DNA from: an uncultured Mycobacteriaceae bacterium
GTDB lineage: Bacteria > Actinomycetota > Actinomycetes > Mycobacteriales > Mycobacteriaceae
Assembly: GCA_902826815.1 (NCBI GenBank)
Contig: CADEGF010000005.1
Location: 128,382 to 192,381, forward strand
Length of the DNA: 64,000 nucleotides
Reading direction: 5' to 3'
The notes beneath the pieces were generated by a model. It saw nothing but the letters and a program-made list of their open reading frames with translations, had not been told where the DNA came from and made no database searches. This document shows, piece by piece, positions 1 through 64,000 of this stretch (positions within the stretch are counted from its first letter, which is position 1; each line of letters begins with the position of its first letter). The position numbers and the translations under genes are program-made.

Positions 1-1728
1 AACGGCAGAACCATCGCGCTGTTGACGCCCGACGCCGATGCGGTGTGGATGTGTCACCCGCAGGCCGACTCGGCGGCCGTGTTCTCCAGGCTGCTCGGTG
101 ACGCCAACGCGGGCCACTTCGCGATCGGCCCCGAGCGTGAGGCGCTGCCGCTGAGCCAGCGATACGTCGACGGCACGATGACCGTCGAAACCCGTTGGGC
201 CAGCCTGGTGGTCACCGACTACCTGTCCCATGACGTCGGCGCGGGCCGCACCGATCTGGTCCGGGTGATCAGTGGACAGGCCAAGGCGGTGGTGTCGTTC
301 GCACCCCGGCCCGAGTTCGCGCAGGCGCCGGTGCACCTGCGGGCCGACGAGGGCGGCCTTCGGGTCTTCGCGACCAACGAGCCGATGGTGTTGCGCGCCC
401 CCGGCGTCCGATGGGAGGTCGTCGCAGACGGCGTCCACGAGACCGCCCGCGCGGTCGTCGATCCGTCACAGGGTCCGATAGTGCTCGAATTACGCTGCGG
501 CACCGAGGATCTGTCCGAGAGCCCGGTCGACGAAGATGCGCGCCGCGAGCGCGCCGAGGGATACTGGCGAGACTGGGCGGCGACGCTGACGCTGCCGGAG
601 CTGAACCAGTCCCTGATGAAGCGGTCGGCGCTGACGCTGCGCGGGCTCGTACACGCCGACACCGGTGCGATCATGGCCGCGGCCACCACGTCGCTGCCCG
701 AGGAGATCGGCGGTGTCCGCAACTGGGACTACCGCTACTGCTGGATCCGCGACGCCGCAATGACCGCGGCATCGCTGGTGTCGCTCGGCTCCACCGAGGA
801 GGCGGAGGGATACCTCAACTGGCTGCACGGGGTGATCGAGACGATGCATGGGCCCGAGCGGCTGCATCCGCTCTACGCGCTGTCCGGCGCGATCCTCGGC
901 CCCGAGGCGGTCATCGACTCGCTGCCCGGCTATGCCGGCTCGCGGCCGGTACGGGTCGGTAACGCCGCGAACGCCCAAGTGCAGCTGGATGTTTTCGGCC
1001 CGGTGGTGCAGTTGATCTTCGACCTTGTGCACAAACGGGTTGCCAACGGACGAGCTGACGCGCTGACCGACGCCGACTGGAACCTGGTCAGCGAGATGGT
1101 GTTCGCCGTCGAGAGTCGTTGGGCCGAGCCGGATCACGGCATCTGGGAGATCCGCGACGCGCCGCGCCACCACGTCTACTCGAAGGTGATGTGCTGGCTG
1201 ACGGTGGACCTGGCCCTGAAGCTGGCCGGGGAGTTCGGCCGCGAAGCACCGCCCGGCTGGGCCACGCTGCGCGATGTCATCTCAGCGCAGGTGCAGGAGC
1301 GCGGCTGGAACGACGAGGTGCAGTCCTACACCGCTGCCTACGACGGCACCGACCTCGACGCTGCGACGCTGCACATCGGCCTCTCCGGCCTCATCGAACC
1401 GTCCGACCCCAGATTCGCCGCCACCGTCGTCGCAACCGAGACCGAACTTCGAAGCGGGGCAACCGTTTACCGATACCGCAGCGACGACGGGCTACCCGGC
1501 ACCGAAGGCGGATTTCACCTGTGCGCCGCCTGGCTGGTGGAGGCCTATCTGCTGACCGACCAGCGGTCGCAGGCCGAGGCACTGTTCGATCGCCTCGTCA
1601 CCGCGGCGGGGCCGACCGGCCTGCTGTCGGAGGAGTACGACCCCGTCGCCGAACGGGCGCTCGGTAACCATCCGCAGGCCTACAGCCATCTCGGGCTGTT
1701 GCGCTGCGCCCAACTCCTCGGCGCCTGA
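1..1728 (+). CDS. Glycoside hydrolase family 15 protein (5' partial)
   Basis: Probable GH15 glucoamylase/trehalase-like enzyme that releases glucose from an alpha-glucoside. The frame is open from base 1, and its first residues (GRTIALLTPDA..WMCHPQ) match the usual GH15 N-terminus, so the gene starts left of the window; a TTG at 22 is not a credible start. About 575 residues are visible. Family marks are NWDYRYCWIRDA near residue 247, PDHGIWEIR with the likely acid Glu, GLLSEEYDP with the likely base Glu, and a C-terminal HPQAYSHLGLL. Actinobacterial GH15 proteins can be stand-alone or fused behind a trehalose-phosphate phosphatase domain; the upstream part cannot be seen, so substrate (trehalose or another glucan) stays open. 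Confidence 0.85.
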   Translation, partial: NGRTIALLTPDADAVWMCHPQADSAAVFSRLLGDANAGHFAIGPEREALPLSQRYVDGTMTVETRWASLVVTDYLSHDVGAGRTDLVRVISGQAKAVVSFAPRPEFAQAPVHLRADEGGLRVFATNEPMVLRAPGVRWEVVADGVHETARAVVDPSQGPIVLELRCGTEDLSESPVDEDARRERAEGYWRDWAATLTLPELNQSLMKRSALTLRGLVHADTGAIMAAATTSLPEEIGGVRNWDYRYCWIRDAAMTAASLVSLGSTEEAEGYLNWLHGVIETMHGPERLHPLYALSGAILGPEAVIDSLPGYAGSRPVRVGNAANAQVQLDVFGPVVQLIFDLVHKRVANGRADALTDADWNLVSEMVFAVESRWAEPDHGIWEIRDAPRHHVYSKVMCWLTVDLALKLAGEFGREAPPGWATLRDVISAQVQERGWNDEVQSYTAAYDGTDLDAATLHIGLSGLIEPSDPRFAATVVATETELRSGATVYRYRSDDGLPGTEGGFHLCAAWLVEAYLLTDQRSQAEALFDRLVTAAGPTGLLSEEYDPVAERALGNHPQAYSHLGLLRCAQLLGA

Positions 1729-1789
1729 CTCTTTGCCTGATCGGCAACTTCAATTGCCCCGCGGATCGTTTCTGGAACAGGCTTGGTGA

Positions 1790-2422
1790 ATGACCACTGC
1801 ATCGGGCGACGCCGACATCCTCGCCGCCGAATGGGATCAGCGCTACACCGACCTCGCCGACAGGATCCCGGACAGCGAGCCCAACGCGGTTCTCATTGCA
1901 GAGGTCGGCGGCGTGGCGCCGGGCCGTGCACTCGATATCGGTTGCGGTACAGGCGCTGAGGCGATATGGCTGGCAACTCAGGGATGGAAGGTCACGGCGC
2001 TCGACGTGTCCCACGTCGTCATCGACCGCGCGAAGGCGCGGGCTTCTCGAGCCGGTGTCGACGTGGCGTGGGTGCAGGGCCGACTCGAGGATCTACCTCT
2101 TCCGGCCGGCGGCTTTGACCTCGTCACAGCCCACTATCCGGCGCTGCTTCACTCCCCGCGCGGCGAAGTGGGCAAGGCACTCGTGGCCGCGGTCGCTCCC
2201 GGCGGAACACTTCTCGTGGTGCACCACGCCGACGTCGACGCGGAGGCGGCACGGTCGCACGGATTCGAGATCTCGGACTACCTGAGCCACGACGATGTCG
2301 TCGCGTTACTCGACGACGGCTGGGATGTCCGGATCGACCGGCGACGCCCTCGCGACATACCGGCTGGCATCGACGGCCAGCACACTCACGACGATGTGAT
2401 CCACGCACGCCGTCGCAGTTGA
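1790..2422 (+). CDS. Class I SAM-dependent methyltransferase
   Basis: A 210-residue Rossmann-fold methyltransferase. Motif I is ALDIGCGTGAEA near residues 47-58, followed by an acidic residue after strand 2 (VTALDVS) and motif IV (GGFDLVTAHYP). The fold and length resemble the TehB/thiopurine-methyltransferase-like small-molecule group; the substrate cannot be read from the sequence. It starts 61 bases after the GH15 gene and is probably its own unit. Its TGA directly abuts the stop codon of the convergent LacI-type gene with no base between them. Confidence 0.8.
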   Translation: MTTASGDADILAAEWDQRYTDLADRIPDSEPNAVLIAEVGGVAPGRALDIGCGTGAEAIWLATQGWKVTALDVSHVVIDRAKARASRAGVDVAWVQGRLEDLPLPAGGFDLVTAHYPALLHSPRGEVGKALVAAVAPGGTLLVVHHADVDAEAARSHGFEISDYLSHDDVVALLDDGWDVRIDRRRPRDIPAGIDGQHTHDDVIHARRRS

Positions 2423-3523
2423 CTACACGGGCGGGCCGGAGGTGCGGCCGCGAATCACCTCCGTGTCGAGGACGTCGATCACCGGCAGGCCCGACCGCGG
2501 CGGTTTGTGCAGCAGCTTGCCCGCCCGCAGGCCCTTCTCCAGGCTCGGCTGCTTGACCGTCGTCAGGCCGCGGCGCAGCGCATCGGGCACACCGTCGAAC
2601 CCCGTCACTGTCATCTGACCGGGCACGTACACCCCGCGGGCCCTCAGGTGATCGATGGCCGAGAGGGCCAACACATCGGCGGTGCAGATCAGCGCGGTCA
2701 GACGCGGATTGGCCTCGAGAGCGACGTCGGCCGCGGCGCCACCCGAAGTCGGTTGGTGCTCATAGCTTTCCACCACGGTCAACGACGCCGGATCCAGACC
2801 CGCGTCCATCATGGCGTCGTACACCCCGCCGATCCGCTCCCGCTGCACGTGAAAATGCGGTGTCTGCAAGCGATCTGGACTCGCGATCACCGGCCTGCCG
2901 TCACCCGGCGGACGCTCCCTGCCCAGCCTCATTGTGAGCAGCCCAATTTCACGGTGACCCAATTCGATGACGTAGCGGGCCAGCTCAGCCATGCCCGCCC
3001 TGTCGTCGATGCACACCCGCGAAGTTCCAGGCACATCCCTGGGCTGGTCCACCACGACCACCGGAACGTGTCGCTGCAGCACTGCCTGCAGATACGGGTC
3101 GTCGTCGGACGCGGAATACACGACGAAGCCGTCGACTCCAGCAGCGAGCACGGCGGCCGACCCTTCCGTCACGGTTCGGTTCGGCCCAACCGCGACGAGC
3201 AGCAGGCCCTGGCCCACTTCCTCGCACGATTCCGCCAGGCCTGCGACGAAATCGAGCGCCGCGGGATCCCTGAACGAGTAGTTCAGCGGCTCGGTCATCA
3301 CCAGGCCGACGGCGCCGGCCTTGCGGGTTCGCAGCGAGCGGGCCACCGGGTCGGGGCCGGGGTAGCCGAGCCGCTTGGCCGTCGCAAGTACCCGTTCGCG
3401 GAGATCGGCCGAAAGCTGGTCGGGCCGGTTGTAGGCATTGGAGATCGTGGTGCGGGAGACGTTCAGCTCAGCGGCCAAGGAAGCCAGGGTGGCCCGACGC
3501 CTCGGCGTGGGGCTTCTGGGCAT
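2423..3523 (-). CDS. LacI/GalR family transcriptional regulator
   Basis: A 366-residue one-component repressor. The N-terminal helix-turn-helix (residues about 10-55) has the LacI pattern TLASLAAELNVSRTTISNAYN followed by a hinge region. The rest is a periplasmic-binding-protein-like effector domain (VGLVMTEP..., LICTADVLALSA, VTGFDGVPDA). These regulators usually sense a sugar or nucleoside and often act near their own gene. It is divergent from the zinc importer znuA across a 92-base region, but the operator seen there looks like a Zur site, so a role in zinc control is not implied. A link to the GH15 glycosidase downstream is possible but unproven. Confidence 0.85.
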   Translation of the reverse strand: MPRSPTPRRRATLASLAAELNVSRTTISNAYNRPDQLSADLRERVLATAKRLGYPGPDPVARSLRTRKAGAVGLVMTEPLNYSFRDPAALDFVAGLAESCEEVGQGLLLVAVGPNRTVTEGSAAVLAAGVDGFVVYSASDDDPYLQAVLQRHVPVVVVDQPRDVPGTSRVCIDDRAGMAELARYVIELGHREIGLLTMRLGRERPPGDGRPVIASPDRLQTPHFHVQRERIGGVYDAMMDAGLDPASLTVVESYEHQPTSGGAAADVALEANPRLTALICTADVLALSAIDHLRARGVYVPGQMTVTGFDGVPDALRRGLTTVKQPSLEKGLRAGKLLHKPPRSGLPVIDVLDTEVIRGRTSGPPV

Positions 3524-3579
3524 GCTGTGACGGTAGCCGACATCCGCGTTCGCGCATGGCCACCGCGTGCGTTAGAGTT

Positions 3580-3598
3580 AATGGAAACGGTTTTCATT
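3580..3598. promoter_or_regulatory. Zur-like operator upstream of znuACB
   Basis: AATGGAAACGGTTTTCATT is a 19-base imperfect palindrome in which 16 of the 18 paired positions are symmetric. It lies 17 bases before the znuA GTG and overlaps where the promoter should be. Its TGGAAA/TTTTCA core resembles Fur-family boxes, specifically the Zur boxes in front of mycobacterial zinc-uptake genes. With zinc bound, Zur would block transcription of znuACB. Confidence 0.6.
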
Positions 3599-3604
3599 TG
3601 TATT

Positions 3605-3610
3605 AGGAGG
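3605..3610 (+). promoter_or_regulatory. Strong Shine-Dalgarno for znuA
   Basis: AGGAGG sits 5 bases before the GTG at 3616. It supports that start, which also gives a proper lipoprotein signal peptide. Confidence 0.75.
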
Positions 3611-3615
3611 ATTCG

Positions 3616-4527
3616 GTGGGCAAGGTGGCGATCAGGCTGGCAGTCGGGCTTGCGACGGCGGCGCTCGCCGTGTCCGGCTGCACGGACAACCATTCCGGGC
3701 ATGACCATGACCACGGTGCGGCCTCCGTCGTCGCCACCACCGACGTCTGGGGCAGCGTGGCGAGCGCGGTCGCCGGGGAGCACGCGTCGGTCAAGTCGGT
3801 CGAAACCGGCGCGAACGCCGACCCGCATTCGTTCGAAGCCACCCCTGCCGATGTGGCGACGATCGCCGATGCATCCCTCGTGGTCTACAACGGCGGCGGC
3901 TACGACCACTGGGTGGACGACGTGCTGGCGGGCGACCCCGAAATCGATGCGGTCGACGCATATTCACTTCGCAACGCCGAAGAGCCGGCCAACGAGCACG
4001 TCTTCTACGACGTGGGGGTGGCCAAGGCCGTCGCAGCCGAAATCGCCGAGCGGCTCGCCGAGAACGAGCCGTCACACGCCGACCTCTATCGTGCCAACGC
4101 AACCGAATTCGGCAAAAGGGCCGATGCCATCGCAGAATCGCAGCGGGCGATCGGCAAGGCGCATCCTTCGGGATCCGTCGTCGCGACCGAACCGGTGGCG
4201 TACTACCTGCTTCGCAATGCCGGGATCACCGACCGCACCCCGCCGGGCTTCGCCAGCGCGGTCGAGGAGGGCGACGACCCTTCACCCGCGGACGTCGCAG
4301 CGATGCTCGATCTGATCAACGCCCGCGAGGTGTCGGTACTGCTGTTCAACCCGCAGACCGAGACCCCGGCCACCACGCAGATTCGGGACGCCGCGCAGCA
4401 GGCTTCGCTGCCCATCGTCACCGTCACCGAAACCCTGCCGCAGGGCGTGGACTACCTGACCTGGCAGCGCGACACCACCGACGAACTCGCGCAGCAATTC
4501 GACAAAGCGCCACAGACGAATCGATAG
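3616..4527 (+). CDS. znuA: Zinc ABC transporter substrate-binding lipoprotein (ZnuA-like)
   Basis: A 303-residue cluster A-I metal-binding protein that captures Zn(II) (possibly Mn) outside the membrane and hands it to ZnuBC. The N-terminus is a signal peptide ending in lipobox VSGC with Cys22 as the lipidated residue. Directly after it is a His/Asp-rich stretch (NHSGHDHDHG), as in zinc-specific members. Expected metal-ligand areas are present: DPHSFEATP near residue 74 and EHVFYD near residue 131. It is the first gene of znuA-znuC-znuB, with a Zur-like operator and AGGAGG upstream. The strong His-rich segment favours zinc over manganese. Confidence 0.85.
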   Translation: MGKVAIRLAVGLATAALAVSGCTDNHSGHDHDHGAASVVATTDVWGSVASAVAGEHASVKSVETGANADPHSFEATPADVATIADASLVVYNGGGYDHWVDDVLAGDPEIDAVDAYSLRNAEEPANEHVFYDVGVAKAVAAEIAERLAENEPSHADLYRANATEFGKRADAIAESQRAIGKAHPSGSVVATEPVAYYLLRNAGITDRTPPGFASAVEEGDDPSPADVAAMLDLINAREVSVLLFNPQTETPATTQIRDAAQQASLPIVTVTETLPQGVDYLTWQRDTTDELAQQFDKAPQTNR

Positions 4528-4534
4528 TGGCCTG

Positions 4535-5353
4535 GTGGCTGCTGCTGACGTCGTCGACCTGTTGGGTGGCCGCCTCGCCTTCGGCGATCGGGTGCTCTGG
4601 GACGAACTCGACCTCTCGGTGCGGGCGGGCGAGTTCATCGCGGTGCTCGGACCGAACGGGACCGGCAAGACATCCCTGCTGAAGGTGCTGCTCGGCGAAC
4701 TGCCGCTGTCGGCGGGCACCGTCACGGTCGCGGGACAACCGGTCACCGCGGGCAGCGACCTGATCGGCTACGTACCGCAACATCGAGCCGTCGATCCGGG
4801 GCTGACACTGCGCGGCAGCGATCTCGTCGGCCTCGGACTCGACGGTCACCGATGGGGTGTGACGAGCCTGCGGCCCGCCGAGCGATCGAGACGACGCGCT
4901 GCGGTGGCGACGGCGCTGCACCAGGTGAATGCCGATCGCCTTGCGGGGGTGCCCGTCGGCGTGATGTCGGGCGGCGAGCTGCAGCGAGTACGGATCGCCC
5001 AGGCACTGGCAAGCGATCCCGTGCTGTTGCTGTGCGACGAGCCGCTGCTGAATCTCGACCCCGCCAACGCCCGGCTGGTCTCCGCGCTCATCGACCAACG
5101 AAGGCGGGACGCCGATACCGCGGTGCTGTTCGTCACCCACGAGGTGAATCCGGTTCTGCCCTATGTGGATCGGGTGCTGTACCTGGTCGACGGGCGGTTC
5201 CGGGTCGGCACCGTCGACGAGGTGATGACCTCGGATACGCTCTCGCAGCTCTACCGCGCCGACATCCAGGTGGTGAAGGTGGCTGGCCGCTACGTCGTCG
5301 TCGGCGAGCACATCGACCATTCCGGTCACGCGAGCGGGCACACCCATGAATGA
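4535..5353 (+). CDS. znuC: Zinc ABC transporter ATP-binding protein (ZnuC-like)
   Basis: A 272-residue ABC ATPase that powers metal import. Walker A is GPNGTGKT near residues 40-47, the Q-loop is YVPQ, the signature is MSGGELQR, Walker B is LLLCDEP and the switch His is in VTHEV. The last 15 residues are unusually His-rich (EHIDHSGHASGHTHE), which may bind zinc in the cytoplasm. The GTG start is 7 bases after the znuA stop, and the 3' end overlaps znuB by 8 bases, so the three genes are one translationally coupled unit. Confidence 0.85.
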   Translation: MAAADVVDLLGGRLAFGDRVLWDELDLSVRAGEFIAVLGPNGTGKTSLLKVLLGELPLSAGTVTVAGQPVTAGSDLIGYVPQHRAVDPGLTLRGSDLVGLGLDGHRWGVTSLRPAERSRRRAAVATALHQVNADRLAGVPVGVMSGGELQRVRIAQALASDPVLLLCDEPLLNLDPANARLVSALIDQRRRDADTAVLFVTHEVNPVLPYVDRVLYLVDGRFRVGTVDEVMTSDTLSQLYRADIQVVKVAGRYVVVGEHIDHSGHASGHTHE

Positions 5354-6212
5354 CCGGCTGACAGACGTCATCGCGCACCTGTTCGCATTCGACGTGACCG
5401 CCGACCTGCTCGGCCGCGACTTCGTCCAGCAGGCGTTGATCGCCGCCGCGCTGCTGGCTCTCGTCGCGGGTCTGATCGGGCCGTTCATCGTGATGCGCCA
5501 GATGTCGTTCGCCGTTCACGGATCGAGCGAATTATCCTTGACCGGAGCGGCTTTCGCGTTGCTGACGGGGCTGAACGTCGGCATCGGCGCCCTGGTGGGC
5601 AGCGCGCTGGCCGCCGTGCTGTTCGGCATCCTCGGACAGCGCACCCGCGAGCGCGACTCCGCGATCGGGGTGGTGCTGGCATTCGGGTTGGGCCTCGCAG
5701 TGCTGTTCATCCACCTGTACCCGGGCCGCACCGGAACCAGCTTCGCGCTGCTGACCGGACAGATCGTCGGCATCGGCTACTCGGGGCTGGCGCTGCTCGC
5801 GGTTGTCACCGTCGTCGTGACCGTCGTGCTGGCCGTCTGTTACCGACCGCTGCTGTTCTCCACCGTCGATCCCGACGTGGCCGCGGCGCGCGGCGTTCCG
5901 GTCCGCGCGATGGGCATCGTGTTCGCCGCACTTGTGGGTGTGGTGGCCGCACAGGGTGTGCAGATCGTCGGCGCATTGCTGGTGATGTCGCTGTTGATCA
6001 CGCCAGCCGCCGCGGCCTCGCGGGTATTCGTCTCCCCCGCGGCCACGATCGTCGCCTCGGTGGTCTTCGCCGAGATATCCGCCGTCGGCGGCATCGTGCT
6101 GTCGCTGGCGCCTGGAGTTCCGGTGTCGGTATTCGTCACGACGATCTCGTTCGCGATCTTCGTGGCCTGCTGGCTGGTCGGCAGCCGTATCCGCACCACG
6201 AAGTCGTATTAG
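5346..6212 (+). CDS. znuB: Zinc ABC transporter permease (ZnuB-like)
   Basis: A 288-residue ABC-3 family permease with about eight hydrophobic membrane segments. The cytoplasmic coupling region is recognisable (FIVMRQMSFAVHGSSELSLTGAAFA near residues 45-65), as is the conserved GALLVMSLLITPAAAA stretch near 215. It forms the membrane channel for ZnuA/ZnuC. It overlaps the end of znuC by 8 bases and ends tail-to-tail with the sulfurtransferase gene, the two stops sharing 2 bases. Confidence 0.85.
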   Translation: MNDRLTDVIAHLFAFDVTADLLGRDFVQQALIAAALLALVAGLIGPFIVMRQMSFAVHGSSELSLTGAAFALLTGLNVGIGALVGSALAAVLFGILGQRTRERDSAIGVVLAFGLGLAVLFIHLYPGRTGTSFALLTGQIVGIGYSGLALLAVVTVVVTVVLAVCYRPLLFSTVDPDVAAARGVPVRAMGIVFAALVGVVAAQGVQIVGALLVMSLLITPAAAASRVFVSPAATIVASVVFAEISAVGGIVLSLAPGVPVSVFVTTISFAIFVACWLVGSRIRTTKSY

Positions 6213-7036
6213 CCGGTCTCGACGGGATGCGTTGGGTCAGAAGACCATTCGGACCACGATCCGGGATACAGCGCGACGTCGACACCGAGCGATGCCAGGG
6301 CGGCGACGACGACCGACGCCGTGACACCGGAGCCGCAGTAGGCACCTGCGCCGTCGAGATCGCCGAAAAGCATTGCGAGATCTTTTTCCGCCAGGAACGT
6401 GCCGTCGTCGGCCAGAAACCCGGTGCTCGGCGCGTTGCAGGCGCCGGGAATGTGTCCCGCGACCGGATCGATCGGCTCGACTTCGCCGAGGAACCGCTCG
6501 GGTGCCCGCGCATCGAGCAGGGTGTCGGCGGCCGTCACCGTCTCGGCCGTCAGGGTGGGAAGCGCACCGGAATACAGGTCGTCATGGGTGACGGTGACGT
6601 CTCCCGGCTCGGGTGCGACCGCGCCCACCTCGTGCTCGCCTTCCCAGGCCGCCAACCCGCCGTCGAGGATGCGGACGTTCTCGATGCCTGCGGCCGTCAA
6701 CACCCACCAGGCGCGGGCCGACCCTGCCCGGTTCCAGTCGTCGTAGACGACGACCGGGACGCCGTTGCGCAGGCCCCACCGACGCCCGGCCGCCTCGAGT
6801 GCGCGGCCCGATGGCAGCGGATGACGCCCACGCCCTCGTACTGAGTGGTCGCTGAGCTCGTCCTCGAGCGATACGTACACCGCACCGGGGATGTGGCCGC
6901 GTTCGAAGGCGTCGCGCCCATCGGGCTCCGCCAGCTGCCAGCGCACGTCCAGGATCCTCACCGGCTCGCCCGCAGCCGCCAGGGCGGCCAGTTCGGTCGC
7001 GGTGATCAACACGTCGTCACGCCGTCGTCGGTTCAC
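6209..7036 (-). CDS. sseB: Sulfurtransferase, two rhodanese domains (SseB-like)
   Basis: A 275-residue tandem rhodanese protein. The N-terminal domain (residues 10-125, ILDVRW...GHIPGAVYVSLEDEL) is inactive. The C-terminal domain carries the active-site loop YCGSGVTA, the CGSGVT form linked to 3-mercaptopyruvate sulfurtransferases, ending in LYPGSWSEWSSDPT. It should transfer sulfur from mercaptopyruvate or thiosulfate to a thiol or cyanide. It closely resembles M. tuberculosis SseB (Rv2291). It is divergent from pxpA with only 28 bases between. The GTG start is chosen because it gives the family's usual short basic N-terminus; a GTG nine codons in is possible. Confidence 0.8.
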   Translation of the reverse strand: MNRRRRDDVLITATELAALAAAGEPVRILDVRWQLAEPDGRDAFERGHIPGAVYVSLEDELSDHSVRGRGRHPLPSGRALEAAGRRWGLRNGVPVVVYDDWNRAGSARAWWVLTAAGIENVRILDGGLAAWEGEHEVGAVAPEPGDVTVTHDDLYSGALPTLTAETVTAADTLLDARAPERFLGEVEPIDPVAGHIPGACNAPSTGFLADDGTFLAEKDLAMLFGDLDGAGAYCGSGVTASVVVAALASLGVDVALYPGSWSEWSSDPTHPVETG

Positions 7037-7052
7037 ACATCCAGCGTGCCAT

Positions 7053-7058
7053 TAGGCT
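7053..7058 (+). promoter_or_regulatory. -10 hexamer for leaderless pxpA
   Basis: TAGGCT fits the mycobacterial TANNNT -10 pattern. With a 6-base spacer the transcription start would be the A of the pxpA ATG at 7065, so the mRNA would be leaderless. No Shine-Dalgarno sequence precedes the gene, which agrees. Confidence 0.45.
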
Positions 7059-7064
7059 GGCGGC

Positions 7065-7823
7065 ATGGCGTCCGTCGACCTCAACGCCGACCTGGGGGAA
7101 AGCTTCGGTACCTGGCAACTCGGTGACGACGACGCCATGCTCCGCCTCGTCACCAGCGCCAACGTCGCATGCGGATTCCACGCGGGCGACTCGGCCACCC
7201 TGCGGCACAGCTGCGAAGAGGCCGCGAAGAACGGCGTGCGCATCGGCGCACAGGTCGGCTACCGCGATCTGGCCGGATTCGGCAGAAGGTTCATCGACAT
7301 CACCTCCGCCGACCTGACGGCCGACGTCATCTACCAGATCGGCGCGTTGCAGGCACTCGCGCAGGTGGCCGGATCATCGGTTGCCTACGTGAAACCCCAT
7401 GGCGCGCTGTACAACACGATCGTCAACAACCACGACCAGGCCCGCGCGGTTGCGGAGGCGGTGCATGCCGTCGACCCGAAGCTGCCGGTGCTTGGGCTGG
7501 CCGGGTCGGTGTTCTTCGCAGAGGCCGAACGGCTCGGCCTTCGTACCGTTCCCGAGGCGTTCGCCGACCGCTCCTACCGGCCCGACGGGCAGTTGGTGTC
7601 CCGGCGGGAACGCAATGCCGTGTTGCACGACGCAGGCGAGATCGCCGACAGGGTGGCGTCGATGGTTCAGTCCGGGCGGGTGGTTGCCGTCGACGGGTCG
7701 ACAATCCCGATCATCGTCGAATCCGTTTGCGTACACGGTGATTCGCCAGGGGCCGTGCAGATCGCCACCGCGGTGCGCGACCGCCTGGTCGGCGACGGCG
7801 TCGAGTTGGCTGCGTTCGCCTGA
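7065..7823 (+). CDS. pxpA: 5-oxoprolinase subunit PxpA (LamB/YcsF family)
   Basis: A 252-residue LamB/YcsF family protein. The N-terminus VDLNADLGESFG and the following NVACGFHAGD are diagnostic, with VKPHGALYN near residue 108. In other bacteria PxpA works with PxpB and PxpC to hydrolyse 5-oxoproline (pyroglutamate) to glutamate with ATP. No pxpB or pxpC lies beside it here. Instead the next two genes, joined by TGATG and a 10-base overlap, are a metallo-beta-lactamase-fold protein and a permease. Confidence 0.85.
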   Translation: MASVDLNADLGESFGTWQLGDDDAMLRLVTSANVACGFHAGDSATLRHSCEEAAKNGVRIGAQVGYRDLAGFGRRFIDITSADLTADVIYQIGALQALAQVAGSSVAYVKPHGALYNTIVNNHDQARAVAEAVHAVDPKLPVLGLAGSVFFAEAERLGLRTVPEAFADRSYRPDGQLVSRRERNAVLHDAGEIADRVASMVQSGRVVAVDGSTIPIIVESVCVHGDSPGAVQIATAVRDRLVGDGVELAAFA

Positions 7824-8743
7824 TGCGCCTGCGGCCCGGCCGACCCGATCTCGGTGACTACACGAGGTTTTTCGACGCGCCACAGGCCGCCGCCGATGCT
7901 GCGTTGACGGTGACGTGGGCCGGTGTCTCCACACTGCTCGTCGACGACGGATCCTCGGCGCTGATGACCGACGGCTTCTTCTCCCGCCCCGGTCTGGTCA
8001 CCGTCGGACTGCGGCAGATCGCGCCGTCGGCCGCGCGGATCGACGGCAGCCTCGAACGGTTGGGGGTCGACCGACTCGAGGCCGTGCTGCCGGTGCACAC
8101 CCATTTCGACCACGCGATGGACTCGGCGGTAGTCGCCAAGCGCACCGGGGCGCGTATCGTCGGAGGCGCGTCGGCGGCGCACGTCGGCATCGGGGGCGGC
8201 CTCCCCGAGGACCGCGTGGTGGTCGCGACGCCTGGTGAACCCGTCACACTGGGCGCCTACGACGTGACGCTGGTGAAGGCCGAACACTGTCCCCCCGACC
8301 GGTTTCCGGGTGTGATCACCGCACCCGTCACGCCGCCGGTAAAAACGTCGGCGTACAAATGCGGCGAGGCGTGGTCGACGCTTGTGCACCACCGGCCGTC
8401 TGGCCGTCGGCTGCTGATCATCGGTAGCGCGGGCTTCGTCCCCGGTGCGCTCGCCGACTACCGCGCCGAGGTGGTGTACCTGGGCATCGGTCAACTGGGC
8501 GTGCAGCCCGAGCGTTATCTCGTCGACTACTGGACTGAGACGGTGCGGGCGGTCGGCGCGCGCCGCGTTGTGCTGATTCACTGGGACGACTTCTTTCGGC
8601 CGCTGACCGCGCCGCTGCGCGCCCTCCCGTATGCCGGGGACGACCTCGACGTGTCGATGCGCGTGCTCACCGCGCTCGCCGCCGACGACGGCGTCCCGCT
8701 GCATCTGCCGACGCTGTGGCAACGCGCTGACCCGTGGAGCTGA
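7823..8743 (+). CDS. Metallo-beta-lactamase-fold hydrolase
   Basis: A 306-residue MBL-fold protein. The metal motif is VHTHFDHAMDS (HxHxDH, near residues 92-101), with further candidate ligand His residues in KAEHCP and LIHWDD. It belongs to the L-ascorbate-lactonase/UlaG-like part of the superfamily by general pattern; the substrate is unknown. Its ATG shares the A of the pxpA TGA stop, and its own stop overlaps the following permease by 10 bases. The coupling suggests a shared small-molecule pathway, perhaps lactone or lactam opening, but that is inference. Confidence 0.75.
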   Translation: MRLRPGRPDLGDYTRFFDAPQAAADAALTVTWAGVSTLLVDDGSSALMTDGFFSRPGLVTVGLRQIAPSAARIDGSLERLGVDRLEAVLPVHTHFDHAMDSAVVAKRTGARIVGGASAAHVGIGGGLPEDRVVVATPGEPVTLGAYDVTLVKAEHCPPDRFPGVITAPVTPPVKTSAYKCGEAWSTLVHHRPSGRRLLIIGSAGFVPGALADYRAEVVYLGIGQLGVQPERYLVDYWTETVRAVGARRVVLIHWDDFFRPLTAPLRALPYAGDDLDVSMRVLTALAADDGVPLHLPTLWQRADPWS

Positions 8744-9972
8744 CGCTCGCGCTGGTCGCGCTGGCCGTCGTGCTGGCGTTCGCGATGGTCAAACCTCGGG
8801 GCTGGCCGGAGGCTGTCGCCGCGGTACCCGCCGCGGGGCTGCTCATCGCATTCGGCGTCGTGCCGTTGCGAGAGGCGGCCCACGAGGTCCAGCAGCTGCT
8901 CCCGGTGGTGCTGTTCCTGGCCGCCGTGCTGATGCTGGCGCAACTCTGCGACGACGAGGGGCTGTTCCGGGCCGCCGGTGCGGCGATGGCAAGATCGGCC
9001 ACCGGCGCTGCGGGACTGCTGGTGAAAGTGTTCGTGATGGGCGCCGTGACGACAGCGGTCCTGAGCCTGGACGCGACCGTAGTGCTGCTGACCCCCGTGG
9101 TCCTCGCGACAACCCGCACACTCCGGGTTCCGGCAAGGCCGCACGCGTACGCCACCGCACACCTGGCCAACACCGCGTCGCTTCTTCTGCCGGTGTCGAA
9201 CCTGACCAACCTGCTGGCGTTCAGCGCGGCGGGCCTGTCCTTCGTTCACTTCACCGCCGTGATGACACCATCGTGGCTGGCGGCCGTCGTCGCCGAATTC
9301 TTCCTGCTGCGTTGGCTTTTTGCGCGGGATCTTGCCGTTAGACCCGCACCTGAGCCGACACCCGAACCGGTGCGGGTTCCGGTATTCGTGTTGGTGGTAA
9401 TCGCCCTGACGTTGGTCGGGTTCGCCGTCATGTCGCTGCTCGGCTTCTCACCCGCGTGGGCCGCGCTCGCCGGGGTCGTCGTGCTCGGCGTGCGGGCACT
9501 GGCCCGGCGGGACACGTCGGTGGCGCGCATCGCACGGGCAGCCGATGTGCCGTTCCTGGTGTTCGTGCTGTGCCTTGGGGTGGTCGTCGACGGGTTGATG
9601 CTGCACGGCCTCGAATCCGCGATGCGCGGGGTGCTCCCCGACGGCACCACGCTGCTCGCGCTGCTCGGCATCGCGGCCGTCGCGGCGGTGCTGTCCAATG
9701 TCGTCAACAATCTGCCCGCCGTCCTCGTGCTGCTGCCGCTGGTGTCCGCATCGGGGCCCGCCGCGGTACTGGCGATGCTGCTGGGCGTGAACATCGGACC
9801 CAACCTGACATATGTGGGCTCACTGGCGAATCTGCTGTGGCGCAGCGTCGTCCGCCGCGACATTCCCGCGGGGTTCCGCGAGTTCAGCCGCGTCGGCCTG
9901 ATCACCACACCGGTCACGCTGATCGTGGCCGTGCTCGGACTCTGGGTCGGCATCGCACTGTTCGGTGTCTAG
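8734..9972 (+). CDS. ArsB/SLC13-like anion permease
   Basis: A 412-residue, very hydrophobic protein with about 10-11 predicted membrane segments. It resembles the ArsB/NhaD/SLC13 ion-transporter superfamily: LSLDATVVLLTPVV near residue 110 and NVVNNLPAVLVLLP near residue 325 are the paired re-entrant motifs of this fold. Substrates in the family include arsenite, sodium/proton and dicarboxylates. No arsenic genes lie nearby, so an organic anion such as the product or substrate of the preceding pxpA/MBL pair is as likely. The GTG start overlaps the upstream gene by 10 bases. Confidence 0.7.
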   Translation: MELTLALVALAVVLAFAMVKPRGWPEAVAAVPAAGLLIAFGVVPLREAAHEVQQLLPVVLFLAAVLMLAQLCDDEGLFRAAGAAMARSATGAAGLLVKVFVMGAVTTAVLSLDATVVLLTPVVLATTRTLRVPARPHAYATAHLANTASLLLPVSNLTNLLAFSAAGLSFVHFTAVMTPSWLAAVVAEFFLLRWLFARDLAVRPAPEPTPEPVRVPVFVLVVIALTLVGFAVMSLLGFSPAWAALAGVVVLGVRALARRDTSVARIARAADVPFLVFVLCLGVVVDGLMLHGLESAMRGVLPDGTTLLALLGIAAVAAVLSNVVNNLPAVLVLLPLVSASGPAAVLAMLLGVNIGPNLTYVGSLANLLWRSVVRRDIPAGFREFSRVGLITTPVTLIVAVLGLWVGIALFGV

Positions 9973-10158
9973 TCTGCACGTCGAGCGTATGGGCTACGGA
10001 CGGCGTTGATCGGTTTACGCGCCACAACCCATACACTCGAGCGCTGGCTAAGAGCCGGTTACGGCGATACCAACAACAAAGGGCCGGCTGACGTCCAGTC
10101 GTTGATCGATGGCGCTGCGGTTGGCGAACCGCCATGCCTTCCAACCAAAATGTGACCC

Positions 10159-10917
10159 GTGGGCGCCTTCACTCGCTACGTGGCCATTGGCGACTCCTTC
10201 ACCGAGGGCGTCGGCGATCCACACCCGTCGAGCCCCAACGGTCTGCGCGGGTGGGCAGATCGCGTAGCGGATTCTTTGGCGCAAGCCAACCCGGATCTGC
10301 GCTACGCGAACCTCGCCGTGCGGGGCAGGCGGATGGCCGAGATCCTCGACGAACAGCTGCACACCGCGCTGATGCTCGAGCCGGACCTCGTCACCATCTA
10401 CGCGGGGATGAACAACCTGCTCCTTCTGCGCAACGACGTCGACGCCATGATGGCCAGATACGCCGAGGGGCTCAAGGCACTGCAACAGTCCGGGGCGGTC
10501 GTGCTTGCCTTCACCGCGGCCGATCTCGGCACGGTGCCGCTGTTCCGGCGCCTGCGCGGCCGCGCCGCGGTCTACAACGAACTGCTGCGCGGCATCGCCG
10601 ACGACCTAGGCCTGGCTCTCGTCGACTTCTGGCGGTTCGCCGAGTTTCGCGACTCACGCCTGTGGGACGGCGACCGAATCCATCTGTCACCGCTCGGTCA
10701 CGAACGATTCGCGGCCAAAGTGCTTGACACGCTTGCGGTCTCTCACGAGCTGACCTCACGTTCGCCGCTGTCGTCGACCCCACCGGAGCGGGACTTCCGA
10801 TCGAATCTCCGGTGGACCGCTGCGTTCGCGGCACCGTATGTCGCCAAGAGGATGCGGCTGGCCAATCGGGGCGAGGTTGTCGGGCCGAAGCTCACCGAGC
10901 TGACGAAGGTGCTCTAA
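10159..10917 (+). CDS. SGNH/GDSL-type hydrolase
   Basis: A 252-residue SGNH hydrolase. Block I is [14 protein letters not shown] (nucleophile Ser near residue 13), the block II Gly is in NLAVRGRRM, block III is [10 protein letters not shown] (Asn), and the catalytic Asp/His pair is [14 protein letters not shown] near residues 173-186. Such enzymes are esterases or lipases; many mycobacterial ones are uncharacterised. There is no signal peptide, so it should act in the cytoplasm. The 186 bases upstream show no clear promoter or Shine-Dalgarno sequence. Its stop overlaps the convergent rlmB stop by 2 bases. Confidence 0.8.
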
Positions 10918-11861
10918 CCCCGTCGCTGGCGCGCGATTTCGGCCAGCACCACACCCGCGGCCACCGAGGCGTTGAGCGACTCCGTCGGTCCGGCCATCGG
11001 AATCGACACCACCGCATCGCAGGTCTCGCGAACCAGCCGCGACAGGCCCTTACCCTCGGAGCCGACCACCAGAACGATCGGATCCGTACCGTCAAACTCG
11101 TCGAGCGTGATGTCGCTGTCGGCGTCCAGCCCGACCACCTGAACACCGGCATCTTGCCAACTCTTCAGCGCCCGAGTGAGATTCGTCGCCCTGGCAACGG
11201 GGAGTCTGGCGGCGGCACCTGCGCTCGTGCGCCATGCGACAGCGGTGACCGATGCCGATCGTCGCTGCGGGATCAGCACCCCGTGGCCGCCGAAGCCGGC
11301 AACCGAGCGCACGATCGCACCAAGGTTGCGAGGATCCGAGATGTTATCCAGCGCGACAAGCAGGGCAGGCGTGCTGTCCTTGGTCGCGGTCGCAAGCAGG
11401 TCGTCGGGGTGTGCGTACTGGTACGGCGGCACCTGCAACCCGATGCCCTGGTGCAGTCCGTTCGAGCTCATGCGGTCCAGGTCGCTGCGGGGCACCTCGA
11501 GAATCGAGATCCCGGCATCGGCTGCGCGCCTTACCGATTCGGTCAGTCGCTCGTCTGCGTCGGCGCCCAGCGCCACGTAGAGCGCCGTGGCTGGCACGCC
11601 TGCGCGCAGGCACTCCAGTACGGGGTTGCGGCCGAGCACCACCTCGGTGTCGTCGGTGCGCCGCTTCTGCTGCCGCTGTTGTTGGTTCTTGGCGGCCCTC
11701 TTCGCGGCCTTGGCGGCGGGATGATGGGGCCGTTGGTGCGCGGGCGGTGTTGCGCCACGCCCTTCAAGACCGCGGCGGCGTACCCCGCCCGAGCCGACCT
11801 GGGGACCCTTCTTGGTGCCGGGTTTGCGGATCGCGCCTTTGCGTTGAGAGTTGCCTGCCAT
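10914..11861 (-). CDS. rlmB: 23S rRNA (guanosine-2'-O-)-methyltransferase RlmB
   Basis: A 315-residue SpoU/TrmH-family RNA methyltransferase. A lysine/arginine-rich N-terminal tail (residues 1-75) precedes the substrate-binding domain ([15 protein letters not shown]) and the trefoil-knot domain: [17 protein letters not shown] (motif 1), [12 protein letters not shown] (motif 2) and [15 protein letters not shown] (motif 3). It should methylate the peptidyl-transferase-loop guanosine of 23S rRNA. It matches M. tuberculosis Rv3579c in place and size. The ATG at 11861 shares one base with the cysS stop (TAATG), so it is coupled to cysS; a longer reading from 11891 is not needed. Confidence 0.88.
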
Positions 11862-13261
11862 TACTTGGTGTACCCGTCCAGCAGGGTCCACTGCGGTCCA
11901 TCGGCGGTGTCGGTGACATCGACCCCGGCCTGCTTCAACCTGTCCCTTATCGCGTCGGCCTCCGCCCAGTCCCTGCGTTCCCTTGCATCCTGGCGTCGCT
12001 GAATCTCGGCGTGCACCAACACATCGACGGCCGCCAGCGCGGCGGACGTCTCATCGCGGGACTCCCAGCGCTCGTCGAGCGGATCGCAGCCGAGGATGCC
12101 CATCATGGCGCGGATCGAACCCGCGCGGGCCATCGCCGTCTCGTGGTCGCCCGCTTCCAGCGCCCGGTTGCCCTCTGCGCGGGCGGCATGTACCTCCGCG
12201 AGCGCGATCGGCACCGACAGATCGTCGTCGAGTGCGGCCGCGTATGCGGGCGTCCACTCGCCCACCTCGACGGCGCCGACCCGGTTGCGGACACGGTGCA
12301 GGAACTCCTCGACGCCGGTGTAGGCCTTCGCCGCGTCCTGCAATGCGGTCTCGGAGAACTCCAACATCGACCGATAGTGCGCACTGCCAAGGTAGTACCG
12401 AAGCTCGGCGGGCCGAACCCGTTGCAGCACAGCGGGTATGGCCAGTACGTTGCCAAGCGACTTGCTCATCTTCTCGCCACCCATGGTGACCCAGCCGTTG
12501 TGCAACCAAAAGCGGGCGAACCGGTCGCCTGCGGCCTCGGCCTGTGCGATCTCGTTCTCGTGGTGCGGGAAGATCAGGTCCATACCGCCTGCGTGGATGT
12601 CGAACTCCGCGCCGAGATACGCCTCGCACATCGCGACGCATTCGGTGTGCCAGCCGGGCCTGCCGCGTCCCCACGGCGTCGGCCACGACGGTTCGCCCGG
12701 TTTCTCGCCCTTCCACAGGGTGAAGTCGCGCTGGTCGCGCTTATCGGTGGCGGTGCCCTCGCCCTGATGCACGTCGTCGATCCGGTGGCCGGACAGCTTG
12801 CCGTAATCGGGCAGGCTCAACACGTCGAAGTAGACGTCACCGCCTGCGGCATAGGCGTGGTTGTCGTCGATCAACCGGGTGATCAGCTCGATCATCTCGG
12901 TGATGTGGCCCGTGGCACGCGGCTCAGCCGACGGCGGCAGCACGCCAAGCGCGTCGTAGGCGGCCGAAAACGCGCGCTCGTAGGTGGCGGCCCACTCCCA
13001 CCACGGCCTGCCCGCGTCAGCGGCCTTGTTGAGGATCTTGTCGTCGATATCGGTGACGTTGCGGATGAACGCGACGTCGTAGCCCTTGGCCATCAGCCAA
13101 CGGCGCAGCACATCGAACGCCACGCCGCTGCGCACGTGGCCGATGTGGGGCAGGCCCTGGACGGTCGCGCCGCACAGGTATATCGACACATGGCCGTCGC
13201 GCACCGGCACGAATTCACGGACAGCGCCCGCCATCGTGTCGTACAGCCGCAGATCGGTCAC
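11861..13261 (-). CDS. cysS: Cysteinyl-tRNA synthetase
   Basis: A 466-residue class I aminoacyl-tRNA synthetase charging tRNA-Cys. It has the HIGH motif as PHIGH (residues 38-42), zinc-binding Cys residues ([19 protein letters not shown]), the downstream [11 protein letters not shown], and KMSKS in [10 protein letters not shown]. The GTG at 13261 (VTDLRLYD) is chosen over the longer open frame to 13333 because it matches the family N-terminus and leaves 19 bases to ispF. Fourth in a carD-ispD-ispF-cysS-rlmB run, an arrangement kept across mycobacteria. Confidence 0.93.
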
Positions 13262-13280
13262 GACGGGCCAGCTTACCGGC

Positions 13281-13757
13281 CTATTCCGCGTCGACCACCA
13301 AAGCGGTCGCGATGGCGGCCAAACCGTCACCACGTCCGGTCAGCCCGAGGCCGTCTGTGGTCGTCGCAGACACCGAAACGGGGGCATCCAGCAACTCCGA
13401 GAGCACCTGTTGCGCCTCCGCGCGCCTCGGTCCCACCTTGGGACGGTTACCGATGACCTGGACGGCCGCATTACCCACCCGGTAGCCCTCGGCCCGTATC
13501 AGCCCGTGCACGTGCCGCAGCATGTCCGCACCGCTCACGCCCGCCCAGCGCGGATCGTCGGTGCCGAATACCCCGCCGATGTCGCCGAGCCCCGCTGCGC
13601 TCAGCAGCGCGTCACACAGCGCATGGGCCGCCACGTCGCCGTCCGAATGGCCCGCACAGCCGTCGTCGCCGTCGAACAGCAGCCCGAGTAGCCAACAAGG
13701 CCTGCCCGCCTCGATCGGGTGCACGTCGGTGCCGATTCCGACCCTCGGCGTGCTCAC
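13281..13757 (-). CDS. ispF: 2-C-methyl-D-erythritol 2,4-cyclodiphosphate synthase
   Basis: A 158-residue trimeric metalloenzyme of the MEP isoprenoid pathway. It cyclises CDP-ME 2-phosphate to MEcPP with loss of CMP. The N-terminal [10 protein letters not shown] holds the metal-binding Asp/His pair, and [17 protein letters not shown] holds the second His, all in expected places. The length equals other mycobacterial IspF proteins. The GTG start overlaps the ispD stop by 4 bases (GTGA), so IspD and IspF, which act two steps apart, are coupled. Confidence 0.93.
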
Positions 13758-14419
13758 GCGGTACCCGCCAGGAGGGCCTCGGCGAGCAGCAGATCGTTCG
13801 GCGTGGTGATCTTGAAGGCCAGCGGATCGCCCTCGACGACCTGCACGGGCGTCCCGATCGACTCGACCAACGATGCGTCGTCGGTGAAGCCGCCCGCGAC
13901 CGCCCGCTCGTAGGCGCGCCGCAGCACATCGGTCTGAAAGCCCTGAGGCGTCTGCACGGCCCGCAGGCCCGATCGGTCGGGCGTGCCGAGCACGACGCCG
14001 TTCGCGTCGACCGCCTTGATGGTGTCGCTGACCGGCAGCGCGGGCACGACCGCGGGATGACCGGATTGCAGAGCCCGCACGACCCGCACGATCAGCGATG
14101 GCGGGGTCAGGGCCCGTGCCGCGTCGTGCACGAGGACGAACTCGGCGTCGCCGACCGCGGCCAACGCGAGGCGGACCGACTCTGTGCGATCGGCGCCGCC
14201 TGCCACGATGATCGCGTCGCCGCCGAAGACCAGCTTGGCCTGGTCGGTGCGGTTGGGTGGCACCGCGACCACGATGTCGTCGACGACGCCGGAGTTACGC
14301 AGACCGCTAAGCGCGTGCTCCAGCATCGGACGACCGACCAGATTGACGAATGCCTTCGGCGCGCCTGCGGCCAACCGTTCCCCTGACCCTGCGGCCGGGA
14401 CGACGGCGACCGTGCTCAT
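13754..14419 (-). CDS. ispD: 2-C-methyl-D-erythritol 4-phosphate cytidylyltransferase
   Basis: A 221-residue nucleotidyltransferase making CDP-methylerythritol from MEP and CTP. The N-terminal loop [19 protein letters not shown] binds CTP phosphates, [10 protein letters not shown] is the metal/nucleotide segment near residue 105, and AVQTPQGF lies near 161. It starts 3 bases after the carD stop and overlaps ispF by 4 bases. Confidence 0.93.
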
Positions 14420-14422
14420 GGA

Positions 14423-14980
<558 letters not shown>

Positions 14981-15182
14981 TCAGGGGCACCGCAGGTGAA
15001 GACTAGGGGTTGACACGGTGACGAATACATGCAAGGCAAGGCCCCCTCAGCGACCACTTGTCGGCCCCTCCCACGTGCCTGTGGATGGTTCGCGGCAAAC
15101 CCGAATCGCCGAGCTGGAACACCTCCGCTACCGCGGACAACCGCCACCTACTACTGTGCATAGTCGAACAGGTCGGCCGAGC

Positions 15183-15188
15183 AGGAGG
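15183..15188 (+). promoter_or_regulatory. Shine-Dalgarno deciding the lpqE start
   Basis: AGGAGG lies 6 bases before the GTG at 15195. It selects this start over the longer open frame from 15018, whose extra 59 residues do not look like protein-coding sequence. Confidence 0.75.
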
Positions 15189-15194
15189 TTCTGG

Positions 15195-15776
15195 GTGAGC
15201 CGCTTCAAATCCCGTGGTTCTGCCGTCAGCGTGGCGCTGGCCGCGTGCGGGCTCGCCGCCGCCGCCGGCCTGTCGGCCTGCAGCGCGGGCCAGGTGTCGC
15301 AGACCAGCACGCAGCAGGCGGCCGTCAACGGCACCGCAGCAACGTTAGGCAAGATCACGCTCCGCAACATCCATCTGCGGGCACCGCAGACGAGCGATTA
15401 CGTCCAGCCGGGCAGCGACGTGGAGTTGCTGTTCGTGGCGTCCAACGACTCACCCGACACGGCCGACAAGCTGACCTCGATCACCTCTGAGTTCGGCACG
15501 GTATCGCTGTCCGGCGACACCTCGCTACCGGCGTCGGACGTCCTCGTCGTCGGCGAGCCCGACGGTCAGGTCGCCGCTCTCGAGCAGACGGAGAAGTCCG
15601 ATGTCGCCACGGCAACGGTCGACATCAACAAGCCCATCACCAACGGGCTGACCTACGACTTCACCTTCAACTTCGAGAAGGCGGGCCAGACGACCGTGCC
15701 TGTGCCGATCTCGGCGGGCGAGGCGCCTCGCCGCGATCAGGCCGGCGAAGGCGGCGACACGGGCGGTCACCACTAA
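15195..15776 (+). CDS. lpqE: Lipoprotein LpqE
   Basis: A 193-residue secreted lipoprotein equivalent to M. tuberculosis LpqE (Rv3584). The signal peptide has basic residues, a hydrophobic core and lipobox LSAC with Cys29 as the modified residue. The mature part ([11 protein letters not shown]...[11 protein letters not shown]..) has the beta-sandwich look of PCuAC-like metallochaperones but no Met/His cluster, so metal binding is not supported. A His pair ends the protein. Divergent from carD over 283 bases, and 33 bases upstream of radA, which has its own promoter. Function is not known. Confidence 0.8.
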
Positions 15777-15797
15777 GGATCTGTCGGTGACGGGGGC

Positions 15798-15803
15798 TAC
15801 CGT
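15798..15803 (+). promoter_or_regulatory. -10 hexamer for leaderless radA
   Basis: TACCGT fits TANNNT. Six bases later is the radA GTG (15810), exactly where transcription should begin, and there is no Shine-Dalgarno sequence. This supports a leaderless radA-disA mRNA and the GTG start. Confidence 0.45.
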
Positions 15804-15809
15804 CACATC

Positions 15810-17213
15810 GTGGCCAAGGCGCGTTCGCAGTACCGCTGTTCTGAGTGCCACCACGTCACGGCAAAATGGGTCGGGCGCTGCGCGGACTGCGGGACATGGG
15901 GCACCGTCGACGAGGTAGCTGTGCTGGCCGCCGTGAACGGCTCGTCGGTGCGCAGGGCGGTGGCGCCGACGACCCCCGCCGTGCCCATCAGCTCCATCGA
16001 TCTCGGCGCCACCAGCCACCACCACACCGGCGTCAGCGAACTCGACCGCGTGCTTGGCGGCGGCATCGTGCCCGGCTCGGTGACGCTGCTGGCTGGCGAT
16101 CCCGGCGTCGGCAAGTCGACGCTGCTGCTCGAGGTCGCACACCGCTGGGCCGAAGCCGGACGGCGGGCGCTGTATCTGTCCGGCGAAGAGTCCGCGGGCC
16201 AGATCCGGATGCGGGCCGAACGCACCGGCTGCAACCACGACGAGGTCTTCCTCGCCGCGGAATCCGACCTTCAGACCGCGCTCGGCCACATCGACGAGGT
16301 CAAACCGACTCTGGTGATCGTCGACTCGGTGCAGACGATGTCGACGACGGAGGCCGACGGTGTGACGGGCGGAGTCACCCAGGTGCGCGCGGTGACAACG
16401 GCGTTGACGATGACGGCGAAGACCACCGGCGTGGCGATCATCCTCGTCGGCCATGTAACCAAGGACGGCGCGATCGCGGGCCCGCGGTCGCTGGAGCATC
16501 TCGTCGACGTCGTGCTGCACTTCGAGGGCGACAAGGCGTCGGCGCTCCGCATGGTGCGCGGTGTCAAGAACCGGTTCGGCGCTGCCGACGAGGTCGGCTG
16601 TTTCATGTTGCACGACAACGGAATCGAGTGTGTCTCCGACCCGTCGGGGCTCTTCCTCGATCAACGGCCGGTACCCGTATCCGGTACCGCGGTCACGGTG
16701 ACGCTCGACGGCAAGCGCCCCCTCATCGGGGAGGTGCAGGCCTTGATCGCGACCCCGAACACGTCGTCGCCGCGCCGCGCGGTCAGCGGCATCGACTCGG
16801 CGCGGGCCGCGATGATCACCGCGGTGCTGGAGAAGCGGGCCCACCTGAGGGTCGCGCAGTGCGATGTGTACCTGTCCACGGTCGGAGGTATGCGGCTCAC
16901 CGATCCGTCCTCGGACCTCGCCGTTGCGATGGCGATCGCGTCGGCCTACGCCGACCTTCCGCTGCCGACGACGGCCATTGCGATCGGTGAGGTCGGCCTT
17001 GCGGGCGACCTGCGCCGGGTCAGCGGGATGGAGCGGCGCCTCACCGAGGCCGCCCGGCTCGGATTCACTTGTGCGGTAGTTCCGCCCGGCGTGAAATCGG
17101 TGCCGATAGGCTTGCGGGCGATAGCGGCCGACAACATCACCGCTGCCATGAGGGTGCTCAAGGACATCAGCAACGGCTGCGTGAAGGGCGGTCGCTCCGA
17201 GGAGGGGCTATGA
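15810..17213 (+). CDS. radA: DNA repair protein RadA
   Basis: A 467-residue RecA-related branch-migration helicase for recombination intermediates. The zinc finger is Cys10, Cys13, Cys24, Cys27. The RecA-like core has Walker A GDPGVGKS (96-103), Walker B TLVIVDS and the RadA-specific KNRFG motif (253-257). A Lon-protease-like C-terminal domain follows (residues about 285-450). It overlaps disA by ATGA. RadA is known to work with DisA in the DNA-damage/c-di-AMP context, and the pairing is kept in mycobacteria (Rv3585-Rv3586). Confidence 0.93.
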
Positions 17214-18319
17214 CGGTCAAGACCAGGCGCCGAAACGTGGTGCAGCTGGCCCGCCCGACTCTGCGGGAGACGATCGGCCGGCTCGCCCCTGGCACCGCGC
17301 TGCGGGACGGCCTCGAGCGCATACTGCGCGGCCGCACCGGCGCGTTGATCCTCCTCGGGTACGACGACAGCGTCGAGTCGATCTGCGACGGCGGCTTCGC
17401 GCTCGACGTCGCATACGCACCCACCCGGCTCCGCGAGCTGTCGAAGATGGATGGCGCGGTCGTGCTGTCGACCGACGGCACCAGGATCCTGCGGGCCAAC
17501 GTCCAGCTCGTGCCCGACCCATCGATTCCCACCGACGAGTCGGGGACCCGGCACAGGTCCGCCGAGCGCACAGCGATTCAAACCGGCTATCCCGTTGTGT
17601 CGGTCAGCCATTCGATGAGCATCGTGACCGTCTACGTGGCAGGCGAGCGACATGTGCTGCCCGAGTCGGCGACAATTCTCTCGCGGGCCAACCAGACCAT
17701 CGACACGCTGGAACGGTACAAGTCGCGCCTTGACGAGGTCAGCAGGCAGCTGTCGACCGCGGAGATCGAGGATTTCGTCACGCTGCGCGATGTGATGACG
17801 GTTGTCCAGCGGCTGGAGATGGTCCGCCGGATCAGCCTCGAAATCGACGCCGACGTAGTCGAACTCGGTACCGCCGGACGGCAGCTCAAACTGCAGCTCG
17901 AGGAGTTGGTTGGCGACAACGACACCGCCCGCGAGTTGATCGTGCGCGACTATCACGCCAACCCCGATCCCCCCACCCCTTCGCAGGTGACCGCGACGCT
18001 CGAAGAGCTCGACGGACTGTCCGACACCGAGCTGCTCGACTTCACGACGCTGGCAAGAGTTTTCGGCTACCCGTCGACGGCCGAGGCGCAGGATTCGGCG
18101 ATGAGCTCACGCGGCTACCGGGCGATGGCGGGCATCCCGCGCCTGCAGTTCGCCCACGTCGACCTGCTTGTGAGGTCGTTCGGGTCGCTGCAGGGGCTGC
18201 TCGCTGCGAGCGCCAACGACCTGCAGAACGTCGATGGCATCGGATCGATGTGGGCGCGCCACATCCGTGAGGGTCTATCGCAGCTCGCCGAGTCGACGAT
18301 CGCCGACCGGCTGGCCTAG
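17210..18319 (+). CDS. disA: DNA integrity scanning diadenylate cyclase DisA
   Basis: A 369-residue c-di-AMP synthase. The DAC domain has DGA at 81-83 and GTRHR at 112-116, the two active-site motifs that convert two ATP to c-di-AMP. A helical spine and a C-terminal helix-hairpin-helix DNA-binding region follow ([20 protein letters not shown] near 340). The start is the ATG at 17210, overlapping the radA stop (ATGA); the frame is open further upstream but has no family similarity. It ends tail-to-tail with the next gene. Confidence 0.93.
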
Positions 18320-19095
18320 CCCGTCGGTGCGGGCGCCTGTTCGGGCGCGGGTGCGCCGTCCGCCGGTGCCTGGGCCTCTGCTTCAGGCGCGGGCTGGGCG
18401 AGAACGAACGGCACGGTCGCCGATCGCAGATTCCCCAATTGCACGATCAGGTTGTAGGTACCCGGCCCGATCGGTTGACGCGGCAGCGGACAGCTCGGGC
18501 CGGAACCCATACCCGTCCAGGTCACCTCGGTGGTTACCTGCTCGCCGGGGTTGAACGTCTTGACCAGCGTCTCGTTCGACGGCGCGCAATCCAGGTTCGA
18601 CCAGAGCCGGGTGTTGTCAAGGCCGTAGACGTAGGCGGCCAGCACGGCTGCGCCGACGTCGCGCTTGCAGGCCACAAGGCCGATGTTCGTGACGACCATC
18701 GTGAACTTCGGCTGGTCGCCGACGACGTACTCCGGCTGGCTGGTTATGCCCTTGACCGCCAGCGCGGAGTCAGGGCAGTCGTCGCCCTCCTGCAGTACGG
18801 GTGGCGGCGCGACAGCCGCGGTCGGGGTCGGCTTCGGGGCGGGTGCGGCCGCGGGCGGCGGCAAGACAGGCGACTTGACCTCGGGGTTCTCCCCGGGAAG
18901 CGGGGTAGGCGCAGCCGCGGGCGTTGGTGCTGGCTTGTCGCCGTTCTTCGCCTCGCCGCCCGACATGTTCATCACGACCATGACCACCACAGCAGCGATC
19001 ACCCCGACGACGAGCACCGCAAGGCCTATCGCAAGGGCCCTGCGGCGCCAATAGATCTGGGTGGGAAGCGGCCCATGCGGCTCTAGATCCAACAC
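18316..19095 (-). CDS. Membrane-anchored Pro/Ala-rich secreted protein (Rv3587c-like)
   Basis: About 259 residues. A short cytoplasmic tail ending YWRRRALA, one membrane helix ([22 protein letters not shown]), a Pro/Ala/Thr-rich linker, then an extracellular beta-rich domain with four Cys residues that could form disulfides (DDCPDS, VACKRD, LDCAP, PSCPLP), and a Pro/Ala/Glu-rich tail. It matches M. tuberculosis Rv3587c in position and size; function unknown. I place the start at the GTG at 19095, because TACCGT (19102-19107, minus strand) lies 6 bases before it and suggests a leaderless start. GTG at 19119 is the alternative. Confidence 0.7.
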
Positions 19096-19101
19096 AGATT
19101 C

Positions 19102-19107
19102 ACGGTA
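19102..19107 (-). promoter_or_regulatory. -10 hexamer for the Rv3587c-like gene
   Basis: TACCGT on the minus strand lies 6 bases before the GTG at 19095 and fits the leaderless TANNNT pattern. Confidence 0.35.
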
Positions 19108-19154
19108 AGGCCAGGTCACGCACAATCGTTCGAGGTGGACCGGCGTGTCGGGCC

Positions 19155-19775
19155 TCAGCCTTCGCCGATATCCCCCACATGGTCGCGCAGCACGACACGC
19201 CCGTCGGCCAGGTGATACGTCGCGCCGACGACTGCCAGCGTCCCCGACGCGATCCCCTGGGCGATCGTGGCGGAGCGGACACGCAGCTGGGTGACGGTCT
19301 CGCTGACGTGGCGGGCTTCGAATTCGTCAAGCCGAGTCAGCCCGACACTACGGCCGAACAGGATCGACGGGGTCACGCGTTCGACGATGTCACGCACGTA
19401 GCCGCCAGGGACCACGCCGTCGTCGATCGCCGTCACTGCGGCCTGAACCGCGCCGCAGCTGTCGTGGCCAAGCACCACGATCAGCGGCACGTCGAGTATC
19501 GCGACGCCGTACTCGATGGAGCCAAGCACCGCCGAGTCGATGACGTGGCCCGCGGTCCGCACCACGAACATATCGCCGAGGCCCTGGTCGAAGATGATCT
19601 CCGCGGCCACTCGGCTGTCGGCACACCCGAACACCACGGCCGTCGGCTTCTGACCCTTGGCCAGCGCCGACCGCCGCTCGACGCTCTGGCTTGGATGCGC
19701 GGGCGTTCCAGCGACGAATCGCTCGTTACCCTCCTTGAGTGCCTTCCAAGCGGTCACCGGATTCGTGTTGGGCAT
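19155..19775 (-). CDS. canB: Beta-class carbonic anhydrase (Rv3588c-like)
   Basis: A 206-residue zinc enzyme interconverting CO2 and bicarbonate. Zinc ligands are in FGCADSR (Cys plus the catalytic Asp/Arg pair) and GHDSCGA (His and Cys). The sequence is very close to the known M. tuberculosis enzyme CanB. The ATG at 19775 (MPNTNPV) matches that homologue; an ATG three codons upstream at 19784 is also possible. Divergent from mutY. Confidence 0.92.
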   Translation of the reverse strand: MPNTNPVTAWKALKEGNERFVAGTPAHPSQSVERRSALAKGQKPTAVVFGCADSRVAAEIIFDQGLGDMFVVRTAGHVIDSAVLGSIEYGVAILDVPLIVVLGHDSCGAVQAAVTAIDDGVVPGGYVRDIVERVTPSILFGRSVGLTRLDEFEARHVSETVTQLRVRSATIAQGIASGTLAVVGATYHLADGRVVLRDHVGDIGEG

Positions 19776-19804
19776 GGCCGCCATTGTGCCGCAGGGCGAT
19801 CTAG

Positions 19805-20680
19805 ATGATCGACGCGACAGACCTTCTGCGGTGGTACGAGCGCGAACAGCGCGACCTGCCGTGGCGCAGACCGGGCGTCACGCCGTGGCAGGTTCTGGTC
19901 AGCGAGTTCATGCTGCAGCAGACGCCCGTGGCTCGGGTCGAGCCGATCTGGCTGGCCTGGATCGCCCGTTGGCCTACCCCGTCGGCGACCGCGGCCGCCT
20001 CCGCCGCCGACGTGCTGCGGGCTTGGGGGAAGCTCGGCTATCCGCGACGGGCCAAGCGGCTGCACGAATGCGCGGTCGTGATCGCGGACGAGTACGGCGA
20101 TGCTGTCCCCTCGGACGTCGAAACCCTTTTGTCGCTGCCGGGAATCGGCGCGTATACCGCGCGTGCGATTGCCTGCTTCGCATATCGACAGCGGGTTCCG
20201 GTTGTCGATACGAACGTGCGGCGCGTGGTGGCGCGCGCGGTGCACGGCCGGGCCGATGCGGCTGCTTCGTCGTCGGCGCGCGACCTCGCGGATGTCGACG
20301 AGCTGCTGCCGAACAGCACTGAGGCACCACGCTTTTCGGTGGCCCTGATGGAGCTCGGAGCGACGGTTTGCACGGCAAGGTCGCCACGCTGCGGGATCTG
20401 TCCGCTGAGCGTGTGCGCGTGGCGATCCGCCGGCTTCCCGGCCGCCACCGGACCGGCGCGCCGGACACAGCGCTACGCGGGCACCGATCGACAGGTGCGC
20501 GGTCGACTGTTGGATGTGCTGCGCGGCAACGACTCTCCCGTCACTCGCGCCGAGCTCGACATCGCGTGGCTGACCGATACCGCGCAGCGGGACCGCGCAC
20601 TGGATTCGCTGCTCGTCGACGGGTTGGTGGAGCAGACCGCCGACGGTCGATTCGCCCTTGCGGGCGAAGGCACTGGCTAG
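19805..20680 (+). CDS. mutY: A/G-specific adenine glycosylase MutY
   Basis: A 291-residue base-excision repair enzyme removing A mispaired with 8-oxoG. The catalytic Glu is in VSEFMLQQTPV, the helix-hairpin-helix is LPGIGAYTARAI near residue 115, and the catalytic Asp is in PVVDTNVRRVV near 138. The [4Fe-4S] ligands are CTARSPRCGICPLSVC near 190-205, with a four-residue final gap. The C-terminal 8-oxoG-recognition domain is shorter than in E. coli (350 residues), as is normal for mycobacteria. It overlaps the stop of the convergent regulator by 4 bases. Confidence 0.92.
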   Translation: MIDATDLLRWYEREQRDLPWRRPGVTPWQVLVSEFMLQQTPVARVEPIWLAWIARWPTPSATAAASAADVLRAWGKLGYPRRAKRLHECAVVIADEYGDAVPSDVETLLSLPGIGAYTARAIACFAYRQRVPVVDTNVRRVVARAVHGRADAAASSSARDLADVDELLPNSTEAPRFSVALMELGATVCTARSPRCGICPLSVCAWRSAGFPAATGPARRTQRYAGTDRQVRGRLLDVLRGNDSPVTRAELDIAWLTDTAQRDRALDSLLVDGLVEQTADGRFALAGEGTG

Positions 20681-21663
20681 GCTGTCTGGGCGGCCTGAAC
20701 GCAGTCCGGATCCATGGCGCAGGCGAAACTGCGCCGGTAGTCAGACGGCGTCACGCCGATGATCCGGCGGAAGTGGTGGCGCAGCAGCGTGGCCGTACCG
20801 AATCCGGAACGATCGGCGATCTGGTCGATGTCCATATCGCTCTCTTCGAGCATCCGCCGTGCGTAGAGCACGCGCTGATCGGTCACCCACTGCATCGGGG
20901 TCGTACCGGTCTCGTCGACGAAGCGCCGCGCGAAGGTGCGCGCCGACATGTTCGCGCGCCGAGCCAACGTGCCGACGGTGTGTGGTCTGTCGAGATTGCC
21001 AAGAATCCAATCAAGGTGCGGTGCAAAGCGTTCCGAACATCGAACGGGGATGGGTTGGTCGATGTACTGCCGCTGACCGCCGTCGCGTTGGGGCGGAACC
21101 ACCATCCGGCGCGCGATCTTGTTGGTGACCTCACTACCGAGCTCACGGCGGACGAGATGCAGGCAGGCGTCGATACCCGCCGCGGTGCCCGCGCTGGTGA
21201 TCAGGTTGCCGTCGTCGACGAACAGCACGTTGCGATCCACTTTCGCGGTCGGGTACCGACGGGCCAGTTCATCGGCGTGCATCCAGTGGGTGGTGCACGG
21301 CCGGCCGTCGAGTAGTCCCGCCTCGCCGGCGACGAACGCACCGGAGCACACGGTCAGGATGATCGCGCCCGCATCCGAGGCCGCCTTGATCGCCTCGAGC
21401 GCCTCGGGCAGATAGTCGGATCCGGCGATCGCCGGGATCGCGACGAGGTCCGCACCGATGAGCGCGTCGAACCCGTGATCGGGCGTGAGTGAGGCACCCA
21501 CAGAGGTCCGGACGGGCTTCCCGGGCTCCGGCCCGCAGACCTTGAAATCGAAGTTCGGTACGCCGTCGGCGGAGCGGTCGATTCCGAAGACCTCGCAGAT
21601 CACGCCGAATTCGAAGACAGCCAGGTGGTCAAGCACCAGCGCCGACACTTTTTCAATTGCCAT
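20677..21663 (-). CDS. GlxA-family regulator: DJ-1/PfpI domain plus AraC DNA-binding domain
   Basis: A 328-residue regulator. The N-terminal DJ-1/PfpI amidotransferase-like domain (residues 5-180) has the nucleophile-elbow region ILTVCSGAFVAGEAGLL with a Cys. The C-terminal AraC-type domain (residues 220-318) has two helix-turn-helix units (TVGTLARRANMSARTFARRF; IDQIADRSGFGTATLLRHHF). Members regulate amine, nitrile or arginine-derivative metabolism elsewhere; the ligand here is unknown. Divergent from a small membrane-protein gene with 71 bases between. Confidence 0.85.
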   Translation of the reverse strand: MAIEKVSALVLDHLAVFEFGVICEVFGIDRSADGVPNFDFKVCGPEPGKPVRTSVGASLTPDHGFDALIGADLVAIPAIAGSDYLPEALEAIKAASDAGAIILTVCSGAFVAGEAGLLDGRPCTTHWMHADELARRYPTAKVDRNVLFVDDGNLITSAGTAAGIDACLHLVRRELGSEVTNKIARRMVVPPQRDGGQRQYIDQPIPVRCSERFAPHLDWILGNLDRPHTVGTLARRANMSARTFARRFVDETGTTPMQWVTDQRVLYARRMLEESDMDIDQIADRSGFGTATLLRHHFRRIIGVTPSDYRRSFACAMDPDCVQAAQTA

Positions 21664-21734
21664 GGCAGTATCTTATCGCATGCTGTCACTGCTGCCACTG
21701 TTGGCGGGATATGTACCGGCGGAGCATTACTGCC

Positions 21735-21989
21735 ATGAGTACAGCACTGACCTTCCTGATCCTGATCGCACCGTTCGCGGTGGCGGCGGCGCTGAGCTGG
21801 GCCGCGCACCGCTCCGATTCACTTCGCATCCGGTTCAACCAGTTCCGGTGGTCCGCCCCGATGGTGGGCAGGCTGTTCGAGGACGACCGCGACGGGTTCC
21901 GTGTCGCACACGACGTCGACGCCATCCGCACGCGCTTCGAGAAGCAGCCGTTCTGGCCGTCTTCAGGCGCGACCGGCGAGCGTCGTTAG
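21735..21989 (+). CDS. Small membrane protein, 84 residues, unknown
   Basis: The ATG at 21735 starts one hydrophobic N-terminal helix (LTFLILIAPFAVAAALSWAA) followed by a charged cytoplasmic-type tail with RFNQFRWSAPMVGRLFEDDRDGFRVAHDVDAIRTRFE. I do not recognise a family. The amphipathic, regular tail and the real-looking start argue for a real gene. It is divergent from the GlxA-type regulator and may be its target. Its 3' end overlaps the convergent hydrolase gene by 27 bases. Confidence 0.6.
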   Translation: MSTALTFLILIAPFAVAAALSWAAHRSDSLRIRFNQFRWSAPMVGRLFEDDRDGFRVAHDVDAIRTRFEKQPFWPSSGATGERR

Positions 21990-22733
21990 AAACGACACCA
22001 CCGCGTCGCGGTAGATCTGCGGCGCGTCGTCGTGGACCAGATGACCGGCGCCGGGCACGTGCACATACGTTGTCCGGTCGCCGGTCTCGCTCATTTCGCG
22101 CATCTGTCCCGGCGGCGTCACGGAGTTGCCCGCCTCGATGAGAAGTGTCGGCACGGCCACGTCGCGCCACTGCGCCCAATAGTCGCGGGTACCCCACTGC
22201 GCGGCGATGTCTATCCAGATCTTGGTGTGCCCGTGCAAACGCCACCCGGTGTCCGTGCGGTCGAATGCCTCGAGAAAATACTGGCCGGCCACCGGCCCGA
22301 ATTCGTCGTAAACCTCTTCTGCGGAGGCGAATTCGACCGGCAGGGCGTGTAGCCACGGCTCCCATGGACCGGTGGTCCGGCCCACGAAGTCCGGTGCCAT
22401 GTCCTCGATGACCAGTGCGTCGACCAGATCGGGTCTGGCCGCCGCCAGACACCAGGAGTGCAGGCCGCCCATCGAGTGGCCGATCAGGGTTGCGGGCCTG
22501 CCGAGCGCCGCCACCGCCTCACCGAGGTCGTCGACGAACCGTTCGGTGCTGATCGGATGCGGATCGGCGACGTCGCGGCCACGGTGCCACGGTGCGTCGT
22601 AGGTGTACACCTGCCCGCGCCGGGTCAGCCAGGGAAGTTGCCGCGACCATGTCGAACCCCGGCCCATCAGCCCGTGCACGAGCACGATCGGCTCGCCGTC
22701 ACCGCCCCTGAGAGTGAGGAGTTCGTCGCTCAC
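21963..22733 (-). CDS. Alpha/beta hydrolase (Rv3591c-like)
   Basis: A 256-residue alpha/beta-fold hydrolase. The oxyanion region is VLVHGLMGRG, the nucleophile elbow is GHSMGG near residue 95 and the catalytic His is in GAGHLVHDD near 230. Position matches M. tuberculosis Rv3591c. Substrate unknown; a carboxylester or a C-C bond hydrolase role is possible. It begins 3 bases after the AzgA-type permease gene and is in the same transcript. Confidence 0.8.
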   Translation of the reverse strand: MSDELLTLRGGDGEPIVLVHGLMGRGSTWSRQLPWLTRRGQVYTYDAPWHRGRDVADPHPISTERFVDDLGEAVAALGRPATLIGHSMGGLHSWCLAAARPDLVDALVIEDMAPDFVGRTTGPWEPWLHALPVEFASAEEVYDEFGPVAGQYFLEAFDRTDTGWRLHGHTKIWIDIAAQWGTRDYWAQWRDVAVPTLLIEAGNSVTPPGQMREMSETGDRTTYVHVPGAGHLVHDDAPQIYRDAVVSFLTTLAGRA

Positions 22734-22736
22734 CGG

Positions 22737-24176
22737 TCAGATCCCGATCAGTGATTCGATCCAGTCACGCCCGAAGTAGACCAGGAAGCCCGCTGCGGTG
22801 AGCCATAGCAGCGGGCTGATCTCGCGGGCCTTCCCTGCGGCAGAACGCACGACAACCCATGCGATGAAACCGATTCCGATGCCGTTGGCGATCGAGAAGG
22901 ACAGCGGCATGACCGCGACCGTCAACACCACCGGCACGGCGACTGAGAACTCCGACAGGTCGACGTCGCGCAGGTGCGAAAACATCATCACGCCGACGAC
23001 GACCAGCGCCGCTGCGGCGACCTCAGTCGGCACGATCGACGCCAGCGGCGTCACAAACATCGCCGCGAAGAACAACAGCCCCGTGACGATGTTCGCCAGC
23101 CCGGTGCGCGCGCCTTCCTGGATGCCTGCCGCCGATTCCAGAAAGACAGTGTTGGACGACGACGACGTTGCGCCGCCGAGAACGGCGCCCGCGCCCTCGA
23201 CTACGAGCGCCGAGCGCAGCCGCGGGAACGTACCGCGTTCGTCGGCGACGTCGACCTCACGCGAGAGCCCGGTGAAGGTGCCCATCGCGTCGAAGAAGTT
23301 CGCGAACACCAGGGTGAAGACCAGCATGACGGCGGCCAGCGCCCCGATCCGTCCGAAGCTGTCCAGGCTGAACGCACCGATAAGCGACAGGTCCGGCATG
23401 GCGAAGGGCGAGCCGGACAGTGCGGGCACGGACAGGCTCCAACCACCGGGGCGCTCGGCCGACGGCCCGAGATGCCAGATGGCCTCGATGGCGACTGCGA
23501 CGACTGTGCCTGTCAGCAGCCCGATGAAGATCGCGCCGCGCACCCGCCGGACCACCAGGACGCATGTGACCAGCAGGGTGAACACGAATACCAGCGTCGG
23601 CACGGTGCTGATCGAGCCGCTGCCGCCTGCCCCGAGACCGACCGGCGGCGACGGCAGCCCGGTCGAGCCGATGAAGCCGGCGTCGACAAGGCCGATGAAC
23701 AAGATGAAGGCGCCGATTCCCGCCGTGATCGCGAGCTTGAGCTGCATCGGCACGGCATCGAAGATCAGCGTGCGCAGGCCGGTGGCCGCAAGCAATACGA
23801 TGATGATGCCGTTGATGACCACCAGTCCCATCGCCTCGGGCCAGGTGAGTGAGCCGACGACGGTCGTTGCGAGAAACGAGTTGATGCCAAGCCCTGCCGC
23901 GAAAGCGAACGGAAGGCGGGCGATGAGGCCGAACAGGATCGTCATCACCCCTGCCGCAAGGGAAGTCGCGGCGGAGACCTGCGCGAAGTCGAGACTGTTG
24001 CCGTCGACGTCTTGTGCGTCCGACAAGATGATGGGGTTCAGCACGACGATGTAGGCCATCGCGATGAACGTGACGATGCCGCCCCGTATCTCTGAGGTCA
24101 GTGACGACCCGCGCGCCGACAGCTCGAAGAATTTGTCCAAGCGGCCCACATCGGTTCTTGTGCCGTCCGAGGTCAT
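22737..24176 (-). CDS. AzgA-type guanine/hypoxanthine permease (NCS2)
   Basis: A 479-residue purine transporter with 12-14 membrane segments. The AzgA subgroup is indicated by GIVTFIAMAYIVVLNP, GLGINSFLATTV, and the long conserved stretch around FVNFFDAMGTFTGLSREV and TSSSSNTVFLESAAGI. It should import guanine, hypoxanthine or adenine with protons. The ATG at 24176 begins MTSDGTRTD; the much longer open frame back to 25025 is an antisense shadow of lpqF and mhuD. First gene of a unit with the alpha/beta hydrolase, divergent from mhuD. Confidence 0.88.
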   Translation of the reverse strand: MTSDGTRTDVGRLDKFFELSARGSSLTSEIRGGIVTFIAMAYIVVLNPIILSDAQDVDGNSLDFAQVSAATSLAAGVMTILFGLIARLPFAFAAGLGINSFLATTVVGSLTWPEAMGLVVINGIIIVLLAATGLRTLIFDAVPMQLKLAITAGIGAFILFIGLVDAGFIGSTGLPSPPVGLGAGGSGSISTVPTLVFVFTLLVTCVLVVRRVRGAIFIGLLTGTVVAVAIEAIWHLGPSAERPGGWSLSVPALSGSPFAMPDLSLIGAFSLDSFGRIGALAAVMLVFTLVFANFFDAMGTFTGLSREVDVADERGTFPRLRSALVVEGAGAVLGGATSSSSNTVFLESAAGIQEGARTGLANIVTGLLFFAAMFVTPLASIVPTEVAAAALVVVGVMMFSHLRDVDLSEFSVAVPVVLTVAVMPLSFSIANGIGIGFIAWVVVRSAAGKAREISPLLWLTAAGFLVYFGRDWIESLIGI

Positions 24177-24217
24177 GCACAGAACCCTATGGGCGCAGGA
24201 CGGCAATTCGCAGGCGG

Positions 24218-24223
24218 TAGCCT
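24218..24223 (+). promoter_or_regulatory. -10 hexamer for mhuD
   Basis: TAGCCT lies 7 bases before the mhuD ATG. It fits TANNNT and predicts a leader of at most one base. Confidence 0.4.
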
Positions 24224-24230
24224 TGGCCGC

Positions 24231-24548
24231 ATGCCCGTGGTGAAGATCAACGCAATCGAGGTTCCGCCAGACGCCGGTCCCGAGCTGGAGAAGCGGTTCG
24301 CGAATCGTGCACACGCCGTCGACAACCAGCCAGGCTTCCTGGGCTTTCAGCTGTTGAGGCCGGTCAAGGGGGAAGATCGCTACTTCGTCGTGACGCAGTG
24401 GGAGTCCGAGGAGGCGTTTCAGGCGTGGGCAAGCGGACCTGCCGTTGAAGCGCACGCGGGTCAGCGCGCCAATCCCGTCGCCACCGGCGCGTCCCTGCTT
24501 GAGTTCGAGGTTGTGCTGAACGTTGCGGGGACCGACGCCAACGCCTGA
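24231..24548 (+). CDS. mhuD: Haem-degrading monooxygenase MhuD
   Basis: A 105-residue dimeric ferredoxin-like enzyme of the IsdG/MhuD family that opens haem, releasing iron and mycobilins without CO. It is near-identical in pattern to M. tuberculosis MhuD (Rv3592): Asn7 and Trp66 in the haem pocket and His75 as the iron ligand are all in the expected positions. Cytoplasmic. It is divergent from the purine permease and overlaps lpqF by 26 bases. No iron-regulator (IdeR) box was recognised in the 54-base upstream gap. Confidence 0.93.
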   Translation: MPVVKINAIEVPPDAGPELEKRFANRAHAVDNQPGFLGFQLLRPVKGEDRYFVVTQWESEEAFQAWASGPAVEAHAGQRANPVATGASLLEFEVVLNVAGTDANA

Positions 24549-25896
24549 CGCGAGCAGGGCGCGTCGCTGGGTGACCTCGATGACGGTCGCCGTCGCTCTG
24601 GTCGTCGCCCTGGCTTGCGGTTGTGCGGACGCGGGACCGGCGGGCCCCGCGGGAGCCGCGCAGAACATTCGCATCGACACCAACACACCACAGGGTCTGC
24701 GGGCCAGGCAGATCATGGACATGCTCAACTCCGACTGGCCGATCGGGCCCAACGGAATCCGCACGCTTGCCGCGCCGAAGATCATGGATGACGTCGGGAC
24801 CACGATGGACAAGATCTGGTGGGACCGCCCGTTCACGCTGACCGATCTCGATATCGGCGCCGGGCATGCCACGCTGCACACCCTGACCTCGTATGCGCTA
24901 CCGCAGACGATCGAGCTCCGAACCGACGCCGCAGGGCTGGTCGACCGGTTCGACGTATCGCTTGTGCAGCCGGTGATCAAATCGTGGAAGGATATCGACG
25001 CCGAGATCACCAAGACCGGCGCCAAGTACTCCTATCAGGTCTCGAAGGTCGACAAAGGCAAGTGCGCCAAGGTCGCCGGAACGAACACCGACCTTCCGCT
25101 GCCACTGGCGTCGATCTTCAAACTGTATGTGCTGCTTGCTGTTTCAGATGCAGTGAAAGCCGGCACCGTCAGCTGGGACGACCCGTTGATGGTGACCAAG
25201 GAAGGTAAGCTCGTCGGCGCCGCCGGCCTCGACCAAGTGCCCAACGGCACCACCGTGTCGGTGCGGACCGCCGCCCAGCAGATGATCTCGGCCAGCGACA
25301 ACATGGCCACCGATCTGCTGATCAACCGCGTGGGTCATCAGGCCGTCGAACATGCACTGGTCACCGCCGGACACCACGATCCCTCGAGCATGACCCCGTT
25401 CCCGACGACACATGAGATGTTCTCGATCGGTTGGGGCATACCGAATCTGCGCGACAGGTGGCAGGAGGCCTCGTCGACCTCTGCGGGCCGCGCACAACTG
25501 TTCCGCGAGACCGATTCCCGGCCCTACGACCCGGATCCGCAACGCACCCACACACCCGCGTCGGATATCGGTGCCGAGTGGTACGGCTCTGCGGACGATA
25601 TCTGCCGCGTGCACGCGGCGCTGCAGGCCTCGGCGGTCGGGGCGGCCGCACCGGTGAAGGAGATTCTGTCCGCCATCCCCGGTATCGACATCGATCGTGC
25701 GAAGTGGCCGTACATCGGCGCCAAGGGCGGCAACCTGCCCGGCGACCTGTCCTTCAGCTGGTACGCCGTCGATCGCAGCGGGCAGCCGTATGTGGTCAGC
25801 TTCCAGTTGAACTGGCCGAAGTTCCGCAGCCAGACCGCGGCTGCGTGGCTGTTGTCGATCGCTCACCAGACGTTCGATCTGGTGCCTGCCCGCTGA
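24523..25896 (+). CDS. lpqF: Lipoprotein LpqF, serine beta-lactamase-like
   Basis: A 457-residue secreted protein with a class A beta-lactamase-like domain. Active-site motifs are SxxK as SIFK (197-200), SDN (258-260) and a KGG in the KTG place. An N-terminal NTF2-like region (residues 50-155) comes first. The signal peptide (RARRW..., hydrophobic core) ends at CGCADAG, where the lipobox is not canonical (ALAC or ACGC). Equivalent to M. tuberculosis Rv3593. The start is uncertain: TTG at 24523 gives a basic n-region but overlaps mhuD by 26 bases; GTG at 24571 would lose the basic residues. Coupled to mhuD. Confidence 0.8.
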   Translation: MRGPTPTPDASRARRWVTSMTVAVALVVALACGCADAGPAGPAGAAQNIRIDTNTPQGLRARQIMDMLNSDWPIGPNGIRTLAAPKIMDDVGTTMDKIWWDRPFTLTDLDIGAGHATLHTLTSYALPQTIELRTDAAGLVDRFDVSLVQPVIKSWKDIDAEITKTGAKYSYQVSKVDKGKCAKVAGTNTDLPLPLASIFKLYVLLAVSDAVKAGTVSWDDPLMVTKEGKLVGAAGLDQVPNGTTVSVRTAAQQMISASDNMATDLLINRVGHQAVEHALVTAGHHDPSSMTPFPTTHEMFSIGWGIPNLRDRWQEASSTSAGRAQLFRETDSRPYDPDPQRTHTPASDIGAEWYGSADDICRVHAALQASAVGAAAPVKEILSAIPGIDIDRAKWPYIGAKGGNLPGDLSFSWYAVDRSGQPYVVSFQLNWPKFRSQTAAAWLLSIAHQTFDLVPAR

Positions 25897-26448
25897 CTAT
25901 TTCGTGGAGCGCAGATTCCACGCGTGACCGCGGAAATGCATCACCGTCCGGCTCACCGGTGCGACGTCTATGCGCCAGAACGACTTCGCGGGCGCATCCA
26001 GCGCCACCAGGATCGCCGCGCGGATGACCGCGGGATGGGTTACCGCGACCAGCCTGCTGCGTCGGGTGGTCAGCGTTTCCATCCAGTCGCGGACCCGGTC
26101 GACCAGAGCAACGACGGACTCGCCGCCGTGTGGCGCCCTTGTCGGGTCGGTCAGCCAGATCGCGAGGTCGGCGGGGCGTACGCCGCCGAGCACATCGCCG
26201 CGCCATCTGCCGCAGTCCAGATCGGCCAGCCGTTGGTCGATACTGACTTGCAGCCCAAGGAGTTCCGCGGTCTGCCTGGTGCGCTTCTCCGGCCCGCAGA
26301 ACGCACTATCGGTGGCACCGAGATCGATCGACGCGTCGACCTGGCGGTAGCCGACGGAGTTCAGCGGCTCGTCGGTGGGGAATCGTCCGGCCGACATGGC
26401 GTCGGTCATGGCGTGCGACACCAGAGTCAGCCGGACGACCTCACTCAC
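25897..26448 (-). CDS. Histidine phosphatase-like protein of the cobalt cluster
   Basis: A 183-residue phosphoglycerate-mutase-fold protein. The usual catalytic RHG is replaced by SHA (VSHAMTDAM, residues 10-18), keeping the nucleophile His but losing Arg. The second Arg block (KRTRQTAELLG) and the second His (VTHPAVIRA near 138) are kept. Enzymes of this fold include alpha-ribazole phosphatase in B12 salvage, and cbtA and cbtB lie upstream on the same strand, so a corrinoid-related job is plausible but not shown. It starts with GTG 127 bases after cbtA. Confidence 0.65.
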   Translation of the reverse strand: MSEVVRLTLVSHAMTDAMSAGRFPTDEPLNSVGYRQVDASIDLGATDSAFCGPEKRTRQTAELLGLQVSIDQRLADLDCGRWRGDVLGGVRPADLAIWLTDPTRAPHGGESVVALVDRVRDWMETLTTRRSRLVAVTHPAVIRAAILVALDAPAKSFWRIDVAPVSRTVMHFRGHAWNLRSTK

Positions 26449-26461
26449 TACTCGGCTCCCG

Positions 26462-26505
26462 CTCGTCCCCTACCCTGCGGGTGTGGGCCCACCGGTCCTC
26501 GCTCG
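26462..26505. repeat. Imperfect tandem repeat, copy 1
   Basis: A 44-base unit starting CTCGTCCCCT and holding the palindrome GTGGGCCCAC. It matches copy 2 at 38 of 44 positions by hand count. It lies between cbtA and the histidine phosphatase. Confidence 0.6.
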
Positions 26506-26508
26506 TCC

Positions 26509-26552
26509 CTCGTCCCCTGCCCTTCGGGCGTGGGCCCAGCGATCCTCACTCG
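26509..26552. repeat. Imperfect tandem repeat, copy 2
   Basis: Second copy, offset by 47 bases, starting CTCGTCCCCTGC. Base changes spoil the GTGGGCCCAC palindrome to GTGGGCCCAG, so a pure hairpin function is not conserved. Confidence 0.6.
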
Positions 26553-26575
26553 CGCTCGCCTTCGGGACTCATGAC

Positions 26576-27388
26576 TCACGCAGAAATGCTCTCCTGGCGC
26601 TTCGTCTCACCGAACAGCTTCGCCGCCATCGCACCGAACGCCAGGCCGATCGTGGTGTAGATGATCACCTGGTTGCCGAGTGCGAACAGCCGGAAGTCGT
26701 AGAGAACGTCGGCGGGGAAACCTTCGTAGACGATGTTGCCCGCGTCGTCGCGCAGCGGTGCGGGCGTCTCGTCGATGGTCGGCAGCACCAGCATCACGAT
26801 CGCCGACGCCACGACGTAGGCGCCCGCCGCGGTCAGCGCCGCATTCCACGTACCGAGCTTCTCGTTGAGGCGCCTGCCCAGATATACCGCGGCTGCGAGC
26901 AGCGCGGCTGACAATACGACCATCAACAGGTACAGCATGGTGCGCTGGGTGATCGTCTCGTCGAGGCTGAGAGCGGGCGGGCTCGGCGGATATTTCAGCG
27001 CGGGCACGATGAAGAGGCTCAGCAGCATTCCGCCCGCCACATAGAGCGACGTCAGTCGCGCGGATATGTTGCCGACCCGACCGTAGGTCACCGCGAACAC
27101 CACGGCGAACAGCGCGCCGATCGCGACGCTGAAGGCCAGCACTCCGAGTCCCATGCCGATGTTCATCTGCACGGCCCTGGTGAAGCCCTCGAATCCGCCT
27201 TCCCCGCCGTGGCTGTGCCCGGCGACTCCGGCGGCTGTCTCCATGGCCTCGTGTGCGGCGCCGATACCGTCTTCGTACCCGATCGCCAGATCGATCACCG
27301 GCTCGAGGAAGATCCGCGAGAAGACGAACGAGAGCACTCCTGCAAGGGCGCCGGCCAGCACGCCGCGCCAGATGATCTGCTTTTCCAT
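26576..27388 (-). CDS. cbtA: Cobalt transporter subunit CbtA
   Basis: A 270-residue membrane protein with about six helices. Family marks are IWRGVLAGALAGVLSFVFSRIFLEPVI at the N-terminus and a loop with HEAMETAAG...GHSHGGEGG, whose His residues probably bind metal. CbtA with CbtB was proposed from B12-riboswitch genomics as a cobalt uptake system. Here it follows cbtB by 21 bases, and a cobalamin riboswitch precedes cbtB, which matches that assignment. Confidence 0.85.
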   Translation of the reverse strand: MEKQIIWRGVLAGALAGVLSFVFSRIFLEPVIDLAIGYEDGIGAAHEAMETAAGVAGHSHGGEGGFEGFTRAVQMNIGMGLGVLAFSVAIGALFAVVFAVTYGRVGNISARLTSLYVAGGMLLSLFIVPALKYPPSPPALSLDETITQRTMLYLLMVVLSAALLAAAVYLGRRLNEKLGTWNAALTAAGAYVVASAIVMLVLPTIDETPAPLRDDAGNIVYEGFPADVLYDFRLFALGNQVIIYTTIGLAFGAMAAKLFGETKRQESISA

Positions 27389-27409
27389 TGTGTCGTTTAC
27401 CCGGCCGGC

Positions 27410-27625
27410 TCAGTGGCAGGGGAAGCCGAGTAGGTGCCGGGCGTCGTGCACGAATTCATGGATCATCGTGTTGTTGCCGAACACCGACGTCGCGCCCTGG
27501 TCCATTCCGACGAAGTAGATGACCAGGAGTGCGAAGAACGCCGTGAGCGTCAGCCACAGCGCCGCCTTGGTGGCGGAGAAGTCGATAGGAGTCGCGATCG
27601 TCTTACGGGCCTCAGATGAGGTCAT
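27410..27625 (-). CDS. cbtB: Cobalt transporter subunit CbtB
   Basis: A 71-residue single-helix membrane protein. The helix (LWLTLTAFFALLVIYFVGM) is followed by the diagnostic His-rich end NTMIHEFVHDARHLLGFPCH, which likely binds Co(II). It is the small partner of CbtA. The ribosome site GGAAAGGAA at 27632-27640 lies just before the ATG and at the edge of the riboswitch, where sequestration could block translation when B12 is plentiful. Confidence 0.88.
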   Translation of the reverse strand: MTSSEARKTIATPIDFSATKAALWLTLTAFFALLVIYFVGMDQGATSVFGNNTMIHEFVHDARHLLGFPCH

Positions 27626-27639
27626 TGCCAGTTCCTTTC

Positions 27640-27750
27640 CGGGATTTCGCGTCCCAGTCCAAAGGTCGTCGGCGGCCGTCGGGTCTGACTGTCACAGTGG
27701 CGCGACCGTTCTGGATTCTCACCAGATTCCTTCGCCCGCCTGATTACATC
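27640..27750 (-). ncRNA. Cobalamin (B12) riboswitch upstream of cbtBA
   Basis: On the minus strand the conserved core is present in order: GGAAT, then the hairpin CTGGTGAGAATCCAG (27711-27725), then GGTCGCGCCACTGTGA with the invariant GCCACTG (27695-27701), then a B12-box-like AGTCAGACCCGACGGCCG (27673-27690). The ribosome site of cbtB follows within 45 bases. Adenosylcobalamin binding should turn off cbtB-cbtA and probably the phosphatase gene. The outer limits are approximate. Confidence 0.85.
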
Positions 27751-27793
27751 AGCATCCTAAACAACGCGTCCAGCGAATGGGTCCTGGCATGGC

Positions 27794-27828
27794 AAAAGCC
27801 CCCGGATTGTTTTCCATCCGAGGGCTTT
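27794..27828 (-). terminator. Intrinsic terminator of clpC1
   Basis: On the minus strand AAAGCCCTCGGAT, an 8-base loop and ATCCGGGGGCTTTT form a 13-bp stem with one mismatch, ending in a short T-run. It begins 17 bases past the clpC1 stop, and it also insulates the cbtB unit. Confidence 0.85.
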
Positions 27829-27845
27829 CGCGTAGGTGCCGTTAA

Positions 27846-30401
<2,556 letters not shown>

Positions 30402-30623
30402 CGGTGGTTACCTGCTCTCCATAAAAAACTCGGTCGGTGCGTAGCGCGGCTGCACTCCACGCAGCGCACCTGCCGTCCACTCTAATGGGCGGCGGTCCCC
30501 GGTGCCCCGCTTGCCTGCGCTTAGCCGACAAGAGACCGAATGCCCGATCGCGCGACATCCGCCCAGTACCTGGGCTCCATACATCAGCAACGCCCGGCTC
30601 GGAGAAATCGTTGCCCCAGGTAG

Positions 30624-30638
30624 TTCGCCACTAGCGAA
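30624..30638. promoter_or_regulatory. ClgR-like operator of clpC1
   Basis: TTCGCCACTAGCGAA is a perfect TTCGC-N5-GCGAA palindrome, the form known for ClgR sites in actinobacteria. It lies 223 bases upstream of the clpC1 start. ClgR activates clp protease genes under envelope and proteotoxic stress. Confidence 0.55.
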
Positions 30639-30668
30639 AGCACGTTCGGTGCTTCAGATGCCGATCTC

Positions 30669-30702
30669 GAGTTCTGGCAACGACGAGTTATGTTGCCAAC
30701 TC
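30669..30702 (-). terminator. Hairpin at the end of lsr2
   Basis: GAGTTGGCAAC and GTTGCCAGAACTC (minus strand) pair around a 10-base loop. The hairpin overlaps the lsr2 stop codon and has no T-tract after it. It may be a mycobacterial terminator lacking the T-run. Confidence 0.45.
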
Positions 30703-31042
30703 AGCTTGCAGCGTGAAATGCGTCGATGACGTCTGCGGGGATCCGGCCGCGGGTGGAGACATTGTGGCCGTTGCGCCTGGCCCAGTCGCGGATCGCGGCA
30801 CTCTGCTCGCGATCGATAGCTGCGCGGCCCCGTCCCGTGCCTGCCGAACGGCCACGGCGGCGTCCGCCGACCCGGCGACCGGCATCGACCCACTGCTTCA
30901 GATCCGCCCGCAGTTTCGAAGCATTCTTGGAAGAAAGGTCAATCTCGTAGCTCACGCCGTCGAGACCGAATTCAACCGTTTCATCGGCAGAGCCTTCACC
31001 GTCGAAATCATCGACGAGGGTGACGGTCACTTTTTTCGCCAT
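30701..31042 (-). CDS. lsr2: Nucleoid-associated protein Lsr2
   Basis: A 113-residue H-NS-like protein that bridges AT-rich DNA and silences foreign genes. N-terminal dimerisation region ([15 protein letters not shown]), basic linker ([11 protein letters not shown]) and a C-terminal DNA-binding domain with the AT-hook-like RGR at residues 98-100. The length agrees with other mycobacterial Lsr2 proteins. ATG at 31042 is chosen. A GAGCAC-ACA-GTGCTC hairpin sits at 31066-31080 in its leader, between lysS and lsr2. Confidence 0.95.
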
Positions 31043-31065
31043 TTGCCCACACAAACCCTTCTGGC

Positions 31066-31080
31066 GAGCACACAGTGCTC
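31066..31080. repeat. Short perfect hairpin in the lsr2 leader
   Basis: GAGCAC-ACA-GTGCTC forms a 6-bp stem with a 3-base loop, 24 bases upstream of the lsr2 ATG. It could be a weak lysS terminator or an RNA structure affecting lsr2. Confidence 0.4.
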
Positions 31081-31155
31081 AGCTGATTGTTTGAACCTTG
31101 CACCAATGTGCCATACGGCAGCGGGCCATTCAACAAGGGGGCGCGAAAGCGCGGA

Positions 31156-32703
31156 TCAGTTGCTCTGTCGGCGAACAATCGGGAACAAAACCGTCTCTCG
31201 AATTGACAGTCCGGTCAGCGCCATCAACAACCTGTCGACGCCCATTCCGGTGCCGGTCGTAGGCGGCATCCCATACTCGAGAGCGGCGAGGAAATCCTCA
31301 TCGAGCACCATTGCCTCGTCATCGCCCGCAGCCGCCGCGCGGGCCTGAGCGGCGAACCTTTCCCGCTGAATAACCGGATCCACGAGTTCGGAATACCCTG
31401 TGGCCAGTTCGATTCCGCGAATATAGAGATCCCACTTCTCGGTGACGCCGGGAATGCTGCGGTGAGCACGGGTAAGCGGAGCGGTCTCCACAGGGAAGTC
31501 GCGGACGAATGTGGGCGCCCAGAGCTTGTCGCCGACGGTGTGCTCCCAAAGTTCCTCGACCAGCTTGCCGTGGCCGTAACCCCGATCCTTCGGAATCTCG
31601 ACACCTAGCCGGTCAGCGAATTCCTTTAGCCGAGCCACCGGCGTCTCCGGGGTGACTTCTTCACCGAGCCCTTCAGACAACGACGGATACATTTGAATCG
31701 ACGCCCATTCACCGTCGAGATCGTAGGTTGAGCCATCAGGCAATGGCACCGCTCTGGTACCAATCGCCTCATCGGCAACTTCTTGAATAACCTCGCGGGT
31801 CATCGTCGCGGAATCGTCATACGTCCCGTAGGCCTCGTATGTCTCGAGCATCGCGAATTCGGGTGAATGCGTTGAATCAGCACCTTCGTTTCTGAACACC
31901 CGATTCAGCTCGAAGACCTTCTCCAATCCACCCACCACGCATCGCTTCAAGAAGAGTTCCGGTGCGATACGAAGGTAGAGGTCGGCATCGAGTGCATTGG
32001 AATGTGTGACAAACGGGCGCGCAGCGGCGCCGCCCGCAAGCGTCTGCAGGATGGGCGTCTCGACCTCGAGGAAGCCGCGTCGTTCCAGCGCAGAGCGCAC
32101 CGCCCGCACGACGGCGACCCGCTGCCTGGCGATGGTCCTGGCCTCCGGTCGGACGATCAGATCGACATAGCGCTGCCGAACGCGCGACTCCTCGCTCATC
32201 TCCTTGTGGGCCACCGGCAGGGGGCGGAGGGCCTTGGAAACTATTTGCCAGGATTCGGCAAGCACAGACAGTTCGCCACGCCTAGAACTGATCACCTCGC
32301 CGCGCACGAAGACGATGTCGCCCAGATCCACATCCGACTTCCATCGGTCAAGTGAGTCCTGTCCCACACTAGCCAGGCTGATCATCGCCTGCAGGTGGGT
32401 GCCGTCGCCTTCCTGAAGGGTGGCGAAGCAGAGCTTGCCCGAGTTACGCGCAAACACCACGCGGCCCGCGACGCCGACGACGTCGCCGGTCTCGGTGTCG
32501 ATGGGCAGGTCGGGGTATGTGGCGCGGATCTCTGCGAGGGTGTGCGTGCGCGCGGCCTCGACGGGATACGGCTCGCGGCCCTCTGCGAGCAACCGCTCGC
32601 GCTTGGCCTGACGAATCCGGAACTGCTCGGGGATGTCGGCTTCGTGGTTGGATGTCGCCGCCGGTGCGGCTCCGGAGGTATCGGGCTGCTCAGGTGGTGT
32701 CAC
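31156..32703 (-). CDS. lysS: Lysyl-tRNA synthetase (class II)
   Basis: A 515-residue class II synthetase charging tRNA-Lys. An OB-fold anticodon-binding domain (residues 75-180, [20 protein letters not shown]) precedes the catalytic core with motif 1 ([13 protein letters not shown]), motif 2 ([16 protein letters not shown]) and motif 3 ([13 protein letters not shown]). The start is taken as GTG at 32703 (VTPPEQP), since a TAAGCT -10 element lies 8 bases before it; the open frame extends to 33042 without similarity. The N-terminal 40 residues are poorly conserved linker. Confidence 0.93.
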
Positions 32704-32711
32704 GACGTGCC

Positions 32712-32720
32712 AGCTTAAAT
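32712..32720. promoter_or_regulatory. Overlapping divergent -10 elements (lysS and DSD1-like gene)
   Basis: On the minus strand TAAGCT (32712-32717) precedes the lysS GTG by 8 bases. On the plus strand TTAAAT (32715-32720) precedes the ATG at 32727 by 6 bases. The two hexamers overlap, so both genes appear nearly leaderless and their polymerases would compete for one site. Confidence 0.4.
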
Positions 32721-32726
32721 GAACGG

Positions 32727-33941
32727 ATGACGGGAGCGATCGACGCAGCCGCGGTGGCGGCGCTGTCGGACGAGCCACTGGACTGGAAATACAAGGGCCT
32801 GCCCGCATCGTGGTGGGGGCGGACGCCTGTGGAGATCTGTGCGACGGGGGCCGATCTGTTCGGCGGCGCGGTCGGCCCGGTGTGTGCGCTGAAGGCCGAT
32901 GCCCTCGCCCACAACCTCGAGACGATGGCAGGCTGGTGCCGCGATCGCAGCGTCGAGCTCGCGCCGCACGGCAAGACCCATATGGCCCCGCAGCTGCTGG
33001 CGCGCCAGTTCGAAGCGGGCGCGTCCGCGGTGACCGTGGCAACCGTCAGTCAGGCCCGCGTCTATCGCGCGTTCGGCGTCACCGACATCGTGCTGGCCAA
33101 CGAGGTAGTCGACGAAGCCGGTTTGAGGTGGCTCGGTGCCGAGCTCGACGCCGACCCCGACCTCCGGCTGGTCTGCTGGGTGGATTCTGTCGACGGGGTG
33201 GAGGCGATGACGTCAGCGCTTGACCGCGCTGACAGGCCGCTGGACGTATGTGTCGAGGTCGGCATGGCGGACGGGCGCACGGGTTGCCGAGGGCAGACGA
33301 CCATAGACGAGGTGGCCCGCGCGGCAGCCGCATCGCCCCGGCTGCGACTCGTCGGGGTGGCCGGCTACGAGGCAGCGCTCGGTCACGGCATCGGGGCCGA
33401 TGCGGTCACCGATGTCCGCGCCTATCTGTCCGAGGTCCGCGCCGCCATGGTGCGGCTGGCACCTCTGTTCGAGACCGACCACGCGATCGCCACCGCAGGG
33501 GGCAGCACGTACTTCGACGTCGTCGCCGACACACTCGAGGGTGACTGGCGGACGATCCTGCGCAGCGGTTGCTATCTCACCCACGACGACGGGTTGTACC
33601 ACCGGACATCACCGCTGCGGGATGGGCTGCGCCCCACACTCTCTGTGTGGGCGCAGGTGCTCTCGCAGCCGGAGACCGGCCTGGCCCTCGTCGGTATGGG
33701 CAGGCGCGATGTGTCCTTCGACCAGGACATGCCCGTGCCCTACGGGCTGATCGGCAGCCGAGTCGTCAAGCTCAACGATCAGCACGCCTACCTCACTCTC
33801 GACGGAGGCGACCACGTCGACATCGGCAACTGGATCGAGTTCGGGATCAGCCACCCGTGCACCACGTTCGACAAGTGGCAGATGATCCCGATGCTGGACG
33901 CCGACGGCCGCGTCGTCGACCTGATCCGGACCTTCTTCTAG
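32727..33941 (+). CDS. PLP-dependent amino acid deaminase/aldolase (DSD1-like)
   Basis: A 404-residue fold-type III PLP enzyme of the D-serine dehydratase-like/D-threonine aldolase group. The PLP lysine is in APHGKTHM near residue 85. The C-terminal half carries a metal site pattern GDHVDIGN...[14 protein letters not shown] (His and Cys near 380). It may deaminate or cleave a beta-hydroxy amino acid; the exact substrate is unclear. Divergent from lysS over only 23 bases and convergent with coaX, the stops overlapping by 4 bases. Confidence 0.75.
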
Positions 33942-34753
33942 CGCGCTTGTTTCAGCCTGCCTCGCTGGCTGTCGCGGTTACGCTCGAACACCAGGCGCAG
34001 CCCGTCGAGGGTCAGGTGGCGGTCGTAGTCCCGCACAGTGTGCAGGTCGGGCAACAGCAGCGGCGCTGTGTGGCCGGTGGCCACCACCGCGACGTCGTCG
34101 TCGCCGAATCCGTCGATGTCCTCCCGGATCCGCGACACCAGCCCGTCGACAAGGCCCGCGAATCCGAACACCGCGCCCGCCTGCATGCACTCCACGGTGT
34201 TCTTGCCGACCACCGACCGCGGCCGGGTCAGCTCGACGCGCCGTAGCGCCGCCGACCGTGCCGCCGCCGCGTCGGACGACACCTGTACGCCGGGTGCGAT
34301 CGCCCCGCCGAGGAACTCGCCCTTGGCTGAGACCACGTCGACACAGATCGACGATCCGAAGTCGACGACGATCGCCGCCTTGCCGTACTTGTGAAAAGCG
34401 GCAAGGCAGTTGACGATCCGGTCGGCTCCGACCTCCTTCGGGTTGTCGACAAGCAGCGGAATCCCGGTCCGCACACCGGGTTCGATCAGCACGTGCGGCA
34501 CTGACGGCCAGTACTGCTCGAGCATTTCCCGCACTTCGTGCAGCACGGACGGAACGGTCGAAAGCCCGGTGGCTCCGGTGAGCCGTTCGGAATCATCGCC
34601 GATCAGGCCGTCGATGGTCAGCGCCAGCTCGTCGGAGGTCACCTCCGTTTCGGTGCGGATTCGCCAGTGCTGCACCACCTTTGCGTGATCTCCCGAACCG
34701 GAGATCAGACCAACCACGGTATGGGTATTGCGGACATCGATCGCTAACAGCAT
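33938..34753 (-). CDS. coaX: Type III pantothenate kinase CoaX
   Basis: A 271-residue ASKHA-fold kinase that phosphorylates pantothenate, the first step to CoA. Phosphate 1 motif is [14 protein letters not shown] at the N-terminus, [10 protein letters not shown] lies near residue 103, and [13 protein letters not shown] is the catalytic Asp strand near residue 128. In M. tuberculosis the type III enzyme (Rv3600c) is not the active kinase, so actual activity here is uncertain. It begins 9 bases after panC; panD, which normally lies between them, is missing. Confidence 0.9.
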
Positions 34754-34762
34754 GAGGTCACC

Positions 34763-35707
34763 TCAATTCCTCCAGGGTAATTCATGGCTGTTGTCCGATC
34801 CGACGGACAGCATTCCGTCCGCGCCGACGGTCGCGCCGATGTCTATCGCGATGTTGTCGAGCAGCCGGGTGCCGCCAAGGCGCGCGGCCACCAGCATCCG
34901 AGCCGCACCCGCTGACGGCGCGGGCCCGAGCCCGGGGTCGCGCACTTCCAGGTAGTCCAGGTCGAACGCAGGCACCTCGTCGAGCACCGCGCGCGCGGCG
35001 TCCACAGCGGCGGGCACGCCCCCCGACGCGGCGTACATTCCGGCCAACAGCGCCGCCGAGAGTGCACCGGCCTGTTCGCGTTCGACGTCATTGAGGTAGC
35101 GGTTGCGAGACGACATCGCCAGCCCGTCGGCCTCGCGCACGATCGGCACGCCGACGATCGAGGTGTCGACATTGAGGTCGGCGACCATCTGACGGATCAT
35201 CACCAGCTGCTGGTAGTCCTTCTCCCCGAAGAACGCCCTGTCCGGCCGGACGATCTGGAGGAGCTTGAGCACCACTGTGAGAACACCCGCGAAATGCGTT
35301 GCCCGCGAAGCGCCTTCCAGCTCCGCCCCCAACGGGCCGGGATGCACCGAGGTGCGCGGCCCGTCCGGATACATCTGCGCCGCCGTCGGAGTGAACGCGA
35401 TATCCACCCCTTCGGCGCGAAGCGCCGCCAGGTCGTCGTCGAGGGTCTGCGGGTACTTGTCGAGATCTTCGTTCGCGCCGAACTGCAGTGGGTTGACGAA
35501 TATCGACACCACGACGACCGCACCCTGCACGCGCTTGGCGTGCCGCACCAGCGTCAGATGCCCGTCGTGCAGGGCGCCCATGGTTGGCACAAGCATCACC
35601 CGTCGTCCGGTCTGCCGAAGCGCCCGCGTCACATCGGATACGTCGCTGGGTGCGCTGTAAACGTTCAACTCCCCGTTCCCGAACTTCGGCGGCTTGCGAA
35701 CGGTCAC
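34763..35707 (-). CDS. panC: Pantothenate synthetase PanC
   Basis: A 314-residue ATP-dependent ligase joining pantoate and beta-alanine. It has [11 protein letters not shown] (HxGH-type nucleotide motif near residues 41-51), [20 protein letters not shown] and MSSRNRYL (KMSKS-like, near 198). GTG at 35707 ([10 protein letters not shown]) is chosen because it matches the family length and leaves 2 bases after the preceding gene. It makes the substrate of CoaX. Its own substrate beta-alanine normally comes from PanD, which is not next door here. Confidence 0.93.
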
Positions 35708-35709
35708 CT

Positions 35710-36654
35710 CTAGCCCGCTTCCTCTAGCACGTTGAAGACCTCGGCAGGTGCGTGCGCACGCTGCGCGGTACGCAACGAGTTCGCGCGATAAGCCTGCGCC
35801 AGTTGCGGATCCACTTCGGCGAGCGCTCGCAGGTGATCGGCGATCGCCGCAGCGTCGCCACGGGCTACCGGTCCGGTCAGCGCCGCCTGGCCGCGCTGTA
35901 GCGCGTTCTCCAGCGATGCCCTCGCCAACGGACCGACCACGCGTTCGGCGATGCCGCCTGGATCGTTTCCGACGAGTTCCTGGCCGAGCAGCTCCTGTCC
36001 CCACAGTGCCGAGCGCAACGCCTCGACGGCGTCAAGCACGACGGTCACCACGTGGTTGCTCGCATGCGCGAGAGCGGCGTGGTAGAGCATGCGGGCGTCC
36101 TCACGTACGCGGAAGGGTTCGCCGCCGATCTCGAGCACCAGCGACTGCGCGATCGCGTAGCCGACGTCGTCGGCGGCGGTGACTCCGAAGCACGTGTCGG
36201 GCAGCCGGGCGATGTCCTCCTCGGCGCCGGTGAACGTCATGGCCGGGTGGATGGCCAATGGGATGCAGTCCTGTTCGGTCAGCGGGGCGAGCACCGCTAT
36301 GCCGTTCGCACCAGACGTGTGCGCGACGATGGTTCCCGGCCGAACCGCCCGGGTCGCGGCGAGGCCGGAGACCACGGAGGCCAGCTCGGAATCGGGGACG
36401 GCGAGCAGCAGCAGCTCTGCGCGGCCCGCGACCTCGTGCACGGGGAGGACCGCGGAGTCGGGAAGCCTGCGCGCCGCCCGCTGCCGGGAGGCGTCGGATA
36501 CGGCGCTGCACGCCGCCACCACGTGCTCGGCCCGCTCAAGGGCGACGCCAATCGCGGTGCCTACCCGGCCCGCGGAGATGATTCCGACCGAAAGCCGGGC
36601 CGGGCGCATTGGTCCGTCTTGGGGATCCCACGCGGGCGTAGATGGCTGCTCCAT
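35710..36654 (-). CDS. Rossmann-like/DUF2520 protein (Rv3603c-like)
   Basis: A 314-residue protein with an N-terminal NAD(P)-binding Rossmann domain ([21 protein letters not shown] near residues 22-42) and a C-terminal helical DUF2520 domain ([22 protein letters not shown]). The two-domain layout resembles 6-phosphogluconate-dehydrogenase-fold reductases such as ketopantoate or pyrroline-carboxylate reductase. It is 2 bases upstream of panC, an association kept in actinobacteria, so a role in pantoate supply is a reasonable guess, unproven. The ATG at 36609 is an alternative start. Confidence 0.75.
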
Positions 36655-36732
36655 CGCAGAAGGCCTCGCAAAGGTGTTCAGTGTCGTTCCAGTCCTGCGC
36701 TGCGGGTACCGGACGGTCGCTAAGAGACTAAC

Positions 36733-38118
36733 TCAATCCTCACGGCGCCGACGACCGCCGCCGCCCGGCGAGCGCAGTTCGAGCCGCGCAAGCAGCTCGG
36801 CGACCGAGTGCCCGCCGGTCGTCTCGTCCTCGTCGAGACTGCGGTGGCGGGGGGCGGGTTCATCTGCCGGCTTCGTGGGCTGTGGCGGCGCGTGAGTAGC
36901 AGGCGGCGGAGGCGCCGCGAGCGTGGGCGGTGGATGATTCGGCCGCCCGGGGTCGGCGGCGTCGGCAGGCGCGGAGTGGCGGCCGCGATGCGCATCCGCC
37001 GGCGGTGTCGTCATCGCCGGTTCCGCTGCGCGTCGCCTGCCGACGTATTCGCCTGCGGATCCGTTCTCCGCAGCCGACGGCGACCAGTTGCTGCCCGGCA
37101 TCCCGGCAGGAATCCATTCGCCTTGCTCCGGCGCAGGGCGCCAATTGGCAGCAGCCTCGGCCTGCCTGGCTGCCTCCTCCTCCGCGGCGCGCTGTGCTGC
37201 CGCACGCTGCTCGGCGATGGCACGCTCTTCGGCCGCACGCTGCTCTGCGATTCGCAGTTCCTCTGCCGCGCGTTCCTCGGCGGCCCGCTGTTCGGCCACC
37301 CGGCGCTCCTCTGCGGCGCGTTCCAGTGCCGCACGCTCAGCGGCACGTCGTTCTTCTGCCCGCTGATCCGCTGCCCTCTGCTCAGCAGCCCGCTCTTCGG
37401 CTGCCCGTTGTTCGGCCGCGCGCTTTTCGGCGGCGGCCCGCTGTTCGGCCGCCCACGCCAGCCGCTCCTCTGCGGTCGGCTCGGCCTCCGACGCCCTGCG
37501 GTGCGATCCGCCGAACAGCGGCGTCGGCGACCATTCATGTTCTGGCGCATGGGGTTCGGCCGAGACGTCGATGATCGGGTTCTCTTCGGTCCGTTGCGTC
37601 GGACCCTCGTCGGTGTCGATCCTGCTGCTGACGATGCGGCCTGGGAGCGCAGGCGCTTGTTCGGTCTCGATGGCCGGACGCTGGCTCAGGTCGGCATCGA
37701 AGAGGTACTCGAGGTTGGCGCGGAGGGCGGCGAGCTCGGCGCGCAATGCGGCCATCTCGTCGGCGGCCTGGGCGCGGATCTCAGTGGAGAGCTCGCGGCG
37801 CAACTCGGATTCGACCGTCAGCTCGTACTCACGGCGCGCCGAGATCTCTCGGTCGAGTTGCAAGTCGTAGACGAGCTTGAGATCCCGCGCCTTGGCCGAA
37901 TCGACGTCGCTCTGCCTGCGGTAGATGACCGATACGAATGCGGCCACCACAGCAGCCCACAACGCGAGGATGACCGCCAGCTTCAGCAATTCCACCCGGT
38001 TGGTGAACACCAGCGCCGAACTCGCCATGATTGCCAGGACCAGCAACACCGTTAACAGCAGCCAACCCGGCCTGCGACCGCTGCGCCGCGGCCGCGCACC
38101 ACGGGTCAGAACGGTCAT
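36733..38118 (-). CDS. Membrane protein with long Ala/Arg/Glu coiled-coil (Rv3604c-like)
   Basis: A 461-residue protein. Two N-terminal membrane helices (residues 17-36 and 43-62), then a charged cytoplasmic coiled coil (residues 65-140), then about 110 residues made of an AAEQRAAEERAAEQR-type repeat, and a Pro-rich disordered tail ending SVAELLARLELRSPGGGGRRRRED. Equivalent to M. tuberculosis Rv3604c by place and composition; function unknown. Its ATG at 38118 follows TACAGT (38125-38130, minus) by 6 bases, suggesting a leaderless start. The repeat number probably varies between strains. Confidence 0.8.
   Translation of the reverse strand: MTVLTRGARPRRSGRRPGWLLLTVLLVLAIMASSALVFTNRVELLKLAVILALWAAVVAAFVSVIYRRQSDVDSAKARDLKLVYDLQLDREISARREYELTVESELRRELSTEIRAQAADEMAALRAELAALRANLEYLFDADLSQRPAIETEQAPALPGRIVSSRIDTDEGPTQRTEENPIIDVSAEPHAPEHEWSPTPLFGGSHRRASEAEPTAEERLAWAAEQRAAAEKRAAEQRAAEERAAEQRAADQRAEERRAAERAALERAAEERRVAEQRAAEERAAEELRIAEQRAAEERAIAEQRAAAQRAAEEEAARQAEAAANWRPAPEQGEWIPAGMPGSNWSPSAAENGSAGEYVGRRRAAEPAMTTPPADAHRGRHSAPADAADPGRPNHPPPTLAAPPPPATHAPPQPTKPADEPAPRHRSLDEDETTGGHSVAELLARLELRSPGGGGRRRRED
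37141..37460. repeat. Coding repeat region (AAEQR-type units)
   Basis: Imperfect GC-rich units such as GCCGCGCGCT and GCTCTTCGGC recur throughout. They encode the AAEQRAAEERA helix of the Rv3604c-like protein. This is codon-level repetition within a gene, not a mobile element. Confidence 0.7.
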
Positions 38119-38124
38119 GGGGCG

Positions 38125-38130
38125 ACTGTA
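38125..38130 (-). promoter_or_regulatory. -10 hexamer for the Rv3604c-like gene
   Basis: TACAGT on the minus strand, 6 bases before the ATG at 38118, fits the TANNNT leaderless pattern. Confidence 0.4.
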
Positions 38131-38194
38131 CCCGCCACAGGTCATTCAGCGTGTCGTGCACTCCGGCGATTCGTGATCCGCTATTGTCCGTCAG

Positions 38195-38671
38195 CTACTC
38201 CGTGGCGCCTTCGCCGTCCTCCGGCGGTTCCTGCGGTGCCTTGCAGCAATGTTGCAACCAGAGCGCGGCGACCAACAGGGCAAGTGCGCTGACCGCAGCC
38301 ACCACCGCGCCTGCCGAGTCCTCTCCGGCCACTCGCAGCGAGCCTCGCCGTGGCAAAAGGTAGATCAACACTCCGACCCACCACCCCAACACGAGGGCGC
38401 CGACCCATGCCGAGGCCTTGGCGATGGTCACCGAACGGGCGACGGCCAGCGGATGCAACCAGCCCGGCCCATCCCCGATCCGGCCGTCGTTGATCTTCGC
38501 CCGCACATAGAAGGCCCAGCCGCCCTCCGCGATGGCCACCGCCAGCAGCGACAACCCCGTCCACACCGTGATCGGCGGGAACCATCCGTAGAGCACAGTC
38601 ACCAGCACATACCCGAGGGCGGCCGCGATCACCGTTGCGGCCGTCAGATCGCGATTGCGGGTCGGACGCAT
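38195..38671 (-). CDS. DUF3180 membrane protein (Rv3605c-like)
   Basis: A 158-residue protein with four hydrophobic helices (residues 13-33, 35-55, 78-100 and 117-137) and a short acidic tail with a Cys pair (HCCKAP). Same size as M. tuberculosis Rv3605c, which also follows folK; function unknown. Its ATG at 38671 shares one base with the folK stop (TGATG), so it is translated from the folate operon mRNA. Confidence 0.85.
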   Translation of the reverse strand: MRPTRNRDLTAATVIAAALGYVLVTVLYGWFPPITVWTGLSLLAVAIAEGGWAFYVRAKINDGRIGDGPGWLHPLAVARSVTIAKASAWVGALVLGWWVGVLIYLLPRRGSLRVAGEDSAGAVVAAVSALALLVAALWLQHCCKAPQEPPEDGEGATE

Positions 38672-39183
38672 CAGGTCAGCACCAGCTCGGTCAGGCGGAC
38701 CCCGTCGCGTTCGGCCGCGTCGAGCCCGGCAAGCAGCTTCTCGACGGGCCGTCGCTCGCCGTCGACGCTCAGCGCTGCGTCCGGGTCGACGGCCAGCCAC
38801 GGGACGAGCACGAAGGCACGCTGGCGGGCCAAAGGGTGCGGAAGCGTCAGGTCCTCGTCTGCCAGAAGCACCTCGACGTCGCCGTCATGACACGTGACGA
38901 GGTCGACGTCGAGGGTGCGTGGACCCCAGCGCTCGTCCCGCACCCGCTCTGCGCCGCGTTCGAAGTCGTGTGCGCGCTTCAGCCAGGCATGGGCGTCCAG
39001 GTACGGGTCGTCGGCGACCAGCACGGCGTTGAGGAACGCGCCCTGCTCGACACCGCCCCACGCTTCGGTCTCATAGACCGGAGACACTGCGCGCAAGGCC
39101 GCGCCGAGCCCGTCGACCACAGACTGCAGGTGGGCCTGCCGGTCGCCGAGGTTGGACCCGATCGACAGCACGACTGAAGTCAT
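38671..39183 (-). CDS. folK: 6-hydroxymethyl-7,8-dihydropterin pyrophosphokinase
   Basis: A 170-residue HPPK that pyrophosphorylates hydroxymethyl-dihydropterin using ATP. Start [14 protein letters not shown], central VYETEAWGG, and [19 protein letters not shown] holding the two metal-binding Asp residues, then [16 protein letters not shown]. The ATG overlaps the folB stop by 4 bases. Part of folE-folP-folB-folK, all four overlapping. Confidence 0.93.
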
Positions 39184-39566
39184 TGTGGCGGCGCCCCACG
39201 AGTTCCGCGACGAGATCGTCGCGCCACCACGGCCACATCGGCGAACCGCTGCGGAATCGGTGCGGCGGGCTTGTGCACGACCACCTCGACGGCCTGCACC
39301 CGCTCGTCGGTCATCACGTCGTCGGCGATGTCACCTGCCACCGCTTCGATCAGATTCCGCGGCGGGCCCGCGACGATGTCGGCGGCCCGGTTGGCAAGGG
39401 TGCCGTAGTCGAACGTGTCGGCGAGATCATCGCTCGCCGCCGCCGCTGCGAGGTCGATCTCCACCGTGATGTCGATGACGAAGTCCTGGCCGTCGCGACG
39501 CTCATGGGTGAACACACCGTGGTTGCCGCGAACGATCAAGCCGCGCAACTCTATTCGATCAGTCAT
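39180..39566 (-). CDS. folB: Dihydroneopterin aldolase
   Basis: A 128-residue DHNA that converts dihydroneopterin to hydroxymethyl-dihydropterin and glycolaldehyde. Features: [17 protein letters not shown] (N-terminal), [10 protein letters not shown] near residue 51, [11 protein letters not shown] with the catalytic-region Glu, and [11 protein letters not shown] with the catalytic Lys near residue 100. It overlaps folP by 8 bases upstream and folK by 4 bases downstream. Confidence 0.93.
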
Positions 39567-40392
39567 CGCCGCCAGGATCCGTCCACGCTTCGACGACCTT
39601 CAGCGCGTCGGCCGATGCCCGTACATCGTGCACACGGACGCCCCATGCACCGTGCTGCGCGGCGAGTGCGGAGATCACCGCGGTGGCCGTCTCGCGGCCG
39701 TCCGGCTGACGAGGTTCGCCGTCGGCGTCCGCCAGCAGGGTCCCGAGGAAGCGTTTGCGCGATGCGCCGACGAGCACCGGAATTCCCGTGTCCACGAGCT
39801 CGGGCAGTGCGCGCAGCAGCGCCCAGTTGTGCTCGCCGGTCTTCGCGAACCCCAATCCGGGATCGATGATCAGGTTGGCCGGGTCCACCCCGGCGCGCAC
39901 GGCAGCGTCGACAGCGGCAAGCAGTTCTTCGCGCACCTCTGCCACCACGTCGCGGTACGGCGGCACCTCGTGGGGCCGTTCGGCACTGACCGAGCGCCAG
40001 TGCATGAGCACCCACGGCACCTTCGCGTCTGCTAGTACTTTCGCCATCTTCGCGTCTGCGCGACCGCCCGACACGTCGTTGACGATCTGGGCCCCGTTCT
40101 CGAGCGCAGCCTGTGCCACGTCCGAGTGCATCGTGTCGATGCTGACGGTAAGGCCTTGTCCGGCAAGCGCTTTGATCACCGGGAGAACACGGCCCGACTC
40201 CACCCGGGCGTCGATGCGGGTGGCGCCTGGACGCGTCGACTCACCGCCGACGTCGATGATCGCGGCACCCTCAGCAGCCAGGACCATGCCGTGTTCGACG
40301 GCGCGGTCACGGTCGAGGAACAGTCCCCCGTCGGAAAAGGAGTCGTCGGTGACGTTGACGACTCCCATTACCCGCACGTGCGTTTGGCTCAC
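39559..40392 (-). CDS. folP: Dihydropteroate synthase
   Basis: A 277-residue TIM-barrel enzyme, the sulfonamide target, condensing hydroxymethyl-dihydropterin-PP with p-aminobenzoate. Loop 1 is [12 protein letters not shown], then [32 protein letters not shown] and [11 protein letters not shown]. The GTG at 40392 overlaps the folE stop (GTGA). The open frame upstream to 40512 lies inside folE and is not used. Confidence 0.94.
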
Positions 40393-41000
40393 TTTCGCAG
40401 GATCAGATCCAGCGCCTCGGACCGCGATGCCGCATCGCACTTGAACTGCCCGCGCACAGCGGAAGTGGTGGTGATCGCGCCGGGCTTTCGGACTCCACGC
40501 ATCGACATGCACAGGTGCTCGGCTTCGACGATCACGATGGCGCCGCGCGGATCCAGCTTGCGCATCAACGCATCCGCGATCTGCGCGGTGAGCCGTTCCT
40601 GCACCTGCGGGCGTTTGGCGTAAAGGTCAACCAACCGGGCGATCTTCGACAGACCCGTGACCCGGCCGTCGACGCCGGGGATGTACCCGACATGGGCGAC
40701 CCCGTGGAACGCCACGAGATGGTGCTCGCAGGTGGAGTACAACGGGATCTGCTTCACCAACACCAGTTCGTCGTGCTGCTCGTCGAATGTGGTGTTCAGC
40801 ACCGTATCCGGATCGGTGTAGAGCCCGGCGAACATCTCTTTGTAGGCGCGCGCGACCCGGGCCGGTGTCTCCTCCAGACCGTGCCGATCGGGATCCTCCC
40901 CGACCGCGATCAGCAGTTCCCTGATGGCCGCCTCGGCGCGCGGTTGGTCGAACTCCCTGGTGGAAAAGGTCGTCGCAGAGTTGTTGTGCGGCCGCGTCAT
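40389..41000 (-). CDS. folE: GTP cyclohydrolase I
   Basis: A 203-residue GTP cyclohydrolase making dihydroneopterin triphosphate, the first folate step. Zinc ligands are in [12 protein letters not shown] (Cys, His) and [10 protein letters not shown] (Cys). [20 protein letters not shown] is the typical substrate-binding helix. ATG at 41000 has a GGAGG site 5 bases before it (minus strand). It is 16 bases after ftsH, so folate synthesis may be co-transcribed with this protease. Confidence 0.95.
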
Positions 41001-41016
41001 CGAAGCCTCCGTTGCG

Positions 41017-43365
<2,349 letters not shown>

Positions 43366-43685
43366 TCAGTATCGGCCCTGGGCTTCGACTTTCTCGGCCG
43401 CATGCGGCCGGTGTACTTCCATTAGTGCAGCTTGAATAGTCAAGGCTACCGCTAGACCAACGTCCGGCGGTTCCCGACGGTTCTCCGGCGCTGTTCGCCG
43501 AACGAGTCTCGAATACGAAAACGGGCTCTACTCCAGCTGGGGTGATCCACAGCTGGACATGGGGCTCGCCGCCTCGACCGTGCGATTACGTACGCGACAC
43601 GCGGCTGCAACGGCGTACTAATCGGCACAGTCGACGCCGGATCCGCGATCTCGACGGCCCGGTCGCCCTGTGCTTGGCTGACTTC
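43366..43685. other. Divergent intergenic region between ftsH and ephA
   Basis: 320 bases with no convincing gene. It should hold the ftsH and ephA promoters, but I could not assign either with confidence. It contains a perfect 16-base palindrome at 43395-43410 and the inverted pair CCAGCTG/CAGCTGG near 43530-43560. The open frame that extends ephA to 43542 has no family similarity. Confidence 0.5.
43395..43410. repeat. Perfect 16-base palindrome upstream of ftsH
   Basis: CGGCCGCATGCGGCCG is fully self-complementary and lies 30-45 bases upstream of the ftsH ATG, within its leader or promoter. It could be an operator or an RNA hairpin. Confidence 0.5.
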
Positions 43686-44582
43686 GTGCTCACCTCCGCC
43701 GAGCGGTTCGTCGAGACCAACGGTGTCCGACTGCGGGTGATCGAGGCAGGCGAACGCGGGGCGCCGGTGATCGTGCTGGCCCATGGTTTCCCCGAGCTGG
43801 CCTACTCGTGGCGCCACCAGATACCGGTGCTTGCCGAGGCCGGCTACCACGTGCTGGCGCCCGACCAGCGCGGCTACGGCGGCTCGAGCCGACCCGACGC
43901 CGTCGAGGACTACGACATCCACGCCCTGACCGCCGACCACGTCGGCCTTCTCGACGACGTCGGCGTCGACAAAGCCGTGTTCATCGGCCACGACTGGGGC
44001 GCCATGGTCGTCTGGCACACCGCGCTGCTGCATCCCGACCGCGTGCGCGCCGTCGCCGGGCTGTCCGTTCCGCCGATCCCCCGGGCCAGGACCCGTCCCA
44101 CCGAACGCTGGCGCGAGAAGTTCGGCGAGGACTTCTACATGCTGCGCTTTCAGGAGCCCGGCGTCGCCGAGGCCGAAATGGAGGCCGACGTGGCCGCCAC
44201 GATGCGTGAGATGTTCGCCGGGCTCGTCGACGGAGACGCGCCGCTACCCGACTGGATCAGCGCCGACGAGTTCGCCCACTACGTGACCGAGTTCGGCAGA
44301 ACCGGGTTCACCGGAGCGCTGAACTGGTACCGCAACTACGACCGCAACTGGGCGTCGACCCCGCAATTGGCGGGCGCGCAGATCACCGTGCCCGCACTGT
44401 TCGTCGGCGGTACGGCCGACCCGATCGGCCCGACGATGAACCCTGCCCGCGCGCGCGAGGTGGCAGCCGGTCCGTACACCGAGAAATGGGTCGACGGAGC
44501 CGGGCACTGGGTGCAGCAGGAGCGCCCCGACGACGTCAACCGGCTTCTTCTGGAGTTCCTGCGCGAAGTTGAGGGGCGGTGA
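43686..44582 (+). CDS. ephA: Epoxide hydrolase EphA-like
   Basis: A 298-residue alpha/beta hydrolase of the epoxide hydrolase family. HGFPELAYSWRHQ near residue 34 is the oxyanion loop (HGFP), GHDWGAMVVW near 102 holds the nucleophile Asp, Tyr residues in the cap (NWYRNYDRNW) donate a proton, and GAGHWVQQERP near 275 holds the His. It matches M. tuberculosis EphA (Rv3617), which detoxifies epoxides, but is about 25 residues shorter in the cap. GTG at 43686 is preferred by homology. Its stop and the next gene's start overlap (TGATG). Confidence 0.88.
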   Translation: MLTSAERFVETNGVRLRVIEAGERGAPVIVLAHGFPELAYSWRHQIPVLAEAGYHVLAPDQRGYGGSSRPDAVEDYDIHALTADHVGLLDDVGVDKAVFIGHDWGAMVVWHTALLHPDRVRAVAGLSVPPIPRARTRPTERWREKFGEDFYMLRFQEPGVAEAEMEADVAATMREMFAGLVDGDAPLPDWISADEFAHYVTEFGRTGFTGALNWYRNYDRNWASTPQLAGAQITVPALFVGGTADPIGPTMNPARAREVAAGPYTEKWVDGAGHWVQQERPDDVNRLLLEFLREVEGR

Positions 44583-45601
44583 TGCGCGCCGCGGTACTGC
44601 GCGGCGGCCGGATGGTCGTGCGCGACGACGTCGCCGAGCCGGTGCCCGAGACCGGCCAGGTGCTCGTCGCGGTGAAGGCATGCGGGATCTGCGGCTCGGA
44701 CCTGCATTTCGCGTCGCACGGTGACCAGATGGTCAGGCTGACGCGGGAGATGACGGGGATGCCGATCGAGGGTGGTCTGCCCGTGGACCTGGCCGAGGAC
44801 GTCTTCATGGGACACGAGTTCAGCGCGGAGGTGCTCGAAGCGGGCCCGGACACCGAGGCGCCACCAGCGGGGACCGTTGTCACGTCGCTTCCTGTGCTGT
44901 TGTCGCCCAGAGGATTTGAGCCCATCCTGTCGAGCAACACCACTATCGGCGGCTACGCCGAGCGAATGCTGCTCTCGGCGCCGCTGCTGCTGACGATCCC
45001 CAACGGCCTTGACCCCCGGCACGCCTCGCTGACCGAGCCGATGGCAGTCGGCCTGCACGCAGTGAACAAATCGTCGATCCAGCCCGGCGACGTGGCGCTG
45101 GTGATCGGGGCAGGCCCCATCGGCCTCGCGATCGTCGCTGCGCTTCGCCATCGGGGCGTGGAACACATTGTGGCCGCCGACTATTCGCAGAAGCGGCGCG
45201 AGCTGGCGACGACGATGGGCGCCCACCAGACGGTCGATCCGGCGCAGGGTTCCCCGTTCGACAGCGTCAAGCCCGCGGTGGTGTTCGAGGCTGTCGGCGT
45301 GCCAGGAATCGTCAGCGACGTGATGCGGCGGGCACCGATGGGCACCCGGCTCGTCATCGCGGGGGTGTGCATGGAATCCGACCCGATCCTGCCGCTGTTC
45401 GGCATCGCCAAGGAAATCAACGTGCAGTTCGTGAACGCCTACGACGCAGCGGAGTTCGCCGAGTCGTTACGCCTGATCGCCGAGGGCGAGGTCGACGTCG
45501 CCCCGCTGATCACGGGTGAGGTCGGGCTCCACGGCGTCGGGGCCGCGTTCGACGACCTGGCCAATCCCGACGCGCACTGCAAGATCCTCGTGACGCCGTG
45601 A
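44582..45601 (+). CDS. Zinc-binding alcohol dehydrogenase family protein
   Basis: A 339-residue medium-chain dehydrogenase/reductase. The catalytic zinc site is kept (KACGICGSDLHFASHG; MGHEFSAEV), and the NAD(P) fold has VIGAGPIGLAIVAAL near residue 180. The four-Cys structural zinc loop usual after the GHE motif is absent, and an insertion (DQMVRLTREMTGMPIEGG) precedes GHE. It is directly coupled to ephA, suggesting it oxidises the diol made by the epoxide hydrolase; that is inference. GTG at 44579 is an equally placed start. Confidence 0.8.
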   Translation: MRAAVLRGGRMVVRDDVAEPVPETGQVLVAVKACGICGSDLHFASHGDQMVRLTREMTGMPIEGGLPVDLAEDVFMGHEFSAEVLEAGPDTEAPPAGTVVTSLPVLLSPRGFEPILSSNTTIGGYAERMLLSAPLLLTIPNGLDPRHASLTEPMAVGLHAVNKSSIQPGDVALVIGAGPIGLAIVAALRHRGVEHIVAADYSQKRRELATTMGAHQTVDPAQGSPFDSVKPAVVFEAVGVPGIVSDVMRRAPMGTRLVIAGVCMESDPILPLFGIAKEINVQFVNAYDAAEFAESLRLIAEGEVDVAPLITGEVGLHGVGAAFDDLANPDAHCKILVTP

Positions 45602-45604
45602 CGG

Positions 45605-45610
45605 TATGGT
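45605..45610 (+). promoter_or_regulatory. -10 hexamer for lpqG
   Basis: TATGGT is followed by 7 bases and the lpqG ATG. It fits TANNNT and implies that lpqG has its own near-leaderless promoter, despite the 16-base gap to the dehydrogenase gene. Confidence 0.4.
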
Positions 45611-45617
45611 GCCAGGC

Positions 45618-46376
45618 ATGCCGATCGCAGCGAGAGCGAAACTTGCGAACCGATTGATCGTCCTCGCCGCGGCGGGATTGGTCGTCGCCGGACTGGCGGC
45701 ATGCGACGCGTCGTCGAAGGCGGGTCCGTCTTCGGTGGTCCCGGCGGCTGACTCCGCCACCCGCCAGGTCACGGTCGTCGGGACCGGCGAGGTACAGGGC
45801 AGGCCCGACACGTTGAGTGCGCAGGTGTCGATCGAGGCCACCGCGCCGGACGCCACCGCCGCGATGAACCAGACCAGCGACAAAATGCAGGCGGTGATCA
45901 ACGCCGTTGTGAACTCGGGCATCGACCGCAACGACATCGCGACGACGAACGTGACGCTGCAGCCGCAGTACGGCGGCGGCGACAACCCGTCGATCATCGC
46001 CTACCAGGCGAGCAACTCGGCCACCGTCAAGATCCGCAACCTGAACAACGCGTCGCAGACGTTGGCACTCATCGGCACCACCGGCGGCGACGCCACCCGC
46101 ATCAACTCGGTGAGCTACACGATCGACGACGACTCGCAGTTGGTTAAGGACGCCCGCACGAGGGCGTTCGACGACGCCAAGGACCGCGCCGAGCAGTACG
46201 CGCAGCTGGCCGGACTCACTCTTGGCGACGTCATCTCGATCACCGAGTCGGCAGGGGCGACGCCGCCGACCCCGCTGCCCACGCCGATGCCGCGCGCGGC
46301 TTTCGAGGCCGTGCCGATGGAGCCGGGTCAGCAGACCGTCAGCTTCTCGGTGACGGTGATCTGGGAGCTGACGTAA
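45618..46376 (+). CDS. lpqG: SIMPL-domain lipoprotein LpqG
   Basis: A 252-residue lipoprotein. Signal peptide with lipobox LAAC (Cys29), then one SIMPL (DUF541) domain: VTVVGTGEVQGRPDTLSAQVSI at its start, TTNVTLQPQY in the middle and AFDDAKDRAEQYAQLAGLTLGDVISI near residue 190. It resembles M. tuberculosis LpqG (Rv3623). SIMPL proteins form large oligomers in other bacteria; the mycobacterial role is unknown. Its stop is 9 bases from the convergent oxidoreductase gene. Confidence 0.85.
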   Translation: MPIAARAKLANRLIVLAAAGLVVAGLAACDASSKAGPSSVVPAADSATRQVTVVGTGEVQGRPDTLSAQVSIEATAPDATAAMNQTSDKMQAVINAVVNSGIDRNDIATTNVTLQPQYGGGDNPSIIAYQASNSATVKIRNLNNASQTLALIGTTGGDATRINSVSYTIDDDSQLVKDARTRAFDDAKDRAEQYAQLAGLTLGDVISITESAGATPPTPLPTPMPRAAFEAVPMEPGQQTVSFSVTVIWELT

Positions 46377-46385
46377 CTCAGCCCT

Positions 46386-48611
46386 TCAGTCAGCCGGGGC
46401 GATATCCACCGGAATGCCGTTGAGGACAGCGGTGCCCGACAGGGGGTCGAGCTGACTGCCGTCGTTGAGCTGATTGACGTTGACGCCCGGCTGGCCTGCC
46501 GCGACACCCAGTCGGGTGCCACCGCGGTCGTGACCCCAGCCGTGCGGTAGCGAGACCACACCGCGACGCATCCCCGGCATCGGCTCGACCGGCGCGAGGA
46601 CTTCCCCGCCGGGACCCTTGACCTTCGCGGTGTCGGCCAGGCCGAGTTCGGCGACGTCGTCCGGGTGCATCTGAAGCGTGCACAGGTTCGTCCCGCCCGC
46701 CAGTGCGGGGACGTTGTGCATCCAGCTGTTGTTGGAACGAAGGTGACGCCTTCCGATCAGCACGAACCGGTCGACCTCGCGGTCGAGCGCATCGCGAAGC
46801 CGCTCAGCATCGGCGATCAACGGCTCGGGCGCGAGTTCGATTCTGCCGCTTGGTGTTCGGAGAACTTCAGGCAGCCGGGGCTGCAGCGGACCGAGGTCGA
46901 TGCCGTGCGGTGCCGCCTTGACCCGTTCGAGCGTCAGGCCGTCGGGCCGTGCGCCGAACGCGTCGCCGTACGGCCCGAGGCGCAGCATCATGTCGAGGCG
47001 GCGTTCGTAGCCGGGCCCTGGCACAAGCAGAGCGGTCAGCTCTTCGACCGGGCGGCCCGCAACCGGCGAGTTGGCGTCGGCGCTCTCCTTGGCCAGCGTC
47101 GTCGCGATGACCTGTTCGTCGACGAGCGCCGGATCACCGTCGACGCCTACGCCGTAGAGGATCAGCGCGATGCGGGACAGGATCTCCGCCTCGCCCGGCC
47201 TGCCGTCGAGCGGCAGCACCGGCGGTGAATAGCGGACGTTGTTGCGGACCGCGAGGTTGTTGAGGGCGAAGTCGAAGTGCGCACTCTGCGAGGGCGGAGG
47301 GGGCGGAAGGATGACGTCCGCGTGCCTGGTGGTCTCGTTGAGATAGGGGTCGATGGAAACCATGAAGTCCACCGTGTCGAGCGCACGGTCGAGGCGGTCG
47401 CCGTCTGGCGCGGAAAGCACGGGGTTACCGGCGATCGTGATCATCGCCTTGATCTGCCCGTCGCCCGCGGTGTCGATCTCCTCGGCCAGTGCGGCAGCCG
47501 GCAACTCGGACAACGCCTCCGGATGGCCCGAGACCCTGCTGTGCCAGCGGCCGGTCTTGAAACCGCGGCCCGGTTTGGGCGGCCGAGGCGCTGGCGACGT
47601 GGCGCCGAGTGGGAACATCGCCCCGCCGGGCCGGTCGAGGTTGCCTGTCAGCACGTTGATGACGTCGACCAGCCAACTGACCAGGGTGCCGAATTCGACT
47701 GTGGACGTGCCGATACGGCCGTAAACCGCCGCGGTCGGCGCCGCAGCGAGCTCGCGGGCGAGTACCCGGATCTCGTCGGCGGCCACGCCGCAGTACTCGC
47801 TGACATCGTCAGGCGAGAACCCCTCGGCGAGGCGGCGAACGTCGTCCAGGCCGTTGACGTGATGGGCGATGCCGCCGAGATCCGTTGCGACAAGGCCCTC
47901 TTCGAAGAGCACATGCACGACCGCGAACAACAGGGCGCCGTCGGTGCCCGGCCGGGGTGCGACGTGCCGATCGGCCAGTTCGGCCGTCCGTGTGCGGGCC
48001 GGGTCGATCACGGTCAGCCGGCCGCCCCGCTTGCGCAGTGCGCGCAGCTTGCCGCCGAAGTCGGCCGCGGTGGCCAGGCTGCCGTTGGAGACAAGCGGGT
48101 TGGCGCCGATGATCACCAGATAGTCGGTGCGGTCGAGATCGGGCACGGTGAACGCGACCGGGCTGCCGAACATATGGCCCAGCGCAACGTGTTTGGGCAT
48201 CTGGTCCAGGGTGCTGGCGGAGAACGCCTGATGGGTCCCGAGGCCGCGGATGATCAGCGGCGGGTACAGGCTGCCCGCGACGGTATGTGCGTTCGGGTTC
48301 CCCAGATACACGCCGACCGACGCGCCGCCGTGCACGCGAACGACCTCGCCAAGCCTATCGGCGACCGCGGCGAAGGCCTCATCCCATGTCGCCTCGGTCA
48401 GCGCACCGTCGCGTCGGATCATCGGCTGCTGCAGGCGGTCGGGATCGTTGTCGAGTTCGGCGAAGCTTGCGCCTTTCGGGCAGATGAATCCGGCACTGAA
48501 GACGTCATCGCGGTCGCCGCGCGCGCCGGTCACCCGGCCGTCGGAGATCGTCAGCGTCAGGCCGCAGGTGGCCTCGCACAACGGGCAGATCCGTAGGGCT
48601 GTACGGCTCAT
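46386..48611 (-). CDS. Molybdopterin-dependent oxidoreductase (formate dehydrogenase/nitrate reductase superfamily)
   Basis: A 741-residue CISM-family enzyme. The N-terminal [4Fe-4S] site is CPLCEATC plus GFICPKG (Cys residues near 9, 12, 16 and 44). Mo-cofactor domains follow (DYLVIIGANPLVSNGSL, RLTVIDPARTRTAELAD, ITIAGNPVLSAPDGDRL), and the C-terminal dinucleotide-binding barrel ends LDPLSGTAVLNGIPVDI. There is no Tat signal, so it acts in the cytoplasm. No partner diaphorase or FdhD-like chaperone is nearby. The substrate is unknown; formate, a thiol or an N-oxide are all possible. Confidence 0.85.
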   Translation of the reverse strand: MSRTALRICPLCEATCGLTLTISDGRVTGARGDRDDVFSAGFICPKGASFAELDNDPDRLQQPMIRRDGALTEATWDEAFAAVADRLGEVVRVHGGASVGVYLGNPNAHTVAGSLYPPLIIRGLGTHQAFSASTLDQMPKHVALGHMFGSPVAFTVPDLDRTDYLVIIGANPLVSNGSLATAADFGGKLRALRKRGGRLTVIDPARTRTAELADRHVAPRPGTDGALLFAVVHVLFEEGLVATDLGGIAHHVNGLDDVRRLAEGFSPDDVSEYCGVAADEIRVLARELAAAPTAAVYGRIGTSTVEFGTLVSWLVDVINVLTGNLDRPGGAMFPLGATSPAPRPPKPGRGFKTGRWHSRVSGHPEALSELPAAALAEEIDTAGDGQIKAMITIAGNPVLSAPDGDRLDRALDTVDFMVSIDPYLNETTRHADVILPPPPPSQSAHFDFALNNLAVRNNVRYSPPVLPLDGRPGEAEILSRIALILYGVGVDGDPALVDEQVIATTLAKESADANSPVAGRPVEELTALLVPGPGYERRLDMMLRLGPYGDAFGARPDGLTLERVKAAPHGIDLGPLQPRLPEVLRTPSGRIELAPEPLIADAERLRDALDREVDRFVLIGRRHLRSNNSWMHNVPALAGGTNLCTLQMHPDDVAELGLADTAKVKGPGGEVLAPVEPMPGMRRGVVSLPHGWGHDRGGTRLGVAAGQPGVNVNQLNDGSQLDPLSGTAVLNGIPVDIAPAD

Positions 48612-48636
48612 GTCCCCAGCTTTCCCGCGTAACGCG

Positions 48637-49257
48637 CTAGAACTCCTCGTACACCTTCGGGTCGAGCGTGCCGATGTAGGGCAGGTCCCGGTAGCGCTCG
48701 GCGTAGTCGAGCCCGTACCCGACGACAAACTCGTTGGGGATGTCGAAGCCGATATAGGCGATATCCACGTCGTCGCGCACGGCGTCGGGCTTGCGCATCA
48801 GCGTGCACACCTTCAGCGACCGTGGGTGCCGGGTCGCGAGGTTGCGCAGCAGCCAGGACAGGGTCAGCCCGGAGTCGACGATGTCCTCGACGATCAGCAC
48901 GTCGCGATCGTTGATGTCGCGGTCGAGGTCCTTGAGGATTCGCACCACACCCGACGACGACGTCGACGAGCCGTAGGAGCTGACCGCCATGAACTCCAGC
49001 TGCGTGGGCAACGGGATCGCACGGGCCAGGTCGGTGACGAAGAAGACGGCGCCCTTGAGCACCGTGACCAACAGCAGATCCTGCTCGTTGGCGGCGACGG
49101 CGTCCCGATAGTCGGCGCCCACCTGCGCGGCCAACTCGGCGACCCGCGCCTGGATCTGTTCCTCGGAGAGCAACACCGATTTGATGTCGCCCGGATACAG
49201 CTCCTCTGATGGCACGTCCACAGCGTGCCACGTGCGACCGCCCTCGACCAACGTCAC
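48637..49257 (-). CDS. hpt: Hypoxanthine phosphoribosyltransferase
   Basis: About 206 residues. A purine-salvage enzyme making IMP or GMP from hypoxanthine or guanine and PRPP. The PRPP motif is [13 protein letters not shown] near residue 120, with the flexible loop [11 protein letters not shown] and the C-terminal [20 protein letters not shown] at 49257 is used because GGGCGAG precedes it; GTG codons at 49221 and 49215 are also possible because conservation begins at ELYPGDI. It starts 16 bases after tilS. Confidence 0.92.
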
Positions 49258-49273
49258 CTCGCCCTAACGGCCC

Positions 49274-50236
49274 TCAGACGGGTTCGCGGTACAGGGTCAG
49301 CGCGCCGTCGCGACGCCCCGCGAACAGCCGTTCGCTCCGCAACGGGGAGCTCACCGCGACCCCGCCCTGGCCCCGCCACTTGGTGACCAGCCCGTCGACG
49401 CCGCGAATCTGCTTGTCCGTCAGGTCGCGGGCTCCCCCTGCGAGCAGCCAGCCGCGGATCACTCTGCGCCGGACGGCCTCAGGCAGCGCCGTCAACGGCT
49501 CCGTTTCGAGGTCGTCGCCCGCTGATACCGCGGCCAGTGCCGTGGCAGCGAGTTCGTCCAGCGTCTCGTTGTCCTCACGCAGCGCGGTCGCGGTGCGGGC
49601 CAGCGCCTCGGCCACCCCGCCGCCAAGAACATCCTCGAGCAGCGGCAGCACCTCGGTGCGCAACCGCGTGCGGGTATAGCGGCGATCGGTGTTGTGCGGG
49701 TCGCGCCACGGTTGGATGTCCAGCTCATCGCACACCTGATGGGTGACCGCGCGCCGGACGTCCAGCAGCGGCCGACACCACGGCGGGTCATGCGGCCGCA
49801 TCCCGGCGATCGACCGCGCACCCGAGCCGCGGCCGAGGCCCAACAGCACGGTCTCGGCCTGGTCGTCGAGGGTATGGCCGAGCAGCACCAGGCTATCCGC
49901 CCGCGCCGCGTCCAGTGCGCGGTAGCGGGCGGTCCGGGCGGCGGCCTCGGGCCCTCCCGCTCGACCGACGTCGACGCAAAGAACATGTGCGGCAATGCAT
50001 CCCAGCGCCATCGCTTGGCCCCGCGCGGTCGCCGCCACCCGCTGCGAGTCCTGCTGCAGTCGATGGTCGACGATCAGCGCTGTCGTCGGCTTCAGCGTGG
50101 CGGCGACCGCCGTCAGCGCCAACGAGTCAGGCCCTCCCGACAACGCGACGCACCACCGGTCGTCCGCGGCGGCGTATCGAGCGTCGAACGCCGACACCGC
50201 GTTGCGCAGCGCGCCTACAGCACCCTGTCGATCCAT
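49274..50236 (-). CDS. tilS: tRNA(Ile)-lysidine synthetase TilS
   Basis: A 320-residue PP-loop ATPase that converts C34 of tRNA-Ile(CAU) to lysidine. The PP-loop is CVALSGGPDSLAL near residues 29-41, followed by LVLLGHTLDDQAETVLLGLGRGSG and IQPWRDPHNTDRRYTRTRLR. It overlaps the 3' end of the upstream zincin-like gene by 22 bases. The cluster hpt-tilS is conserved in actinobacteria and firmicutes. Confidence 0.92.
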   Translation of the reverse strand: MDRQGAVGALRNAVSAFDARYAAADDRWCVALSGGPDSLALTAVAATLKPTTALIVDHRLQQDSQRVAATARGQAMALGCIAAHVLCVDVGRAGGPEAAARTARYRALDAARADSLVLLGHTLDDQAETVLLGLGRGSGARSIAGMRPHDPPWCRPLLDVRRAVTHQVCDELDIQPWRDPHNTDRRYTRTRLRTEVLPLLEDVLGGGVAEALARTATALREDNETLDELAATALAAVSAGDDLETEPLTALPEAVRRRVIRGWLLAGGARDLTDKQIRGVDGLVTKWRGQGGVAVSSPLRSERLFAGRRDGALTLYREPV

Positions 50237-51276
50237 CGCTGCGGCTTCTCGATTTCTTCTGGCAGCGGGAGTGTCTCTGGTCCCGTCCAGATGGTGTTGA
50301 ACCGCGCCATTCCGACGCGTTCGACGACGTGGTCCACGAATGCCTTGCCGCGCGTGTACTGGCTCATCTTCGCGTCGATACCGAGCAGTGTTCGCATGAT
50401 CCGTTGCAGCGGTGGTTGCTTACGCTTGCGCCGTTCCTCGAATCGGCGCCGGATGGTGACCACGGACGGCACGACGGCGGGACCGACTGCGTCCATCACG
50501 TGATCGGCGTGGCCTTCCAGCAAGGTGCCGAGCACGAGCAACTGGTCGAGGGCGCGTTGTTGGGGCTCGGATTGGACGGCGCGCAGCACCCCGAGCACGC
50601 CCGTCGAATTCGGTTCGGCCGGAACACCATCGCGGCGATCGCGGACAAAGCCCGCCAGCCTGCCGATCACCTCGGTGACGTCGTCGCTGCTTTCCTCGGT
50701 CAGCACCGCGAGCGAGTTGGACATGTGGTCGGCCAGCCACGGGTTGGCACGGAACTGCACACGGTGCGTCACCTCGTGCAGGCAAACCCAGAGCCGGAAG
50801 TCGGCCGGCACGACGCGCAGCTGGCGCTCCACCGCAATCACGTTGGGGTACACCAGAAGCAGTTCGCCACCGTTATCGGCGAAGGGGTCGTACTGGCCGA
50901 GGATGCCAGAGGAGATGAACGCGAGCACCGCTCCCGTCTGGGCGCCGGTGATGCGCCCGGTGATGAAGTGCGGCTTGTCGCCGTTCCCGCCGTTCTCTCT
51001 GCCACCCGTCATCGCCCGCATGGATTGGGATGCGGCCCTGATCCATTCGGGTCGATCGATGATGCGGGCGTCGGCCACGTCGCCGCCCTCGTTCAGCCCG
51101 GTCACTTCGCGCACCGGCATCTCGGCGCTCAGCGCGGAGCTTGCCAGCTGCTCGATCGCCTGGCGGCGGGTGTAGTCGGTGGCGGGCGGAGCAGGCCTTG
51201 CGAGTTTGGCGCCGAACGCCGCGGCGAATCCCCAGTCGACGGTGCGGCCGACGGTCACCTTGTTTGCGGGGCTCAT
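50215..51276 (-). CDS. Zincin-like metalloprotein (Rv3626c-like, DUF2342)
   Basis: A 353-residue protein with a zincin site: LHEVTHRVQF (HExxH, near residue 186) and a downstream LEGHADHVMDAVG that supplies the third ligand. It belongs to the actinobacterial zinc-dependent metalloprotease/DUF2342 family, also labelled F420-biosynthesis-associated by co-occurrence only. No signal peptide. Function unknown. Coupled on both sides: ATGA overlap with dacB and a 22-base overlap with tilS. Confidence 0.8.
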   Translation of the reverse strand: MSPANKVTVGRTVDWGFAAAFGAKLARPAPPATDYTRRQAIEQLASSALSAEMPVREVTGLNEGGDVADARIIDRPEWIRAASQSMRAMTGGRENGGNGDKPHFITGRITGAQTGAVLAFISSGILGQYDPFADNGGELLLVYPNVIAVERQLRVVPADFRLWVCLHEVTHRVQFRANPWLADHMSNSLAVLTEESSDDVTEVIGRLAGFVRDRRDGVPAEPNSTGVLGVLRAVQSEPQQRALDQLLVLGTLLEGHADHVMDAVGPAVVPSVVTIRRRFEERRKRKQPPLQRIMRTLLGIDAKMSQYTRGKAFVDHVVERVGMARFNTIWTGPETLPLPEEIEKPQRWIDRVL

Positions 51277-52649
51277 GTGCTACACCCACACGATCTCAAC
51301 GTGGAAGCGAACGCATCGATGGCGGTCCTGCCCGACGGGCCCGCGTCGTTGGAGAGCAGCGCGAAGGTCAGCACCCGGCCGCTGGCGTCGGTGACGATGC
51401 CGACCAGCGAGTTGGTGCCCGTCAGAGAACCGGTCTTGGCGCGCAGCCACCCGGCCGACTCGCGACCGGCGTCGGTGTCGAGGAAGCGGTTCGAGAGCGT
51501 GCCGCTGCCGCCCGCGATGGGCAGCAGGTCCACCAGCGGCCGCAACGTCGGATGGTCGGGACCGGCTGCGGCGCTGACGGTCTCGTCGAGAGTCTCCGCG
51601 GTCAGCCGGTCATCGATGGACAATCCGCTGCAGTCCACCAGGTGCGAACCGCCGGTGTCGATCTTCGCGCCGTCCAACTCCTCGAGCACCGCGCGCACGG
51701 AGCCCGCGAAACTCTGCGACTTTCCCTGTTCGGCAGCAACTTCGCGGCCGATCGATTCCGCCATCACGTTGTCGGAGTTGTTCATCATCTCCCGCAACCG
51801 CTCGATCAGCGGCGGCGACTGCACCGACGCGATCTCGTCGCCCTCGAAGGCCGACGACATCACCGTGACCTTTGCCGGGTCGATGCGAAGAGCCATCGCG
51901 AGCGCGCGACCGGCGTCCAGTGCCGGTGTCGTGGAGCGGCGGGATTCGTCACTGACCGGCTGGGTGCGTCCTCCGTCGAGCATCACCGCTTCCATCGGCG
52001 CGATGTCACCGCCCTCAATGTCGAGTGGATCCCAGCCCGGCGCCATCGTCGGGCCGCTGTATGCGCTGACGTCGACCGCGACCGAGGTGACCTTCGTGCC
52101 GTTGCGACGCACCTGGTCGGCGAGGTCGCTGATCCGCGCCGCGCCGCGGTACCAGGTGTCCTGCCCCTTGGGCGCAGCCGATAGCGTCGGGTCACCGCCG
52201 CCCTTCAGCACGACGACACCCGGTCTCCCGTCGGAGGCCAACACCGTCGTCGTGAGACGGTGGTCGCGGTCAAGGCCGAGCAGAGCCGCCGCGGTGGTCA
52301 ACACCTTGGTCACCGACGCCGGTTGCATCGGCACATCGGCGCCTTGCGTCCACAACTGCTCCCCGGTGGCGGCGTCCGCGATTCGGCCGGTGAAGGCGCC
52401 CAGGTTCGGGTCGGCGAGCGTCAGCGCGATGGTTTCGGCCAGTTTGTCGGGCGTCGGCTTGTCGGCGGTGTCGGACACCGGCTTGATTCCCGGGTCTGCG
52501 GTCGCGGGCGCGGGCGCGGCGGGGATCGCGTCGGCGTCGCTGGAATTGCTTCGCAGCAGCGCGGCAGCCACCACGATGGCGACAACCAGCAGCACAACGG
52601 CCACCCCGACGACAACGTGGGTGGACCGTCGCCACGTGGTGGGACGCAT
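51273..52649 (-). CDS. dacB: D-alanyl-D-alanine carboxypeptidase DacB (PBP4 type)
   Basis: A 458-residue S13 peptidase acting on peptidoglycan cross-links outside the membrane. N-terminal membrane anchor or signal (residues 10-32), Ala/Pro-rich linker, SxxK as SVTK (112-115), SDN in MNNSDNVMA near 290 and KTG in RAKTGSLTG near 420. It matches M. tuberculosis Rv3627c in place and length. First gene of the dacB-zincin-tilS-hpt transcript and divergent from ppa over 92 bases. Confidence 0.9.
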   Translation of the reverse strand: MRPTTWRRSTHVVVGVAVVLLVVAIVVAAALLRSNSSDADAIPAAPAPATADPGIKPVSDTADKPTPDKLAETIALTLADPNLGAFTGRIADAATGEQLWTQGADVPMQPASVTKVLTTAAALLGLDRDHRLTTTVLASDGRPGVVVLKGGGDPTLSAAPKGQDTWYRGAARISDLADQVRRNGTKVTSVAVDVSAYSGPTMAPGWDPLDIEGGDIAPMEAVMLDGGRTQPVSDESRRSTTPALDAGRALAMALRIDPAKVTVMSSAFEGDEIASVQSPPLIERLREMMNNSDNVMAESIGREVAAEQGKSQSFAGSVRAVLEELDGAKIDTGGSHLVDCSGLSIDDRLTAETLDETVSAAAGPDHPTLRPLVDLLPIAGGSGTLSNRFLDTDAGRESAGWLRAKTGSLTGTNSLVGIVTDASGRVLTFALLSNDAGPSGRTAIDAFASTLRSCGCST

Positions 52650-52741
52650 GATTCTCCTGACTCCGGCCTGCCAATGCAGGATATGCGTCGATTAGGGTGA
52701 CGTCGTCACCAAGACAGAGCACAGGGCAAGGAGCCGCGACG

Positions 52742-53230
52742 GTGGAGTTTGACGTTGTCATCGAGATCCCGAAGGGCTCGCGCAACAAATACGAGGTCGA
52801 CCACGACTCCGGAAGGGTCAAGCTCGACCGCTATCTGTACACCGCGTTCGGCTATCCGGCCGACTACGGCTTCATCGAGGACTCCCTCGGCGAGGACGGC
52901 GACCCGCTGGACGTCCTGGTGCTGCTGCCCGAGTCGGTGTTTCCCGGCTGCATCGTCGAGGCACGGCCGGTGGCCATGTTCAAGATGACCGACGAGGCCG
53001 GCGGCGACGACAAGGTGCTGTGCGTGCCTGCGGGCGACGGGCGCTGGGACCACATCCAGGACGTGGGCGACGTGCCGTCGTACGAACTCGAGGCGATCAA
53101 GCACTTTTTCGTTCACTACAAGGACCTGGAGCCCGGCAAGTACGTGAAGGCCGCCGACTGGGCGGGCCGCGAGGACGCCGAGGCCGAGGTCGTCAGGTCG
53201 CTCGAGCGGTTCAAGACGCAGGGCCACTGA
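52742..53230 (+). CDS. ppa: Inorganic pyrophosphatase (family I)
   Basis: A 162-residue hexameric soluble pyrophosphatase that drives biosynthesis by removing PPi. Core motifs are [41 protein letters not shown] with the metal-binding Asp residues, and [17 protein letters not shown]. The GTG at 52742 has AAGGAG upstream; a TAGGGT -10 at 52693-52698 would give a 37-base leader. The length matches other mycobacterial Ppa proteins. Confidence 0.95.
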
Positions 53231-53321
53231 GGCTTCGGCCGTCACTGGGTCAGGAGTTTTCCTCGCTGTAACACGGCGTAACGCCTGCGTGCTCTTCTGC
53301 GCAGATCATGAGTGTGTGTTG

Positions 53322-53675
53322 ATGCACAAGGGCATGGGGTTGGGCGTCTTCAACGAGATGCCCATGCGCCGCGCCGTGCACGCCGTCTACGAGTGCTGTT
53401 ACAGCGTGCCCCTGGCGGCCGACCTTGCCCGCGCCCGTCCGTATGCCGATCACGACGCGCTGTTCCGGCAGGCCGACCAGTTGCTGTTCGCGCTGGCCGA
53501 GCCGTCGGTCGACTCGATATTGCAGGCCTACCCGGATGTGCTGGCGACGGTCGCAGGACTCATGCTCAACGACGTCGAGACCGAGCGGAAAGCCGTCCGC
53601 AACGAGTTGGCCCGGATCAACCGCACCCGCCTGGAACGCATGCTGGGGCCAGAAGGCGGCTACGACAACTGGTGA
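53322..53675 (+). CDS. Degenerate OHCU-decarboxylase-like protein
   Basis: About 117 residues resembling two ends of OHCU decarboxylase (urate pathway). The first part (GVFNEMPMRRAVHAVYECCYS...ARARPYADHDALFRQAD) matches the family N-terminus; the end (LNDVETERKAVRNELARINRTRLERML) matches its C-terminus. The roughly 45 residues normally between, with the FGF and GRS segments, are missing, and the usual catalytic His of the AHP motif is Tyr (QAYPD). Catalysis is unlikely. No other urate genes are nearby. The start is uncertain (ATG 53322 or 53334). Confidence 0.6.
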   Translation: MHKGMGLGVFNEMPMRRAVHAVYECCYSVPLAADLARARPYADHDALFRQADQLLFALAEPSVDSILQAYPDVLATVAGLMLNDVETERKAVRNELARINRTRLERMLGPEGGYDNW

Positions 53676-53693
53676 CCGCCTGATACGGCCCGA

Positions 53694-53742
53694 TGGTGAA
53701 TCTGACGACGGAAATCGCCCTCAAGCGTCGTCAGATTCACCA
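53694..53742. repeat. Perfect 16-bp inverted repeat (REP-like)
   Basis: TGGTGAATCTGACGAC (53694-53709) and its exact complement GTCGTCAGATTCACCA (53727-53742) flank a 17-base spacer. It lies between two genes, starts 18 bases after the OHCU-like stop, and lacks a T-tract. Its length and perfection fit a dispersed palindromic (REP/MITE-like) element as well as a terminator. Confidence 0.65.
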
Positions 53743-53764
53743 ACCACGCCCTAAGTTCGACCGC

Positions 53765-54910
53765 ATGACTTCCGCCGTGAACGGACACTGCGACTCCCGA
53801 TTCGACAAGGTCGCCGATGCGTTGGCTGACGAACTCAGTACCGGCAACGAGGTCGGAGCGGCCATCGCGGTCGACGTCGACGGCGAGTCGGTGCTCGACA
53901 TCTGGGGCGGCCACGCCGACGCGGCAAGGACGGTGCCGTGGCGCGAGGACACCATCGTCAACGTCTGGTCGTCGACGAAGACGGTGACCAGCCTGGCCGC
54001 GCTGATGCTGGCCGACCGCGGTCTGCTGGATCTCGACGCGCCCGTCGCCACCTATTGGCCCGAGTTCGCCGCCAACGGGAAGCAGGGCGTCAGGGTGCGC
54101 CACCTGATGTCGTACACCTCCGGCGTCGCGGGCTGGCAGGAGCCGATGACCATCGAGGACCTCTTCGACTGGGACGCGGCAACCTCGCTGCTCGCCGCGC
54201 AGGCGCCGTGGTGGGAGCCGGGAACCGCGTCCGGCTATCACGCGCTCAACTACGGCTTCCTGATCGGGGAGCTTGTCAAGCGCACCGCGAACAAGTCATT
54301 GAAAGACTTCGTGCGCGACGACATCGCGGGCCCGCTGGACGCGGACTTCCAGTTCGGCGCAGGACCGGACGACTACGGGCGGATCGCAGAGCTCATCCCT
54401 CCGCCGCCGTTCGAGATCCCGTTCGACCAACTGCCCGAAGACAACCCGATGCGCAAGACGCTGACCAATCCCGCTCCTGAGGCCACCATCGCCCACACGA
54501 CAGCCTGGCGAGAAGCCGATCTGGGCGCGGTCAACGGGCACGGCAACGCTCGCTCATTGGCACGCATGCTGTCGCCGATATCGCTGGGCGGCACGGTAAA
54601 TGGCGTCGAGCTGTTGTCGGCGCAGACGATCGAGCGAATCTTCGAGGTCCAGTCGCACGGACCCGACCTGGTGTTGGCCGCTCCCCTCAAGATGGGCATC
54701 GTCTACGGCCTCTCCACACCGGAGGTGCTGCCGTTCCTGCCTCCCGAGGAGCGGGTCTGCTTCTGGGGTGGCTGGGGCGGTTCGATGGTGTTGATGAATC
54801 CGGGTCGCCGCGCCACCGCAACCTACGTGATGAACAAGATGGGGCAGGGCACCCTCGGCAACGAGCGGACCGCACGATACGCCCAGCTGATCTACGAGGC
54901 GCTTTCCTGA
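53765..54910 (+). CDS. Serine hydrolase, beta-lactamase/esterase family (class C-like)
   Basis: A 381-residue cytoplasmic protein with no signal peptide. The SxxK motif is in NVWSSTKTVTSLA near residue 76, a Tyr motif is in SGYHALNYGFLIGELV near 158, and a C-terminal GWGGSMVLMNP takes the place of the KTG/HxG box. It belongs to the EstB/LACTB-type hydrolases that act on esters. ATG 53765 is chosen; the frame is open to 53693 but that part falls inside the inverted repeat. Confidence 0.8.
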   Translation: MTSAVNGHCDSRFDKVADALADELSTGNEVGAAIAVDVDGESVLDIWGGHADAARTVPWREDTIVNVWSSTKTVTSLAALMLADRGLLDLDAPVATYWPEFAANGKQGVRVRHLMSYTSGVAGWQEPMTIEDLFDWDAATSLLAAQAPWWEPGTASGYHALNYGFLIGELVKRTANKSLKDFVRDDIAGPLDADFQFGAGPDDYGRIAELIPPPPFEIPFDQLPEDNPMRKTLTNPAPEATIAHTTAWREADLGAVNGHGNARSLARMLSPISLGGTVNGVELLSAQTIERIFEVQSHGPDLVLAAPLKMGIVYGLSTPEVLPFLPPEERVCFWGGWGGSMVLMNPGRRATATYVMNKMGQGTLGNERTARYAQLIYEALS

Positions 54911-54917
54911 CGATGGC

Positions 54918-55610
54918 ATGCTGGGGCGGGTGGAGAACATCTTCCACTTCTGGTGGCTGATATTTCCGCTCGCCGGCGTGGTCGGCGGCGCGGTGCGCGG
55001 GGTCGCCGCGGCCAATGAGCGGCGCGCCGACCGTCGGCTGGAGCGATACCGGATCAAGCAGCAGACCAAGATCGCCGTCGCTGAGGCGGCCGGCCGCACC
55101 CGCACCAACGAGGTCAAGTACCGGCGCGAGCTGACGAAGGTCATCGAACGGCACGGGCAGACCGATGCGCGGTGGCTCGACTACGAGATCGACATCGCCA
55201 AGCTGCTCGACTTCCCGCTGATGACCGATATGCGCAACCCGCTGACGATCGAGTTCCACAAGGCTCGGCGGCGGGCGGATCTGCTGCGGCCGGACAACGC
55301 CGATGATCTCGACGGCGACCGCGACGCACAACTGGAGTACCGCGACGCCGTGCACGACTACGTGACCGCGTTCGACGTGGCAGAGGCCGAGGCGATCCGG
55401 CTGCGCCGCAGCACGTTCTCCAACGAGGAACAGCAGCGCATCGCGCGGGCCCAGAACCTGCTCAAGCTGGCCGAAGACGACGGCGCCACGCCGCAGGAAC
55501 GGCAGAGCGCCTACTCGAGGGCCAAGGTCGAACTCGACGGGCTGATCGCGCTGCCCGCAGTCACAAGGGCCAGCATCGAGCGCAAACTCGCAGGCGAGCT
55601 CGAGGCGTAG
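54918..55610 (+). CDS. Hypothetical protein with N-terminal membrane helix and coiled coil
   Basis: 230 residues. One N-terminal hydrophobic helix (FHFWWLIFPLAGVVGGAVRGVAAA), then a highly charged, almost wholly helical region (RRADRRLERYRIKQQTKIAVAEAAGRT...) with heptad-like spacing to the end. I do not recognise a named family; similar proteins occur in other mycobacteria. It could be a membrane-tethered scaffold. Start ATG 54918 or GTG 54930. It is 7 bases after the serine hydrolase stop, so co-transcription is likely. Confidence 0.65.
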   Translation: MLGRVENIFHFWWLIFPLAGVVGGAVRGVAAANERRADRRLERYRIKQQTKIAVAEAAGRTRTNEVKYRRELTKVIERHGQTDARWLDYEIDIAKLLDFPLMTDMRNPLTIEFHKARRRADLLRPDNADDLDGDRDAQLEYRDAVHDYVTAFDVAEAEAIRLRRSTFSNEEQQRIARAQNLLKLAEDDGATPQERQSAYSRAKVELDGLIALPAVTRASIERKLAGELEA

Positions 55611-55631
55611 TCGACAGGGCCCTCAGGGGCG

Positions 55632-55855
55632 TCAGGCAGCGCCGGCAAGCGGTAGGCGACGTGCGATGCGATCCAACGCCGCAGCGGCCAGCTGCCGCAT
55701 GTCCTGTTCCGGCGTAGTGCAGGGCGTCGAGCCTGCTGCAGGTCGGGAGCCGCGAGGCGCACCGCCGCGGTCTCACCGGCGGTGAGCTCGCTCCAGTTGT
55801 CGCCTTCGGCGTCGGCCACGAACAGCCGCAACCCACGATTGCGTTCGCTTACCAC
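55632..55855 (-). pseudogene. Small gene broken by two frame changes
   Basis: Three reading frames make sense in turn. It begins VVSERNRGLRLFVADAEGDNW...RLAAPDLQQ in one frame, passes through LDALHYAGT in the next, and ends EQDMRQLAAAALDRIARRLPLAGAA with a TGA (55632-55634) in the third. Joined, they give a smooth protein of about 75 residues. Either this is a pseudogene or the assembly has two small indels. Family unknown. Confidence 0.5.
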
Positions 55856-55924
55856 GCCGCCAGGCTAAGAGCGACATCCCTGTCCGACAACGGTTGCGCT
55901 CAACAAGAATCCAAGCGCGCTTAG

Positions 55925-55930
55925 TACGTT
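55925..55930 (+). promoter_or_regulatory. -10 hexamer for the Pls-type operon
   Basis: TACGTT fits TANNNT, and the GTG at 55937 lies exactly at the expected +1. A leaderless five-gene mRNA is predicted. No -35 element or Shine-Dalgarno sequence was seen. Confidence 0.4.
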
Positions 55931-55936
55931 GTAGGC

Positions 55937-58900
55937 GTGGCGATGCCGGAGATTCCCGAGCAGTACCTGTTGTCGCCGCACGCACCGGAGCCGCGCACGC
56001 TGGTGGACATCCTCTACGACACCGCGACGCGCTACCCCGATGCGCCCGCGATCGACGACGGATCGGTCCAACTGACCTACAGCGAGCTGATCACCGACAT
56101 CGAGGACAGCGTCGCGTGGTTGGCGGCGCGCGGCATCGGACGCGGCGATCGCGTCGGCATCCGCATGCCGTCGGGCAGCTACGCGCTCTACGTCGCGATC
56201 CTTTCGACGCTCGCCACCGGAGCCGCCTACGTGCCGGTGGACGCCGACGACCCCGACGAGCGGGCCGCGCTCGTGTTCGGCGAGGCGGGCGTCGTCGGCG
56301 TCATCACCGACAAGGGCCTGGTCCGCGGTGCAGGTGACTCCCGCGGCTGGCGCGCCGCGTCGCCGTTGGGCCGCGACGATGCGTGGATCATCTTCACCTC
56401 CGGATCGACGGGAACCCCGAAAGGCGTGGCGGTCATGCATCGCAACGCCGCGGCGTTCGTCGACGCCGAGGCGCAGATGTTTCTGCAGGACAACCCGATT
56501 GGGCCCGGCGACCGGGTGCTGGCCGGGCTGTCGGTCGCCTTCGATGCGTCCTGCGAGGAGATGTGGTTGGCCTGGCGCAACGGCGCCTGCCTGGTGCCCG
56601 CACCCCGATCGCTGGTGCGCAGCGGGATGGACCTGGGGCCGTGGCTGGTGTCGAAGGACATCACGGTGGTCTCGACGGTGCCGACGCTGGCCGCGCTGTG
56701 GCCGGCCGAGGCGTTGGAGGCGGTGCGGCTGCTGATCTTCGGCGGCGAAGCCTGCCCACCGGACCTCGCGGAGCGGTTGGCCGCCGGACCCGACGCCGCG
56801 GGCCGCGAGGTGTGGAACACCTACGGCCCCACCGAGGCCACGGTCGTCGCGTGCGCGGCCAAGCTCGACGGCCTAGGGCCGGTCAGCATCGGGCTGCCGC
56901 TGCCGGGCTGGGACCTGGCCGTCGTCGACAAGGATGGCGCGCCCGTCGACATCGGCACGGTGGGCGAGCTGGTGATCGGCGGCGTCGGTCTGGCCCGCTA
57001 TCTCGATCCGGAGAAGGACGCCGAGAAGTACGGGCCAATGCCGACGCTGGAATGGAGCCGCGCGTACCGCAGCGGTGACCTGGTACGGCTGGAGCCCGAC
57101 GGGCTCTACTTCCAAGGCCGCGCCGACGATCAGGTCAAGGTGGGCGGGCGTCGCATCGAACTCGGCGAGGTGGACTCCGCTCTTGTGAACCTGCCCGCAG
57201 TGAGCGGCGGTGCCGCGGCGGTGCGCAAGACCGCCAGCGGCACGCCCCTGCTGGTCGGCTACATCGCCAGCGCCGACCCGGCGTTCGACGTTGCGGCCGC
57301 TCGCACATCGCTGGCGGAGTCGCTGCCTGCCGCCCTGGTGCCGCGCCTGGTTCTCCTCGACGAACTGCCCACCAGGACCTCGGGCAAGGTGGACCGCGAC
57401 GCCTTGCCGTGGCCGCCGCCGGGCGAACCCGAGCAAGAGGCAGCAGACCTCGGCGGCACGATGGGCTGGCTGGCCGGATTGTGGCGCGACGTGCTGGCCG
57501 CGCCGGTGGACGGACCGGAGGCCGACTTCTTCGCGCTGGGCGGTGGATCGCTTTCGGCGGCGCAGTCGGTCGCGGCGCTGCGCGAGCGCTATCCGCAGGT
57601 GACGGTCGCCGACGTCTACGACCACCCGCGGCTGGGGTCACTGGCCGGGTTCCTCGACGAGCTCGACCCGCCCCCACAGGTCGAGACGCGGACGGTACGG
57701 CCGATGCCGTTGCTGTCGCAGGCATTTCAGGTCGTCATGTCGCTGCCGCTCGCCACGCTGACCGGACTGCAGTGGGTGGTGTGGCTGGCGCTGATCAACA
57801 ACGTCGCCGCAACCGTGAGCCCCGCGCCGTGGCTGATCCTTATCAACTGGTGGTGGGTGCTCGGCGGGTTCGCGCTGTTCGTCACGCCGCTCGGCCGGAT
57901 GGGCATCGCGGTGTTGTCGGCGCGGATTCTGATCGGCTTCCTGAAACCGGGCACGTACCGGCGCGGCGGTTCGGTGCACATGCGGGTGTGGCTCGCCGAG
58001 CGTCTCGCCGATGCCAGCGGCGCGGAGAACCTGGCCGGTGCGCCGTGGATGGTGTACTACGCGCGGGCGCTGGGTAACAAGGTCGGCAAGGGCGTCGACC
58101 TGCATTCCGCGCCCCCGGTGACCGGCATGCTCACACTGGGCCATCGCAGTTCGATCGAGCCGGAGGTGGACCTGACCGGGCACTGGATCGACGGTGACCA
58201 CTTCCACGTCGGCACAGTCACCATCGGCAACGACGCCACCATCGGTGCACGCACGACACTGCTGCCCGGCGCGTCGGTCGGCAAGAACGCTGACGTCGCA
58301 GCGGGGTCGGGTGTGGTCGGCCGGATGAAGAAGGGCCAGTACTGGAAGGGCTCTCCCGCGGTGAAGTCCGGCAAGGCCCGTCATCCGTGGCCGGAGGAGC
58401 GCCCTGGCCGGGCGCCGTTCTGGGTGATCGTCTACGGCGTCACGTCAATGCTGTTGGGCGCCTTGCCCCTTGCGGCGCTGGGCTGCGGGCTGGCGGTCAT
58501 CGGTTGGGCGATCCGGGATTCCGCGTCGGTGACCGATGCCATCGTGCCCGCCCTGATCTGGATTCCGGCGGCGACGCTGGCGGCGCTGGTGGTGTATGCG
58601 GTGTTGACGGTCGTCGGGGTGCGTCTGCTGTCGCTGTGGCTGCGCGAGGGATACCACCCGGTCCGCAGCCGCACCGGCTGGCAGATATGGGGGACGGAGC
58701 GTCTCATGGACGCCGCCCGCCACTATCTGTTCCCGCTCTACGCAAGCCTTCTCACGCCGACATGGCTGCGCGTGCTCGGCGCGAAGGTCGGCCGCGGCAC
58801 CGAGATCTCCACCGCACTGCTGACACCGAAGTTCACCGTCATCGAGGACAGCGCGTTCCTGGCCGACGACACCATGGTGGCGTCCTACGAACTGGGCGGC

Positions 58901-59857
58901 GGCTGGATTCACGTCGCCAAGGCGACAATCGGAAAGCGCGCGTTCCTCGGCAATTCCGGAATCACGCAGCCGGGCCGGAAGGTGCCCGACGACGGCCTGG
59001 TGGCTGTGCTTTCGGCGGCCCCGCGCAAGTCGAAGGCGGGCTCCTCGTGGCTCGGCAGCCCACCGATCCGGTTGCGCCGCAAACCGACTGCCGCCGATGC
59101 ATTGCGGACATTTCATCCGCCACTGCGCCTGAAGATCATGCGCGGCTTCGTCGAGACCTGCCGACTGGTTCCGGTGATCGTCACGTTCGCGATAGGGGTG
59201 AGCGTGCTGTTCGCGTTACAGTTCCTGGTCGTCGAATTCGGCTACCTGTGGGCGACACTCGCCAGCGGCGTGGCGCTGCTGGCCGCGGGAGCTGTCGCCG
59301 GCGCCATCGCAGTGATCGCGAAATGGGTTGTGGTGGGACGCATCCGGGCCGTCGAGCACCCGCTGTGGTCGGCGTTCGTCTGGCGAAACGAAGTCGCCGA
59401 CACGTTCGTGGAGACGGTGGCCGGACCGTGGTTCGCCAGGGCGGCCACCGGCACGCCGGTGATGAACCTGTGGCTGCGGGCGCTTGGCGCCAAGATCGGA
59501 AGGGGTGTCTGGTGTGAGTCCTACTGGCTGCCCGAGGCGGACCTGGTCACCTTGGAGAGGGGGGCCACGGTCAATCGCGGTTGTGTGGTGCAGACCCACC
59601 TGTTCCACGACCGTGTCATGCGAATGGACACCGTCGTGCTCGAGCAGGGATCGACGTTGGGACCGCATTGTGTTGCGCTGCCCGCCGCACGCCTGGGTGC
59701 GGGCGCGACCGTCGGCCCCGCGTCGTTGGTGATGCGCGGGGACGAGGTTCCGCCGTCGACCCGCTGGCAGGGCAATCCGATCGCCCCGTGGAACATGTTC
59801 GGAAAGAAGCGCGATGACACGCAGCCAGAGGACACCACCGAAGAAGCCGTCGCGTGA
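55937..59857 (+). CDS. Pls/PosA-type non-ribosomal peptide synthetase
   Basis: 1306 residues. The adenylation domain (about 20-490) has TSGSTGTPKG (154-163), FDAS (202), NTYGPTE (294-300), YRSGDL (377) and TSGKVDR (481). The carrier domain has LGGGSLS with the phosphopantetheine Ser at 538. Membrane helices cluster at about 600-670, 830-900 and 1130-1190, between three left-handed-beta-helix/hexapeptide-type soluble parts. This is the layout of epsilon-poly-lysine synthetase (Pls) and relatives, which polymerise one amino acid through side-chain amides and lack condensation and thioesterase domains. Monomer unknown. The GTG start follows TACGTT by 6 bases, and the gene overlaps the peptidase gene by 4. 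Confidence 0.85.
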   Translation: MAMPEIPEQYLLSPHAPEPRTLVDILYDTATRYPDAPAIDDGSVQLTYSELITDIEDSVAWLAARGIGRGDRVGIRMPSGSYALYVAILSTLATGAAYVPVDADDPDERAALVFGEAGVVGVITDKGLVRGAGDSRGWRAASPLGRDDAWIIFTSGSTGTPKGVAVMHRNAAAFVDAEAQMFLQDNPIGPGDRVLAGLSVAFDASCEEMWLAWRNGACLVPAPRSLVRSGMDLGPWLVSKDITVVSTVPTLAALWPAEALEAVRLLIFGGEACPPDLAERLAAGPDAAGREVWNTYGPTEATVVACAAKLDGLGPVSIGLPLPGWDLAVVDKDGAPVDIGTVGELVIGGVGLARYLDPEKDAEKYGPMPTLEWSRAYRSGDLVRLEPDGLYFQGRADDQVKVGGRRIELGEVDSALVNLPAVSGGAAAVRKTASGTPLLVGYIASADPAFDVAAARTSLAESLPAALVPRLVLLDELPTRTSGKVDRDALPWPPPGEPEQEAADLGGTMGWLAGLWRDVLAAPVDGPEADFFALGGGSLSAAQSVAALRERYPQVTVADVYDHPRLGSLAGFLDELDPPPQVETRTVRPMPLLSQAFQVVMSLPLATLTGLQWVVWLALINNVAATVSPAPWLILINWWWVLGGFALFVTPLGRMGIAVLSARILIGFLKPGTYRRGGSVHMRVWLAERLADASGAENLAGAPWMVYYARALGNKVGKGVDLHSAPPVTGMLTLGHRSSIEPEVDLTGHWIDGDHFHVGTVTIGNDATIGARTTLLPGASVGKNADVAAGSGVVGRMKKGQYWKGSPAVKSGKARHPWPEERPGRAPFWVIVYGVTSMLLGALPLAALGCGLAVIGWAIRDSASVTDAIVPALIWIPAATLAALVVYAVLTVVGVRLLSLWLREGYHPVRSRTGWQIWGTERLMDAARHYLFPLYASLLTPTWLRVLGAKVGRGTEISTALLTPKFTVIEDSAFLADDTMVASYELGGGWIHVAKATIGKRAFLGNSGITQPGRKVPDDGLVAVLSAAPRKSKAGSSWLGSPPIRLRRKPTAADALRTFHPPLRLKIMRGFVETCRLVPVIVTFAIGVSVLFALQFLVVEFGYLWATLASGVALLAAGAVAGAIAVIAKWVVVGRIRAVEHPLWSAFVWRNEVADTFVETVAGPWFARAATGTPVMNLWLRALGAKIGRGVWCESYWLPEADLVTLERGATVNRGCVVQTHLFHDRVMRMDTVVLEQGSTLGPHCVALPAARLGAGATVGPASLVMRGDEVPPSTRWQGNPIAPWNMFGKKRDDTQPEDTTEEAVA

Positions 59858-61182
59858 CCCGGTCGAAGAAGGCGGCCAAGAAGGTCCCGGTGATCGACCC
59901 CTACCTGCCCCACGCAGGCAACTTCGGCTACCGGGTGTCGCGCTACGAACTCGATCTGGAATACAAGGTCGCAGTCAATCGGCTGACGGGAACGGCGACG
60001 ATCACCGCTGCCACGCTCGCCGCGCTGCGGACCTTCACGCTGGACCTTTCGGCTGCCCTTGCCGTGACCAAGGTTTCGGTGAACGGGCGTCGGCCCGCGG
60101 CGTTTCGCTGTTCCGGCGGCAAGCTGCACATCACGCTGTCGACGTCGCTGCCCGCGGGAGCGGCGATGACGATCGTCGTCCGGTACGGCGGCACTCCCCA
60201 ACCCGTCCGATCGGTCTGGGGTGAGGTCGGCTTCGAGGAGTTGACCGAAGGGGTTCTTGTCGCCGGGCAGCCCAACGGCGCATCGTCGTGGTTTCCGTGT
60301 GACGACCATCCGAGCTCGAAGGCCAGCTACCGGATCCAGATCGCCACCGAGAACCCTTATCGTGCAATCGCCAACGGCGAGTTGAAGTCCCGGCGGACCC
60401 GAGCGGCGATGACGACGTGGACCTACGAGTTGGCGGAGCCGACGTCGACGTATCTGATTACGCTTCAGATCGGGGTGTACGAGTCCTATCGGCTGCAGAA
60501 GTCCCCGGTGCACATGCACGCCGCGCTGCCCGCCAGGTTGAAGCGCACCTTCGACCACGACTTCGGCCGTCAGCCGCAGATGATGAAGGTCTTTGTGAAG
60601 CGGTTCGGCCCGTACCCGCTCTCGACTGGCTACACAGTCGTCGTCACCGACGATGAACTGGAGATTCCGCTTGAGGCGCAAGGAATTTCGATCTTCGGCG
60701 CCAACCATTGCGACGGGCATCGGGGGTCGGAACGGTTGATCGCCCACGAGTTGGCGCACCAGTGGTTCGGCAACTCGGTGACGGCAAGGCGGTGGCGCGA
60801 CATCTGGCTGCACGAGGGTTTCGCCTGCTACGCGGAATGGCTGTGGTCGGAGGAGTCCGGCGGCGACACGGCCGACCAGTGGGCGCACCACTACCATCAG
60901 CGTCTGGCTGATTCGCCACAGGATCTACTGCTGTCGGACCCGGGCCCGCGGGATATGTTCGACGACCGGGTGTACAAGCGTGGAGCGCTCACGCTGCATG
61001 CGCTGCGAGGCATCGTCGGTGACGAGAATTTCTTTGCACTGCTGCGGGATTGGACCACCCGGCACCGCCACTCGACCGCGGTGACCGACGACTTCACCGG
61101 CCTTGCCGCCAACTATGCGGATGTGTCGTTGCGGCCGCTGTGGGACGCGTGGCTGTATTCCACGGACGTGCCACCGCTGTGA
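59854..61182 (+). CDS. M1-family (gluzincin) metallopeptidase
   Basis: 442 residues. An N-terminal beta-sandwich domain (20-200) precedes the catalytic domain with HELAHQWFG near residue 308 and the third ligand Glu in WLHEGFACYAEW 19 residues on, a textbook HExxH-x18-E. The exopeptidase GAMEN motif is altered to LEAQG. The C-terminal helical domain of long M1 enzymes is missing. No signal peptide, so it acts in the cytoplasm. GTGA overlaps with the synthetase upstream and with the membrane protein downstream show tight coupling; trimming or degrading the synthetase product is the natural hypothesis. Confidence 0.85.
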   Translation: MTRSKKAAKKVPVIDPYLPHAGNFGYRVSRYELDLEYKVAVNRLTGTATITAATLAALRTFTLDLSAALAVTKVSVNGRRPAAFRCSGGKLHITLSTSLPAGAAMTIVVRYGGTPQPVRSVWGEVGFEELTEGVLVAGQPNGASSWFPCDDHPSSKASYRIQIATENPYRAIANGELKSRRTRAAMTTWTYELAEPTSTYLITLQIGVYESYRLQKSPVHMHAALPARLKRTFDHDFGRQPQMMKVFVKRFGPYPLSTGYTVVVTDDELEIPLEAQGISIFGANHCDGHRGSERLIAHELAHQWFGNSVTARRWRDIWLHEGFACYAEWLWSEESGGDTADQWAHHYHQRLADSPQDLLLSDPGPRDMFDDRVYKRGALTLHALRGIVGDENFFALLRDWTTRHRHSTAVTDDFTGLAANYADVSLRPLWDAWLYSTDVPPL

Positions 61183-62423
61183 CCGACGCGGCCACTCCCA
61201 CCGGCCCGATCACCCGCGGAAGCGTCGCACGAGTCGGCACCGCCACGGTGCTGACGGCGCTGTGCGGATACGCCGTGCTGTATCTGGCGGCGCGAGACCT
61301 CGAACCCGCAGGCTTCTCGGTATTCGGTGTGTTCTGGGGGGCGTTCGGGCTAGTGACCGGTGCGGCCAACGGTCTGCTCCAGGAGGCGACGCGGGAGGTG
61401 CGGGCGACCGGCTACGTCGAAGTGGTGTCGGGCCCGCGCACGCACCCGGTGCGGGTGGCGGCGATGGTCGGTGTCGTCGCCGCCGCGGTGATCGCGGGTA
61501 GTTCGCCGCTGTGGTCGGGGCATGTCTTCGTCGAGTCGCAGTGGCTGAGCGTCGCGCTGCTGAGCGTCGGGTTGGCCGGCTTCTGCCTGCACGCGACGCT
61601 GCTGGGAATGCTGGCCGGCGTCGGCCGATGGACCCAGTACGGCGCGCTGATGGTGACCGACGCGGGCATCCGGGTGGCGGTGGCGGCGACGACGTTCGTC
61701 ATCGGCTGGGGGCTGGTCGGCTATCTGTGGGCGACCGTGGCCGGCGCGGTGGCATGGCTGATCCTGTTGGTCGCCTCACCGTCCACGCGTGCGGCAGCGG
61801 CGCTGATGACGCCCGGCGGGACGGCGACGTTCCTGCGCGGCGCGGCGCATTCGATCGCCGCGGCCGGTGCCAGCGCGATTCTGGTGATGGGCTTCCCGGT
61901 GCTGCTGAAGGCGACGTCGGGTGACCTCGGCGCCGCGGGTGGTGTGGTCATCCTCGCCGTGACGCTGACCCGTGCGCCGCTGCTGGTGCCGTTGACGGCG
62001 ATGCAGGGCAATCTCATCGCGCACTTCGTCGACCAGCGCACGGAACGTCTGAGGTCCCTTGTGGCGCCTGCGGCCGTCGTCGCGGGGTTGGGCGCCCTTG
62101 GTGTGGTGGCTGCCGGGATCTTCGGGCCGTGGTTGCTGAGGGTGGCGTTCGGCGAGGAATACCGTGCGGCCGGCGCGCTGCTGGCATGGCTGACGGCGGC
62201 GGCGATCGCGATCGCGCTGTTGACGTTGACGGGCGCGGCGGCGGTGGCGGCGGCGCTGCACCGCGCGTATGCGGCGGGTTGGATCAGCGCGACGGCGGTG
62301 TCGATGTTGTTGCTGCTGCTGCCGCTCGCCCTGGAGACTCGCACGGTGGTCGCACTGCTCTGTGGGCCGATGGTGGGAATCGCCGTGCATCTGGGCGCGC
62401 TTGCCAGAAGACCGGCACGGTGA
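61179..62423 (+). CDS. Multi-pass membrane protein, flippase-like (Rv3630-like)
   Basis: 414 residues with about 12 hydrophobic helices, starting at GTG 61179, which overlaps the peptidase stop (GTGA). The helix pattern and ATFLRGAAHSIAAAGASAILVMGFPVLLKA stretch resemble polysaccharide-export/MATE-like (MOP) flippases. It matches M. tuberculosis Rv3630 in order, being followed by ppgS. A role in moving a polyprenyl-linked sugar across the membrane is plausible and unproven. Confidence 0.75.
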   Translation: MTDAATPTGPITRGSVARVGTATVLTALCGYAVLYLAARDLEPAGFSVFGVFWGAFGLVTGAANGLLQEATREVRATGYVEVVSGPRTHPVRVAAMVGVVAAAVIAGSSPLWSGHVFVESQWLSVALLSVGLAGFCLHATLLGMLAGVGRWTQYGALMVTDAGIRVAVAATTFVIGWGLVGYLWATVAGAVAWLILLVASPSTRAAAALMTPGGTATFLRGAAHSIAAAGASAILVMGFPVLLKATSGDLGAAGGVVILAVTLTRAPLLVPLTAMQGNLIAHFVDQRTERLRSLVAPAAVVAGLGALGVVAAGIFGPWLLRVAFGEEYRAAGALLAWLTAAAIAIALLTLTGAAAVAAALHRAYAAGWISATAVSMLLLLLPLALETRTVVALLCGPMVGIAVHLGALARRPAR

Positions 62424-62447
62424 CCGTGTATTTTGGTCCGCATCGAT

Positions 62448-63137
62448 ATGCGCTACCAGGATGTTTGGATCGTCGTACCCGCCTATAACGAGGCGAGCGT
62501 CATCGGCGACGTCATCGGCGATATTCGCTCGGTTTTCGACCACGTCGTCTGCGTCGACGACGGCAGTAGGGACGACACGGGCGATCTTGCGCTGCGCGCA
62601 GGGGCGCACGTCGTATCGCATCCGGTGAATCTCGGCCAGGGCGCGGCGATCCAGACCGGCGTCGAGTACGCCCGTAGCCGGCCGGGCGCACAGGTGTTCG
62701 CGACGTTCGACGCGGATGGTCAGCACCGGTTGAAGGATGTCGTCGCGATGATCGACCGACTGTCCGCCGATGACGTCGACATGGTCGTCGGCACACGATT
62801 CGCCGAGCCGATCGCGAGCAAGCCACCGCTGCTGAAGCGGATCATCCTGCGTGCCGCGGCGGCGGTGAGCCCGAACAGCCGGGAGTTGGGGTTGACCGAC
62901 GCGCACAACGGGCTACGCGTGTTCAACAAGAGGATCGCCGACGAGCTGAACATCACCATGAACGGGATGAGCCATGCCAGCGAGATCATCGCGCTGGCGG
63001 TCGAAAACCGTTGGCGGGTCACCGAAGAACCGGTGGAGATTCTCTACACCGATTACTCGAAGTCCAAAGGGCAGCCGTTGCTCAACGGCGTGAACATCGT
63101 GTTCGACGGGCTGCTGCGAGGGAGGTTGTCCCGATGA
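62448..63137 (+). CDS. ppgS: Polyprenyl-phospho-N-acetylgalactosaminyl synthase PpgS-like (GT2)
   Basis: 229 residues of a GT-A glycosyltransferase of the dolichol-phosphate-mannose-synthase type. VVPAYNEASVIGDVI near residue 8, VCVDDGSRDDT near 34 and TFDADGQHRLKDV (DxD region) near 88; NGLRVFNKRIADEL and SHASEIIALAVENRW near 170. Its M. tuberculosis counterpart Rv3631 transfers GalNAc to decaprenyl phosphate for the galactosamine of arabinogalactan. ATG 62448 is chosen, 24 bases after the previous stop. It overlaps its partner gene by ATGA. Confidence 0.85.
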   Translation: MRYQDVWIVVPAYNEASVIGDVIGDIRSVFDHVVCVDDGSRDDTGDLALRAGAHVVSHPVNLGQGAAIQTGVEYARSRPGAQVFATFDADGQHRLKDVVAMIDRLSADDVDMVVGTRFAEPIASKPPLLKRIILRAAAAVSPNSRELGLTDAHNGLRVFNKRIADELNITMNGMSHASEIIALAVENRWRVTEEPVEILYTDYSKSKGQPLLNGVNIVFDGLLRGRLSR

Positions 63138-63478
63138 ATTGGATTCAGGCGCTGCTGATCCTGTCGATCATCGCGTTGTTGGTGTACCTGTTGCGGTCGC
63201 GCACCAATGCGCGTACCAAGGCGTGGGTGAAGGTCGGCGCTGTGCTGTTCGTGATCGCCGGGGTGTACGCGGTCCTACGGCCAGACGACACCACTATCGT
63301 CGCGAATTGGCTTGGGGTGGACCGCGGTGCGGACCTGATCGGCTACGTGTTGATCATCGCGTTCGTGTTCACCACTCTGAGTACCTACATGCGGTTCAAG
63401 GACATGGAGTTGCGTCAGGCGCGCTTGGCCAGGGCGGTGGCGCTGCAAAGCGCCCGCGCGCCCGACGACGCTCGTTGA
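63134..63478 (+). CDS. Small membrane partner of PpgS (DUF2304, Rv3632-like)
   Basis: 114 residues, the same length as M. tuberculosis Rv3632. Three hydrophobic segments (IQALLILSIIALLVYLLR, WVKVGAVLFVIAGVYAVL, LIGYVLIIAFVFTTLSTYM) and a charged helical tail ending ARAPDDAR. In M. tuberculosis this protein helps the PpgS synthase at the membrane. The DNA for its last 20 or so codons is duplicated 440 bases downstream. Confidence 0.85.
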   Translation: MNWIQALLILSIIALLVYLLRSRTNARTKAWVKVGAVLFVIAGVYAVLRPDDTTIVANWLGVDRGADLIGYVLIIAFVFTTLSTYMRFKDMELRQARLARAVALQSARAPDDAR

Positions 63479-63485
63479 CACTGCG
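63449..63485. repeat. Direct repeat at the 3' end of the Rv3632-like gene, copy 1
   Basis: 37 bases identical to copy 2, within a longer similar stretch (63421-63505; about 76 of 85 positions match by hand). It covers the last codons and stop of the gene plus a few bases. Confidence 0.8.
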
Positions 63486-63562
63486 CTCTGGGCGGCGCCC
63501 ACTCGCACTTTGGCGCCACCAGCGCAGTCTCAATGCTTGGAAATTGGTGACGGTGGACTTCC

Positions 63563-63567
63563 GGAGG
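63563..63567 (+). promoter_or_regulatory. Shine-Dalgarno of the DUF6188-like gene
   Basis: GGAGG lies 10 bases before the GTG at 63578, showing that this was once a translated gene. Confidence 0.6.
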
Positions 63568-63577
63568 GGCTGTAACG

Positions 63578-63918
63578 GTGGACCTTGGCCTGAGTGGGAA
63601 AAGTGTTGTCTCTCAACAGTTTGAGTACGCCCTCGCAAGGTACTTGACGGACGGACATTTCGTCCAATTTGATGGACCCCTCACTCTTCTGCCTCATGAT
63701 CGGCGCATCGCCATAACGCCCGATTACGATCCACCCGAGCTTTTGACCCGGTGCGCGATCTGGTCGAACAAGTGGTCACCGAGTCGATTGTCGATGAATT
63801 AGGCGTGCTTTCACTCTCATTCGATACCGGCGCAAGGATCGTGATTCGTAGACGACAAGCGCGGTTGGCCAGGTCTGTGGCGCTGCACAGCGCCCGCGCG
63901 CCCGACGACGCTCGTTGA
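63578..63918 (+). pseudogene. Frameshifted DUF6188-like gene fused to a duplicated gene end
   Basis: The first frame, from GTG 63578, reads VDLGLSGKSVVSQQFEYALARYLTDGHFVQFDGPLTL..PDYDPPELLTR. After a one-base frame change near 63720-63750 the sequence continues VRDLVEQVVTESIVDELGVLSLSFDTGARIVI. Together these look like DUF6188, a small actinobacterial family of unknown, possibly immunity-like, role. Its usual C-terminal end is missing; instead the frame runs into a second copy of the Rv3632-like gene's tail (RQARLARSVALHSARAPDDAR, stop 63916-63918). The family call is from memory of the pattern. Confidence 0.5.
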
Positions 63919-63925
63919 CACTGCG
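63889..63925. repeat. Direct repeat, copy 2
   Basis: Second copy of the 37-base identical core, offset by 440 bases, again ending in an in-frame TGA. The flanking 63861-63945 shows the same similarity as in copy 1. Confidence 0.8.
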
Positions 63926-64000
63926 GTGATGGCGGAGCCCACTCGGGCAATGTCAAGTGGTTAGTGCAACATCGGTCAGGCTGCTTCTTTTAGCAGGGCT

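Follow-up and report, generated by a model that had tools for sequence, protein, structure and literature searches.

Five genes on one strand of a mycobacterial locus raise the question of whether the making of an amino acid polymer, its trimming by a peptidase and the galactosamine decoration of the cell wall form a single new envelope system, as an earlier note on this DNA had proposed, or a row of separable parts. The genes occupy positions 55937-63478 (+ strand) of the window, the whole stretch of 64,000 nucleotides from an uncultured Mycobacteriaceae bacterium that was analysed. An ORF check confirmed the row as it had been described, with all five frames open, 4-base overlaps at 59854-59857, 61179-61182 and 63134-63137, and a 24-base gap (62424-62447) before ppgS. 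Taken together, the locus looks like a known type of bacterial operon for making and breaking poly-lysine, tied to a transporter-like gene, with the cell-wall sugar genes as a separable passenger. Its features are as follows.

55937..59857, + strand: Pls/PosA-family synthetase, 1306 aa (TIGR02353, AMP-binding, PP-binding, Hexapep)
55955..57421 (aa 7-495), + strand: adenylation (A) domain, code DAESIGTVVK; 317/483 aligned residues identical to 7wew, ten code residues alike
57467..57655 (aa 511-573), + strand: carrier domain (PF00550) with the conserved phosphopantetheine Ser538
57725..59782 (aa 597-1282), + strand: synthetase C-terminal region (TIGR02353), membrane segments and hexapeptide-repeat stretches; five hydrophobic segments
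59854..61182, + strand: M1-family metallopeptidase, PldII-like, 442 aa (PF01433, PF17900; HExxH-x18-E; no signal peptide or transmembrane segment found)
61179..62423, + strand: Rv3630-like polytopic membrane protein, 414 aa, remote Wzx-type (PF01943) kin by hhalign; 11 hydrophobic segments
62448..63137, + strand: ppgS (polyprenyl-phospho-N-acetylgalactosaminyl synthase), 229 aa (NF058614)
63134..63478, + strand: Rv3632-like small membrane protein, 114 aa (PF10066, DUF2304); three hydrophobic segments

The third and fifth genes are taken here to correspond to Rv3630 and Rv3632 on the strength of gene order and earlier naming.

The Pls-type layout read into the first gene was borne out, as its product scored 744.4 bits against TIGR02353 (Pls/PosA; cut-off 423.1) and consists of one A domain, one carrier domain bearing its serine and a membrane and hexapeptide region. 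The Pfam matches at E 0.001 were AMP-binding, PP-binding, Hexapep and Hexapep_2 only, with no condensation or thioesterase domain among them. Hydropathy placed the five C-terminal segments within aa 632-1127 and marked one more, probably false, in the A domain; members of the family are expected to have three soluble domains with six transmembrane segments set between them. Across an alignment of 190 rows, the Ser538 column is serine in 189 and a gap in one. The A domain is 65.6% identical to that of Streptomyces albulus Pls (7wew), to which it scored 622 bits, as against 182 bits to PosA (8g95), the delta-poly-L-ornithine synthetase of Acinetobacter baumannii. When its pocket was compared with Pls/PosA enzymes, a check that the earlier note had proposed, the code (residues 203, 204, 207, 246, 267, 269, 295, 303, 304 and 484) proved identical to that of 7wew in all ten residues and of the lysine type, with Asp, Ala and Glu at positions 1-3. 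PosA, of the same family, shares the Asp and Glu but has Met at the second position, and it is reported, in the published extracts available, as a single-gene operon; Ala at this position (PosA Met218) is described in the available text of PMC10522769 as a mark of lysine-type synthetases. The code was unchanged in 102/102 loci of the genus with a complete A domain, a count that leaves out three truncated A domains of 105 loci and genome G125 (too short) and includes the second copy of G030. Although pocket codes can mislead, these residues suggest that lysine is what the synthetase polymerises.

The description of the second gene as an M1 metallopeptidase partner also held. Its product matches Peptidase_M1 (PF01433) and Peptidase_M1_N (PF17900) and carries HExxH-x18-E at residues 298-321, and the M1 catalytic residues are present, with E274, H298, E299, H302, E321 and Y374 invariant in 23 M1 rows. 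M1 sequences below 380 aa had been set aside before counting at the level of the genus. Such a synthetase–M1 pair is not a new system, since Pls–peptidase operons are in print: in the extracts available, PldII is an epsilon-poly-lysine-degrading enzyme (PMC8117764) and coupling of pls to a peptidase gene is reported (PMC9223678), in agreement with the earlier note, which credited poly-lysine producers with an enzyme of this kind. As far as these extracts go, the pls–pldII operon of S. albulus and the pls–peptidase operon of Corynebacterium variabile share with the window the synthetase layout, the lysine-type pocket and an adjacent peptidase gene, the coupling being reported for pldII; for C. 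variabile, they record that the two-stage culture tried at first yielded no polymer. Predicted poly-lysine synthetase genes from the related genus Nocardia have likewise been published (PMC4035055, as seen in extract); unlike the window, the Nocardia loci L058, L078, L082, L085, L087 and L092 matched neither the Rv3630-like gene nor ppgS within the sequence fetched. In a search with the S. albulus A domain, an M1 gene followed the synthetase in 69/80 of the loci retrieved and was missing from 11 (3 of which end at a contig edge), as it was from the plasmid loci L012 and L013. The likeness of the window M1 to PldII is drawn from Streptomyces pls loci (e.g. L016) that have an M1 relative adjoining the synthetase gene.

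The two peptidases appear to part company over location. Hydropathy of the window M1 sequence gave no export signal or transmembrane segment, and a hydrophobic N-terminal stretch was found in 0/104 M1 proteins of the genus as compared with 5/11 from Streptomycetaceae, many of which have a twin-arginine hydrophobic N-terminus. Judged by sequence, the window enzyme would therefore not share the location outside the membrane that is reported for S. albulus PldII; the idea of a peptidase acting outside the cell was rejected, and trimming there does not follow. As the Streptomycetaceae-type stretch is lacking, the site of action, and perhaps the substrate, would differ from those of PldII.

The gene junctions were then compared across a sample of 148 genomes of the genus, of which 105 carry both synthetase and M1 and a 106th carries M1 with the end of a synthetase that runs off its contig; M1 was found in 105/105 genomes with a synthetase above its cut-off. 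The in-frame 4-base overlap between synthetase and M1 recurred in 105/105 loci in further genomes of the genus, so that M1, like pldII, is a gene coupled to pls, and that between M1 and the Rv3630-like gene in 81/81 junctions. Because both recur in frame, the overlaps are more than chance, and the coupled unit is synthetase–M1–Rv3630-like, unlike the unit proposed earlier. The window, known from its genes alone, thus adds to the S. albulus and C. variabile operons a third gene coupled to M1.

The third product resembles a remote relative of Wzx-type flippases, which points to a possible transport role. Its profile aligned with PF01943 over most of its length (hhalign 97.9%, E 3.1e-13, 376 columns; 0.2% for two membrane-protein controls). 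The window protein had no direct Pfam match to PF01943 at E 5, and one of 24 homologues matched at E 2.7e-4; the 24-homologue profile had no hit to a solved structure at E values up to 10, and a structure prediction from six sequences only (pLDDT 37.7) was useless as a fold model. The gene is present in 144/148 genomes, whatever its neighbours. Where the pair occurs without ppgS, in 37 genomes, it still adjoins M1 in 36 and therefore cannot serve ppgS alone. Of the 105 genomes that have it as well as M1, 23 keep it apart from the pair and next to ppgS; in 16 of these it is distant or the contig is a different one, and in the other 7 the interval between M1 and ppgS is 12-16 kb. Its earlier grouping with ppgS thus stands where the two sets lie apart, while the overlaps group it with the synthetase and M1.

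These wandering copies, and its near-universal presence, would fit a reading in which the genes stand together through inherited order only and functional meaning is limited to the synthetase–M1 pair; in the pair-less loci L204, L207 and L208, a TerC-like gene (assigned from sequence by eye) directly precedes the Rv3630-like gene, an order suggestive of in situ loss of the pair. The retention of the in-frame M1/Rv3630-like overlap in 81/81 junctions argues otherwise, as does the recurrence of the adjacency outside the genus, in 13/16 genomes with both genes, under five group codes and with Rv3630-like proteins 36-52% identical. Inherited order is considered an unlikely, though possible, account.

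It is judged probable that the first three genes form a pls–pldII-type coupled lysine-polymer operon with a lineage-added third gene, ppgS and the Rv3632-like gene forming a second unit. The synthetase would activate L-lysine, load its own carrier domain, join lysines through the side-chain amine to an epsilon-lysine oligomer or polymer and hand the chain across the membrane through its membrane region. M1, cytosolic here but exported in Streptomyces, would remove lysines from chains retained in, or taken back into, the cell, thereby limiting a toxic polycation. The Wzx-type protein, as third coupled partner, may aid transmembrane movement, and ppgS with the Rv3632-like protein would be a second coupled unit for polyprenyl-P-GalNAc, sharing the locus though not obligatorily the function. 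If the lysine product is real, 106/148 sampled genomes carry genes for a polycation of which no description in mycobacteria was found in the open-licence literature searched, with a bearing on envelope charge, tolerance of cationic agents and competition.

M1 may have another job, as in four genomes of group g3 it adjoins the Rv3630-like gene with the synthetase elsewhere. This arrangement, the missing export signal and weak matches of the C-terminal hexapeptide stretches to acyltransferases would suit a synthetase that, instead of making free polymer, attaches one lysine, or a few, to a lipid or glycan of the envelope, next to a housekeeping aminopeptidase that became coupled; such transfer is improbable, given that the closest characterised enzymes of the same layout make homopolymers (PMC10522769, PMC8117764, in the extracts available) and that layout and pocket are conserved. 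A broader form of the lysine-polymer reading is a doubtful speculation: many mycobacteria would carry a three-gene epsilon-lysine machine in which a Wzx-type flippase joins the membrane synthetase and a peptidase that trims in the cytosol; the flippase would take the product, or a lipid-linked form, to the envelope and, where ppgS is present, also serve polyprenyl-P-GalNAc, so that two amine-bearing wall decorations pass one gate.

The fourth gene is ppgS, as had been named, scoring 417.5 bits against the NCBIfam equivalog NF058614 (cut-off 370); PpgS activity has been described (PMC3485146, as seen in extract). Its distribution does not follow that of the pair. The co-occurrence of synthetase, M1 and ppgS, whose absence the earlier note had named among the outcomes that would count against it, gave no positive association, ppgS being present in 69/106 pair genomes and 39/42 pair-less ones (raw Fisher p 4e-4, negative, kinship ignored). 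With the pair lacking ppgS in 37/106 and ppgS lacking the pair in 39/108 genomes, an obligatory synthetase–M1–ppgS unit was rejected, and with it the proposal that the three make one new system. A five-gene envelope system, in which the wall is decorated with lysine polymer as well as galactosamine and ppgS is dependent on the synthetase and M1, or they on ppgS, is very doubtful. In its favour, 40 of the 69 genomes with both have ppgS less than 3 kb from M1 and 5 have it at 3-6 kb, ppgS falls within the fetched stretch in all 13 non-genus genomes with M1–Rv3630-like adjacency, and both pathways would presumably add envelope amines. Against it, ppgS has a 4-base overlap with the Rv3630-like gene in only 7/60 loci, and a tree of the Rv3630-like gene from 99 loci of the genus shows 9 changes in ppgS presence as against one in the M1–Rv3630 adjacency, informative pairs being too few to decide. 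What remains of the five-gene idea is positional, namely the M1/Rv3630-like adjacency. Before the trees were built, short sequences and those with stops were taken out of the M1 and Rv3630-like sets; the single-linkage clusters c5 and c7 mixed unrelated or antisense frames, and c7 was left out and the two epimerase types in c5 were told apart.

The window shares with the Rv3630–Rv3631(ppgS)–Rv3632 set of M. tuberculosis the ppgS gene and small membrane protein in the same order; unlike that set, the one in the window is preceded by the synthetase and M1, which are not known from M. tuberculosis. A TTG at 62433 is also mechanically possible as an alternative start of the ppgS frame.

All five genes placed by the earlier note at 55937-63478 on the forward strand were present in the window, and the family assignments made there were borne out by profile matches to TIGR02353, Peptidase_M1, the PpgS equivalog and DUF2304. 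The synthetase scored 744.4 bits against TIGR02353 (cut-off 423.1) and contained a single AMP-binding domain, a single carrier domain and a hexapeptide stretch; the second protein matched both Peptidase_M1 and the M1 N-terminal domain, PpgS scored 417.5 against its equivalog (cut-off 370), and the fifth and last protein was a DUF2304 protein. For the third, Rv3630-like protein in the window, no Pfam match was obtained at a limit as loose as E 5. Also seen around the locus were:
55511-55855, reverse strand: small frame upstream of the synthetase, resembling by eye a shorter counterpart of a conserved gene that, also by eye, precedes the synthetase at some of the other loci in the genus
63413-63505 and 63853-63945: 93-base direct repeat (88%), the 3' end of the Rv3632-like gene copied 440 bases downstream

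The same note had proposed a single envelope system in which the synthetase-M1 pair was tied to ppgS, the polyprenyl-P-GalNAc synthase gene, and this was not supported by co-occurrence across the 148 genomes of the window's genus. The synthetase exceeded its cut-off in 105 genomes and M1 was found (E 1e-60) in 106, namely the same 105 and G125, in which a contig edge cuts the synthetase so that just its final portion is visible. ppgS was found in 108 at E 1e-60, a limit that may miss more diverged copies; as the weakest match among those listed was 3.5e-78, it splits no continuum within the list. Both the pair and ppgS were present in 69 genomes, the pair only in 37, ppgS only in 39 and neither in three, a negative association (Fisher p 4e-4, a raw value ignoring kinship). 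Where both were present, the ppgS-M1 start-to-start distance was at most 3 kb in 40 genomes, 3-6 kb in five, 6-20 kb in seven and farther in nine, with the genes on different contigs in eight. The link of ppgS to the pair is positional and separable. The lack of an Rv3631 homologue in M. smegmatis, stated in an excerpt of PMC3485146, is in line with the genus being able to do without ppgS. G114, a 3.3 Mb genome of the genus that lacks the pair, has two weak, abutting TIGR02353 matches (C1:203063-203693; about 33 bits apiece), of which one contains in-frame stops; these are probably a decayed synthetase. A second synthetase copy was seen in one genus genome (L201, G030:C82), with no M1 within the fetched stretch.

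The Rv3630-like gene, present in 144 of the 148 genomes, adjoined M1 in 82 of the 105 genomes with both (81 fetched loci and the window). Among the 37 pair genomes that lack ppgS, it adjoined M1 in 36; the lone exception, G015, had no Rv3630-like match whatever. In the remaining 23 of the 105 it lay apart from the pair and together with ppgS, either with ppgS far from the pair or on another contig (16 genomes, listed positions placing it within 2 kb of ppgS) or with Rv3630-like-ppgS upstream of the pair (seven). In G111, a cut Rv3630-like piece adjoined M1, with ppgS on another contig. Junctions were scored by the NTGA pattern, in which a stop overlaps an in-frame start by 4 bases. This was found between synthetase and M1 in all 105 loci fetched from other pair genomes and between M1 and the Rv3630-like gene in all 81 of these loci where they adjoin, with 7/60 for Rv3630-like/ppgS and 58/64 for ppgS/Rv3632-like (the latter two counts including 14 loci from among the 39 ppgS-only genomes). 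Conserved coupling thus defines two units, synthetase-M1-Rv3630-like and ppgS-Rv3632-like. In a tree of 99 Rv3630-like proteins, which leaves out the 16 far-separated genomes, M1 adjacency changed once and ppgS presence nine times; in a tree of 188 M1 proteins, M1/Rv3630-like adjacency changed six times. Two epimerase types downstream of the Rv3630-like gene alternated with ppgS presence: one, presumably Rv3634c from its gene order, was seen in 43/66 loci with ppgS and 0/36 without, and a different, GalE-type gene in 29/36 without and 0/66 with, counts made on limited fetched stretches, so that absences are of lower quality. The galactosamine genes thus resemble a cassette that has been swapped in and out behind a synthetase-M1-Rv3630-like unit which itself stays intact.

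A profile of 24 Rv3630-like homologues was compared with one built from 14 frames that surround matches to PF01943 (12 above the family cut-off), giving 97.9% probability (E 3.1e-13, 376 columns, 18% identity) against 0.2% for each of two control membrane families (TerC-like and Rv3635-like, assigned by eye), which were less diverse. One of the 24 homologues matched PF01943 directly (E 2.7e-4). These matches argue well, though not conclusively, for a Wzx-like fold, and the protein may act in transport.

In a family survey of 81 genomes, which included four genus members, M1 was present in 73, the C-terminal part of the synthetase in 72, the Rv3630-like gene in 24 and ppgS in 23. Of the 20 non-genus genomes with the Rv3630-like gene, 16 also had M1, and the two adjoined on one strand in 13 (G172, G204, G220, G157, G186, G184, G150, G180, G200, G199, G149, G179 and G215, of groups g3, g4, g9, g11 and g26), the others being G205, G154 and G183. 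The 4-base overlap, found in 4/13, is thus less constant outside the genus than within. The synthetase lay elsewhere or on another contig in the four g3 genomes and G184. From this adjacency, the M1-Rv3630-like link predates the genus, but not always with the synthetase. In two g3 genomes, dTDP-rhamnose-type sugar-nucleotide genes (assigned by eye) lay between the Rv3630-like gene and ppgS. When 74 selected M1 rows were placed on a tree, g9, g11 and g26 fell among Nocardiaceae M1 partners and g3, with long branches, in the same larger half.

The closest solved structure to the window synthetase was 7wew, the adenylation (A) domain of the S. albulus epsilon-poly-L-lysine synthase (622 bits, or 625 with the A domain alone; 317/483 aligned residues identical), the score of PosA (8g95) being 182 bits. 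The pocket comparison suggested earlier gave the code DAESIGTVVK, identical to that of the lysine synthetase at all ten residues, which were taken from motif positions under what we assume to be Stachelhaus numbering. This code was found in all 102 genus loci with a complete A domain (three more are truncated), and in 84 of 85 readable rows among named loci, four plasmid loci, the window and 7wew, a set biased by retrieval of most rows with a lysine-type query. An excerpt of PMC10522769 gives the PosA pocket as Asp217, Met218 and Glu221, with Ala at position 218 in lysine-type enzymes.

When the S. albulus A domain was used as query, M1 adjoined the synthetase in 69 of the best 80 of 592 confirmed loci and was absent beside it in 11, of which L018, L061 and L063 stop at a contig edge. 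M1 catalytic residues were invariant in 23 aligned rows picked from many loci, and HExxH-x18-E was found in 104/104 genus rows and 72/72 other rows of testable length. RR near the M1 start was seen in 8/11 Streptomycetaceae rows, five of these with a hydrophobic stretch at a set threshold. At the same threshold no genus row (0/104) had an N-terminal hydrophobic stretch, and from sequence the mycobacterial M1 would thus be cytosolic. Excerpts of published work describe the pls-peptidase operon type in Streptomyces and Corynebacterium (PMC8117764), its translational coupling (PMC9223678) and Pls homologues in Nocardia (PMC4035055); in the open-licence literature, judged by title and abstract start, nothing was found on mycobacterial poly-lysine synthetases. 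The synthetase-M1 pair belongs to an already known operon type, of which it is a variant in two respects: it is coupled to a flippase-like gene, and its peptidase has no export signal.

A synthetase with 72.4% identity to that of the window occurs in five plasmid records from M. avium and M. intracellulare. In L012 (M. intracellulare plasmid NZ_CP023152.1, 6748-17043), the synthetase has the lysine code and shares a 4-base overlap with the PALP enzyme gene upstream of it; NRPS, PE/PPE and SagB-like genes stand beside it, with no M1 match in the stretch. On a Rhodococcus opacus plasmid (L013, 2452-15725), a synthetase that lacks M1 is surrounded by CHAD/CYTH, PhoU, PstB and response-regulator genes, a setting that hints at a phosphate or polyphosphate connection.
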